Origin: Aldrovandia affinis
Lineage: Eukaryota > Chordata > Actinopteri > Notacanthiformes > Halosauridae
Direction: 5' to 3'
DNA length: 64,000 nt
Assembly (NCBI GenBank): GCA_029706075.1
Contig: JAINUG010000113.1
Coordinates: forward strand, 1,589,279 to 1,653,278
Made by a program: the position numbers and the translations under genes
Notes under the pieces: model-generated
The model's database searches: none
What the model was told of the DNA's origin: nothing
What the model saw: only the letters and a program-made list of their open reading frames with translations
Part shown: piece after piece, positions 1 through 64,000 of the stretch
Position numbering within the stretch: position 1 is the first letter of the stretch
Layout: every line of letters begins with the position of its first letter

Positions 1-175
1 TAAAGCATGTTTGTGTGTGCATGGGGGTGTGTGTGTGGGAGCACACATATGCAATATTCGTATGTGAGTAAATGTATGTGCATGCATGTACATGTTGTTT
101 GTGCACATTGTGCATGCGTGCATATGACTTGTGTGTGTATGCATGTGTTTGTGAAAATAAACTGGAGTCAGGGGT
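1..175. repeat. TG-rich alternating purine-pyrimidine tract
   Basis: This is an imperfect run of TG, TGCA and TATG units at the very start of the window. The alternating purine-pyrimidine pattern (for example GTGTGCATG, TGTGCATGCGTGCATATG) is a degenerate dinucleotide repeat that could adopt Z-DNA. No reading frame is supported. Confidence 0.6.
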
Positions 176-325
176 GATTCAGAGGCCATCTGTGAAATGA
201 GAGCCTAATTCTTTCTTCAAAAGTGCAAGTCTTGCTTCATTTGAATTGTAGCAAGTAAAGATCTAAATATAGAGAATAATTAAAGAATTAGAGCCGACAT
301 ACTTAGCCCCTTATTGCTGTGCTTC

Positions 326-326
<1 letters not shown>

Positions 327-376
<50 letters not shown>
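327..376. repeat. (TG)n microsatellite
   Basis: A perfect TG run of about 25 units. It is one of many dinucleotide arrays in the window. Confidence 0.95.
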
Positions 377-379
<3 letters not shown>

Positions 380-1688
380 TGTCTGTGTCTTCCCACACAA
401 ACCTTAAGTAAAACTAGGATACATATAACATGCTAATGCCAGATGTGTTGCTGCTTGAATGTGATCCACGCCTGAGGGACAGAAGCTGGGGGCTCCTTCC
501 CACAATGCAATGGACATACAGGAAATCTGTATAAAGAGATGAGGGACAGAGAAAGGCAACTCCTAACCTTTGGTTGTAAAGATTTTTATATCTGCAGTGT
601 GGAGAAAGCACATCGCTATAAATTATGAAGATCAATTTCAGAGCTGGGTGCTTTCTTATATGCATACAGTATTACTGTCCCATCTATGACATTAGTTAAA
701 ACCTAGAAAATATGTAATTAAATTCCTGCTGTTTGTGAACAAATCAGGAATACTTAGCCACCAAATCACATTGCTCATTGCCGAGAATGGGAGACAAATG
801 TGTTTCAATAAGAATCCTTGGAAAATTAGTCCAATCTGACTTTTGAGGATGTGAAAATGAACAGAGGTGTGCATGTTGTGATTATATATTATGACCCCTG
901 GCTATTTCCAGCTGCATAAATATGTAATTTTTCTCATTAGTAGTCGATGTGTGTTAAGCAAAGCAGTGTAAATGGGTTTGTACTGCCTTGTCCCTTAGGT
1001 TTTGGTCATTATACATGATTGATTCTTCAATGGGCGAGTCTTCTAAAGAGAGTGCTCTGCGTTGGCACATCTGGGCCCTCGCACTGGTTAAAGGACCACC
1101 TGCAATGGAACAAACTGTGTAGTAATAATATAATATAATGTGATGCACATGAACGGTACACTCCTCAGCTATGTAACGAAGGGGCTGATCCTTGAAACCT
1201 CCCTCCTTGCTTGTCTGGAGTGTTTTCACATGAAAGACCATTCGCTCCTGTATATTATCCCCCATGGTGGAGCATTAACATTACAGATGTGAAACTGCAT
1301 GCTGCACATATTAAGCAGTGTAACAGGGTGTGCACTGGCACCCTCTGCTTCATCAATGCAAAGGTTTGCCACTACAGGGAGTCGGCTATAATGGGTTGCT
1401 GGGGGAAAAAAACCCCAAAACTAAATGAATAAAAAAACGCTTGCCTGGAGATTAACGGCAGTCATTAGCAGGTCTCTCGTTAGCAAATGCCTCTCTCTCG
1501 CTCGGACACCACATCAGATGCTCTGAGCAACTACGGTGCTGGGTATTCTACACCATGCCCAGTGAATATTATTCACTTACAGTACATAGGGACAGGAAAG
1601 AAAAAATAGGTCTAATACACTTATTAATTAAAAGGAAATGTTGGATTCTTTGAAAATGCACACATACACACGCACCCTTACAGTACAT

Positions 1689-1689
<1 letters not shown>
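377..1689. other. non-coding, no gene recognised
   Basis: This AT-rich stretch has frames of at most about 100 codons (minus 954-1265, plus 1211-1432), none with a recognisable domain. I see nothing specific in it. Confidence 0.6.

Positions 1690-1739
<50 letters not shown>
1690..1739. repeat. (CA)n microsatellite
   Basis: A CA run of about 25 units with a short ACATACATACACACATG extension. The frame reading His-Thr repeats through it is an artefact of the repeat. Confidence 0.95.
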
Positions 1740-1743
<4 letters not shown>

Positions 1744-2858
1744 TACACACATGTGAGAACAGTAGTGAAGGGTGGTTAAACATTGCTTGGAATGGAAAAA
1801 CTATTGCTAAACATAACCAACCATAGCTGAGATGGGGTCCAAATGCTACAACATTAAATCTATGGAGTTAGTTTAATAATACACGGGTAGCATTAGTTGA
1901 TTCACAGTACATTTGTATTTAGTGATCTACAAGCTTAAGTTTTACACTTTATCTCACTAGAACTGTACCAAATAAAGTTAGGTCACACCCCTTTTACAAG
2001 GGAATCCCACACCTAGAATGTTTACCTGTAACATGTAAGTCTAGATCGTGAACCACAATTCTTCAAAGCTACGCAATGTTGCACACTATAACCCAGATAA
2101 GCCAACTTCTTTGTGGGCAAAATTAATTTAAACTGGACTGAGTGTAATGGCTTTCGTTCATGATTAATATTGTGGAAATTTTAAGAATTGCAGATCAGAG
2201 CTCAAACCTAATGAAGCTTATTTCCATCCAATTTTAAACAAAGCACGGAAACCATTCTCTATAATTTACATTTCAGGCCTGATGATTGTCGAAGTATTCC
2301 TCGGTCAAATCCAACAGTTTCTGAACCAAAAACATGAATTGCTCCATTATCCCACCGACCAGCACCTTCATTAATTGTGACCTTTTAATTTTTGTATCTA
2401 AATGACTGAATGAGGGGAGAAGACCAGAGAACACCTTATTAAACCCATTGATTTGACTTCTGACCTCCACTGGACTGGATCTGACCTGAATCAAATTCTG
2501 ACTCATCCAATTGATCCAATACACCCTCTAATCATGAGTTATATATAACCTTGCAACCCAAGATAATCTCTTTGAAATTTGAAGGAAAGGTTTTAAGTTC
2601 TATGTCTGGCCCGGCAGACCTAATGAAGTGCAAGGTAGATTTTTGCAGGAAACCGTTGCATGTCTGTGAGAATATTCTTTGCGGTTGCAGTATTCGGCTT
2701 CAGATGTCCAAGACAACGTGCTGCCACGTGCTCCACTGTCCACGGTCGCCACTTGTGAAAGTGTGGGGGCGAGACCTTATTCCATCATTTATTTAGATTA
2801 TGCTATTATCCTGGATCAGCTTCCCTGGCTACAGTACTACTAGCATTTGCTACGTTTG
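1740..2858. other. non-coding, no gene recognised
   Basis: AT-rich sequence. Short frames on both strands (for example minus 2273-2524, 83 codons) show no domain, no codon structure and no convincing splice context. Confidence 0.55.
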
Positions 2859-2996
2859 CATTCATACAGCAGGATATTTACTGAAACTATTAAGGTTAAG
2901 TACCTTACTCAGGAGATCAAAAGCAGAATCCTACCCGGAATTCAAACATTCAACATTCTGGTCTCACTTCCCTAAGTGCTCGACACACTACTGCAT
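2859..2996 (-). mobile_element. decayed tRNA-derived SINE, antisense
   Basis: The reverse complement aligns by eye, in order, with the SINE at 17051-17285. Shared blocks are the GGATATTTACTGAA segment, GGTTAAGTACCTTACTCAGG (in the 17-kb copy GGGTTAAGTACCTTGCTCAG) and the degraded B-box GGAATTCAAA. It has many substitutions and lacks the CTGCTAAATG tail, so it is an old copy. Confidence 0.6.
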
Positions 2997-3419
2997 TAAT
3001 GCATATGTGTTTAGCTGTATATATAGTCCTCTTTAGTATTTAATTGTGCACATGATTCAGATGTATTGGGAGGGGTAGAGGATTTATTGCCTGTCACAGG
3101 CATTTTTGAAAGGGCATGCAGCAATTTGCAAGCGCAGGGTTTCACATGGGGTGCATTTAGCATGATACCGTAAGTTAAACTGTCAAACGTGTATATTAGG
3201 GGAAGAACAAATTATTGTCTCTTTCAGCCTCAAGCAGATTGGAATTTTCAAATATGTAAGTGGTTTTAAAATACATGCACCACATATGCATGCAATCATG
3301 TATATACGGCTGATAATGACCAAAATGTAATTATTTGATATAACGTATACTACAGAATATGCCACTGGAGACAAATAAGGCTTGTGTCTGCTAACTGCAG
3401 AGGGTGGCGTCACCATCCT

Positions 3420-3640
3420 GGATGAGTTCATTACTTCACTGAGCAGTGGCTGATTGGCTTCTTTTGATTGGGCCCTGAGAGGGATTTGTTTGCCTTTTGT
3501 GCAAGCTCAGCCAGGTGCATCCGACCTTAAATGGAGCTGTGATCTGCATATGCCAACCCTGATTTTCTACACGGGGGAATGACCTGATGCCCATTTTCTT
3601 ACCTTACAACAATTTACCCAATAATTAGTGAGAACGGCAG
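3420..3640. promoter_or_regulatory. candidate cis-regulatory block
   Basis: This block has more balanced composition than its AT-rich flanks. It carries two nearby inverted CCAAT boxes (GATTGGCTTC and GATTGGGCCC, around 3450 and 3465) and an AATAATTAGTG homeodomain-type site near 3620. It has no tandem repeat, transposon signature or credible frame. A regulatory role is an inference; conservation in other fish would be the evidence. Confidence 0.25.
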
Positions 3641-4780
3641 GCCCATGCTTCAACTTTTCCTCATAATCCTGCCTGGTGGTATTGCTTATTTTAAGAATGG
3701 GTTTGTTAAGATTAACCCATTTGCAACACAATCTGATATGAAGGATGTTTTTTGAAGAAAGTTGATTATTTTATCATGTTAAGATACTTATGCATGTTCA
3801 TAGTACATGCAGTTCAAAAATAGAGCAGGGAGCATTATTTAACTTGACAGCATTTTTGCCAAATTATAGATAATAGGGATAATTTTGATTGTATTTAACT
3901 TGACACCATCCTGTTTGACTTTTTCTTTATCATATTATGTTGTTTTAGTAAGAAATATAAGTATATAAAATAGAGCCATCTTCATTGTATTGTGTTTTGG
4001 AAAATATCATTATTTAACCCATTAAGGGTTAAAAAGCTCTTCTACTTTCAAAGATTTGATCATTTATGTCCCTTGCATTTTGAGTTTATTATCTAGTATC
4101 TAGAAGTGATGTTCAGCAAATTGTAAAGAAAACAAATAAATGAATAATTCTAAATTTAATTGTCATCACTATTTTAACATTTTAATCATAATCATGATAG
4201 CTATCTGAAACACAATACGACACGTTTCATACTGTACATTAAACTGTTGTAAGATTCATATGGTGATATTACCTCCTCTAGTGATTATAATATGACAAAA
4301 TGTACTGCATTTACAGTATCAAATGAGATAAATTAGCTACGCCCACTCTTGAGAGATACACAATGAATTATTCTGATTAATGCAAACACACTGAAATATA
4401 ATCTCTCATGCCATTCAGCAGCACTAGACATACAGTTGTAAATCCGAAATGTACGTCAATGTAAAAACATAAATAAGAACACTGCATGTTACCTAATGTG
4501 TATATTTGTTTTCAAATGCATTAGTTAAATGTAATCCATCTACCTGTTCCATTACTGCACCCAATATTTGCTGCCAAGACATGAGACTACAATTAGTTAT
4601 GTCAGAATCGAGGGCAGAAGCAAATGTGTTTCATTGAAATTCCTGGAGGAAGGAGGAAAAAAAGGAATGGGTGGGATTGCGAGGACAGTGTTATCGGTAG
4701 CTGTGAATGAGAACAGTAAAACTCATCGGAGATCCATAAATCTGGCACGGCAGTAAAGGGAGCCGAGGACAAAGATGAAA
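3641..4780. other. AT-rich non-coding stretch
   Basis: Strongly AT-rich with long T and A runs. No recognisable gene, RNA or transposon; the one frame at 4568-4756 has no domain. Confidence 0.6.
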
Positions 4781-5270
4781 CTACTGCTGCATGAAAACAC
4801 AGAGGTAGAAATTGAATGAAATGGGAATTCCATGCAAATATGATTTAGTTTGAGGGGCAGTGCAGATAAAAATAAAACTGAAACAAATGGGGAGGTGGGG
4901 GGAGTATGTGGATGCCGTGAATCTTGTGTTCTCGGCATCAGCCCCAGCGGCACATTTTTTCATCGATCTGAGACACCTGTGGAAGGAATCACTCCCCTCG
5001 CTTCTATTTTTAAAGCACATTACCTTAAATGTGACATGTACGGCAAAGTAATCTATCTTACTGATAGAGTCCTTTACACACCCAAAAGAACTCGGCAGGA
5101 CCTGAAATTCAGGAGATTCACGTAGGCTGGTAATCTCCACGAAGTCATCAGTGAAATTTCGGTCATCAATCAATGCAGAACAAGTCCGAATACACTGGTA
5201 ACAGCTCGCCATTGATGAATGTGAAATCCAGATGTCATTGGTTCGTCATTGACGTGGGAAGAATATGAAT
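4781..5270. promoter_or_regulatory. candidate cis-regulatory block with octamer site
   Basis: Contains a perfect octamer ATGCAAAT at 4832-4839 and an ATCAATCAATG cluster (about 5165). There is a CATTGGTTCGTCATTGACG segment near 5237. Overlapping frames of up to 143 codons on the minus strand lack domains. The motif density suggests an enhancer, but this is inference only. Confidence 0.25.
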
Positions 5271-5649
5271 ATGTGGAGTCAGATGTGGAGAGCAGAACAT
5301 AGACGGTGGGGGGGGGAGGATGATTGCATCACATTCTGAGGAGATTTTTGTTCACATGACTCAATAATTTAATTGAGGACAGTGTTTTGAGCAAAATGTC
5401 AAGATTACCTTGGGCCTTAATACAAAGTAGCTATAGTTTGCGTCACAATTATCTGACATCTATTATCTTTATAACTCTAATTATAAAAAAATATATATTT
5501 ATCTCCCCAACATAGCCAGTAAATATCAGCAACGGAATTCCAAGGGATGAACTGCACCCTGCACAAATAATGTAAATGGAAACAAAAAGTAAACTAAATT
5601 TATAAATATACATTCTAAATAATAAAAAAGTAATCTCTTGACTCATGAG

Positions 5650-5830
5650 TGACTCCATTGGGTAAGATGCTCACCACGAGCACAACCTGGGCATTTTATT
5701 CGTGGATTTGAGCCTTGGGCTCAGCTATGTCACCAGCCGACGATGATTGGGATTCCAAAGTGGCGGAACACAATTGGCCTCCTTCCACCAGGGGCAGGGT
5801 GGGTTGAAGTTGGCCACGTTTCCTGTTAAA
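5650..5830 (+). mobile_element. possible tRNA-derived SINE
   Basis: A possible A-box (TGACTCCATTGGGTAAGATG) is followed about 50 bp later by a degraded B-box (GGATTTGAGCCTTGG). Then comes a GGCGGAACACAATTGGCC segment that resembles the body of the SINEs at 14 kb and 61.6 kb (GGCGGCAATTGGCTGTC). No clear target duplication or tail was seen. It could be a diverged relative of that family. Confidence 0.35.
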
Positions 5831-6639
5831 GCTACAAGCTCCTCCCAACATGCCAGGTGCCCACAGGCTGCCAGCTGTCACCAGTGAGAGATATGCCTCT
5901 CTTCTGATCTATGCTAGCTCTCTCCTGTAGTACTGTGTGGACTGCAGGGTTGTATAGGGTGTGAAAAGAGTGTATGTGCTCCATCTGCATTGCTCCTGCT
6001 TTGCACGTGCAGGTGGCATTGTGGTAACTACAGAGACACAAGTGGTGATGGAAATCTGGGGACAAAAAATGGGGACAAAATCGAAAAGGAATTGAGGATC
6101 TTAGTGGATCTTAAAGACCATGGGAGTCTGAATCATTGCGTTAGCAGCCCAGCATCAAAGCACACCAATCAATATTGAATGCTTTCCTGGTTGACTGAAA
6201 CATCAATATTTGAGGTTGTGTCCCATGTCTTTATGAAAAAACAGAAAAATACTATTTCAGACCTGCCAGCATATGAAGGTATTTTGCATACCAGGCCAAC
6301 ACACGTGGGTATTTTGAGGTCAAAGTACATGGGTACGCAGGTATCACTTTCAACTACACAAATATGAGGCTTCAGTTAAAACATAGCATACAGAAGTCAT
6401 TATATTTGGGCCTGTGATTTCAAATATTGAATGATTTTAAAGAATCAAACTCTGTGCGCAACCCCCCAGCCACTCAAAAGATACTCATAAGGATTTCCCA
6501 ATCTTGGGAATTCAAGAATATCAATAATAGTGTATGAATGAATGATTAGGTTTCAGGTACTTCTACAGTGGAATATATGGAGAGGCATAATCCTTACCGA
6601 TACAGCACCGAGTTCTGTCCCTTTTCAGGGTCTCTCACA

Positions 6640-7285
6640 AAAATAACTACAATGACTCTCAGTCCACACAAACATTGACTTCAATACCCTCTGGCCTCAT
6701 TAAACACACAGAATTCAGAAACAACTTCACACCGCCACACAATAATGCCCCAAATGTGTTAATAACGCCCAGGGTTATTTAGATTTTCCTTCTTATCTTC
6801 TGCTTATTCTTCTCCTTCTTACTTTTCCTGCTGATTACATCATCAAAGATAACACCATCTGTTCATAGTTGCCAATTGCAGGGCACGTAGGCAAAAAAGT
6901 TATTTTTTCACATAAAACTATCAGTGTTGCCAAACTAGGGTATATTCCCCCAAAAGCAAGTGTTTTGAAAAATGAATGGGGTAAGTTTCAAAGCAAAACT
7001 GTCTGTTCACCATTTTAAACAACAATTTGTTATCAAACGCGCCATTAAAAAACTCTTGTTGCTGATGTACTGCTTTTAAATAACCAGATGGAATCATAAT
7101 TTCTTCGTCTGTGTGGCCGTCTGCCCAATTTAAAAATGACAATTCACCAATGGCATAAAAACCGCTGATGAAAAACCAGATGAATTGCTTTTAAAAAATG
7201 ATATCTTGAACATATTCAATTGCTTTATTCATTTGGTGAAAGCCATGCGTGATACACTGAATAGTGAAAATAAATATATGAAATA
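6640..7285 (+). repeat. unclassified dispersed repeat, short form
   Basis: Two consecutive segments of this region recur in the same order and orientation at 35431-36990. Segment A (6640 to about 7000) shares ATAACTACAATG, AACACACAGAATTCA, CACCATCTGTTCATAGTT and TTGCCAAACT with the second copy. Segment B (about 7004-7285) shares GGAATCATAATTT, ACAATTCACCAATG and TTTGGTGAAAGCCATGC. Here A and B are directly joined; in the other copy about 880 bp lie between them. No terminal inverted repeats or coding capacity were seen. Confidence 0.7.
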
Positions 7286-8044
7286 AAAGATTTGGTATGC
7301 AGCCCGGTTTTTGTATTTTACAGATGCATAAGAGTATATGATTTGTATGTGAGTAAGTGTTTGTTTTAGGTTGATATGTAATATATTCATATATTTATTA
7401 TAATAATAATTTACAATGACAAAATTTCCACATTATGAATGCACATTTAGTAGAGCTGTTAGCAGCTTTGCAGAAAAGTATTTTTTTCCTTATATTGACA
7501 TGTTACACAACCCAACATGTCAAACGATGATGACGTAGATGACACCAAAAATTGCCGCCTGGTCTACGATCTACTGTACGTTGGTATTAGTATGGATGTT
7601 GCCCTCGCTCTGACAGAGGGCGCTAGAGAGAGAGGTAGAAGCCCTTATGAGTTTCAAATAAATTCCCTGCTCTCCCGTTTATCGCACTGCTGTTCAACAC
7701 TGGTGACACTTTAATACAGTGTGCCAATCAAAGTGCCATACAATGGGACTCTTATCAGAATCATTTAGGGGAACAGACGACACACAATCCTGAGGTCTGC
7801 TGTGCACTGAACTCCTAAACATTACTGGCAGCATAGGAATGGTGGAATTTAAGGGGCTTAATAGGCCAATATAGTAGTACTGTAGTACGGTAGATGAGGA
7901 AAATATTACATTTAAAAAAATATTATATAATTATTACATTTTGGAATAATTATGGATTCGCTTACCTGAGGCCTTTGTGACCTACCTAGTTTATATTTAG
8001 AGTATAGCATGGTATTAATTTGAGCAATTCAGTCGTTTCAAGTT
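7286..8044. other. non-coding with one small unassigned frame
   Basis: AT-rich sequence holding one frame at plus 7517-7714 (65 codons) that begins MSNDDDVDDTKNCRLVYDLL and is unusually balanced in composition. I recognise no family. It has no splice or promoter context and is most likely a chance frame. Confidence 0.3.
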
Positions 8045-8110
8045 TCAAAATTCAAGTACCTTGCTCAAGGGTACAACAGCAGGGCCCTATCCAAGATTCC
8101 AATGACCTAT
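8045..8110 (-). mobile_element. SINE fragment, antisense
   Basis: AAGTACCTTGCTCAAGGGT followed by ACAACAGCAGGGCC is the reverse complement of the middle segment of the 17-kb SINE family (CTGAGCAAGGTACTTAACCC). Only this piece is left; head and tail are missing. Confidence 0.5.
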
Positions 8111-10019
8111 TTAAAAACCTGTCAAGATCTATAACCCCAAACCTCCTTTGAAACAATATCTTTAAAAGGATGACTCAAGAACGCACCAAACTGTAAGTGC
8201 AAGGAGTGTGTGGGGCGCATCCAGTGTGTGCCAGTACAGAAATACCGGACCCTTGCTTGAAGCAGTACCTTTGCTTCTGGAAGATTGCGTTAATTGAGGG
8301 GCTCCTCTGTGTCTCTAACGATCTTCAGAGAAGCAGTGCTAATTTGAGCCTGTCAAAAAGATGCCATAGAAGACAGACCTGGCTCGACCCCGCCTCAGTT
8401 TTTCTCCCACTTCTGTCTAATTAGATCAACAGTTTCAACAGTCCTATAGCAGGAATCGTGTCGATTTAAACTTTTCTTGACATGTGCTTTGTGTTGTCCT
8501 CATTATAAATCAAGTGAAGTCTTTCATATATCACAAACCCTGCGGTTCATTAGCATTCTCAAATACCTACTAGTAGCATACATACTGTACCTTTTAGATG
8601 TTGAATCTTTCTGTAATGAACATCAGTGCTATAGGCACGTGCTTATATATTTGATGCATGATTAATCACCAAAAAATGCATCAAATGGCATGGCAGTATC
8701 TAACAAATCAAAACTTCAGTTATGTTTGCACAAGGAGGTAACCTTGTGGATCTACTGTTGTTATATTTTGTGTATTATCATGTAATTATAACTTATTTAA
8801 TTGTATTTACTATATGTAGTTTACTGTCATTCTACTTTCCTCAATCCATCTGAGCCACCATGCTTTTGTTATGATTCCTCAACCAACCAGAGAGATTGTG
8901 TATAACAACCTCAGATCTTAAAAGACTCGAGACTATGACATTGTTTTTGAGTTATCTCAAAATACATATTACATTTTCCATTCGGCTTCTGTGACAATAA
9001 AAAAATGCCAATGCAAGGCTGAATTAATTATTTTATGCAGGACAAAGGATGTTTCTACTGCAGTGGTTTTGTATTACAACACATGCACTATGTGCATGTG
9101 GGTTTAACTGCTAAAGAGTAAACACATTAAGTCCCCAAACAGTTCACGAGCCAGATCTGTAACGAGTAAGTGCTAAAATAAACAGAAACACGGCACGTCG
9201 TGGTTTTACATGTTTAGTTTTTTTATGTTTAACATTTTCATTGTGGACATGTGCATGACACTGCAAATAAAGTGCTTTCTGTAACACAAAGAGAATTAAT
9301 ACGGTGGCTGTGAACATTAAGTGAGTTGTAGCAGCAGCCTTTTTGGTCATGTTTATTTTTCTACACTGTAGGTTTTAATTGTTGTTATATGCTGCATGTG
9401 GTAGAGACATCTGGATAGAATTGTCTTTTGAGGATTTCAGCAATCAAAGGTAGTCATGGGATGGTAAAATAAATAAACGAATTCCCACGCCCATACTTTT
9501 GCTAAATTTAAATCCTTTGAAAGGGCATGGTAACCACAGTAGACTTTAATATAGAAAAAAAATAATTCTAGCTTAATCCATTTTTAGACTTGGTAATAAT
9601 GCAGGTTAAATCACAGAAATGACAAGTAGTCCAGAACCTGTATTAACAGGACAGAGATACAAGCAAATTTCATAAAGAATTCCCCAGAAAAATAGATTTG
9701 GAGCCCATGTAAAATTTAATGGCATATTCTCTGCTGTTTCATTGCACCTCTAATTCTCTGGGGTTTTAAGACATTTCGTTCTTTTGCCCTCCCCCATCAC
9801 CAATGTAATATCACCTTGCTTCTCTACAGAATTCTGCGACTGAAATCCAATCAGCTTCATCTGACATTTAAATTTAGTCACAGGAGGAACTGGTTTAGTG
9901 GAGAAAGAGGGGGAGAAAGAGGGAAGACGGCTTTGCGACTACCCTGCGTTTTTTTTCCCATTACGCCGCTAAAACTTGCTGGACATGCTGTGGCAGGGTG
10001 TGCAGAATTTGACTTGTCT
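8111..10019. other. non-coding, no gene recognised
   Basis: AT-rich sequence. The frames present (for example plus 8197-8424, minus 9144-9350) have no domain. Nothing specific is visible. Confidence 0.55.
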
Positions 10020-10260
10020 CTCCTGTCGGTCTGACAAGGCCCCTAATGAAAACCCTCATTCTGATTGACTGGCTGACATGCCGACCTTGCGTATAATTAC
10101 GCCTTAAATAATAAATAGCCATGCTTACTTTCTCATAGTCTGCTTGCAGTAAAGAGCAGGCAGCTGAAAAAGAGCGTTGTATGTTTTTTTTACCGAGTGG
10201 CCTATGATTGGCTGGCAGGCTCATTTACCTGCTCTCAGAGACTGCCACCTCATTCCCAAT
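10020..10260. promoter_or_regulatory. candidate cis-regulatory block
   Basis: Balanced composition with clustered motifs: TCTGATTGACTGGCTGACATG, GTATAATTACGCC, TAAATAATAAATAGCCATG and CCTATGATTGGCTGGCAGG with an inverted CCAAT box. There is no repeat signature and no credible coding frame. Enhancer function is inferred from motif density alone. Confidence 0.25.
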
Positions 10261-10870
10261 AAATAACTAATATCCAGACACTGTGAAACTCGAAGACAGC
10301 TAATATAACCAGGCAGGTTGACAGGGAATATTACTCACAGTTATGCTGGAAAGAAGGTAGTACCCAAACACCATGCATGCATTGCCTACTTTACATTATA
10401 CCAACCGATTGTATGCCTTGTGTGACTCGAGGACTTTTGGCTGCTCTTTTAGCTTTAGTTTGTTGTGAAGCTATGTTTGGACAGGAAAAAATACCCTATT
10501 AAAATTGTCCCTTTTCTGTGTCCACCCTAGCGTGAGACTTTCCGGGGCCTACCTCATGCTCTCGCTTCACTGGGAATTGATCAGTGTGTGAGGCCCAACC
10601 TCACCATCTGGGCTCAAATAATCCTATCAGCTCACGCGTCTCTGAGGAGGAAGTTCATTGGACTTGGGAGAACAAACCCTTTCCTGAAAAGGCCATATAG
10701 GTAAAGACAACATGGGTGGGTGTGTGTGTGTGTGTCTGAAGATGGAATTTTTTTTTTATAATGCTGAAGAACCAGCTCAAGTGATTTGAATCATTGATTG
10801 TGGAGGCCACAGACTTGTAGAAAATACATTTAACTTTCAAGCCACTTACTAATCTTACAAATTGCTAAGA

Positions 10871-11018
10871 GTTTAATAAAATTCCTAAATTTGGTCTGTA
10901 TACCAAATTATTGATATGAAAATGAGTTACAACTAAACTTTCATAAATATATTTCACAGAAACTAAACAAGGACTGTTCCAAAGCAATGCTTCCATTTTT
11001 TCCTACATTTGTTCAAGT
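10871..11018 (+). repeat. dispersed repeat C, copy 1
   Basis: Matches 37546-37690 in the same orientation. Shared blocks are TACCAAATTATTGATAT, AACTAAACT, ATATATTTCACA and CTAAAGCAATG (here CCAAAGCAATG), then TTCCTACATT. No protein coding or terminal repeats were detected, so the family is unassigned. Confidence 0.65.
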
Positions 11019-12787
<1,769 letters not shown>

Positions 12788-12899
12788 CATTTGGTGAAAT
12801 ATGGCTTGAAATTAAGTGTAGCCTCTATAGTCCTCAAAAGGCATACTCTCTGCAGGCCAAAAAAAAACTATTACACTTTGTAAAAAAGGAGCGTCTGGC

Positions 12900-13031
12900 G
12901 AGGGATATAACACCAGTCTCGCTGACTCCAGAGAGCTGACATCACCGGAGCAGACCAGACTCACGGTGTGCATAGCGTTTTAGCAAACTAGCACACTGAC
13001 CAGGTGAACCTCCACAGAGAGGAGCTGGAAG
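12900..13031 (+). ncRNA. candidate non-coding first exon with strong splice donor
   Basis: Downstream of the GA tract the sequence becomes GC-richer. It carries a weak TATA-like GGATATAACACC (about 12903) and ends in GGAAG followed by GTGAGTCC, a near-consensus vertebrate 5' splice site whose GT is at 13032-13033. The exon body has no convincing open frame, so a 5' UTR or lncRNA exon is the most it could be. No acceptor partner can be assigned inside the window. This is inference from splice-site and composition signals only. Confidence 0.22.
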
Positions 13032-13039
13032 GTGAGTCC

Positions 13040-14020
13040 GTGCGCCTCAGATCTCCATACCGCCGCTGCTTATTCACATGCGGGCATGCCTGTTCATTCA
13101 TTCTCTCACCCATTCAGGGCTCTCTAACTAGGTCAGCCTCCATCCATTAATGACATTAAAAATAAATCACATGGACAGGGGGTTCTTGCAATGTCCTTTC
13201 TCTGAGCTCATTTGTTTTTAGTTTTCACACATTTATTTTTTTTCCCACAAAGGAAACTTTACAACACAGAATTCTACCATTGCTCTTGCTTGCCACAGAT
13301 TTCCCAGGTGGCTTTGCAACACCTGTTGTGGTCAGAGTCATAATATAATTTTATTCTTCATTGTAAATCGTTTTTTTGAGTGTTTAATGGAACATAGGCA
13401 AATATACTGTAATTACATATCAATATAACTTGTTGAAAAAAGACTTAAGTCTGAAAATAAAATGTCCTTCCATAAAACAAAACCATTTCAATTAATTCAG
13501 CCTTAAAATCGGTTTACTCACTGACCATTACAGGATTATCTGCAAACTTAAATCTGTTCCTTCGCCAAATGTGGTATTTGAACTAACGTATTACAACGTG
13601 TGCAATATGCATTTGTATGGTACAATGAAAGAGCTTTTGATATGGAATTACTGACCCTGTAAGGTTAAACATCAAATTCAAGTCTTGTCATCAGGAAGAC
13701 ATGCAAATATAAATATGTGTGCCAGGTATCTGCAAGCATGTGCATAATGTATGGTTGATTCAGTTTTCGTTCATGCTTAGTATCTATTCTGAGCAATATA
13801 TTATTTGTGAAGCAGACATATAATTGACCCATTTCATATAGATGGGTTGGTTAACTGAGGCTTTTCGGTTCAGTTACAGAAGCAGTTTATCTCACTAAAC
13901 ATGTTTTGTATTATATTCATTGTATGCTGAAAGATGTCCTGTTGTATATTAATTTATGTATTCAGCTTTCATACTTTGAACCGTGTGATATACTGTGTAT
14001 GCATATATATTATTTTTTTT
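13040..14020. other. AT-rich non-coding stretch
   Basis: AT-rich sequence without repeat signature or supported frame. Confidence 0.55.
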
Positions 14021-14392
14021 CACCATTTTTCTCCCAATTTGGTGGCCAATTATACTGTCTATTTATTTAATTAACCCTCCCCCATGAGCCCACTGCCTGC
14101 AACTATGGGACCAGCCACTTAGCAATGAACTGCTTGGCAATGGGTTGACAATGAACTGCTTCCTCCGAGATGAAACTTGCCTATTCGCTTTTGTCCACAT
14201 GGAAGGTTTCTGTGCTCATGGCGAGCTCGTGCCTGTATCCCTCCCCCTCCCTCTGGGACTGACAGCCTATTGCCACCCCGGACCGGGGATTGTGTCCACA
14301 GCTGGGCTAGCGCCACCAAGGATCAAACCCTGGCAGCAGTGGGCAACCTGCACTCCGGGTGAGTGCCTTTACCAGTTGTGCCACCGGGGGCA
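14021..14392 (-). mobile_element. tRNA-derived SINE, antisense, about 370 bp
   Basis: On the minus strand the head carries an A-box-like TGGCACAACTGGTAAAG (plus about 14367-14383) and a B-box-like GGGTTTGATCC (about 14320-14331). The body has GGCAATAGGCTGTCAGTCCC and the 3' end TATAATTGGCCACCAAATTG. The body and tail match the SINE at 61591-61928 (GGCAATTGGCTGTCCGCCCC and TAATTGGCTACCAAATTG), so both belong to one family. The tail sits at the low-coordinate end. Confidence 0.75.
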
Positions 14393-15999
14393 CCTATGTG
14401 ATATATATTTCATGTTTCATGCCATGATAGCCTTAGATAATACAAATAAATACATGTATTCATGATGATGTAACCACATGATATAACTTTGCTTTGTAAA
14501 TCACCCCTGGGATTTCTGCACCATAACTGATAATAATCTGAACAAACAAGTGCGACAAATGCAGCCTCTTATCTGACAAAACAGAACAATCCTCAATGGG
14601 TTCCAATGATCACATTATTCAGATTTGTGTTTTTTAGTTTACACTAAACAGCTTGCTATCCAGCTGTTTTGTGTGAAATGGTTACTATAAGCCAGCTGCT
14701 TTTGGTGACAGATTGAAAAGTTGGTGCTAGCTGGTTTATACTGTAGCTGATTTATATCTACACAAGATAATTTGTCTGTGTTGTGTTAACTATCTTATTT
14801 CTAGCCAGCTAACATAAGACATGATTGTCATATGACACATCATTATTCATGTTGTTCAGTTACAGATATTCAAAATGCACCATTCAAAATGCTTCCTCAC
14901 CAATGTTAAGAATTGAATGGGCACACTGGCATAAACTGCTTAAACGATTTATTCTGGCCCATATTTATATCAAGCACTGTTTATTTTCCCAAATTTTTTT
15001 AGTAAGAACGAGTCATTATTTATCGATGGAAATATATAGGTTATATATTTTTGGGGGATTTTTGCACCAGTGATAATAAAGAGCTTGATGTTGATAAGGC
15101 GCAATTGGGTATTTCAATTCGGGGTTCATATCACATTCAGATGACCGGTCAGTCTGTAAATCTGAGGTTCGTATCTCTCAGCTTGAAATGTATAGCTAGC
15201 TATTATCAACTACTTAGCTACTTTGCTAGATGGTCTCTTTGGTCTGTAACATTAGTTTGCTATTTGTCTATCTAGCTAGCTAGCTTGCAAACTGTATATT
15301 TCATTTATATTGTATTGTTGTATATGATAAGATATGGTGGCACTTTGTTAAACACATGATTTTCTCATCGCTTTAAGACAATTATTTCCAACAGAAATGC
15401 TAGCTGAAGTCTTACTGTCTGCCTCATTATCTGCAATACATGTCTTTTTAGCTGATTCTTACCAGAGTGAGAATTAATATAACATAGATAATATAAAGAG
15501 AAAAGGCTACCTTGCTAGATCTGTTTAGGGATTAACAGAGTCGTTAATTCATTTTTTAGATTAAAAGAATAAAGTCCTTAATCGGCTAACTAGAACATTC
15601 TTTTTTAAGCACGTTCAAAAAATATATCACTCACACAGGCATTGTTAGATGAGATTTTTTTGTCAAAGGTTTAGCAAATGTATAAATTAATTTATATTGT
15701 TAAAGCTGTAAATAGATGAATTTAGGACACCACATAAACCTACAATGGATAATTATCTTGTGCCTTAAAGATCGTAATAACCCTTTCAATACTTCGTACC
15801 TATGCGAGGTTATGACACTTTTATAACATGCAATTTGTCAACCCTGACACATTGTTCCCTATATGCCTATAGTTCCTTACTAATCTATAGCTTCCATCGT
15901 CCAACACAATTTATCATTGATGTAGCATTGTGATGGTTTTGCCATAATACAGTATTACAGCAATGGCTGGAAAACGTATGCCTTGGATGTCAGAGGACT
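14393..15999. other. AT-rich non-coding stretch with TAGC cluster
   Basis: No gene recognised. A short (TAGC)n-like cluster lies around 15265-15285 (CTATCTAGCTAGCTAGCTTG), with scattered AGCTAG words from 14690 onward. Confidence 0.5.
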
Positions 16000-16400
16000 G
16001 CACTCCCAGTAATTGTGATTCTTAGCGCATCATTTAGAGCAATGGGAATGCTGGCAAGTCCACACTTTTCCTCCATACAGCTGTTCCCAATTGCACGGTG
16101 TGTCCCGGACTTCAAGCTGGGAATGCTTTGCAATTACTCACAATCCTTTGATCAGTGCAGAAGAGGGCCTTATGGACGATGGCTTAGCTAACCATCTCTC
16201 ACGCTGCCTCTGCTTTTGTCCTTGACGTGATGGAAACAGGTTAAATTGTACTTCTCCACCCCCTTGATTATGATTTGTGTTCCAGTCCTGGTCTAATTGG
16301 CAATTAACAACGCTCACAAAGCAATCAAATGCTGGCCCCGCAGATGCACAGAAGGAAAATGAGCTTGTTTATAATTTTCACTCTCAACTTCAGATCTATT
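16000..16400. promoter_or_regulatory. candidate cis-regulatory block
   Basis: Balanced composition and motif-dense: CCCAGTAATTGTGATTC, CTTTGCAATTACTCACAATC, TCTAATTGGCAATTAACAAC and CAAAGCAATCAAATGC. Homeodomain-type TAAT/AATT cores and LEF/TCF-like CAAAG words recur. No transposon signature or supported reading frame. Regulatory role inferred. Confidence 0.3.
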
Positions 16401-16606
16401 TTGGTGTACAGAAATATAATGAAGCAAGCAGCACAACTGCTTTTCCCATGACATGAAATGCAGGTTTCTTTGAGTTATGCTATGGTAGTTGTTTTGACAC
16501 CTGAGCTGGTGGGTGAATCCATTACTTTGACAATGATGGGTCAGACTGTTAGAAAATAAGTTTAATAATTATTTTCTGCACAGGTACATATATGTGTTTG
16601 TGTGAA

Positions 16607-16608
<2 letters not shown>

Positions 16609-16675
<67 letters not shown>
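16609..16675. repeat. (GT)n microsatellite
   Basis: An uninterrupted GT run of about 33 units. Confidence 0.97.
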
Positions 16676-16677
<2 letters not shown>

Positions 16678-17050
16678 TGAATATAAGTGTGTGAGAGAGT
16701 TAAAAAGAGAGAGGGAAGGAAAGTGAGATTGTGCAACCAAAATGTACCCCACTGAGGGGACTTTGTCTGTTTTTGAATCATGTCCTGCTTAATATTTTTA
16801 GAGCTTACTTTTTTCTTTGAAGTTATATTTAATTACAATGCCCGGATGGATGATAATTAGGAAACAGTCATTAGATGTGAACATTAGCTGTTTTGGTTCT
16901 TAGTCAGAGATCACTCCACTAACAAAATGGAGTGTGCATGACTTCACCAAACTAAACTTGGATATTTCTCCACTCTCATATGTTACTGGCTCCAAATACC
17001 AGGTATTACCATAATATCCATACCATATCCATATCCACTACCTTAATATC

Positions 17051-17285
17051 TGGGCAGCAGTGTAGCGTAACGGTTAGGGAACTGGGCTTGTAACTCAGAG
17101 GTTGCTGGTTCGATTCCCAGGTGGGGGCACTGCCGTTGTACTCCTGAGCAAGGTACTTAACCCGGATTGCTTCAGTAAAAAATATCCAGTTGTATAAATG
17201 TATTGTATGTTAAGAAAAAACATTTAAATTGTGTACGTCGCTCTGGATAAGAGCGTCTGCTAAATGCCTAAAAATGTCAAATGTA
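17051..17285 (+). mobile_element. tRNA-derived SINE, about 235 bp
   Basis: The element has a tRNA-like head with A-box TAGCGTAACGG (about 17063-17073) and a perfect B-box GGTTCGATTCC (17107-17117). A body with CTGAGCAAGGTACTTAACCC follows. The 3' tail GTCGCTCTGGATAAGAGCG then CTGCTAAATGCC spans about 17237-17268. This is the standard fish tRNA-SINE architecture, with internal RNA polymerase III promoter boxes. Decayed relatives lie at 2.9 kb and 8.0 kb, and the tail is reused at 21.4 kb. Confidence 0.9.
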
Positions 17286-20200
17286 AATCATAGTTGTGAA
17301 CTCAGACTTTTGGACCCCACTGTATGTAGATTTTCCCATTCAAGCAACTAAACAGTCTGTACCTTAACATAGCAACTAATCATTTACTGCAAATGAGGGT
17401 CAATTATAAATTATTAGAGTTTCGGTGGAGCAGAAACAAGGTAAATACAGCTCATGGATAATCAAGGATTTTTTGTCTGCTTTGGGTAAATTGGTGGCTT
17501 ATTCCAGAAAGCAGAGTTTGGAAATTGGCAAGGACAGCAGGGCTTAACACAGGACAGATGTGGTTAACACTTCTAATACTTGCAATGCTACTGGATCTTA
17601 TTTGATGGAATTGATCTTACAGAGGACAGTGTCCCTTATCAATCACTTGAACATCAGACTTTTAGAGAGGGAGGAAGATATACAATGTGACTAGTGAACC
17701 TTCCTCATACAACATATTCATACTGCAATAGTAGTGTGCAGTATCATATCTCTCTCTATAAAACTGCCACTCCGTTGAGCGTTGTCTAGTGTTTTGCAAG
17801 TGATTTCTGCAATCAGCCTTTCATTATTATGGGGAATATTGCCAGATCTCCTTTGACAGTTTTGGGGATATTCGACTAGGTAATGGTAGGAGAATAGAAA
17901 TAGATAGATACTCAGGCAATCAGGTTCCCTGAAAAGGCTAAAAATAAGAAATAACCTCTTCCCATGAGGTGGCGGGGGGCATGTCTGCTGTCGTTAAGCA
18001 GAGGAACCAACGCATGATAAGATGGCCTGGTCTTCAATAGGACATAGGAAAAATGCATTACTGTTCAGAATGTATGAATAAAATGGCCTAATTGACTTGG
18101 GGACCCAATAGCATGCATCCTTGTGATTGTGGTAGATGCTGCCAAAAAAATGGGAAAACTGAGACAAATCTTGGGGCGGAGGGAACTCGAGCTCAGGAGG
18201 AATGTTCCAGATTGGAGCGGAGGGGTGGGGAGGTATTTACACGAGAAGGGAAAATATCAGCGTGCACCACATCAGCAGGCCAGCCCCCGGATGCCCCCCT
18301 GATGTAGTAAGTTAAATTAGTAAAACAATCTGTTTCTCAGAGATAACACACATTTAAGGAATGAGAGAGAGAACCCCCCCCACTCTCCTCCTCTGTCTGT
18401 GGTATAGATAGTCCCCCCCACACTACCGCGTGTGAACCAAAATAGACCATGTTTGCTTGTGGAGCCAGGACATTTTGAAGTGGGATATTGAACTCTCTCA
18501 CTCTGCATGGTTGAATGTGTAACAACTGTATGCAGGCTACTAATGCTGCCGGACTGCTCCCTTCACAACACGGAGATAACCCGTGGTCTCCAAACCCTGG
18601 GCATCACACCAAATGACCTTCCTCTTGTGCAACTGTCACAGGGCCCTTACTGCCAGAGCCTGGAAGATTACCTTAAATTGTCCCTGGCACCGTGTCTGGG
18701 AGAATAACCCTCTTTACACTCCACTCTCCCCTCCCTCTCTCTCAGACCCCCCTGTCCCCTCCCCATTCAAAGTGTGGGTAGGCTTTCAGTGAAGCGGCTT
18801 CTGATCTGTGGTAATCCTGGCGATCACTGCGCTGCTATTCCACAAGGGGAGAGTCCGCCTATAAACAACATGAGCAGAGATGCAGTCATTTCACATGGAA
18901 GAAGTTTGATCGCTTATTTTTTCACGCTCTCCTTCCATCATTTGTTATTTTTCTCAGAAACAAGTGGCTTTTTCATCCTGTTCAGATTTGCCTCTTGAAA
19001 ACCACTTGAAAACATTCCTTGTTCTTGCCACAGTTGCTGTTAATCTCGTAATAATTTTGATAAACAGGGTAAACTTAGTATGATGCAAAAGCAGACAAAG
19101 TTTAGCGAGGTTGGTGAATAAAAATAAAAACATTCTAAATTTGAAATATCCTAAACAACAAAACATTAAGGCACTATTCAAGCCACAATGTTATCTTTTA
19201 ATAATCTTTTGGACATTTTCATATTTTCTGAGAGAATAATTTAACAACAATATTAATTTCTTTTAATAGATATTCATGTCGACACATGTATTTAAGTACT
19301 TGTGTTTGAACAACTTTTCATCCCTTATTTTTTACTCTTCTTTCCAATTTGGGATGTCTGATGTGAAATGGTAAGCCTGTACCATTGCTGCCCATCCCTG
19401 TCAATATGAGAGAGCCCATATGCAGCCCGTTGCCGCTTCCTTTACTCTGCGGCCCACTACTCAAGCTGTGCAGCCAGTGTGCTGTGGGACTGTACTTCTG
19501 CAACGCTTCTGAAAAAATGCAGGTTCCTGATCAACCCTATCAAAAGTTTACAAAAACGATCAAAGGTTGCGAATGTGCAATGAAGCAGAGGATACGACTG
19601 AAATCCCACCTTCGTTAGCATCTTTGTGGCCAATTACTGTATGTGTTGTTCCATAATCATTTCATAATTAGTGTCATTTCAGACCTTGTAGCCTATGCTA
19701 CGAGAAGTAAAATCAAAGGCTTGAATTAATTGCACTGAATGGAGATGAACAATCATAATGATTGGAAATTTGTTAGGTGATACTATAAAAAATCTATAAA
19801 TTGGCATGAAAAATTACTACAACAATGGAGATTATTACAATGACAGCAACAACAACAGCGACGGCGACATCAACAAAATGGCTGTCCCTTTATAAATAGA
19901 ACTACGTAGCAGGTGAATATAAAATGTACGTCATGATGCTAAACACATGATTTGCTTTTGGGGTTGTTAAGGCAACAGCATGAGGAAAAGAGAACATATG
20001 TACACAATGTTTCAGTTTTACTGAGCAAAAAAAAAAAACACATGGCAGTGTCCTGTACTGTGGACCCTGCCTCATGACTCAGTTCTCAGCAGTTGAAATA
20101 TCATGCACCCCTTGTCAACACCTGGCATGCCAAAGGTAGGAACCTGTGTGCACGCCTCCCATATTCCATCAAATATTTATACAAAGGATGACAGGATGGT

Positions 20201-20870
20201 GTACCCCCATGCTCCATGGTCCTGCCACACTCATAAAATCCCTCACCATGATCAGTGTCAAACCCCAGGTACATTACCCGGGGCGAAACCCAGCCAATCA
20301 CCCTTTGCAAAGTCACCCCGTCAATCAGTCCTCACGATTGTCATGGCAGTGCCGCAAGCTGCCCCAATAGCCTATTTCTACCTCACCCCCAGCACCCACC
20401 ACCATAACACCCCCAACACCCTTGGCCTGCAGTTTTGGACATTTCATGACAGCAGGACTTTTATTGAGGGCAGAATGTGCCTCGGGCCTGTGCTGGTGAT
20501 ATAAAGCAGCTTTGTCAACACTGCTGTTTGATTGACACATTTGTAGGAACAGGGATCTAATGAGTGAATATAACAACATATTTGTCATGTGAATATTTTT
20601 GTGTAAATATATATTGTGTGTGTTTCTATGTTCTATTTTTGATGATTATTTGTTAATGACGACCCTATTGCACTTCCACTCTTTTCCCTACAGGAAAATG
20701 TTTTAAGAACATATTTGCCACCCAACAGAATCACCACCACAACTTTCCACAAGATAAAAAAAAGACTAGCTTTTAAAAACACCTTGGCTAGCCTTGAACA
20801 GTCTCCAGGTGTTTCCTAGCAAAATCTGCTGCAGGTGCTGACGCCTGACTCACAATTGAACAAGACTACT
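17286..20870. other. non-coding, no gene recognised
   Basis: Mixed composition. Frames such as plus 18092-18307, plus 20103-20504 (133 codons) and minus 20325-20588 lack domains or splice support. The segment at 18780-18960 is relatively GC-balanced but has no clear assignment. Confidence 0.5.
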
Positions 20871-21030
20871 TGAAAAATTGTCAAAAGTATAAGACACGAC
20901 CAATGAAATCGAGGGCTTTTTTAAACACTTAATTATTCACTAGTCACTGTCGTTAATTAGTGGAGCTGATGCCTAATCTAATCAAGACTACTGTACACCA
21001 TTTTTCAGTCTAAAGGCCCATCAGCACTGT
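20871..21030. promoter_or_regulatory. candidate regulatory block with paired TTAATTA sites
   Basis: CACTTAATTATTCACTAGTC and, about 20 bp on, GTCGTTAATTAGTGGAGC form two inverted homeodomain-type sites (CACTTAATTA and TTAATTAGTG). The flanks are not repetitive. Regulatory role inferred. Confidence 0.28.
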
Positions 21031-21408
21031 TTAGCATTATAACACCCTCTGTCTCATGGAAGGTCACACTCCTCATATTACCCAGGAAGATACTTTATAT
21101 TTTGACAGCTTCCTGTCCCAGTTACCCTCTGCAAAATACAAAATGAGGAGCTTCCTAGAGCCCAGTTCGTGTCACATAGGACCGATAGCCTGATTGGGGG
21201 CGGGCCTGCGAGGCAGAGGGTGAGGGCTCTCTTTAATGGGAAGAATTGTTTTGCCCACCTGTGCTTGGTCACTTCTGACCTACTCCCACCCCCAGTGTGA
21301 AGTTTAAATTAAATCTGAAGAGGACAGCCCTCCCTGCCACACCCGCCCCACCCAGGAAAGAGGCTTTGGACTTGTGAGGACTTACAGAGTTACTACACTG
21401 ATCTCATT

Positions 21409-21606
21409 TTACATTTTACATTTACATTTTACATTTTAAGCATTTAGCAGACTCTTACCCAGAGCGACTTGCAAGATGTGCATTAATACACGGTAAGAAC
21501 AATCTCTTGCACTAACCATGTTTAACCTTACCATGTATAAATGCACTTTTTGTAAGTCGCTCTAGATAAGAGCGTCTGCTAAATGCCTAAAATGTCAATG
21601 CAAATG
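21409..21606. mobile_element. foldback element of two inverted SINE-type tails
   Basis: The left arm contains GCATTTAGCAGACTCTTACC and CAGAGCGACTTGCAAG. The right arm contains its inverse, GTAAGTCGCTCTAGATAAGA then GCGTCTGCTAAATGCC. Each arm is about 60 bp around a non-repetitive centre of about 80 bp. Each arm is the same module as the tail of the SINE at 17.2 kb, but here two copies face each other and no tRNA head is present. It looks like a MITE-like or head-lacking inverted dimer. Confidence 0.7.
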
Positions 21607-24600
21607 TTGTGAGTAAATGGGCTCAAAACTGCACTGAATGCATTTCCAGACCTGTTTTTCTTCAACCTTCCTCCGTTGCACAACCCCACCCCATCCTACC
21701 CTACCATCCCGATGCTCTCTCGCTGCCGGGGACATAATTCCCGACCAGACGACAGGCTACGTGTCGGACATGTCACCTCGTCCGCTACATGTGGACCATC
21801 TCTACTTGGAGGCAAGGAGAAAAAATAAATAAATAAATCTGATCTCTCTGGCTGACAACTGGTCTGGACACACAGGGCGTCCTTGGGGATTAGGTGTCAC
21901 TGCGCGGTGACATGTTTTATGGGCTGGTTAAACAGACTCAACACACGCCAGCCTGAGTGAATGGGGCCCGCTGCCTCTGACATGAATCAATAGCTTTTAA
22001 ATGGAAAGAGAAACTATGGCCTCTCCATCACTGATTGGGTGTGCTTCAGCCGGGACAGCGGCACTGTAAATAATAGACCTAGTTGTTGTCTCTCTCTCCC
22101 TCTCTCTTTTTTGTTTATTTTTGCATTCGCGTGCCAGCCACAGACAGAATGGTTAAGCCCGGTTAAATGCGCGGATTTTGATAAACACAGTTTCGCTTTC
22201 CGCGCCTGTCCATATTTCTCGTTTCCGACAAAACCACAGACGTGTGGGATAAATCAAAAGGCATGCAGAGGAATGGGCGATTTGTATTTGCCTCATGTGG
22301 GCGCTGCTGACACCCCCAGGTCTCGAGAGACAGAGAGGAAAGGGAGGAAAGACAAAAAGCACCCTCGACTGAGAGCAATTTACAGGTAGACTCATGCTGG
22401 TGCTGATATACTCTATGCAAATATAGCATGCATGCAGACACAGACAGAAGACTTAGAACACAGTGTGTGACACCAGAGGGGCATGGGTTCAGATCCCCAC
22501 AGAACATCACACTGTGCCCCAGAGGCAAGGAACTCTGGCAGATGTAATTGGAACAGGGAACGATCACAATCCATCTTAATGTAATCCCATTGCGATGAGC
22601 GTGCTCCAAGTGGCGATCACTAGTAACGTGCACATGCTTGTGCATACCATTGCATCGCCATTACAGTGTTTTGTAATCTCATCTGATATACTCATTCAAC
22701 TGTACACTTCCAGCCCTATCATTTTAATTTCTAGCCACACCCTGTTCCTGGGAAACTAACCAAAAAAATGAATAAACTAACAATAGGCAGGTCAAAGTGG
22801 TGTGCAAGATTTCTCTCTGCGAAATCTACTTGCCCTCATAGAATTCTATGAAACTGCCATTGCACCGAAAAATGGCAGTACTGCCTATTTTTACCTTCAT
22901 TTGCCGTAGTGGGTTTCTACGTTATGAATTATTGTGTTTCTGAACTACAAGACGTGTGGCTACATGAAGTCGAGTGAAGCTGATGGATCTTTTACTTAAA
23001 AGTGAGCAGCAATCGGGAATGAAGACTTTGGGGCAGGAATTCAAGGCCTAAACTAATCAGCATCACCCAATGTCTGTCAGGGTGGCTAGAGACCGTCAAT
23101 AGGCACGCTAGTTAAATTTCTAGTATTGAAACATTAATTTGCGAATACCACGACTGCCTGTCAAATGGTGCTGTCTGCAATTTTTGTTTACAGTGCTTGT
23201 CAATGGGATAGATTTGTGCACAAGACAACACTATATATATATATTTAAATACAGTATTTTTTTCTCTCTAGAAAATATTTATTTGGGACATTTAAACAAA
23301 ACCAATGTTTAATTACCATTTCAAGTTTGTGGATTCATAATTTTAAAACCAAGTGACCAGTGTGCTTACAATGAAAAAAAACTGAGTCTCAAACGGAGTT
23401 GGGGAAACGAGAAAGTAAAGTACACTTAGCAGATCTGCAATGTAAAATGAGGATAACAGGAGGAGTGATTTTGCCGTTCCGCTGGAACAAAGCATACCAG
23501 TAGAGGATAATTGTCCTCCTGCTTTGGTCAGTCCCATCTCTCGTCTCGGAGCAGTGACTGTGACAAGGACGATGTGTTGTCTGACTGCCGGAGAGACGGA
23601 CGAGGCCACCGCCTTCCTTACAGACCTGTAACAAAACCAAAAATGGGATAACAGTCGCGGAACCAAAATCCATCATCGTTTTACCTGCTCTTTGAAGGCA
23701 CAGCTGCAAAGGCCATTTCAAACGTAGAAAAATACATTTACCAGTTAATGCAGCCATTTGGAAATACACGGCATTATTCAGCTCTGCAAAAGCAGAGTCG
23801 CTCAATCACAAAATGCTTGTGGAAGTGCTAGCTGGTTAGACTTTCTGAATTCAGAACCTTCCAATTGACATGATTTATTTATGACCAAACAAAAGGATAA
23901 TGAAAACATTGTTTCTGAAGATTAGATTTCTAAAAACCTGAAAAATAATTAGAACAAGATTGCTTTTTAAGCGTTGTATTAAACAATTATCATTAGATGA
24001 GGTGACTCATCTCCCACAGAAGATTTTGTATCTCTTTTACATCCTGCAATAAGTTGGCAAGCGTTTTCCTGAAGTGTGGCTTTCTGAGACGACGTTCCAC
24101 ACTCTTCTCCACGCTGCTCATCAGGGGACGGATTCTTATCACTCACTGTCCTGCATACAAAACCCACAAACAGAGGTCTCGGATTGATATGCAGGTTTCA
24201 AGTGAGAAAGTGTTAGCCGTGTTTGCATTTATTTCTACTTTTTAAAGAAAATCTAGTATGAGAGGCACAGCAAAAAGCAGTTGCAAATGAAAAATGGCTA
24301 AAATAATGCTGGAGAAGAGAAGCAAAATGATGATTATGATTGCTTTTCCCTATCGGAGGGCTTTGCCGTGAAATTATGCGCTCACATATTTGGCGTGCAG
24401 TTGTGCACAACCCGCCACCGTTAGAACAGAAGTAATAAAGCAATCAACCTTTTTTTATTTCAAAAACGGTTATTTTTTTTTTTTTTAATAGTGTTTCCAT
24501 TCCATAAATGTATACCTAGATGAGCACAGTGCAGAATATGCCTTTCCGTCCTTTCATGTGGTTTAAGAGTACTTAAGAGAAAGAGTATGTAAGAGTACGT

Positions 24601-24885
24601 CAAAGTTTATATAATCCATGGCCTTACATGAACCACAGCAAAGAAAGTGTTGTGCGTAGAGAAATGATGGAGTGAAATGATGGCCACAGTGGAAATATCA
24701 GTAATTAAACCTGTGAAAGACAGAAATAATACATGATGAACAATAACAACCAACTGCTACTGTCAAATCAGGATATGATTTAAAGGTTACTTATTAGTCG
24801 TGTCTGCTTATGAGGAGTTGTTAATAACAAATCCATTTAATTGCATTTCTACATCGTTGTTTAAAAATACATCGTCAGAAAATAC
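21607..24885. other. non-coding; possible regulatory block and unassigned frames
   Basis: The part at about 21890-22395 is balanced in composition and includes ATGAATCAATAGCTTTTAAA. On the minus strand 23343-23805 there are overlapping frames of 107 and 138 codons. An acceptor-like TTTTGTTACAG lies near 23635 and a GTATGC donor-like site near 23500, but I recognise no protein. Nothing here is a supported gene. Confidence 0.4.
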
Positions 24886-24889
24886 TTAA

Positions 24890-25065
24890 CAAAAGAGGAC
24901 CCAGGCCTAGACCCCCACACCAAAGGCAAGCCTACGGAGACAGTGGCAAGGAAAAACTCCCTTGCTTGAAACGATAGGGAATGACCTTCCTGGGATGAAC
25001 CAGACTAAATGGGGGGAGCCTATCCTCTTCTGGTGGGCTGGCTGACTTCCAAGTTGGGTAGTCAG
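24890..25065. repeat. dispersed fish repeat (GGCAAGGAAAAACTCCC type)
   Basis: Contains AGTGGCAAGGAAAAACTCCC, then CCTGGGATGAACCAGACT and GGGGGGAGCCTATCCTCTTC. From general knowledge this wording recurs widely in fish genomes as a dispersed repeat. I cannot assign it to a named family from the sequence alone. Confidence 0.5.
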
Positions 25066-27239
25066 TAGTAGGGTGGGGGGCTGATGGGGGAACCATTGCA
25101 GGATCTAGTGCTTGGGGTGGATGCCCCTGAGTCAGAGACAGAGTCAGAGAAGAGAACATGGAATCGGAAGAAATAAGTGCCACTTCTAATTGCATTTGTA
25201 GCATTGTTTGAGGGCAGGGGAGCACAATCATAGGAAATATACAGACATTTAGCCGATGTAAGCTATGGCAGCATAAATACTAAGAGAGGGACAGAGAGCA
25301 TAGATAGCCATGAGGGTATGTCTAGTCTAGTTCTTCTACATGTCCAGTGAGAGGTTAGAATCAGGCATTAGCATTCTAGCATTTCATTATTAATTTTATA
25401 TGTATTACAAGGTTACTAATGCAATACATGCAGGCACAAGAAGGAAGGAAGTGTTTGATCTGTATGTCCATTGGACAAAAAAACTGTTTTTGCATTGTTG
25501 TGATCAAATAAAGTTCTGAACATATCTCCTAAAGACATGATAAGAGAGAAAAAAAATATCTGAAAAGCTTTATTCAGCAGCCCACCATTTCCATTCCATT
25601 CCCATTGGACAGTACTGGGGACTCACCATTGCGTTTACTTGTATTTTTCAGTGGTTTCAGATAAGGACACCTTTTTTTGTGTGGCCCTACAGGGATGGCG
25701 CGGAGCAAGCAGGACTGAATGGAACAGCCCGTGGGGATATCGACTCCTGTTCCCTCCTGCCTGGGAGGCATTCGGATCTAATTGTAACATGAAAGCGCAA
25801 CTGCTACCTTCTTACGGCAATGCACTAAAAATAGCAGCAGGACACTGCGAACTCGCGGGGGGGCCGCTGAAAAAAAAAAAAAAAAAAAAAACCTGGGGTA
25901 AAGCCCCTGAAAGACTCCTGAAATGAGACACATCACCCATTCTAGAACTCTTGTCTAACCTTGATGAGCACATATGCCATGCTAATGCACACAAATTAAA
26001 AACGGCACTGCAGAATCCAATCATTAAACCAGTGTGTAGTTGTTTTTCATAGAAATCATCTACGCTGTCATTGGTTTTCCTGCTGAGGGCTTTGAGAAGC
26101 AAGTGGACCTGCTCATATCCACTCAACAAAGAGAGTTAGACCTAAATATTGATGAAACACCAATTAACTTTGTTTCTCTCTACACTCAGTCGTGTGGTGG
26201 CCTATGCCAGAAACGCTGAGTGAATCCGTTCACTTCTGATTCCTTGTCGATATTTGCAAATGACTAATTTCACTCATTTGACTCATTGACAGTTCAATAT
26301 TGTTTATACGAGCTACTGCACAGTTTCAAATGGCTTTTAATTGAATCAGGGTGCAGGGTGGTCCATTCAGAAGGGTTTAGTTTCAGTTCGCTAGTGGGCC
26401 ATTGCTGTTATACAACCTCAGCGAGTATCAAGCTGTATGAATATACAGTATAATGTAAAATGTAAGTTATGTAAATTGTCCTGGATGAAGGCAATCAGGA
26501 AGCAAATAAACAAAAAAAAGAGAATTCTGTAACTTAGAACTGAGACTCATCCTTACACAGGATAACTTTAACAAAGTAGTGCTGTTATTAAGGCTAATGT
26601 ACACTCTTTAAGTCTGTTAATTTCTTGAGCATAGATCAGATTAATGTGTGCAAACTGGAGATAATGACCTAATCTTCTTCTGTATGAATATCTTGGCTAT
26701 CAATTGCCATTTTGTCCTCAGGGGAGACAGGTTATGACTGTTTACTTCAGACTGTGAGAGACATCTAAATGGGGACAATATAGCAGGCCCCTGGAAATTC
26801 CTTGCACACACCACCAATCACCAGAGACTAATTGGCAAGGGTGAGACTGACCAGCCATTCACATTTCACACTTCCAGGGGCACAAACCATAGCAGGCATA
26901 GAGAGGGAAGGAAAAGCCCTCTTCTGCTGTGAAACAAAAGGGTGGAAACAGAAAATAATGAGGGAAGTTGTACATATCAAAGCCGGTACCTTTTTTTCCT
27001 GTGTGTCATTTCATTCTCTCTTGCCCCAGGTTCCCTGTTACGTGTGTGACCTCACAGGATAGACCAATGTGGCTCTCCTTTTCAAGGTGGAAAGAGCAAT
27101 GCACTTCCTTTTTGTTCACCCCCACTCCTCGCAGTCGCAACGTACACTTTCTGCTTCATCCCCTTTCCCATATGGCCCACCTCTCTTTTCCTCCCTCTCT
27201 CCTCTGCCTCCATCTCCCTCTCTCGTTCACTCTTTCTTT
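25066..27239. other. non-coding; A22 homopolymer at 25870-25891
   Basis: No gene recognised. A 22-bp A run follows a GC-rich segment (about 25660-25869). It could be the poly(A) end of a retrocopy, but no target duplication was found. The part at 26150-26340 is motif-rich (for example ATTTGCAAATGACTAATTTC). Confidence 0.45.
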
Positions 27240-27440
27240 ATAGTGTTTATTTAAGATTTGTGAAGTTGATAGCAGGCTCGGGGCAATCGCTCAGACGATG
27301 AAAGTTTCATTTTCCGAGCCTCATACATCAATCTGGGCTGCGCTTTGTCTCTTTCCGACAGATACAAAAGAGCCGCTGCCAGCGATAGCATATTTATTTT
27401 TTTAATAAATTTGCTTCCCGGAGCTAGGTTAGGTGGCACT
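27240..27440. promoter_or_regulatory. candidate cis-regulatory block
   Basis: Complex sequence with balanced composition: AGCAGGCTCGGGGCAATCGC, CATACATCAATCTGGGCTGC and GCCAGCGATAGCATATTTAT. No repeat unit and no domain in the overlapping frames. It has the texture of a conserved non-coding element, but that is inference. Confidence 0.28.
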
Positions 27441-27574
27441 GATAAGACGACAGTGAAATGTTATTCTTTATCCCCCTGTCTCCCTCTTGCTATCACGGTT
27501 TCCTCCAAGTTCCAGGCAGGCTTGTATCTTTATTTGAGTTTGCATGTTTTTGTTGAGCTTATCCATCCCCGTCT

Positions 27575-27602
27575 CTCTCAATATCTCTCTCTCTCTCCCT
27601 CC

Positions 27603-27643
<41 letters not shown>

Positions 27644-27672
27644 CATCCATCCATCCCTCCCTCCCTCCCTCC
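27575..27672. repeat. CT-rich microsatellite, (CT)n and (CCCT)n
   Basis: Compound pyrimidine tract of CT, CCCT and CCAT units. Confidence 0.9.
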
Positions 27673-29221
27673 TTCTGTCTGTGAGCTGGAATCAGGATTT
27701 ATCCCAGTCCAGGAGGCAATTCAGGTGCCTACAGGGGCTGTTCTATATCGGCTGCTTTTTTGGTTAAATGTAGGTCCGATTATACACTTTCTTAAATACC
27801 CAGATCCAGCATGACATAGTCATAGGAGAAATGTAGGAGAGGTGCTGTATATAATCCCTAAACTACAAATTTAAATCACATAGAGGAATTACACAAAGTG
27901 AAGCAGATTTCAGAAAATCACCTATATATATATAAATAATTAGCATTTATAAAAAGATGCTTTGCCTCTTTTTGGAGCTGCAGAAGACCCAAACTGTAAT
28001 GGGTAATACAATGTGGCTGTAAATCCTCACAATCTCTGGCACAGTTTGGCAGGCTTACTCTATAACTAATCATAAAACCGCAGTTGAGACACCGCAGCTT
28101 TTGGAGATCACCTGTAATTAAAGAACAACATGTGTCCTCAGCACGTTTCAACTGTCCACCATTTCCAAGTTAAACAGGCTGCACAGAAATCTGAACAGGC
28201 AATTAAATCGATGCGGTCTCAGCACCATTGTTCTTCATGTCTTCGGAATCCATCTGGTAACATATCTGGGGGACAAAAAATCCCCCCTACCTCAACACTG
28301 AATGACTTCTGTCAAATGTGTGGAATGGAAATTCCCAGCTCGCAAGCAGGTGATTTTAATGTGCCGCCTCTGCATGTACAACAGCTTGCTCAGTCAATTG
28401 AGATATGACCTTCAATTTGCCCACAGTTTATCATTTTCTGTTTTACTTCTGAGTAGTTTCATTCTCTCCTGGCTTTTTGTTTTGTTTTGTTTTAATCAAA
28501 GATTTCTCTTTTCCCCTGATTGGTGTCACACCCAAGCCCCCCCTCCTCTCCACACCAACACACACAAACACAAACACACACACACTCGGTCCCCCAAGCC
28601 CAGAAATGAACTTGCTCAGGGAGAAATTTAATAATATGGTAATCAAAGCTGCCATGTACTCAAGCTCCCGGCTTCATAAACAGGTTCATATAAGGTTTTC
28701 CCATCAGCAAACAAAACACATTATTTCTGCCATTCTTCATCAGACTCAGACAAGCTACTGGGAAGTGACCTTCGGGGGAGGGTGTCTGTTTTTGCACGTG
28801 TGCATGCATGCGTGTGTGGGTTGGGTGAGATGGATTTATCTCAGAGCGGCTTGGTAGCGGGAGCCCAAACCATTCTGGTTAACAACTTTCAGACAGTTAA
28901 CATGGGTCAACGTCACCTCCCACTGTATTCTCTCTAGTGTTAATCACTCATTCAGTATGTGATTTATACATGCTATCACTGTCATTGATGTACCCCGTGT
29001 AAACTGCTAACAACATTCTATTATTGCGCAATTCATTAATTAATTGATACATGTTAGCCAAGGACAGAAATTATGGACTGACAGTAAACTGTTGCTCTAA
29101 ATAATTTATGGAAACGTTGGTTTTGCAAAGAGGCCATTTTATGGGCAAACCACAAACCAAGAATATCATGAAAAACAACTCTCACTTACAACCTGCAATA
29201 AATTAACTCACTTACACCCAG

Positions 29222-29222
<1 letters not shown>
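27673..29222. other. non-coding, no gene recognised
   Basis: The frame at plus 28130-28408 (92 codons, with a CxxC near GGAATGGAAATTCCC) shows no known domain. No other structure is visible apart from a short CA-rich patch at about 28555-28585. Confidence 0.5.

Positions 29223-29282
<60 letters not shown>
29223..29282. repeat. (CA)n microsatellite
   Basis: An uninterrupted CA run of about 30 units. The Cys-Val frames on the minus strand are artefacts. Confidence 0.97.
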
Positions 29283-29284
<2 letters not shown>

Positions 29285-32150
29285 CACAGATGCAATTGAC
29301 TGCACTGTGGGTGTCCATGAATTGCGGTAGGCCTTGATTGTGTCCACATTTGCCCATCCCAGGATAAGAGAGATATAACCCTGCTCCTTCTCACACATAA
29401 AGCTGCAGAAATGTTAATGAAGGTGGGCAGGCAGTATATTACATTCAGACATATGAATATTTTCTCCGTAATCTCTCTATTACAGAGCTCACCTCTCCAT
29501 TCACTTCAGATGGGTGATTTTACAGTTCCCCCATATCATTTTGGCATCCATTTTCTGCAGTGTAAAAACTTTCTCTCTCTCTTTCTCTTTATGCATCCCT
29601 CTCCCTCTCTTTCTCTCTGTCTTGCTGTCTAATTTGGTGGTTGGCTGAAATAATCTGAAATCATCACCCACATCCTGGAATGCTGCAACCCTGCAGAATT
29701 GCTCGGTATAGCCTATGGATAATTGTGACCATAAAGGGGAGAAAAACATATGATTTGCAATCATTTACTGGAGACACACAAAAATTAATTTCCACCAAAT
29801 ACCTGAAATATTAAAAATTAATTGTGTGGAACAGCCCATAACACAGTCAATGATACTTTATATTTTTACCAGTTGAAATGGCTTTTACACTGGGAATCCT
29901 ACACTGTGGATAACACTTACTGCCCTTATATTCATGTTTACATACAAATAATTATCTACATGTTAAATGCTACAAATGTTAGAGATACAAGTGGGAAACA
30001 ACTACATTAGTTAATTGTTTTATCCATAAAATGCTGAATATATCAAGTATAATGATATATGTTATTTTATTTTTCTTGAAGAATGATATTCGATAGTTAG
30101 CTAGCTAAGTCATGGCTGCAATTTGCTAATATGTTCTAGCTAGCTAATTTCCTTAGCATATAGCAATGTTACTTTAGACAACGTTTCATGTTTCTCTCCG
30201 TTTATCTCCATTTTTAAAACTTTTTCCTTCGGCTACATAGACTACTTACTACTTTAAATTTCACCGCACCAGCACTTGTGGTAAATCACGCACACAATCA
30301 CACTTGCAATGATATGAAGCAACAACATCAATCAAATCACAGAACAGATGTCAACGATGTGGGGTCACCATCATGTATGTCAATGAAAAATATGATTTGA
30401 AATTTGATAGTTTAGATTTTTTGTTTGTTATCAAATATTTTTGTTTGAAAAGGTAATATAAACACAAAACATTTTTTTTGTGATCAAAGGTGCTTTTTGA
30501 AAAAAGTTGCTTGGGTAGTCCGTTGCTAAATCTAAATTGCTAAATTGGCAACAGTGGGGAGGAAGACTTCAGGAGACTGCTGTTCTGGACTATGGCTTCC
30601 TGTTTCCAGAATGCTTAAACTACAATGTCCCTTGCTAATAAACAAACACATTAACTTCGAATGGAGCCTCGTTTCCAAAAACATATATTTTTATAAAAAA
30701 TACATGAAAATCATCTTTTTTGTCATGCACTGGTCCATTTAAAGGTCTGGAAACTGTAATGCTGTAAGAGCAAAAAAATGTCTGACAGAAATCTGATGAA
30801 TAATTTTCACTTGTCTTTTTTGATAAAAACTAGCAAACATAAAATAATGTGGATGGAATTTTGAGGATTTTGAAAATTCTCAGTCCTTTTCCCAAAAAAA
30901 TAAATAAATAAAATACATTGGTGCTGGAAGGACATAAAGACAAGACTGGTGAATGTAGTATTTTGAATGTAAAAGCAGACCAACCATGATCTAAGTACAG
31001 TGTTTGTGTGTGTGTGGGGCGGCATACAGGCATGTTTGCAGGACTTTCATGCAGTAGGCCTAGTTCATTTTAATCTAGATTAATTGTCTTTGTTTTACAT
31101 AGGGCCTACATATTTTTGTGATATGGTCATCAAATTTTGTAAGATAGCGACTGCACATTGGTTTGTGTGAATCTGCCCCTCTGTCCCGTTTCATTAAGCT
31201 GTATGTCTGCAGAGGATCTAGTCATTCTAATTATTTTGTTGTTGTTGTGAGTGTGTGCCTGTGTGATTTCTTTGGGCTGAACTGAAAAAAATGTCAACCT
31301 TTCGTTAAAATTTCATCATATTGCATAAAATGCCTTTATTTAAGTCTATATATCTGTATTAAATTATATATATTTTGTGGATTTCATGAATGTAGGACAA
31401 GGGTTTTGAAATTAATTAATTATTTATTGAATTAGTTATTTTCTTTATATACCGTAATACAACTCAAATACTGATCAGCATGGAAGGGAAACAGATTATA
31501 TTAATGTGATGGATGCTATACAAGTGTAATATGCCTTCCAAATCCACTCAATGCTCAATGACTTTCAGGTAACTTTAGGAGATAGATTTCATATTTATAA
31601 CCACATTCGTGACTTCAGAAGACCAATTCAATTCACGGGGTAAAATAACTTTCATTATAAATACTGAATGGTAAGCATAGCTCCAGGTCTTCAGGTGGAA
31701 GGGTTGTGAACAAGGGAAAATATATAGCTATGTCTTCTCTTCTCACTAGATCAGCTGAAAGCATTCGAACAAGCCACTACACACAATGTCTCTGAAACAT
31801 CCTTTCCTTAACCATCTGAGTGTTTTGCCAATGTGCGTTTGTTCATCAAGGTCTTGGTTATGTAAGGGTGTGAAAATGTTTTAGCACATATGAGATCTAA
31901 ATAGCTAAAAACCTGTTTTTATCAGAACTGGTCACATTTATTTCAGGCTGTGGGAGGGCTATATGCTAATTTACTGAATATTCATGATCCACACCTGAAA
32001 GATCATGGTCAAAGGCCATCAGACAAAGACATCTTGCAGAGTAGCCTACGCATTTCTTGCTACTAACAGAAGCCAGTTTGACAACATCCAAAGTCTGTTT
32101 GGCATTGGGCACAGGCACATGATCAAAAGTTTAAGATATTCATCTTTACG
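29283..32150. other. non-coding, no gene recognised
   Basis: AT-rich with scattered AGCTAG clusters (30090-30150). A balanced patch at 29405-29560 could be regulatory. No supported frame or RNA. Confidence 0.5.
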
Positions 32151-32339
32151 TCTGTAGGAAAACTAAAGCAAAGTCCGTGTCTACGAAGACACGGAAAGAC
32201 ATAAACAAGACAAAACAAAGTAACCAACGATCAGGAACAAACAAAACGTATCAAAAATCTCGGAAAAAACTAAACGCTGGGAATCTAAACCACAATAAGC
32301 ACACAAACAAGTTCTCGAGAGGCAAGAAACATTAATCAC

Positions 32340-33006
32340 AATAGGTATTATCAAGCTAAGCTAGATAATGTCCAAGCGCGAAACAGAATGCCAGCTGGTT
32401 AAATATCCTCCCGTTAATTATTCGCAGCAGTCCGCAATGATTCTGATTTTTTTTTCGTATAGCGTCACAAGACGCGGGAATTCATATATTTTCACGAGTA
32501 TTTGAAAATATGGTAAATAAAATAAATATCAGCATACACCGTCTGTTGCTGGCAGCTCGCAACCGTAAACACAGACAAGATCCGATATAATGTCGGGACA
32601 TTGTTTACGCTGCAATTTAACACACGGAATTCATGTATTGAATATATATCACGAGTATTTGATAACATGGCAGATCAAATATAGTTACTTACTCTTCGTC
32701 AGTTATTGTCTTCGTCGCTTTCCATCGATGCTCTCAAACACTGCAGCGCAGAAAATCTTTCCATCTTGAATAAAATTGTATGTCTGTATAAAATCTTGCT
32801 TCAAATTGTCGGGACAGTTCTAATTAACCTAATTAAAAAAAAATCCCATTTGATTTGCCAGTGCTCAAATCGGAAAGTCGCGATTCTAAGGTTTCTGTCA
32901 ATGTTTTTGTTGCGTGTGTATGATAAAATATCGCGAAGTTAGAAATAGTAATATACTTTTATTGCTGCTGGGAGCGGCGCCGCTCCCGTCGACCTCAGGG
33001 GGTTAA
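32340..33006. mobile_element. piggyBac-like element end (TTAA-flanked), partial
   Basis: The right boundary reads GTCGACCTCAGGGGGTTAAC. A TTAA lies at 33003-33006, and a perfect 18-bp palindrome GGGAGCGGCGCCGCTCCC sits just inside at 32970-32987. Internally a segment of about 35 bp (GGAATTCATATATTTTCACG, from 32477) recurs about 160 bp later (GGAATTCATGTATTGAATAT, from 32636), both followed by ACGAGTATTTGA. TTAA flanks and subterminal repeats are usual for piggyBac elements. The left end was not found, so this may be a truncated copy, and the family call is tentative. Confidence 0.4.
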
Positions 33007-33007
33007 C

Positions 33008-33376
33008 CATATGAGGTGTGGTTCCTGGGACAGAGAAGAGTCATGACCAGGATGAGCGGCCATTGGCCATTGGAGTAGCCAATCACCTAGAGGCAGCGGA
33101 GCACACCAGTTGGGCTGGGGTGTAAGGTTTGACCAGAGCCATGAGGTAGGGATGGGTCATTCCATTCGGCAGGCCAGCACCAGTGTCTTACATCTCATGC
33201 AAGCGGGTACATAGTGCCAGTTAAGGGTGCAGAGAAGTGCGGTGGTGTGGGAGAACTTGGGAAGGTTGAATACCAGATGGGGTGCAACATTCTGCATGAG
33301 CTGCAGGGGTCTGATGGCACATGTGGTAGCTCCAGCCAGGAGGGAGTTGCAGTAGTCCAGCCACAAATCTTTAGAC
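33008..33376 (-). pseudogene. L2-type LINE reverse transcriptase fragment
   Basis: Minus-strand translation from 33360 reads LDYCNSLLAG, then IRPLQLMQN and LVFNLPKFSHTTALL. This is the C-terminal reverse-transcriptase region of fish L2/CR1-type LINEs (DYCNxLLxG ... RLQxxQNAAARLV ... LHWLPV). A frameshift near 33157 leads into ALVKPYTPAQLVCSAASR, another block typical of that family, followed by a stop. Only the last part of ORF2 is left and it is broken. It abuts the TTAA end at 33003 and is followed by an antisense SINE. Confidence 0.72.
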
Positions 33377-33458
33377 TTATGTTTGTGGAAACCCATTAAA
33401 ATTAGTTTCTTATTGCATGTTTTTTGGTTATGTAGCATATGTATATATATATACAGTA

Positions 33459-33609
33459 TATGCCATTTAGCAGATGATTTTATCCAAAGCAACTTACAGT
33501 ATTGAATGCATACATTTTTTTCAGTATATATGTGGTCCCAGTGGGAATTTAACCCACAACCTAAGCATTGCCAACGCCATGCTTTACCAACTGAGCCACA
33601 CAGAACCAC
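33459..33609 (-). mobile_element. tRNA-derived SINE, antisense
   Basis: Minus-strand reading begins with a tRNA-like head: GTGTGGCTCAGTTGGTAAAG (A-box) and GTGGGTTAAATTCCCAC (a B-box variant). It ends with a tail GTAAGTTGCTTTGGATAAAA then TCTGCTAAATGGC at about 33464-33497. This is the tail module shared with the 17.2-kb SINE and 21.4-kb foldback, but the head differs, so it is a different SINE family. Confidence 0.78.
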
Positions 33610-34654
33610 ATATGATAATTTGTATAGTGGATCGATAGAGTCACATGTATTAATAAACTTTCAAATTATTTATAAGTTGGTTGTCTTGTCCTTTGTCCTG
33701 TACGAATTGGGTTCTACTGGCTACAACCTCACTAAATAAATATTGAATAAGTGTACGTTGATGGGACCCATGCTAATGTCACTGCAAGCACATGACCATA
33801 TTGTGAATAAATAATAGTACCCATGGTGCCTTCTAATGCATTATGTAATGCATTTACCCCTGGAAAAAATGAATGTGAGACAGAAACCTGTCACAAACCT
33901 TGTTGTACATTTTACATCATTAAAAAACGGAAGTTACAAGTTACCATTGAATTATCTACTAGCAGCTAACTGCTAACTGCTGTTTTGGTCAGAACATTGC
34001 TAAACATACAGTCTTTCACGGTAAATAAATTGGCTTCCTCACTTTTTTGAATGAATGTCAATTAAAAGCTAAGCATGTTCACATCATTTCTATATTGATA
34101 GGGCAAGGGGTGTACACACTGACATTCACACAGCTTCACACTTTCAAGCTTATTAATGGTCACAAAATGTCACCGAATTTAATATTGTACCACAACCTGA
34201 CAGACAAGACACACACAAGAACATAAATAAGTATTTCCCAATCACTGTCCAAAAATGACATATTAATCACATTAATCTTCCTCAGCTACACTGCAAGTAG
34301 TAATGACCCTATGGCATTAAACCTAAATGAGCTTTTTTAAATTTGTAAACCAGTATAAAAATACTTTGCTAAATGTGGATTCACTGCATACGATGGTTCT
34401 GTGTTGATTTGTAAGTGGTTTCATGCTGGCAGTTGCACTTCACCCGCCTATTTGCTATTCGCAATCTAAATTCTGCAGTGCATTTTATGTTTCTCTGGAG
34501 GTTGCCCAGGATAAAGATGTTTGCCAAATACATAAATACATACAAAAATGAGTACATACAGGAACAAACAAATAAATACTGTTTGAAACAGTTACCATTT
34601 ACAATCATTTATATTTAATAACTATTAACTATTATATATTCATTGAATGCATAT

Positions 34655-34660
<6 letters not shown>
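33610..34660. other. AT-rich non-coding stretch
   Basis: No gene or element recognised. Confidence 0.5.

Positions 34661-34690
<30 letters not shown>
34661..34690. repeat. (AT)n microsatellite
   Basis: A run of about 15 AT units. Confidence 0.9.
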
Positions 34691-34693
<3 letters not shown>

Positions 34694-34859
34694 TTATAGG
34701 ACAAAGAGAGCTAGGATTATTCAGTGAGAGAGTACAGCGATGGGGAACAGATTCAGGCATCGGCCTGTATCAGCCCTGGCAGTGCTTCAGCAGTGTCCAG
34801 TGGGAGAGTGACCACAGAGACTCCCGGTAACAGATGGCTGAACCTGTATTAATACATAA

Positions 34860-35060
34860 GGCAACCTGAAGACCCATTCCTACATCTCTTTCTGGTAGAT
34901 GGAGGCTGACGTTTCCTACCTTAGAAGCGCGGGGTAATTAATATTGTCTTAATTGTCTTAACGAGCGTGACAACAGGAGATCTGGTGTCCGTCAGTCTGT
35001 GTGGTGAGGCTTTTTAATCATTTAAAAGAACGGTACTTTCCACAACAGTACCACACAGGG
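34860..35060. promoter_or_regulatory. candidate regulatory block
   Basis: GGGGTAATTAATATTGTCTT, TAATTGTCTTAACGAGCG and GGCTTTTTAATCATTTAAAA sit in non-repetitive flanks. The density of homeodomain-type cores is the only evidence. Confidence 0.22.
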
Positions 35061-35262
35061 GGAGAGGAGGAAACCATCAAAGAAAAAGCTTGAATTAATT
35101 GCATTGCTTTCAACAAATTTAGGATCAATTAAGGACCTCTCAGCAGAGAGCTTGTGGTGGAGTCGAGATATGCACACACACATACAGACAGACACACACA
35201 CTTTTGCAGAGACATTAACATATGCGCACACACAAACACAAACAGGCACACAGAGATGCTCA

Positions 35263-35263
<1 letters not shown>

Positions 35264-35357
<94 letters not shown>
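35264..35357. repeat. (CA)n microsatellite, 94 bp
   Basis: The longest CA run in the window, about 46 units, preceded by degenerate CACA/CAGA units from 35170. Confidence 0.97.
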
Positions 35358-35358
<1 letters not shown>

Positions 35359-35430
35359 GTCTTCTGAAAGCCAAGGCCTCTCAAAACATAGAAACTTCAA
35401 GAAATGCTAATATATACTTACATATTACAT

Positions 35431-36990
35431 AAACATAACTACAATGGCCACAGTCTCTCATTACTTACAAACATTAACTTCTGCACCCTCTGACCTCATG
35501 TAAACACACAGAATTCAAATACAACTTCAAACAGCCACACAATAAAGCCCCAAACACGTGTCTCTTCCTTATCCTCTTCTTCTTCTTCTTCTTATTATTA
35601 TTATGCTTTTTCTTCTACAATTTCCTGTCAATTACATTGTGAAAAATGTTCCATTCCCCAAATGATTAATTCTCCCCATTAATCAATATCTAAATCTGTT
35701 CAAATCTAGATAGATCAGATCTACCAATAGCACCATCTGTTCATAGTTAAATTATTAAAAGTTTAATTTACACACAGGCAAATTATTATTTTCTTATTTT
35801 TTTTCATAAAATTAACAGGGTTGCCAAACTGGGGAACATTCCGCCAAATGTAGAGATTTTTTTTTATTACTTGGGAGGTTTCAAAGCAGAAATTTATGGG
35901 AGCCAATGATAGATTTTTAAAGAACATACAGCGGGAATGTTAAAACATTTATATGGGAGTCAGTTGAATAATATTTTGGGTGGAAAATTCTAAACCATAC
36001 ATCTGGCAACACTGAAAAGGATGTGCACATCCTATTAAAGCCAATAGAACATACACTAAAAAAAACGTATTGGATACCATTTTTTTCTGGCTTGCTAACT
36101 CATAACACCAGAATATTAAAATACTATTTCTTATATAGTTGTAACTTTAATTTATACATTCAACAAAAATACATGTCTAATGCATGTCTAATACCATCTA
36201 AATACAATCTAAAATTATATTGTATCATTACATGTGTAAACCCTACATCATATATATATTCCATCACACATTCCATCATTAACCTTCCCTTGATGTCTAC
36301 ATAGCTACCTCATTAACTAGTTATAGGTCAGGTGTTTCATTAACAACAGCGTACTGCCTAGCTTTCCAGTCACATAATATTCATTAGCTACAGTAGTTAG
36401 CCATCTATAGCTAGCATGTTGTCCTCCCCACCCACAGACGTTTGCTAGCTTGGGAAGGATGGCTTCCTACTAAAGTTTAAAATAACAATGCTCACTTTAA
36501 AACTGCATGTTTTTACTTGAAGGAATACAACTACAAAAGATCACCTTCTGTAACATTATCATAATCCATTTGTTCAAGTTAGATGATATGTGCCAATATA
36601 TGACTATATACTGTCACGAAACAGCACACAACAAATGCAAATGTGTCCTCACTCCACACTGTCACACAGTGAACGCATCTTTTATGATTACATTACCAAT
36701 ATACAATTATAACATTATAAATGTGTTAATTTGCACAATAATATGTTGCCCTTACCTGTTGTAAATTATTCTGTCTTTTCACCGTTTTACACAACAATTT
36801 GGCATCAACCATGCTATTAAAAACCATATGGAATCATAATTTATTTATTGTGAATTTTACAATTCACCAATGACATCAAAACTGCTGCTGAAAAACCCTT
36901 TCTTGGCTGTATTCAATAATTGGTTTATTAATTTGGTGAAAGCCATGCATAATACACTGAACAGTTCAAATAAATACAAAACATAAAATA
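35431..36990 (+). repeat. unclassified dispersed repeat, long form
   Basis: Segment A (35431 to about 35893) and segment B (about 36771-36990) match the two parts of the repeat at 6640-7285, in the same order and orientation. Shared words include ACACACAGAATTCA, CACCATCTGTTCATAGTT and TTTGGTGAAAGCCATGC. Between A and B this copy has about 880 bp absent from the other. The middle has no recognised coding sequence (frames at 36023-36304 and 36507-36764 lack domains). Confidence 0.68.
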
Positions 36991-37545
36991 ATGCCATGGC
37001 CCAATTGTCTTTAGACTTATTATTACGTGTATATACATATTATAGGTCAGCAGAGAGAGAGAGCACAGTAGTTAAGCGTAGTTCCACTGGTTGAGTTTTT
37101 CTTACCCAGCATGTCTTGCGAGTTGTTAAAATTAGCGCTCTTTGTTAACTTGTATTGACCATTTATCTTTTTATTTGTGTTTGTTGTGTGTGTTTATTAA
37201 GTGAGTGTTTATTAATCATGGCTTATGCCAGGGTGAGTGTTCAGTTTGTGGTAACCGTCAGTACGAATGGTAGTTAGTTTAATTAGGTTCTCTAACGCAC
37301 ATGTTCTCAGGTCTTATAGCTGTATGAAGTGCTGATGTAATTGAATGACTGACAAAGTAAAACCTGAATTGAAAGTTATTGCCTTGTCTTTACCTGGACA
37401 CTTTGCCACTGTAGTTTGCCAACATATTCTCATGTATGCGCTGTGCTACAGTTCAGAAAGTTCAACAATAACATCTTAAATATAAAAGTTACTCACATAT
37501 ACAAATCATATACTTTCAGTACATCTGAAAAATAAAATTATTACA

Positions 37546-37690
37546 TTGTAATAAAATCGGTTTGCATACCAAATTATTGATATCAAAATGATGCCAAGTT
37601 ATAACTAAACTGTCACCAATATATTTCACACAAACCTAACAAGCACTGTCCTAAAGCAATGTTTCCTATGTTTTCCTACATTCGTAACTT
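37546..37690 (+). repeat. dispersed repeat C, copy 2
   Basis: Same family as 10871-11018 (shared TACCAAATTATTGATAT and ATATATTTCACA). It lies about 550 bp beyond the end of the long-form repeat, whereas copy 1 lies about 3.6 kb beyond the short form. Confidence 0.65.
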
Positions 37691-37734
37691 GGCCCTGTGT
37701 TTCTTCATTTTGCCAGGAGAATCTGTGTGATCCA

Positions 37735-37930
37735 TGGGTCTCATTCACTAATATATTTGTGCAAAAGGTTGCCATCGGATTCATAAAACATGCGCATCAG
37801 TCAATTTCACTCATACATGTGCGTATATCGATAAATCCCAATTGTTCTTACATGACATGCACGTGCATGTAATTTCTAATTAGCATAATACACACCCCAG
37901 AAAATGAATATAAGGCCCTTCTGATTTCAC
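37735..37930. mobile_element. possible Harbinger-like MITE end
   Basis: GGGTCTCATTCACTAATATA followed by TTTGTGCAAAAGG and ATTCATAAAACATGCGCATC resembles the terminal segment of PIF/Harbinger-type non-autonomous elements I know from fish. No matching inverted end or target duplication was found. Confidence 0.3.
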
Positions 37931-38763
37931 AGTCGTTTTCAACTGTTAAACAGACAGGAGTATTGACAGCAGATAGGGTGAACATTTATTGTGTGGCAGT
38001 CGGGAAAGTGAGGGGTATTAGCCCTGTGAGCAACTAAGAATAAAGTGCATTATTTTGTAATGCTATGCTGATGTTACCGTTTGAACATGTCTTACAAGTG
38101 GCACATATAGTCATGTAGATTGCCTAACTTTAACATACTGATTGACTTAATTCTTGTCAATTCTGATTATGACAACCCTGGCAGCATTCTGTATTTTATA
38201 TGTACAAAGGACCATCTCCTTAATGCCCCAAAAAGTGCAGTGAATACCTCTTGACATACAAATGCAAATAATAAGGAGGGTAGACTGAGGTGGTTCATTC
38301 ATTCTAAAAAAGAATCATCAAGCATCAAGCAAAGTGACAGATTCAGTGCATTGTTCTACTGACAATTGTACTATCACATTAACATGAATGCAATAATTTT
38401 GCACAGAACATCCACACAGTTCACGCATGATGGTTTTTTCAAAAGATCTTCCAACCCCCCATTCACTGGAGCCTCAGCCAGGCCCATCTGCTGTCCTGCA
38501 GCCACCTTGAAGAGCAGATCCATATTTAAAGCTACAGTGTTGTTTTAGCTTACTGTTAAACAGCTTTTAATTAGTTCAGGTCAAAGTTAAAATTCACATA
38601 CAAAACCGTATATTTCATTAATGCATGTTACCAATCGTTTTTAGTTTTACACTTTTCTCTCAAAGTGAAGGTGAAGCTTTGATACTGACAGATGAATTTA
38701 ATATTGGGGTTGTTGATATCAAGTTTGCAGGCAAACGAGTCAAGGATAACCAGAAATCCTGAT

Positions 38764-38784
38764 TAAATTGGGACAGTCCCAATT
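38764..38784. repeat. 21-bp palindrome
   Basis: Two 10-bp arms, AAATTGGGAC and GTCCCAATTT, surround a single A. GGGAC/GTCCC words recur in the next 80 bp (AAATGTCCCAATG, TTTGTCCCAATA). It is part of a short GTCCCAAT-rich repeat. Confidence 0.7.
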
Positions 38785-38859
38785 TACAAGCATATATGAA
38801 ATGTCCCAATGCTCTCATGATCGGGATGCTATTTGTCCCAATATTTAGAGTTAAATCTT

Positions 38860-40015
38860 TTAAAAAAATGTGAAATATTCAAAACATAAACACATTCCGG
38901 GGCAGAGGGTACAGAAATGGTCTATATAGATTATTTATTCAGTTGTTTGAAGACCACTGTCATCTTCCTAGCTAACACATTTTATGTTGCTTGGGCTACA
39001 TTTTTGGTTCTCTGTTAACAGCTAAAGTACTGGAAGAATGCAATCTGAACCAGTGCCATTGAAGAAACCTATGAGGCTGTGCAAGTGTGCAACAAAATAT
39101 ACACAATGACAGCTACAAGTGGAATCTATATATAGTAAAGAAAACAACAGACCTGGGTCTGTTAAACATTTCAAGTATTTTATTGACTTTCGAATACCTT
39201 TTAAAACGTATAAAGTGTTTTAAAATACATTTACATTTAAAATGCATTTAGGTATTTAACTATATTTTAATGCATGAGAAATGTTGGAATGTTGGTTGTA
39301 TGTTGGAAATAGTATTGGATTTTCTGGATGTATTCGGAAATACACTTATATACTCGTATTTCATATATATACATACTTATATATGCGTTCATGTAGAATC
39401 ACAACCAACGTGACATTGATTAATCTTGGTGGCAAGGGGATGATGCATTGTTCAAATGGGCCAATGCCATTGGACTAAATGAAAAATGAAAAATGAAATC
39501 AAATGATAACCAAAGACAAGAGTCAAAACGAACACATAGGGCAAAAAAATGAGAGGGCATGAGAACAAAGGTGTGGGGGGGGGGGCGTTGAGCTACCAGT
39601 TCTCACTCCCACACTCCCCAGGCAGCAGAGCAGCTGCAGCCCTCTCTACTCCTCCCTACACCCCTCTCAGCATCACAGTTATATTTCATGTTTTAATTAC
39701 AATATCCACACAAATGTGTGTGCACAGCTTAACCTTCAAAATTATGCCATGTTGCACTTTAGGCTTTCAAAGAGCTTGTCGGAAAGAAAGTAGATATTTA
39801 ACCAATTTCTGAAAATTAGTCTGCAGGATTCTAATGGACAATAGGGACATTTATGAACATTTACACAAGCCTTTCATGACTCCCACTGGCCTACATTTTT
39901 GGGCATAGTATTTTATCCAGTTATTTTGAATAGTATTTGGTTTCTCATGGTTTCTCTTGGTTTTAAATGTGGTTTCTCAGTACATTATTTTTTATACTTC
40001 CATTACAATGTATTT
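38860..40015. other. non-coding, no gene recognised
   Basis: AT-rich; a G10 homopolymer lies near 39576-39586. No supported frame. Confidence 0.5.
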
Positions 40016-40047
40016 GTTTGGGCCAGTGCATTTGGAATGAAAGGTCT

Positions 40048-40216
40048 CGGGTTCGAAGGCCGGGGCCTTTCTGTGTGGAGTTTGCATGTTCTCCCCATGT
40101 CCGCGTGGGTTTCCTCACTCCGGTTTTTTCAAAGACATGCCTTTATTAGTTAAATACTATTGAAATATATGCATTGGTCAATAGGGGTGACCTCTTTTAT
40201 GGATGGATGGATGGAT
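40048..40216 (+). mobile_element. tRNA-derived SINE with (ATGG)n tail and long target duplication
   Basis: Begins at a B-box-like GGGTTCGAAGGC, continues GGGGCCTTTCTGTGTGGAG and TTTGCATGTTCTCCCCATG, and ends in four ATGG units (40200-40216). That body plus (ATGG)n tail is a known fish SINE 3' architecture. It is flanked by an imperfect direct repeat of about 30 bp: GTTTGGGCCAGTGCATTTGG at 40016 and GTTTGGGCCAGTATTTGGAA at 40217. This is consistent with a target-site duplication and 5' truncation on insertion. Confidence 0.72.
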
Positions 40217-40244
40217 GTTTGGGCCAGTATTTGGAATCAGGTCT

Positions 40245-41028
40245 ACCCTTTAAGTTAAATACTAGATAATGGGTCTCTTTAATGTTTGTAGTCAGGTTCC
40301 AAGTGCAATAGTATTGTGCAATCACACCAGCGTGCAGGGAAATGTAGATCAGTAGATGCATATGCTCTAGGAAATGCCCACAAACAAGTTTTGCTGTTTG
40401 TATGTGTGCATCGTTACACATAAAAGTGGAAAAAGTCTTAAAATTGTGGGCAATATTGCATAGAGTGGATCATGGAGTGGAAGTGGAGTCAGCATGGAAA
40501 GATGCTAACCTTTCAAATGAGCCCTCTTTTGTTTAGCCGCTCCCCTGGACGTTAACAGGATAAATAAGGCAAAACATAAAACTAATTGTTTTTACACATG
40601 CCGCTACACTACCCTGAGTTCATTTGCAAGAGATCCAGGACTTGAGGTCACCTGAGTGGTGTGGTGAGCCCTCTCGAGCCACAGTTTAATGAACCGAGAC
40701 TTGGCACCTGCGACCCACTGAGCCAGAGCATTGACCACTGGAGGAGCAGCTGAGAGTTGAGAGTTTTAGGCCCGGGGAATTTCATTAGTGCCAAGTTCAT
40801 TAAGGGTCCTTGTCCGTTCCCTGGAAGAAGAATAAATAAATAAATGATTACTAAAATGAATACGAGTCTCGACAGTCTTCCGCCTTGTACCACGTGAGTC
40901 CATTCCCCTCTGCATCTTTCTTTTAATCTTCTACTCTTTACTAGCAAATTAATCCTCAACATAATTCTAATTGGGCCTTCCTGTCTGAGCTCTTAAATCC
41001 ATTGATTTAGAGGAGGGAATGGCTTTAG

Positions 41029-41032
<4 letters not shown>
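40245..41032. other. non-coding with candidate regulatory block
   Basis: The segment at 40610-40830 is balanced and has TAAT-type cores (GAATTTCATTAGTGCC, AGTTCATTAAGGGTCC). Overlapping frames lack domains. Confidence 0.35.
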
Positions 41033-41065
<33 letters not shown>

Positions 41066-41078
41066 TGTGTGTGTGTGC
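41033..41078. repeat. (GT)n microsatellite
   Basis: A GT run with one CT interruption. Confidence 0.92.
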
Positions 41079-41904
41079 TAAACAGATGTTCCAGTATGAG
41101 GCCATTGCCAGTGATATGTGAAGCATGGCTGTGAGACAGGCTTTGTTTCGAGGGCTGTGGCAAAAGCGTAGCATAATGTCAGTCTCCATTGCCTGCACCT
41201 TTGTGATCTGATTATGGTTGGAATCTTCAGCTTGCATTAGTGTAAATGAAACATATATATATATATATAATTAAATAATGCCAGGGATTACACGTGGCTC
41301 TGTTGAAGAATTAGGACTGGAAATTATAATAAATGACATTTAATTTAAAAAATGTGAAAACTAAAAATAATCATACTAATTATTTAAAGGAGCTAAATAC
41401 AGAATTATGACATTTTTAGAGCATTTGAAATCATGGGGTTCAAGAAATTGATTGATTGAACCTACCCAGCTTGGTGTGTTTGGATCCTAAAGGGTTGGTC
41501 AAGTCCCACATTAATAATTCATTTGGTAACATCCAGTGGTGTATAAAGTACCCAAAAGCCATACTTGAGTAAAAGTAAAGATACCTTACTGGAAAATGAC
41601 TCTGGTAAAAGTGAAAGTCACCTATTAGAATATTTCCCTTATACTCTTTCCCTGGTGTGTGTACAACCTGCTTTCTCTTGACCAATCCGGTTCAATGGTC
41701 TTATGTAGCCTGTAAAGTCAGGGCAGAACCCGTTATGCATGTTGTACATCCATAGCCCTGGGACAGAATATCCCAGTCATAAAACAAAATTAAAATAAAG
41801 TGCTCAGTACTTGAGTGCTGCTACCACATCATAACATAATCATCCACAAAATGACACAAAATCAAAACATGACTGAAGCAGCACTGAAAGTAATAACCCA
41901 GTCA

Positions 41905-44900
41905 TTACCTGGAACTATAAAATTTGCTGTTCATCTTCAACAGAAGTTGGTTCTCAAAATTGTGTGAATGCAGTCTCGCTCTTCTTGGGCTGAAGACAAG
42001 TCCTGCGATGCTAAATAACCTTTCACAGGCTGCTGAGGCAGGTAGAGGCATGTTCAGCTTCACAGACAGTTTGCAAACAGCTGGAAAGGACTTCAGCGAC
42101 TTCAGTCCATATGATCTGCTGAAATGGCCAGGTATCCGTCCAGTTCTTTGGAGCTGTCTTGTGCTTGAGGCGCCTGCAGGGCAGAGAATAAGTCTTCTTT
42201 GTCAGATTAACTGGTGGCATCACCTAGCTGCAGGGAGGGTGCTTCCATTTGTTGCTTGATGTAGTCCATCCCTGAAATATAGTGAGGATGGGATGATCAA
42301 AATATAAATTATAGGATTAATACAACTTTCTAACATGTCATGACCCCAACCTAAGGGTTTGTACTAAATAGTTTGTTTTAATTTGAGGTGTATACATTTA
42401 GTTTCATGTATCCATAATCGATTTGTGAATTTGCCAATATTACAAAGTGTCAAAATGTACACCCATACACTTATTTTTCATTATCCCCATGTTGTCTTAC
42501 CCATTCTGATTGTGGCATCATCCTTTGTCCAAGATGTTCGGAACTTCTGGAAGAAGAATCGCAGCTGCGATCAACTCAGGGTCTTCTGTCATGTGGCCAA
42601 ACCGATTCTTTATTTCCACCTGTATCAGAAATCACAAACGATTTTATTGCCATGTAGGCTTCCACCTACTAGGAATTTGTTTTGGTACATTAGTGCATGA
42701 CAGTAAACAATAAACAAACATTATGCAAGGAATGAGATACAATACAATATACCTGTAGGACATCCACCAAAGGCCTGCAGTATTTCAGTCGCAACTTGAC
42801 TCTGTCAAGTTTGGCGGTCAGCAGGTTGATTGTTGGAAGTAGCCACCCCATCTGGACATTTGCTTCTGCTTGCAAGATGTTGGTTGCCTGGGCGACCGGG
42901 CTCATGGCAGCGGCATACTCTGTGAGGAATGCAAGTTCAGCTGGATTGAACCTGTGATGAAAAAAAAAACAACAACATCGTTTTATAAAACTATATAACC
43001 ATTTCATCGAATTCAACAAATAAATTGCTGGATGAGTAATTAAAGCTGCATGAGAACTTTTTTATAGTTAAATATTCACATTTTTTTGCTATTATGCTTT
43101 TGCTATTATGAATTGGCCTTTATTATGAATTTATTGTTTTAGACTGTCGGTGTACTGGTACACCATCACTTCAATGCAGTGCCGTTTTTTTTTATCACAA
43201 CCAGAGGTGGCGCCAAAGTTCAAAATTTGCCAAAGTTATCTCATGCAGCTTTAACTAAATGGACCAATGATACGTGGAAGTTGGGATACAACTGTGAAAC
43301 AGTTATTAGTGCCCAAGAAAGGGTGGGGAAACACTGACAGTTCATCAATTATGAAATAATAAAACCATAATTCCTTACATTGGAACTTACATTGGAACTT
43401 CAAGTCTGTGCATATGACTCTGATGGCCCCCTCTCCCTTGTCTTTGATGATCCTCAGCAGTCTTTCCACTGCCAGGAACAAAGAGTTCCACCTGGTAGCA
43501 TTTGGGTGCAGCAGCTGGAGGGAGCACACATCTTCAACAGTTTTGGCTGCAAGTGTGGATCTTCCACATTTGTTCCAAAGTGCATTACACTTGCCAAATG
43601 TTGAACGGTACACTTTCTTGCATGCCACACTGGATATTGCTTTCGTGGCATCAACCGTCAAGCTATTAGGTTGAGAAGGTGACAAGCACAGCGCTGGTGC
43701 TTTGGGAGCTTGAACTCCAAACCATCATCTTCATTCAGAAGAGATGACACATCAACAAACTCTTCAGCCTCGTCTTGATCCTCTTGATCCTCTCCATCCT
43801 CTCTTGGTTGAGATGCATCACCATCACTTCCGACTGCATTGTTGTTCTCATCTTCACCAAAAACCTGGAAAGCTTTTATGAAGTTGGAGCCGTTGTCTGT
43901 TGTTGTTCTTACAATCTTCCCCCAAATTTCGAACTCAGAATGGATGTCATTCAGGGCGCTTGCCAACACATCAAATGTGTGTGCACCTCTCAGCCGTTTA
44001 CAGGCTAGGGCTGCTAAGCATCTTTGGAGAATGTCAGGGTCAATCCAATGGGCAGTAACACCAATGAAACTCGGCCTTCTGACAGACCAGCAGTCGGTGG
44101 TGGCGATATGGTCAACTCACCTCATGGCCCCAGTCACCGCCTTGTTCAACCAGAGAGAACGGCTGGAGCCCTTGGGCCACATACTTCATGACAGCTTTGT
44201 CAATGGACCTAAGATAAGATAAGAGGAGGTGGGGGGGTTTGCTACAGCAGCAGTGATGGAGAAAGGTACTGAAGATACACAATATATACAAAGTTATACC
44301 TCTGAGACACAGTGCGGGTGCTGTTACACCTCTGAGACATGGTGCTGTTCACTATGGTGGTCTGCCTGCTGGTGGAGGAGGGAGTCGAGGGAGTCTCAGC
44401 CCTCTTTATCTTTGTTGATGTCAGCTCTCCATATTTTTTAAGTTGGTGCACATGCTTTCTCTGAAACAGACTGCAGTGATAGAGAGACATTTTCTAAGCA
44501 TCACAACTTTAGCTACAGGATTTAAAAGCTACTCAACAACACTAGTCAATGACCATATGTAACATTTCCTATACTAATTATTACACAAATTTACCCAAAC
44601 GCTGTCACATGCTTTGCAAAGCTCCTTCAACCTGTCCCCTCTTACTGCTAGCCTACTAACTGACAGCCTCATTAGCCCCACTTGCTACACACACACACAC
44701 ACAAATCTCCAACTCCAGCCACTGTAGAGAAAAGCAGGACCAAGAATTCCAATGTACTACTTGTTGCATATGGCCTATTCAACTTTAACGTTAATTCATT
44801 CATTCTCCGTCGTGGTTCAATGCGCTCTCGTGCCTCCTGTCATTCCTTCTCAACTCTACTAGTGCAGCAATGCAATGATAGCTAAGTTATAGCTAACGTT

Positions 44901-45338
44901 AGCTACAGTAGCTAAGATGACTCAAATTAATCTGTCTACACTAATGGTCTCATTCGATTCATGATAGCTAGCGAACGTCAGCCAGACATACGCCATGTTA
45001 CCTTGTTATCCCCCCCTCTCTCCCCCGCCACAGATAGCTAACGTTAGCTACACAATCCTGTGGGAACTGCTCTGAACAGGCTATGCTAATGATGATAAGT
45101 AACTAAACATTAATGTTGCGGCTCATGGGATTAATCTTAATTTACTTCAATGTGTTTCTTGAGGTTGGACGGAGAGTTCTTGAATGCCAATATCTCCGTC
45201 ATTTTCGGTAGGCATAAGCAGCACTTCATTCGGTAGGACAAATCTTTTACTCCAAGATAAGAAAACATTTATTGCAAATATGGCCAAGGGTGTTGCCGCC
45301 GGAGTAACAGGTGCCGTTTCCAAATCAATCTCCATCAT
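41905..45338 (-). pseudogene. Tol2-like hAT transposase, six exons, broken
   Basis: Inferred minus-strand exons are 45338-45146, 44460-44300, 44208-43391, 42951-42753, 42619-42501 and 42271-41905. Exon 1 holds the BED zinc finger start (KCCLCLP), and the finger is completed across the splice (LKKHIE then RKH). Exon 3 has TTTDCW, LNDIHSEFEI, TTTDNGSNF, an acidic linker, the CACHLLNL motif and TRWNS. Exon 4 reads LQAEANVQMGWLLP. Exon 6 ends in ASAACERLFSIAGLVF and NFENQLLLKMN, the hAT dimerisation region. Order and wording match Tol2 transposase. Lesions: a frameshift and TAA in exon 1, loss of about 55 residues before TTTDCW, frameshifts near 43660 and 43400, one in exon 5 and one in exon 6, plus an in-frame TAA. 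Exon 2's donor is the least certain boundary. Confidence 0.88.
43040..43254. mobile_element. TTAA-flanked MITE nested in the transposase intron
   Basis: The left end TTAAAGCTGCATGAGAACTT and the right end AAGTTATCTCATGCAGCTTTAA are inverted repeats of about 20 bp. TTAA is at both edges. It is 215 bp long and has no coding capacity. It lies in the intron between exons 3 and 4 of the Tol2-like transposase, so it inserted after that element. TTAA flanks fit a piggyBac-type mechanism; a TWA (Harbinger) reading of the edges is also possible because the flank is palindromic. Confidence 0.78.
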
Positions 45339-45651
45339 GAAGTCTTCTTCCCCAATGATTCATGTACTAGTCCATCGACATGTCTGGACTTGATGAAATT
45401 AGAATTTTAACCGCGGCTTTGAGGGCACCTAACGTGATTAACCAATGATCTAACTTCTTGCAGTTGTGTTTCAAAAACATTGGCTACCAATGTCTTCTGA
45501 TTTTATTTTGTTGTAGTAACGAGTAACGAAGATGCTTATGGGAAATGTATCGGAGTAAAAGTATCAGTTTTCTTTGGAAAATTTAGAGAAGTCGTCAGAA
45601 ATAGAAATAGTAAGTATTTCTACTTCGTTACTATACACTACTGCTAACATC

Positions 45652-47925
45652 AAGCTTGATTTACTTGTTTTGATTATTACTCTTAATCTCATCCTAGTGT
45701 GTGATTACAAAAGCCATTACAAAATCCATTTTTTCCACATTAAAGAATATTTACCTTGAAATGACTTTGAGGAAGTTAACAATTTAATTTATAGTCAAGA
45801 ATATCAAACACATTCATATTTATTTGAAGAAAAACAGAAAGTTCTCAGCACTTAAAAAGTCTGACATTTTGAAGTGTTTGGTCAAAGTAATTGACGAACA
45901 TAAAATTACAAAAAAGGTTAGCGGAAACAGAATCCAAATCTCACATTCCAGTCATACAATATGCAATAAAAGTAAAATATTCCTGCAATAAATCTTATTA
46001 AATAAAACCTCTACTCTTCTGTAGTGCCAGATATATATATATATATATATACAGGTATACGGGACAATATTTTTTAATTAAAATCTGGCCTAATGGAAAA
46101 TTTGTGAGGGCTGTGAAGCATTTTGACTCCCAATTATGATAATTTGGGAGGCATGGACAATCTGTCCAAATGGGAGCAGTAAAGCAGTGCAGGCCCGATT
46201 TCCCCCAGCCGTTCACAGCCTGTTAGGGAAACAGACAGGTCCAGTGGAAAACACCATATGCCTGAAAGGGAACCTAGATCACCCTTTTTTGTTAACAGCT
46301 GAAACAACAGCAACCCTCCCACTCACTGATCTGAGCAAGGGAAGCGTGCAACAAAGTAACGTGGTGGAAAGACCTGTGTGATATTATGTTTTCCACACCA
46401 TTGTTGGATGCTGAATGCACCAGACTTCCTTCAATCTCCCACATCTGTAAATCAGGGACAGGTAATGATAATATGTTGAATAATATAACTTTGCAGCCCT
46501 TGTGTGTCCAGCCAATAAGCAAAATCATTATACTTCCATTTTAAAAGCAGGGGTTGAAATTAATGTGCAGAACACTTAGGTCTAATAGCAGCTCATTAAA
46601 ACAATGGTACACAAGACCTTGTGATAATTCACAGTGTCTCAGCACCCAGAGATAAACTTAGAAACAGTGATTTCCAAGATAACACACACAGCAGATGAAT
46701 GTATATCCTATATATTGTGTCATGATTATTGACATTGAATCGATATAGTGTATTTTCACAGCTATACTGTTTTCCGTATTTGTGAACTCAAAGTTGTGCT
46801 ATTGATGCTAGACTAATGTACCTTAATTGGCCAGCAGCAATGTAAGCTGAACATTTACAGTAGCTACCATCAATCATTCCATAATTGCATAAATGCTACC
46901 TCTCTGACTGTAATTAAATTTGCAATCCCATGTATTGGTGTAGCTTTTGATGATATACTGAGAGCACATAGTGTTTCTCACACTGCAAAGTGAAAGACAT
47001 TGTGATAATGGAACATATTGATTATGTATTCAATGTGATTGGCTACTCACAATTTTGTAGCTTCAGCGGCAGGGCATTGAAGGATCTACCAGTGCCTTCC
47101 TGGCTCTAGCTTCAGGAGGCGAATGTTTGCTTAAAAGGTGTTCAGTGTTTCAGTAAACTTCAAGGTACAAATTGTTAGACAGCACAAATGTTTGGGCTCA
47201 TAAGGTCTGATGATCCTTAGCAGGTGACCTTTTGTAAGGAGCAAGGCCAATGGAATCTAAATATAAGAGGGGGGGGTAGATACAGTAGGTGTAGACAACA
47301 CTGGAGACACAGAGACCTTTTCTGAGAGGAAAAAATACAAGAAAAAAAGACTGTTGCTGAACTAAATAACCCTCTTGGCAAATGGATCTCCTTTTTAAAT
47401 TACCCACTAACACAAGAGCAATGATAAGAAATCGTCTTTTTAAAGCAAGGCAATATAACTTAATGATACTTGTGTTTTTTTTCCTCTCTCTCTTTTCTGT
47501 GCTTAGCCTTTCGGATTCGGATTCCTAATTAATAGTTTACACATTCACGTCCCCCAAATTCTATCACCCTTTATGCATTTTAACAGAGCTGTTTGAGGGG
47601 AAAGATTGTACTTGAAAAATAAACACTTTGCAGATTCCTGATGTGAGGCTAATCTTGAAAATCAATCACTTTGCAACCAGGAGCAGAACTGAACAAAAAA
47701 CGAACTGAGGTTAGAGTAATGAATCACCTCGAGCTAACAATGTGTAAATTCTCCTCTTCTCACCAGCAGGTAGCACTGTTTGCAATATTCCAGCTCAAAG
47801 TGAAAATAAAAGTCAAAATAAGAAGCAACAAAAAACATAGCATTTTTCATGACACTTTCTATACATTTCCTTCTTTCATGCATAGGTAATTAGAGAGAAC
47901 TGATATTAAATGTCACATATTTCTA
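45652..47925. other. non-coding, with (AT)n at 46030-46052
   Basis: No gene recognised. The segment at 46070-46330 is balanced, with CCAATTATGATAATTTGGG, an imperfect palindrome. A 23-bp AT run lies at 46030-46052. Confidence 0.5.
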
Positions 47926-48130
47926 CAATCACAGCTTGACGTTCCATATTTCTGTCATATTGATGAGCTTGTTTTCTTATTATTTTTGGGACAATAATCC
48001 TTTTGTCATGCAGAAAAATGCCATTATTTTTAATGAATGACACATTGCATCCTTAATTTTGTTGGCAGCAGATGACTGTGAAATTAATACAGTTCTTTTT
48101 ACTCGTCCTTCATGAATACGCTTACAAGGG
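47926..48130. promoter_or_regulatory. candidate cis-regulatory block
   Basis: Dense and non-repetitive: TTTTTGGGACAATAATCCTT (SOX-like ACAATAAT), GCCATTATTTTTAATGAATG, TTGCATCCTTAATTTTG and GTGAAATTAATACAG. This is typical texture for homeodomain/SOX-bound conserved elements near developmental genes. Inference only; no conservation data are available here. Confidence 0.3.
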
Positions 48131-49281
48131 AGAAAAAAAACTAATTAATGTCTCCAATAAACCAGCACTGACTCAATGCTCTCGGTTTTTCTTTTTTATA
48201 AAATGTTAAAAAAAAATTTTTTAAAGAAGAAACACAGACAAGACTAACAAATGAACAAAAGGAGTGCATTTATAAAGTGCCTTTCAAGTGCCTCGTCTCA
48301 CTGCACAGTGAACGGAGGAATCCCCCTCATGTACCCTCATAGCACAGGGGAACCATTTTTAACAGATTACAATGCGCCATGCAAAACTAAATCAGTTCAG
48401 GTAGAGAGGCAATGATTTATATACCAAATTAAACAACAAGATGATTATGTGGCCAGAATTAGGGAGGTAGTTTGGAAATTTGAGCAGAACGCCAGGTTCA
48501 ACGCTTATTCTAGTAGACGACTGCCATTGAATCGTTAAAGACCACAGTGAGTCAAGACCACATTTTGCTCTTACAATACAGCACAGTGTCCCCATGACTT
48601 AACTGGAGCATTCAATTATATTTTCCTGAGGGTGTAGTACTATGTACTGGCTTACCGACGCCACTTCCAAAAGCAACCTGGTTTTCCCTGGAGGTCTCAC
48701 ATTACAGTTCTAAATAAGGACAGCTAAATAAAGACTGACAAGTTAGGGGAAGCTCCTCAGACAAGGACGTATAGGACGTTTATTTAATTTGTTGTGACAC
48801 AGTACTTAGGACAATGATGCTTTTGCCATTGCTGTTAAATAAGGCAACGACAATAAAAATGCCCCTCATCCTCGCGAGGCCAGGTGCAAGTTCAAATTCA
48901 AATGTTTCAAATGCAATGTAAATATGTCTCAGCAAAAACCTTTACACACCCTGTTCCAATGATAATTTAGGCTGTCTGGAACATCTCTTTGTTAGCTGGA
49001 TTTGCTTCTTTCGTTCTCATTTCGGTCCATATTGTCATTTACATACTAAATTTGATTGGATAGATTTGATGGGACAGGCCAACGTCAATCCTGTCATGTC
49101 AGTCTGCCTTCCATCTGTGTAGCTTCAGTACATATCCGTCCATCACTTTTATTCAAATGTATCCACATTTTTTTTTTTTTACAAATTAATTGTTTATAAA
49201 GTGACAGCAAATACAACAGAGACCAAGCAGTTATGTACACCCTACTACTTTGACATTCATTTTGAAAAAAGGGAGAAAGAG

Positions 49282-49284
<3 letters not shown>
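48131..49284. other. non-coding, no gene recognised
   Basis: AT-rich; frame minus 48392-48595 has no domain. Long A and T homopolymers near 48210. Confidence 0.5.

Positions 49285-49316
<32 letters not shown>
49285..49316. repeat. (CA)n microsatellite
   Basis: A CA run of about 16 units. Confidence 0.92.
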
Positions 49317-49317
<1 letters not shown>

Positions 49318-49559
49318 CAGGCTGTTATATAGCAGGGCCACCTGTCACACTGAAGTGCCGCTCATGAGAAAGGGAGAGATTTATCTTCCAGACCACTCGA
49401 CCCTCTCCCTTCATCACCCCCCCACCATCCCACCCCACCCCCCACGCACACAGACTTACTCTTCTCTCCCAATATATTTCCCCACATTTAATTAGCTGAA
49501 TGGGTAATAAATTCTGATTCCCCGATGCTATTTATTTATTTATTTATTTATTATGTGAA

Positions 49560-49750
49560 GCACACACACCAGGGCACTAAAACAGCACTCCTTCTTAAGA
49601 AACACGATCAGGCTGCTGCTGATCCGCCCCGTGCCAAATGAATGAGGGATAATCACACTCGTGTCATTGCAGGGAGATTGTTACAGGGAACGTATGTCTC
49701 GTTCTCCTCACATGGTTGATTTTGGCCGCCTCTGAAGAATTCAGAATCTA
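49560..49750. promoter_or_regulatory. candidate cis-regulatory block
   Basis: Follows an (ATTT)n tract at 49530-49552. Contains GATCAGGCTGCTGCTGATCC, AATGAATGAGGGATAATCAC and CATTGCAGGGAGATTGTTAC. Balanced, non-repetitive and non-coding. Regulatory role inferred. Confidence 0.25.
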
Positions 49751-49804
49751 TGCTCGTGAGTGTGTTTATGTGTGCACATGCTTATATGTATGTATGTGCA
49801 TCTC

Positions 49805-49805
<1 letters not shown>

Positions 49806-49851
<46 letters not shown>
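49806..49851. repeat. (GT)n microsatellite
   Basis: A GT run of about 23 units. Confidence 0.95.
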
Positions 49852-49854
<3 letters not shown>

Positions 49855-50377
49855 TTGGGTAGGGGTGGGTGGCTAGATGGGGATACTTGAAGTATTTACA
49901 CTTAGGACCTTTAAAATGTTTAAACTATGATTGTTCGTACTGACTACAACACATATAACCTGTATACACCTCCTGCCAGACAAGTTTTATTTCCCACTAC
50001 TGGCAGCAGCATGGTTCCCATGGAGAATTGAAAATCTTTGACAGGTCTTTGCATGCCACAAATGCCACTCTCAACCCACCTACTTCAAGCAAGTTGCTAG
50101 TTTGGTGTTAAATCTTAGCAAAAACTGTCTGGTGAACCACTTCCCTCCAATTATTTAGTTTATATAACCTTTTTGTTAGGTTGGGTTTGGCCCAGTATCT
50201 CTACAAACACTGTATATAGAGGGGGAAAACAAAATAATTGTATTTTGAAGTAACTCAACTCATTTTGAAGTGATGTGATACTCACAAACCTGATATTTAG
50301 GGTATAGTTAAGTTCAGAAACTGCTTATAACCAAAACCAATGCATGCAACAATGCATAGCCTAGTATAATGAACACA

Positions 50378-50992
50378 AAACCTGGACTTCTGAGCAGTGG
50401 AAGACAGTAATATGGTATGATAAATCATAGTTTACTAATTTCCCTACATCTGGACGGGTTTATGTTTGGAGAAAGCCAAAGGAAGCCTTCAACCCAACTG
50501 TTGCCTGTTCCCAACTGTTAAACATGGTGGTGGATCTGTTGTTGTATGGTCAGCCATCTCATTGGAGTCATTGGGTCCAATTATTACTCTGCATGGTAGA
50601 ATTATGGCCAATGAAAACAAAGCTTTTTTAGACGGCCAGGGACACCCTATGGTGCCAACAGTGTTTCCTCAAGATATCCCATATTCCAAGATGATAATGC
50701 CTCCATACACATCGCTAAAAGGATTCCCGAGTGTTTTCATCAACACAAGGATGTAGTCAAACACCTTCCATGGTCTCCACAATTGGTATATCTAAACACC
50801 ATTGAACCTTGATGGGAAGTTATGGAACATAGAGTGTAGATTTCCACCACCTACATCTCTCAAGTAACTGGAGGCTTTCCTTCTTGAATAATGGTCCAAT
50901 ATCCTGCCAGAAACTGTTCAAAATGTCTATTGCAGCATTCCAAGAAGTGAACAGTGTTCTGAAGGTGAAGGGTGGACCAACTCTTTATTAGT
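50378..50992 (+). pseudogene. Tc1-like transposase, C-terminal part, broken
   Basis: Translation gives SEQWKTVIWYDKS, SGRVYVWRKPKEAFNPT, then (after a frameshift) LFPTVKHGGGSVVVWSAIS and ESLGPIITLHGRI. After a second shift it reads IFQDDNASIH, the second catalytic D region, and TIEPxW around the final E, ending GGPTLY. This order is typical of Tc1/mariner (DD34E) transposases. An in-frame TAG near 50429 and a TGA near 50812 add to the frameshifts. The N-terminal DNA-binding half and the inverted ends were not found, so this is a dead fragment. Confidence 0.85.
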
Positions 50993-53896
50993 TAATGTAC
51001 AGTATATTTACATATTGTTTAGTGTTTCCATTCTACCTCCTTAAGTACCAACCCAAACAAACACGGCTCATCTTTAGGCCAAGCCAACAACTTTGTAGGA
51101 GAACTCCACAAATGCTAAAGTAAAACAACTCCAATCAGGACAATACCCACAACAGCTCAACAATCACAGCAAACAATTCAATCACAAACAAGCAATTAGA
51201 GATTGAACAGAAAACTAATTGAACTGCCGCTATCCTTGCATAACATATGAATACCAACTTTCTATAAAGAGTATGCTTATTATTTATACATATGCTGAAA
51301 GCAAATAACTCATGTTGATAATTAATTTGTGTCACAAAACCGATTGGACTGGATAATTCTCTGAATGGCTGAAACAATATTTCATCTTTTTGTTTTTGTT
51401 TTGGAAAGCCTACTTTTTGGCATTCGAATGTATTACTTGTTTTATTCAGATGGGTGCTTTGTTTCTTTCATATCGGAAGTCATTTCAGTCAATGCAGAGG
51501 ACTCCTCAAGGCAAAAGGGTGGTTAAAAATAATGACCCTTTGGGATCAGCAGACGTACTGAACAGAATACTGATGCTTTGGTAATAACTTACACCTAATG
51601 ATTTATTACATCATCATGAAATGAATCACAGTTTTTGGGCTTCGTAAAGGTAAAATGGGCAGCTGATTTATGTGTTTAAACATGCTCTAAAGATGAAAGT
51701 CAGTCTATATTGTGCTTTAATGTGTCTATTTGTGTGGTTGTTATGAACTGACAAAATATGGATAGCATAGAATAGGGAAAAGGGCAAGATAAAAAGACAA
51801 GATAATACATAAATATAGATATTTAAGGACACACAATGTGTGTATAGCCGTAGAAAGTTTGTAAGGCAAATGGAAAATTAAAAACATGAAGAAAATCAGG
51901 GTGGAGTATGCCTTTACAGCTTCTATGCAAATTTCATGCTCATGTGCAAGACCGAAGTAGTGCAGTGGGAATGATGGCCAGATTTACTGCATGACTAGCT
52001 TTGGTTATATGGCCAAAAACCTGCAGACACTGCTGCAACACACTGGCACCCCTCTTTCCATCTCCCGTGTTGTTCCTCAGAGCTGTGGAGCTCTTCAAAG
52101 TCCATTACGAAGTAATTTGTTCCACGCCAGTGGTTTGGGTCTGGGGTGCAGCTGCCCTGATTGTATGGATTCTGGACTTTTCTGAGAGGTCCAGTCCTGG
52201 CCTCCACCCCCACCCCTGCCTCATGGCAATCCTCTCTGCCCTGTCTGGTCTGGCATGCTGTGATAGTGACCATGACAAAAGATGCCATCTGCAGTATGAG
52301 AGCTGTATGTAGCAGGGGGTCCCTAAAAGGATCTTAAAGCCACTCTTTCACCAACAATGCCCCCCTTTATTTATTTGTCTTGCTACTGTGTGAGTTTTTG
52401 GTTGGCAGACATATTACCTGCAACTCTGTTTTTTACATTATTGAGTGAGTTCTTGCTTTGTATACGGTATTAATGCAAATCACAGTACCTTTACAAGGAA
52501 AGGCGCTTTGCAATGTGGCAGGTCTTGGCATGGCGCTTCATCAAACTGGAATGAAACACTCTCCACATAAACAAACATCTAAATGGATCTTAAAAGAAAA
52601 AGAGAGCGTAATCCTTCCATCTGTGATCTAAGACAACAAGGGAGCCAGTCACAAAAAACATCCGTCAAAGAGGCCTACAAAACTGACATTACAGAATGCT
52701 TGAGGAATTTTGGCTCTGAATGTCAGACAGACTCCCTGATGTGTGACAAAGGGAAAGACAAAAGGAGGATAGGAATTTGTTATTGACCTGGGGAGTGTGT
52801 CGGGAGTACATTGCTGATGGTCAAATGTGATTGAAATGCCCAGAGTGCAGAGAGAACAGAGAGAGAAATAAGCATGCATGGTAAATCAGCTGGAAAATAT
52901 CCCCTGGAATGTGTTAATGCTGATGTGATTCTCGATGTTGAAATGAACCCGATCGATGCTAACAAAGTACTGCTGTGGCATTATGAGTAAACGAAGGTCC
53001 CTGAACAGAACTTCCATATGCCCAAGTGCGATGCGTTACAGACCAGTGTCTGATGGCATGCAATTTAGAACCGCACACTTATCCTCTGCTGAGTGGCCCG
53101 TTGAAATGGGCTATTATAATATGAATCTACACTCAAGAACTTGAGCATAAATACATCGACAACGGCCAATTAACTCCGCTATGGCAATCGCGACCTGCAT
53201 AGCTGAGTGTAGACATGCACTGACTGATTCTGAAAGGTCTCTTCACTCTGATGATTGCATGACCATCTCAGTACTAGCCCCTGTGAGGATGAAGGTCAGA
53301 ACAATTTCCTGAAAATGTACTCACTCGATTTAGCCAAACGAATGTGGGTACGCAATCCAAAGACAATAAGCTGCGGATGTGATGATCTGTGATGAGGGTC
53401 AAAGCAATAGCAAGTCAGGGCCAAATCTATGCTCAGCTAAATCGTCCAAGTGCACAGAACAGGTAAACGCAGACTCGCTGCCTCCTGGAAGGAAAAACTG
53501 GCGTAGTGCTTTTTTTCTGGAGGAGTAGGGATGTGCCCTCAAGATCTTGAGAGATATGAGAATACCATAGTTATGTTCAAGACTATGCTTGAGCTGTGTT
53601 CAAGATCGGCTGGGTCAAGCCTTATACAAACACAGCCTAAATACACATGTAAGTACACTTTTAATAAGGTTCCTATGGATATGGACAGTGGACAGTGAGA
53701 AAGGACAGGCGACAACTGCACTCATCTGGGGAAGGGCTGTCACACAATCTCCTCAGGTATTGGATAGTAAATTCTGCATACTTGTTCCAATTGATTAGAG
53801 GTACAAAGAAACATGATGAATGGGACCTCCATCATGATCTCCTTATTGAAAGACATTGTTATGCATTATGTGTACCAGCGTTAGGCACTTATCGTT
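50993..53896. other. non-coding, no gene recognised
   Basis: Frames such as 51995-52312 (both strands about 100 codons) and plus 52583-52786 lack domains. The part at 52900-53480 is relatively balanced and may hold regulatory sequence, without a specific signal. Confidence 0.45.
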
Positions 53897-54332
53897 AGGT
53901 AACTGCCAAAATAGAGGAAACACTTGAATAAATAAGGGATACTGGCAGCTTTGTTATGGTGTGGGGTGTATTTTAGAGGTCAAGGTAAAAGCCAATAAAT
54001 ACAAAGCCAAAATACAAGGAAACACTGATGAATAAATGATGGGAGTGGTACTGGAGAGCTTTGTTCATGAATAGTTTGATGAGCATGACATTTATGTAAA
54101 CCATATGGCATAACCATTTTAGTCAGGTCAAACACTTATTGAAAGCATTAACAAAACACCAAATGATGGAATGTGTTGTGGAAAATACAAAGACCAGAAA
54201 TACAAATGTTGAATGGAATTGAATATTGAGCCCTTTTTTTCAAGGAACCCTTCATCCTATCAACCACAACCATGTTGTTGAAGTGGCCAAGTTCTGATTA
54301 AACCTGATTTCCTTTTGTTTTGGCAGTTACCT
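53897..54332. mobile_element. internally deleted Tc1-like element with both inverted ends
   Basis: The left end AGGTAACTGCCAAAATAGAG and the right end (inward) AGGTAACTGCCAAAACAAAA form inverted repeats of about 25 bp with TA beside them. The interior keeps scraps of a Tc1 transposase gene: TTATGGTGTGGGGTGTATTT (the MVWG block), GGGAGTGGTACTGGAGAGCT, GTTTGATGAGCATGAC and CAAAACACCAAATGATGGAA. Most of the gene is deleted, leaving 436 bp. It is a different Tc1 family from the fragment at 50.4 kb. Confidence 0.75.
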
Positions 54333-54477
54333 GTATGTTTCTGAATGATGGCACATGAGCACCCTGGGGATGCCACCTGCCTATGTCATAGTTAGGTGTC
54401 CACTGTTACACTCGCACTTGAAGCCTGTTGCTGTTTATCTAAGTCTCTAAGTATTTTTACAATATTTGTAGTAGGGC

Positions 54478-54480
<3 letters not shown>

Positions 54481-54546
<66 letters not shown>
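54481..54546. repeat. (GA)n microsatellite
   Basis: An uninterrupted GA run of about 33 units. Confidence 0.97.
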
Positions 54547-54550
<4 letters not shown>

Positions 54551-55317
54551 CAGTTGAGTCCCCAGTCCAATTTTCATTTAAATTCTAAAGAAAACAACCA
54601 CACAGCAGACAAGATTGCTTCTTTTTTTATCACCTCTAATACATTTAACTCTGCTGTAACAGGATCGCCCCTATCATAATTACATCTACTGGTGCCATTG
54701 ATCCCTGCAAAGTCTGAACAGGCACAGTTACGTTCTGGTGTGCAAACGCGTATGCCAGTGTGCGCATGCCCTTGACACATTTGATGTTTAATTGTGTGTG
54801 TGTGTGTGTGTGATAACTCAGTGGTGCTGTCAGTGGTCAAAAAGTAGTGATTCCACAGAGGAGGCTGACACGACTTGCCTAAACCTATTATTTTCTCACT
54901 TAGTTGCATTCTAAGAAACTCACATGAATGATTACAATTTGACATAGTGGTTACACTTTCAATGCAATACCCACTCTGGTTTTCTAATGTAGGATCATGA
55001 ATTGAATACCCAACCCATCACATTGTATGGGTATTAGTGTCCAACATACCTTTCCCAGGGGTGCCCTGGTTTGTCCTTGACATCTACTGGGTATGCAGGC
55101 TTTTTGTTCAAGATTCAAATTTTCATTGTTTTGATGAGCAGTGATGATTCATGAAATCAGGTGTTTTAGTGAAGGATTGCAACAAAAGTGACTGTGCACT
55201 GTATTCTCTCACAGTGATGCAGTACATGGTACATAGACGATGATTAGTAGTGCTTTCTATTGTTAGGTTTTAAAAACAGAGGGGAAATATTGCCTTTTTC
55301 TTGTTATCATGTATACA
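54547..55317. other. non-coding with (GT)n at about 54793-54811
   Basis: No gene recognised. The frame at minus 54574-54945 (123 codons) includes a His-Thr run from the GT array and no domain. Confidence 0.5.
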
Positions 55318-55600
55318 GCCAACTCAAGAGTTATTCACACCCTTGCAAAAGATGAGCAAAAAAGGCTGTATAAAATAAACAATACAGGTAATGAGCTATA
55401 TTGTATGCTCAATGTGGAAATTATATTATTTTATACTAATGCAATTAGCTCAGAGAAAATGATTTTGTTTAACCAATAATATATATTTTTAATCCAAAAA
55501 GATATGTCACAATTATACACACAGTTTTCTGTGCACCCTCCCCTCACAGGAATGACACTACTAAGTAGTTTTATGTACACAGCCACTTTTTGAACTCCAG
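55318..55600 (+). mobile_element. Tc1/mariner terminal fragment
   Basis: CCAACTCAAGAGTTATTCAC followed by ACCCTTGCAAAAGATGAGCA, then AATCCAAAAAGATATGTCAC, AATTATACACACAGTTTTC and GGAATGACACTACTAAGTAG. These resemble the 5' end and leader of fish Tc1-type elements as I know them. The transposase start and the other end are missing. Confidence 0.45.
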
Positions 55601-55619
55601 TAATAATTTTGTTGATTAT

Positions 55620-55789
55620 ATGCTCAGGAATATATGAGTGTGTGTGTATATGCATGCATTAGTGTGTGGGTGTGCATGTGTGTGAATGCCTGTATGTGAT
55701 CATGTGTATGAATTTATAAGTATGTGAATACTTGTGTGTGTGAGTGTGTGTGCGTGCAAAGGTGAATGCCTGCATGTAAGTATGTATGT

Positions 55790-55835
<46 letters not shown>

Positions 55836-55890
55836 ATAGGTGAATGCCTGCATGCAAGTATTTGTGTGTACGCATGTAACGGTGTGTGCA
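55620..55890. repeat. minisatellite with about 80-bp period and (GT)n core
   Basis: The word TGAATGCCTG occurs at 55683, 55763 and 55841, each followed by a similar (T/C)ATGTAAGTATGT-type segment and GT runs. A perfect GT run lies at about 55796-55833. Period is about 78-80 bp. Confidence 0.75.
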
Positions 55891-55899
55891 CATAGTTGA

Positions 55900-56110
55900 C
55901 TTACAGATCCACAGCGTTTTGTGTCTTGCTCCACTGATCCCTCGCTCAATATCAGCCTTAATTATTGAGCCAGAACTTCAAAGCTCACCAGAACCGGGCA
56001 GGACCCGTAGGGATCGGAGGAGCGCATCTGAACCGCCGCAAATGAAACTCATCAATCAGAGGTGGATTAATGGAGCTGAGTCCCAGTGGAGGTTCTGAGC
56101 AGAACCTGAC
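55900..56110. promoter_or_regulatory. candidate cis-regulatory block
   Basis: Balanced sequence with CAGCCTTAATTATTGAGCC, ACTCATCAATCAGAGG and GGTGGATTAATGGAGC. Short frames on both strands lack domains. Regulatory role inferred. Confidence 0.25.
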
Positions 56111-56613
56111 CGAGGCCTCCTATCTGCAGATGTTAGATAGCAAGGACCGCAGACATGCACGCGCACACATGCGCCAACACACGCTCCCTCATTCATTCTG
56201 TGCATGGGCGTGGGGTGGGAGGGTTTGTAATTATCAGACAACCCTAAATACAAATTTTATACCTGACAATGAAGCCAGTGCTTTGCAGTATGGCTGCCGA
56301 GTCCCTGAAGGAAAAAGGAAAAAGGAAAAAGAGAAAGCGCATTGATGATGATTTCAGGGGTTAGACTACCGAGCGGTTGCCACGCGATCCTCTAATTAAA
56401 GTAGACACTGCAGGGAAAATACAAGTGAAGAGACATTGAGACATGGTGGGCCTGATTTTAATCCAGATGTTAATCCAAGGTTAGGATTGCTACTAAATGA
56501 TAGATATATATACACACATATATACTGTATATATATACACATATACAACACTGTAAAGGAATATGATATAAGAAAAATTTGGCTCCCACATTTCCCCAGA
56601 AATATATACTAGA

Positions 56614-56636
56614 AATATATATATATATATATATAC
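56614..56636. repeat. (AT)n microsatellite
   Basis: A short AT run in a wider TATA-rich stretch (56500-56640). Confidence 0.88.
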
Positions 56637-56795
56637 AAATAGGCAGTAAAAAAACAGGTAGTAAAACAAATTATTAGTCAAACAGGAAAAAGTCATCTTT
56701 GTCATTTCCGTATTTATATCCCACCATATATATCTGGTTTGGAAAGTCAAATGTTATTTTGTCATTTTTAAAAACAATGTGTTCATCCACTTTAA

Positions 56796-57116
56796 CTAGG
56801 GTGACCAGATTCAAGCAGAATTATTTAGTGGGACATTGCAGGATGGAAAAGAAGGAATACAAAAATGATGATACTGAGGGGTTTTGGATGCTCATGATAT
56901 TATTCAATTGTTCAGCTATGGGGTGGGGTGGTCTTTTTGACCTACATAAAAGTTTGGACTTTATTTAAAATGCAGTAATAATCTAAATAAAGAAGAGAAA
57001 TCTGAAACAGCATTTATTGATAGGATGATGATATTGTTGGGAGGGGGTCATATGCAGAACAACATCCAGCGTTGCTAGGACAATGAGTCTAAATGTGGGA
57101 CCGTTGGTCAACATGC
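56796..57116. mobile_element. possible hAT-type MITE
   Basis: Starts with TAGGGTGACCAGATTC and ends near GGGACCGTTGGTCAAC, whose reverse complement GTTGACCAACGGTCCC is a partial match. GGGTGACCAGA-type ends are common among fish non-autonomous elements. The inverted match is weak and no target duplication is clear. Confidence 0.33.
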
Positions 57117-57559
57117 AAAGACATTCATTAATCATAGCCTAATCAAAATGGCACAAGATACCAGAAATAATAATAATGCCAAAGAGTGAACATTTTCAAT
57201 TTCCCACAACCACTCCTGGTCTGACAGGAAGTGCCAGCTAATGGTCATCTGGCAATCATCCGAGCCCAACAAAGGGGGAAAATTTCACCTTATTGTGCTG
57301 CTGCTGAGGCCTTCGGAACAAAGGTTGGCATTTGGCCAGCCTGCTGACTTTTTTTTGGAATAAATATACAACAAGACACCTGTTTTACTTTTGAAACCTG
57401 TGTTTTGCCTTTCAACTACAACTGCTGGTAGAGTGCCACCCTACACTCTGCCACATAGGGTGTAGAATGCGGGCATGGGGCTCATTGTTGTAGTAGAGCA
57501 ACCATGAGACCACAGGAGTTTTGGTTTTGATTTCTGGGGCACAAGCACCTCTCAAAAGC

Positions 57560-59920
57560 ACACCAGTGCTCCCTCAAGGTGTTTTTTCAGGCAACTCCAG
57601 CCCTCAAACACTCCTTAACTGCCAGACATGTCGGGTGCCCTGAAAGAAGGTCCGCCTCTCGCCCTCGGGGTGATTGGAGAACTCGGACTGAAAAGTTTGA
57701 GTGCCTCTGTGTGCATAGGTTCGGGAAGCACGTGAAAAGTCACTGGATATGTGTGTGCCTGGGGAGGTTCTAGGGGAACTCCGGTCGGAGGAGGCGCGGT
57801 GTCTTGTTGAGATGGGTGTAGAGAGTGTGTTGGGACAGTGTGTAGAGTTCTACCCTGTCACGAAAGTGTTGATGTGTGTTAAATGTGGATGTATGAAGGA
57901 GGCGTGGAAAGCCGCTGATTATCTGTGTTTGTTGCGTGTTCCATGAAAGGGGATTCCCCCCTCGTAGGAGGCGGGGCATTCGTTACGTTTTTACTATTTT
58001 AGTTTGTTATTTTAGTTCATTGTTTTTGCCTGAAAGCTTTCGCGGCAAGTAGGGTGAAAATTTTGTGTTTGTGTTTGTTTTATTTTAACCCGGAAAGAAA
58101 AATAAAGATCCGGCAGACTGACAAAACCCACTCCTCTGCCACTTCTTACCATCCGCTGCTCTGCTCCAGACCAGGGATTGTCACATGGCGTGTGACAGTG
58201 CCCCAAAGAAGGAAGACCTGAGAAGGTAGCTCGAGGAACAAAAGGTTCGGAATGAAGAGGTAAAGCAGCAACTGGAGTACCTCTATCAGACTCTGCAGCA
58301 GAGTACCTCTATCAGAGTGGCACAAGCAACAGTGAGGAACAACTGGTTCGAGAGCTGGTGAGGAAGGTAAAGTAAAGCCTCTGCAGACGGAGAAAGACAT
58401 GCATGGCTCCTTCAGCAGACGGAGACTGCAGAGGTGATTACTGATCTACAGGACCAAGTGAAGGCTGCAAAAAAGAGCTCTGTGTCGAGAAGGCTGCAGC
58501 TCAGTCTGCCTTGGAGGTGTAAATTAACAGAGAGAAAATCTTGAAGGAAGAGGCAGGGCGAGCTCGACAGGAGAGCAAGCTCAATGTAATGGAGGTGAAG
58601 AACCAGTGTGAGCAGGAGAGGATTGCCCCCGAGAAGAGGTATTTTCATTGTAACGGTGAACTGGATAATATGATGGAGGTCTTGCTTCTGAGATGAAAAT
58701 GATGGAATATAAGCTCTTAGGAGTTTCATCAAAGGTCCAGGCCTAAGAGGAGGATTGGAGAACTATGCTGGCAAGGAAAGATGTGGAGCTGCAATGAAAA
58801 GGTGAGTAGCTCTAAGCCAAAATCCTTAAGCTGGCTCAAGGGTGGAAGCCTGAGGGTCATTTTGGTGAGCCAGGGTCCAGGAATCCTCCCAGGGTCAGGA
58901 AAACGGCTCACCTGCGGAAATGGTGGCAGATGAACCCCTGACCCCTGAAAAAGCCTGTCGGTCTGACCCTCAGCTGGTGAGTAAAGACTGCCATGTGATC
59001 AGAGGAAAGCAGAAGGCTGCCAGCAAAGCATGAAGGGCACCCTCGGGGTTTGTGTCCGACTGTGGCTGGGAAGTGGCAGCTGCACAAGAGAAGTCCCAAA
59101 GCGGGAGCCAAAAAGTCAATACGTGCAGAGGGGACATTACTGTTACAGAGAGCTGGAGGAGAACCAACTGGTGTGAGAGGCTGCACAAGAGAATGACTAC
59201 CCAACGGTCATCCAAGAAGTCCATCAGCCCCAGTAAAGTGAAAGAAATGGGAGGTGAGATAATCCATTGTCAAGCTAACGACTCTTTCAATGCTGCACAC
59301 ATAAAATGTCCTTTGGGAATGGTGAGATGGGACAGCCAGCCTGATGTGTATGAACCTAGCAGTATGGAAGCATCGTGGGCAGCCTGTGAAACTACAGTTA
59401 GCCGATTGAGCAAGGTTGCTCAGACCCCTGGCTGCAGCTGAAGAAAAGGGTGTGTGGTGACCTGGCAGACAGACCTAGTGGGGTGTGGTTGAAATGGCAC
59501 CATCAGCTGGTTACACTCCCTCAACACAAGAGGAAATTAAATGACCACCTGTGGCCTGTTGGCCACCAATCAAGTGGAAACAAAAGGGGCCTGGTTTCTT
59601 CCCTTAGGGAAGAGAGAGATAAAAATGTTGTGCAGTCGTTGATGTGCTGGTGAAAGAAGAAAATCCTGTGAAGTAATTTGACCAACAAGGTTTTTGAGAG
59701 CTTGGGGTAAGGAATTAGCTCCCCAGAGTGGAAGATAATGTTGTTTAAAGGACTTTGAGTTTGACTATTGTTTAATGTTGAAGAGCTGTTTGAGGTTACA
59801 TTTTTCCAAATTGTGTTTTGAGCTCATTTCCCCTTTGAATAAATCTATTTTTGTTCATTTCACTGCTGGTCGGTCTCTTGGATTGCACTACTCCACACTC
59901 CACGCAACACACACGTTCAC
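57560..59920 (+). mobile_element. LTR-retroelement-like region with coiled-coil coding remnant
   Basis: A segment ending in GGGATTGTCACA at about 58185 carries an AATAAA (58101-58106) and is followed at once by an ATG-initiated reading (58185). This reads MACDSAPKKEDLRR, a stop, then LEEQKVRNEEVKQQLEYLYQ, heptad-rich and Gag- or coiled-coil-like. Further coiled-coil stretches (around 58430-58640) run in shifted frames, then a 130-codon frame (59052-59441). AAGAAAAGGG (59441-59450) looks like a polypurine tract, with a TGTG-initiated segment carrying AATAAA at 59838. The two flanking segments are not alike, so they are not a standard LTR pair. No protease or polymerase domain was seen. A retrocopied gene is the main alternative. 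Confidence 0.33.
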
Positions 59921-59934
59921 ACCCAGAATGGTGT

Positions 59935-59937
<3 letters not shown>

Positions 59938-59985
<48 letters not shown>
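59938..59985. repeat. (AT)n microsatellite
   Basis: A run of about 24 AT units. Confidence 0.95.
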
Positions 59986-59989
<4 letters not shown>

Positions 59990-61590
59990 CACACACCTTA
60001 GAACTGTAATAATTAACAAACAATTCTTGAAAGATGTTAAATGGGGAGAGGGGTGGTATGCATGGACAATTTATATTGTCTTCACCATTGGGCAACATAA
60101 GCAACATAGAATCGTTTAAAAAAGCTATTTTGAATACTCAGCTTCCTCACTAAGTCATGTTCCTTCTACAGGGTGCAATGCATCTTCCAGTGGATTGGTG
60201 TACTTGTTTACTCACACCCGATCAAGCAATGCTCAACTTGAAATCAGCTGATGAACATCTGTATCTGATGAACCTGTATCATAACAGCAGCCCTTTCAGA
60301 AACAGTACATTGAAGTACAGACCACTTAAATGAATTTAAATGTTGATTTTGGTAGATAAAGGCAAAATGACAGAGAAAAAAAGTCTGCCTGCATTGTAAG
60401 TAGAGTTTGATTTTGTATACAGCCAGTTTGAGCTTGATCATAAACTAAGCATTCACTTGCAATTGCTAGAAAATTATCTTAAAAATAACATCTTTGGCTA
60501 CAGTTTCAAATTCCAATAACAATGTGCTGGGCTGTGAGCAATAAAATGCGTGAGTCAATATTGAATGCTGCTGTGTTGGAATTTAAGCATTTACTTGGAA
60601 CAAACAGCAGATTAATTAACACAGAAGAAAATGAACCCACATCCGATTAATATTCCGATTAATTCAACTAATGTTAGCCTACAGCTAACACCATTTTGAG
60701 CCCACTCAGCTCTTCCTCCAGCTCAGGGCAATAATAAACGTAAACAGCTCCCAGTACACCCTATACCCCATAAACTTTTTTCTCCTAATTTCTACTGGCA
60801 TATAAAACAATTAAAACGTTCCAACGTAACGTTGAATAAAACAGTTTATAATAATGTTCTTCAATGTACATGTTTCCACTTTCAATATGTTGAAAACATC
60901 AAGCTTCATATGGTTGTCAGATTCATCCAACAACCTGAATTGACATACAATTGAACCAATCCTTGCCCAAAGTACAAAACACATACCCTGCCCCCAGCAC
61001 TTGCATATAGCAATGCGATTGATACTTTGACATGTCCTTCATTCTCACAGGAACAGGAACAGTTAACTCTACCTAACCTTAACTATTAGAGGAAAAATGC
61101 TAAACTGACTTTAGACCAGTACTCACGGGAAACTTCCATCTGCACCACATTTTCAGCCCAAAACACAGAAGTAATAACCCTTGTGTGTTTCATGGTTTAA
61201 TTTTATAGCAGGTTGATGTGGATAATAATACTTTTTCTAAATTCAACACCCATATCAAACTTGATAGCCTACCTGAAGTGGAAACATAAGTACATTGAAG
61301 AATAATATTATTTAAAAAATGATTGGTGCTGTCCTGAAAGCCAAATGTTTTTGGGACAGAAATTGAGCTGATCAGGCTTAGGTTGCTAACAACTAAGAAT
61401 AACAAATTGTATGTTCATCAACAATAGTCTCTGTATACAATGTTTGGGCGAGGCACATTGAAGGCGTAAAATGATTATGATGGATGAATATGTACATTTT
61501 GTACAGGCAGTGAGATTTTATGCATACAAATGTTCATAATGCAATATTTAGATTTGCTCATCACATTTCACATTAGAATGTCCTATTCTT
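59986..61590. other. AT-rich non-coding stretch
   Basis: No gene or element recognised. Confidence 0.5.
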
Positions 61591-61928
61591 GCCTCCCGCG
61601 TGGTCTAGTGGGTTCAACGTCCGACGCTGGCCACGGCAACCGGGGTTCGATTCCCCGTTGCGCCAGAGTCGGCTCTGGCCGGGAGTGCCATCGGGGCGGC
61701 AATTGGCTGTCCGCCCCAGGGAAGGGGGAGGGAAGCCGACACAGTTCACTGTGCACAGGAGTGGTTCTGGGGTACCGGAATTACAGTCAACAGCTCGGCG
61801 AGTGCTGTCTCGGAGGAGGCAGCGCTTCCGCCTTTGTCACTGCTGGTCACAGAACTACAGCAGCGACTACTAAGCACAGTGGGAGTAATTGGCTACCAAA
61901 TTGGGGAGGGTAAAATTTAACTAAGCAC
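61591..61928 (+). mobile_element. full-length tRNA-derived SINE, about 338 bp
   Basis: The head resembles a Glu- or Asp-type tRNA, with A-box TGGTCTAGTGG (61601-61611) and a perfect B-box GGTTCGATTCC (61644-61654). The body has GGCGGCAATTGGCTGTCCGC and GGAGGAGGCAGCGCTTCCGC, and the 3' part reads GAGTAATTGGCTACCAAATT. A short candidate target duplication ATTCTTG occurs at 61585 and 61929. It is the better preserved sister of the antisense copy at 14021-14392. The open frames across it are not genes. Confidence 0.88.
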
Positions 61929-62216
61929 ATTCTTGTTTGGGAGTGAAAAAAAAATTGGTAAGTGCAAATTGGGAAACAACATAACCCTTGTGTCCTTTTC
62001 CATAAACCAGCACACATATAAATTATATTATAAATACTTAAGCTATAGCTACCTCAATACCTATCTCAATTGTATAGATTTTCAAAAGTATTTGGGTATA
62101 GTTACACTTTTTTTAAACCTCTCTTTTCCAAATGCATTCTTCATTTACCTTCCTAATGTTTGCTACATCACTCAGAAAGCAGCATATATGATTTATCTTG
62201 TTGCGAAAAACATTTA

Positions 62217-62820
62217 TTTAGTTTAGTTTAGTTTAGTTTATTTGACATTTGACATATTTGACACTTTAAAAAAAGACAATACATGGTAACATCCTGATGT
62301 ACATTTTAAAAAGACATCAAGGATGATACAGAAAAATCCTAGGACTTATTTACATTGTGGTCCTTGTTGTTATTAGGTGTCATGGTGGTGTGTGTGTGTG
62401 TTGTGTTTGTGGTGTTAGGCGGTGGCAGCATAATCAAGGTTACAATAAATAACAAAAATACAAAATACATTTACATTAAGCATTGGCAGCATAAACTAAA
62501 CTCCAATAAATAGCACCAATACCAAATACATTTAAATTACTCCCATTAAATCTGCAATAAAATTCATAACAATAAATTACATACATACTACCCTACCTAC
62601 CCTACTGTCTATTTACAGATGAACACTATCTAGAAGCCAATGTTTAAGTTTAGCAGGTCCTGTCAGGTTTGTCCAGGTCTTGTATGTGTCAACATCTCTA
62701 TGTATAAATGTCCATGTGCCTTTATTGTTCTGAAATAAAAATCTTAATTTTGACATGAAACTCCTCAAACCAATCAATCCCTTCTTCACACATGTTCTGT
62801 GTTGGTTAATATGACTCATT
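62217..62820 (-). mobile_element. possible LINE-derived repeat, antisense
   Basis: A tandem TTTAG array (62216-62242) could be the tail of an antisense element. Minus-strand translation at 62613-62780 reads KGLIGLRSFMSKLRFLFQNN and KLKHWLLDSVHL, with a protein-like texture that I cannot assign. The call rests mainly on a tail plus reading-frame remnant, so it is weak. Confidence 0.28.
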
Positions 62821-63129
62821 TCAGTACCCTGGGAGACATTTCAGCAAATAAAAGCCCCACTACATTCTTCTTTTGGGAAAAACAGAAGACCTATTGGTTA
62901 CATTTAAACAGTGACTGTTTAATCTGTGAGACTTTGGAATTCCTCAAATGGCTGCTAAATTATAAAAATTTTCCTCCAAAAACGAATATTTTAAGCTTTC
63001 TACACTTCTCCGGCTATGCCCTTTGTTACTTTTCCCTTCTAATTTTATTTGAATGTGGCTTAACATGGGTCTGCTATTTTTATACTTCTGGAATATTCCA
63101 ATTAGTTTGCACAATTCCTTCTCTAGGAG

Positions 63130-63345
63130 ACCGCCCACAGCTCCAATGATAATTAAAGGATTGGTAATTAAATATTCATTTGAACAATCAGAGCTATGGG
63201 GGTTTGTCGCCGTGGCGTGATGGTCCCCCGATGCCGCTGCGCAAAAAGTGACCTTTTAATCCACCTTGAAACAGTGTCTTCCCCATTCTCCCTGACACAC
63301 TCTTTAATTAACAGCGCATTTCCATATCCGGGCCGCGAAAAGGGT
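63130..63345. promoter_or_regulatory. candidate cis-regulatory block
   Basis: AATGATAATTAAAGGATTGG, GTAATTAAATATTCATTTG and AACAATCAGAGC give four homeodomain/SOX-like cores within about 45 bp. A GC-rich block and CTTTAATTAACAGCGC follow. No repeat signature. Regulatory role inferred. Confidence 0.3.
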
Positions 63346-64000
63346 GGCCTCTGGTACAAAAAGAAAAAAGAAAAAAAGAGAAACGGGGCCGCCCCGGGGT
63401 AGCAGAGATTTTTACTTCTCTTATAGCTTCAAGATGAAACGACCCCCATTCCCCCCCATTCACACAACCCCCACCAGCCCAGGCAAACCTTGCAGAGGTT
63501 GCTCTGACAACCACAGGTGAGCAGGATGCCCCGCTGTACACTTGTGAGTGATTAAACTCAAGGAAAGCTCTTCTTCCTGGGAAATCAAAGTAGAACATGA
63601 GGCCAGCTGTCAGATGGAGAGCGAGAAGAGCTGAAATATTTATATGCTCAATCTGGGTCCATTCATTGCAGTTCAAAATAAACACCATCACACAACTGTC
63701 AAACATACCTGTATGTCTCTTACAAAATATCTGCTGATCATCACAGCTTTCACCAGTAATGCATTCCCCAGTTGATCTATTTCCTGTATGTTTTATGATT
63801 CCATCCATGTGTTGACTTTGTACACACCTGTAGTCAAACTCCATGACCGACTTCAATTACTTCTGTGCTTTATTCTTTTCGGGACTTGGCAACTAATAAC
63901 AGTTTAACAGCCAATAGCATAAAAAAATAATCAAACAAATTACAAGAGAGAATAAATGAGATATAAACACTATAAACAGATTCTCTTTCGGTTCGTAGGA
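63346..64000. other. non-coding; longest open frame of the window but no domain
   Basis: A minus-strand frame at 63308-63856 (182 codons) is the longest in the window. It runs through an A/G-rich tract (63356-63385) and shows no recognisable domain, signal peptide or splice context. I treat it as a chance frame. Confidence 0.4.

What the first reader, a model, noticed from the sequence alone, without database searches (positions are those of the whole stretch)
41534..45643. Complete, datable Tol2-like transposon with all parts visible
Both inverted ends, a 7-of-8 target duplication, six inferable exons with GT-AG boundaries and a BED finger split by an intron can be read directly. The lesions (frameshifts, a stop, a deletion of about 55 residues before the first catalytic D) show death after insertion. 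Autonomous Tol2-type copies are rare in vertebrates, so an ancient full-length copy with its own exon layout is informative.
Basis: partly seen in the sequence, partly recalled or inferred. Interest (0 to 1): 0.7.

Follow-up and report, generated by a model that had tools for sequence, protein, structure and literature searches.

The report
Tol2-like fish transposon with borrowed intron
This is one decayed copy of a multi-copy jumping gene, probably of a fish, closely related to Tol2, and one of its introns looks like the tail of another jumping element that landed in the gene and became spliceable.

Summary
41534-45643 is a Tol2-type hAT element: 12-bp ends matching 11/12, 8-bp duplication 7/8, six-exon minus-strand transposase gene. 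It is one of about 80 copies in its own genome (83 intron-4 matches), 4-7% from 18 of 20 fetched siblings. It is not complete: siblings carry about 252, 104, 54, 46 and 45 bp that it lacks. The loss before the first catalytic D is 104 bp, about 35 codons, not 55 residues. One of 20 siblings has an open 661-codon frame over the predicted exons, 56% identical to recalled Tol2. The exon layout is the less ordinary part. Tol2 has four exons; a sister family here also shows four pieces; this family has two more introns. Intron 4 (42620-42752) resembles the 3' tail of an interspersed LINE-like retroposon, is flanked by TACAGGT at both splice junctions, and is absent from at least three related lineages. 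It is best read as an intron born by retroposon insertion, then multiplied by the transposon. TE-born introns are already reported in fish (PMC12357937), so it is a variant of a known kind.

The parts
41534..45643 (-). hAT-Tol2 element, transposase gene on the minus strand; internally deleted copy, 4110 bp
41526..41533 (.). left target-site duplication GTAACATC
45644..45651 (.). right target-site duplication CTAACATC (7 of 8)
41534..41545 (+). left terminal inverted repeat CAGTGGTGTATA
45632..45643 (-). right terminal inverted repeat, 11 of 12 to the left
45146..45338 (-). exon 1, first part of BED finger; frame-disrupted in this copy
44461..45145 (-). intron 1, splits the BED finger; position agrees with the Tol2 exon 1/2 boundary as inferred from isoform lengths
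44300..44460 (-). exon 2
44209..44299 (-). intron 2, extra relative to families L059 and L060; origin unknown
43391..44208 (-). exon 3, both catalytic D residues and CX2H motif; frame-disrupted
44140..44148 (.). junction of the 104-bp deletion in exon 3; 8 bases of the window align on both sides of it in siblings
42952..43390 (-). intron 3
42753..42951 (-). exon 4
42620..42752 (-). intron 4, extra; read as retroposon-derived
42625..42750 (-). 126 bp between the two repeat copies; its 3' part resembles the 3' end of a LINE-like retroposon
42751..42757 (-). TACAGGT, copy at the 5' splice site (TACAG|GT)
42618..42624 (-). TACAGGT, copy at the 3' splice site (TACAG|GT)
42501..42619 (-). exon 5; frame-disrupted in this copy
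42272..42500 (-). intron 5
41905..42271 (-). exon 6, catalytic E and hAT dimerisation domain (PF05699 21.7 bits, cut-off 21.4); frame-disrupted

Best explanation
Its ancestor encoded a roughly 660-residue transposase in six exons: a BED finger for DNA binding, an RNase-H DDE core and a C-terminal hAT domain. By analogy with Tol2 and Hermes, the transposase bound the 12-bp ends, cut and pasted the element, and left 8-bp duplications. This copy then decayed by deletions, frame shifts and stops. Within the hAT-Tol2 clade this family gained two introns. Intron 4 most likely began when the 5'-truncated 3' tail of a LINE-like retroposon inserted into the coding sequence at TACAGGT. The duplicated TACAGGT supplied both AG|GT splice junctions, so the insert could be spliced out. 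The intron then spread to the family's copies by transposition of its carrier. Shown: anatomy, membership, copies, intron absence in relatives, similarity to the retroposon tail. Inferred: splicing, insertion mechanism, activity.
For: Siblings share ends and duplications. In 1 of 20 siblings an unedited 661-codon frame runs over the six predicted exons, 372/662 identical to recalled Tol2. BED pattern Cx2Cx19Hx4H as in Tgf2; D200, D266, E623. The only solved relatives by sequence are hAT transposases, best Hermes at E=1.9e-8. In the tree the family groups with L059 (0.994), then Tol2. Intron 4: GT in 18 of 21 and AG in 18 of 21 rows, the rest gaps. At least 34 rows of relatives match without interruption across its position, while this family matches in halves; junctions of four loci from at least three lineages align without it. 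A wildcard pattern found 7 places outside the family type, backward control 0. Upstream of the selected core, similarity beats shuffles in 3 of 4 loci (0, 2 and 0 of 2000). A motif form adapted to these loci has 37 genomic matches, control 0.
Against: No transcript or splicing data. The Tol2 protein used was recalled, not fetched, and Tol2's second and third intron positions were not tested. Pfam scores for the whole sibling protein fall below cut-off (PF05699 18.3 against 21.4; zf-BED 15.4 against 20.6). The retroposon tail as I first recalled it had 7 matches and no exact one. The 7 places include near-duplicates, and the core itself selected the loci. L066 fails the upstream test (648 of 2000) and L068 the downstream test (622 of 2000); other downstream results are only 24, 16 and 44 of 2000. 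The 7-base repeat overlaps splice consensus, so only about three of its bases are free evidence. No intron-less relative with exactly TACAGGT was found. Both ends could not be counted genome-wide (server busy).
Confidence: 0.73

Rival explanations
1. Ordinary Tol2-like element whose two extra introns are old and were lost in the other families; the resemblance of intron 4 to a retroposon tail is a later insertion into an existing intron.
For: Intron loss is named as the major factor for CACTA transposases (PMC4158355, title and start of abstract in the listing). Retroposons often land in introns (general knowledge).
Against: Requires separate losses in L059, L060 and the L072/L073 lineage, and in Tol2 if its four exons lack it. 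The retroposon-like part fills more than half of the intron and its tail abuts the TACAGGT repeat at the splice site.
Confidence: 0.17
2. The locus is a domesticated, host-used transposase-derived gene rather than a dead transposon.
For: Long coding stretches are still recognisable.
Against: Frame-changing differences in exons 1, 3, 5 and 6 and 24 stops (one of them terminal) in the joined predicted frame; preserved ends and target duplication; star-like copies.
Confidence: 0.02
3. Intron 4 is an intronised stretch of coding sequence or a tandem duplication, and its match to the retroposon tail is chance.
For: The 7-base flanking repeat could come from a tandem duplication carrying AGGT.
Against: Relatives align across the junction without missing coding sequence. 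Upstream similarity outside the selected core exceeds shuffles in 3 of 4 loci.
Confidence: 0.08

Closest known systems
Tol2 (medaka) and Tgf2 (goldfish), hAT superfamily
   Same: End-to-end transposase similarity (56% to recalled Tol2), BED pattern Cx2Cx19Hx4H as in Tgf2, DDE spacing 66 and 357 against 66 and 353 in recalled Tol2, CX2H, 8-bp duplications, intron splitting the BED finger near codon 73
   Different: Six exons instead of four; multi-copy and decayed here; terminal sequence differs from Tol2 as I recall it
Hermes transposase (house fly hAT, solved structure)
   Same: Best solved relative by sequence, E=1.9e-8; all four matched sequences are transposases, two named Hermes
   Different: Distant; I recall it as another hAT branch
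TE-born introns: Introners (PMC9860276) and notothenioid slc26a2 introns (PMC12357937)
   Same: New intron from a transposable element, splice sites drawn from the target duplication (passages)
   Different: Here the insert resembles a LINE tail, the host gene is itself a transposase, and one intron position was multiplied by its carrier rather than by many insertions

Membership tests
hAT superfamily, Tol2 type | 8-bp target duplication | tested here: met
   7/8 in the window; 8/8 in L047 and L051, 7/8 in L043, 3/8 in L040; other siblings lack a complete end
hAT superfamily, Tol2 type | short terminal inverted repeats | tested here: met
   11 of 12 bp
hAT superfamily, Tol2 type | C-terminal hAT dimerisation domain PF05699 | tested here: met
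   window piece 21.7 bits, cut-off 21.4; whole sibling protein 18.3, below cut-off
hAT superfamily, Tol2 type | N-terminal BED zinc finger | tested here: met
   pattern Cx2Cx19Hx4H in L048, as in Tgf2; Pfam zf-BED 15.4, below cut-off 20.6
hAT superfamily, Tol2 type | DDE catalytic residues and CX2H | tested here: met
   D200, D266, E623 and CACH in L048
hAT superfamily, Tol2 type | groups with Tol2 in a tree | tested here: met
   recalled Tol2 falls between L059 and L060 on a tree rooted on L061; family plus L059 supported at 0.994 (8 rows, 4 of this family)
hAT superfamily, Tol2 type | Tol2 four-exon layout | tested here: not met
   six exons against four (PMC4818426); a gene-structure variant, not a defining feature of hAT
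hAT superfamily, Tol2 type | transposition activity | not testable with these tools
   sequence only
Introner | one element family forming introns at many sites of the genome | tested here: inconclusive
   40 scored of 105 candidate matches to intron 4 are all 97-100% identical to it, as expected for copies of this transposon, but each place was not opened; retroposon copies in other genes were not examined; not filed as an Introner

The most novel reading that the evidence does not exclude
A spliceosomal intron of a vertebrate transposon was born when a LINE-like retroposon tail inserted into the transposase gene, its target duplication TACAGGT supplying both splice junctions; the DNA transposon then copied the new intron to about 80 genomic places, so one mobile element's insertion was made harmless by splicing and amplified by another.
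Probability: 0.7. Interest if true: 0.5.

Novelty: new variant of a known kind. Interest (0 to 1): 0.38.

Why it matters
Vertebrate intron gain is described as very rare with largely unknown mechanisms, and new introns of fish serpins could not be traced to repeats (PMC2746811 passages). Here donor, target duplication and intron-less relatives can be seen together in one genome, in many parallel copies. If true, it is a datable natural experiment on how an insertion becomes an intron, and shows a transposon tolerating another element by splicing it out.

Tried and rejected
Rejected: 'complete' and 'ancient'; a 55-residue loss; a domesticated gene. The origin of intron 2 was not found: no similarity to the retroposon loci, only a 23-nt imperfect repeat at the end of exon 2. 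Intron 5, as a control, also showed none. The 152-aa exon-3 piece found no solved structure. Five of seven window pieces had no Pfam match, and the exon-3 piece only a sub-threshold unrelated one. Paper searches listed no paper on an intron gained inside a hAT transposase, but listings were partial: 25 of 49; 6 of 6; 25 of 53; 15 of 16; 1 of 1; 12 of 24; 8 of 8; 8 of 13,737. I saw listings and the passages cited, and section 5 of PMC4818426; no whole paper.

Not done: count of both ends (and short derivatives) in the genome, empty site of this insertion, species name, calibrated age, contiguity search for intron 2.

Full report
What was checked. The stretch 41534-45643 begins CAGTGGTGTATA, and its reverse complement begins CAGTAGTGTATA, 11 of 12. 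It is flanked by GTAACATC and CTAACATC, 7 of 8. With up to 3 mismatches the chosen end sequences match nowhere else in the window. BLAST of the element against 20 fetched sibling regions gives long pieces of about 80-95% identity, with short ones up to 100%. The extreme left end is found in 11 of 20 siblings (L046 is cut by the locus edge at base 9), and a piece of the terminal right end in 10 of 20. Duplications are 8/8 in L047 and L051, 7/8 in L043 and 3/8 in L040; other siblings lack an end or have it trimmed.

Copies. The exon-3 protein gave 151 matches from 150 scored of 461 candidates. The first 43 rows are the window itself and 42 places at 81-94% identity; later rows include partial matches of this family and related families at about 48-68% (list not complete). 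A pattern for the core of intron 4 gives 90 genomic matches, 83 of this family's type and 7 of another type; a few of the 83 lie close together, so copies may be slightly fewer. Copies are therefore not rare. Activity was not tested.

Age. K2P distance from the window copy is 0.041-0.067 for 18 of 20 siblings and 0.096 and 0.108 for L046 and L058, perhaps through misaligned inserts; the mean over 20 is 0.056. The window's own terminal branch is 0.027 and the tree is star-like. At an assumed, uncalibrated neutral rate of 2.5-10 per billion sites and year (recalled), that is roughly 3-11 million years.

Gene. Exon boundaries on the minus strand were read from the window and checked in the alignment of 21 rows. 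All five introns keep GT and AG in most rows (15-19 GT and 17-18 AG of 21); the exceptions are mainly gaps, with a few changed bases. In 1 of 20 siblings (L048) the six predicted exons join to a 661-codon frame without any change; its terminal right-end motif was not found. It aligns end to end with Tol2 as I recall it, 372/662 identical. The BED finger has the Tgf2 pattern Cx2Cx19Hx4H (PMC4890040, 12 passages). D200, D266 and E623 are present, spacing 66 and 357, against 66 and 353 in recalled Tol2. Four distinct solved sequences match, all transposases, two named Hermes. Pfam support is at or below cut-off.

Lesions. By a 60% majority of covering siblings the window copy lacks about 252 bp near the left end, 104 bp in exon 3, 54 bp in intron 1, 46 bp near the right end and 45 bp in intron 3, and has smaller frame-changing differences in exons 1, 3, 5 and 6 (24 differences listed; one 50-base entry at the very end is flank, not element). 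The joined predicted frame has 24 stops, one of them terminal. The exon-3 loss corresponds to about 35 codons. The script did not separate lesions made after insertion from those of the immediate source.

Exon layout. Tol2 mRNA has four exons; Tol2-S (576 aa) comes from exons 2-4 and Tol2-M has 649 aa (PMC4818426 section 5). This places the first boundary near codon 73, as here; the other Tol2 boundaries were not seen. L059 matches Tol2 in four pieces, with breaks at the places of introns 1, 3 and 5 and none at introns 2 and 4; L060 likewise lacks breaks at 2 and 4, its first exon not being seen. A tree of 8 projected proteins places this family with L059 (0.994), then Tol2, then L060, rooted on L061. 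Introns 2 and 4 are thus best read as gains on this family's stem.

Intron 4. It is 133 nt in 12 of 21 rows, with TACAG|GT at donor and acceptor in the window. I recalled a fish retroposon tail like its inner part and wrote a wildcard pattern from both. Seven matches outside the family type appeared, backward control 0; three on C1113 are alike in the matched stretch, and L066 and L070 share flanks, so independent places are about four. Five were fetched. Aligned with intron 4 they agree from about TGCACCAA to TTCTGA. Local scores exceed all 500 dinucleotide shuffles for four of four loci tested, but those loci were chosen by the core. Outside the core, with simple shuffles, the upstream part is reached by 648, 0, 2 and 0 of 2000 and the downstream part by 24, 16, 622 and 44 of 2000 (L066-L069). 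Introns 2 and 5 show no such similarity. The tail as I recalled it had 7 matches, none exact; a form adapted to the fetched loci has 37 matches, 14 exact, control 0. An 801-base stretch next to one tail carries frames that I read as the C-terminal end of a LINE reverse transcriptase; the only Pfam hit above cut-off is PF09004, 4.7e-13, which I recall as often sitting on LINE proteins. The name LINE is therefore inferred.

Absence elsewhere. With a 107-aa query spanning the junction (159 matches, 150 scored of 322 candidates), at least 34 rows are contiguous: 11 at 91-100%, 21 at 54-59%, and single rows at 69% and 64%; some shorter rows also cross the junction. This family matches in two parts, 1-66 and about 47/60-106; two C225 rows and one C1369 row read through the intron region with stops and coincide with intron-4 matches. 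Junctions of L059, L060, L072 and L073 align without an insert. L072 and L073 are close to each other, so this is at least three lineages. Their letters at the junction are not TACAGGT, so a perfect empty site is missing.

Reading. A retroposon tail inserted at TACAGGT, both junctions came from the duplicated target, and transposition then multiplied the intron. [quoted passage not shown] New introns of fish serpins could not be traced to repeats (PMC2746811, 12 passages). The case is a variant of that known kind inside a known transposon kind.

Noticed in passing
L059 and matches at C2244, C1955, C2117, C2145, C2500: A sister Tol2-type family matching Tol2 in four pieces; most of its full-length rows are 96-100% identical over 107 residues with mostly open frames, so it probably moved more recently than the window's family.
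   Followed up: partly
window 44209-44299 and 44293-44345: Intron 2 is also extra; the end of exon 2 carries a 23-nt imperfect direct repeat, one copy of which holds the splice donor. Origin unknown.
   Followed up: partly
window 17220-17273, 21539-21592, 33457-33510: Three UnaL2-type LINE 3' elements (Rfam RF00436), with a tRNA-family match at 33541-33598 beside one, suggesting a SINE.
   Followed up: no
window 6636-7288 and 10886-11012 against 35428-36988 and 37552-37685: Diverged collinear repeats (67-84% identity) about 27-30 kb apart, perhaps an old duplication or a repeat family.
   Followed up: no
L040: This sibling matches the element's first 100-670 bases twice, suggesting a partial tandem duplication.
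   Followed up: no
L061: A more distant Tol2-like family whose first large frame runs across the positions of introns 1 and 3, hinting at stepwise intron gain in the clade.
   Followed up: no
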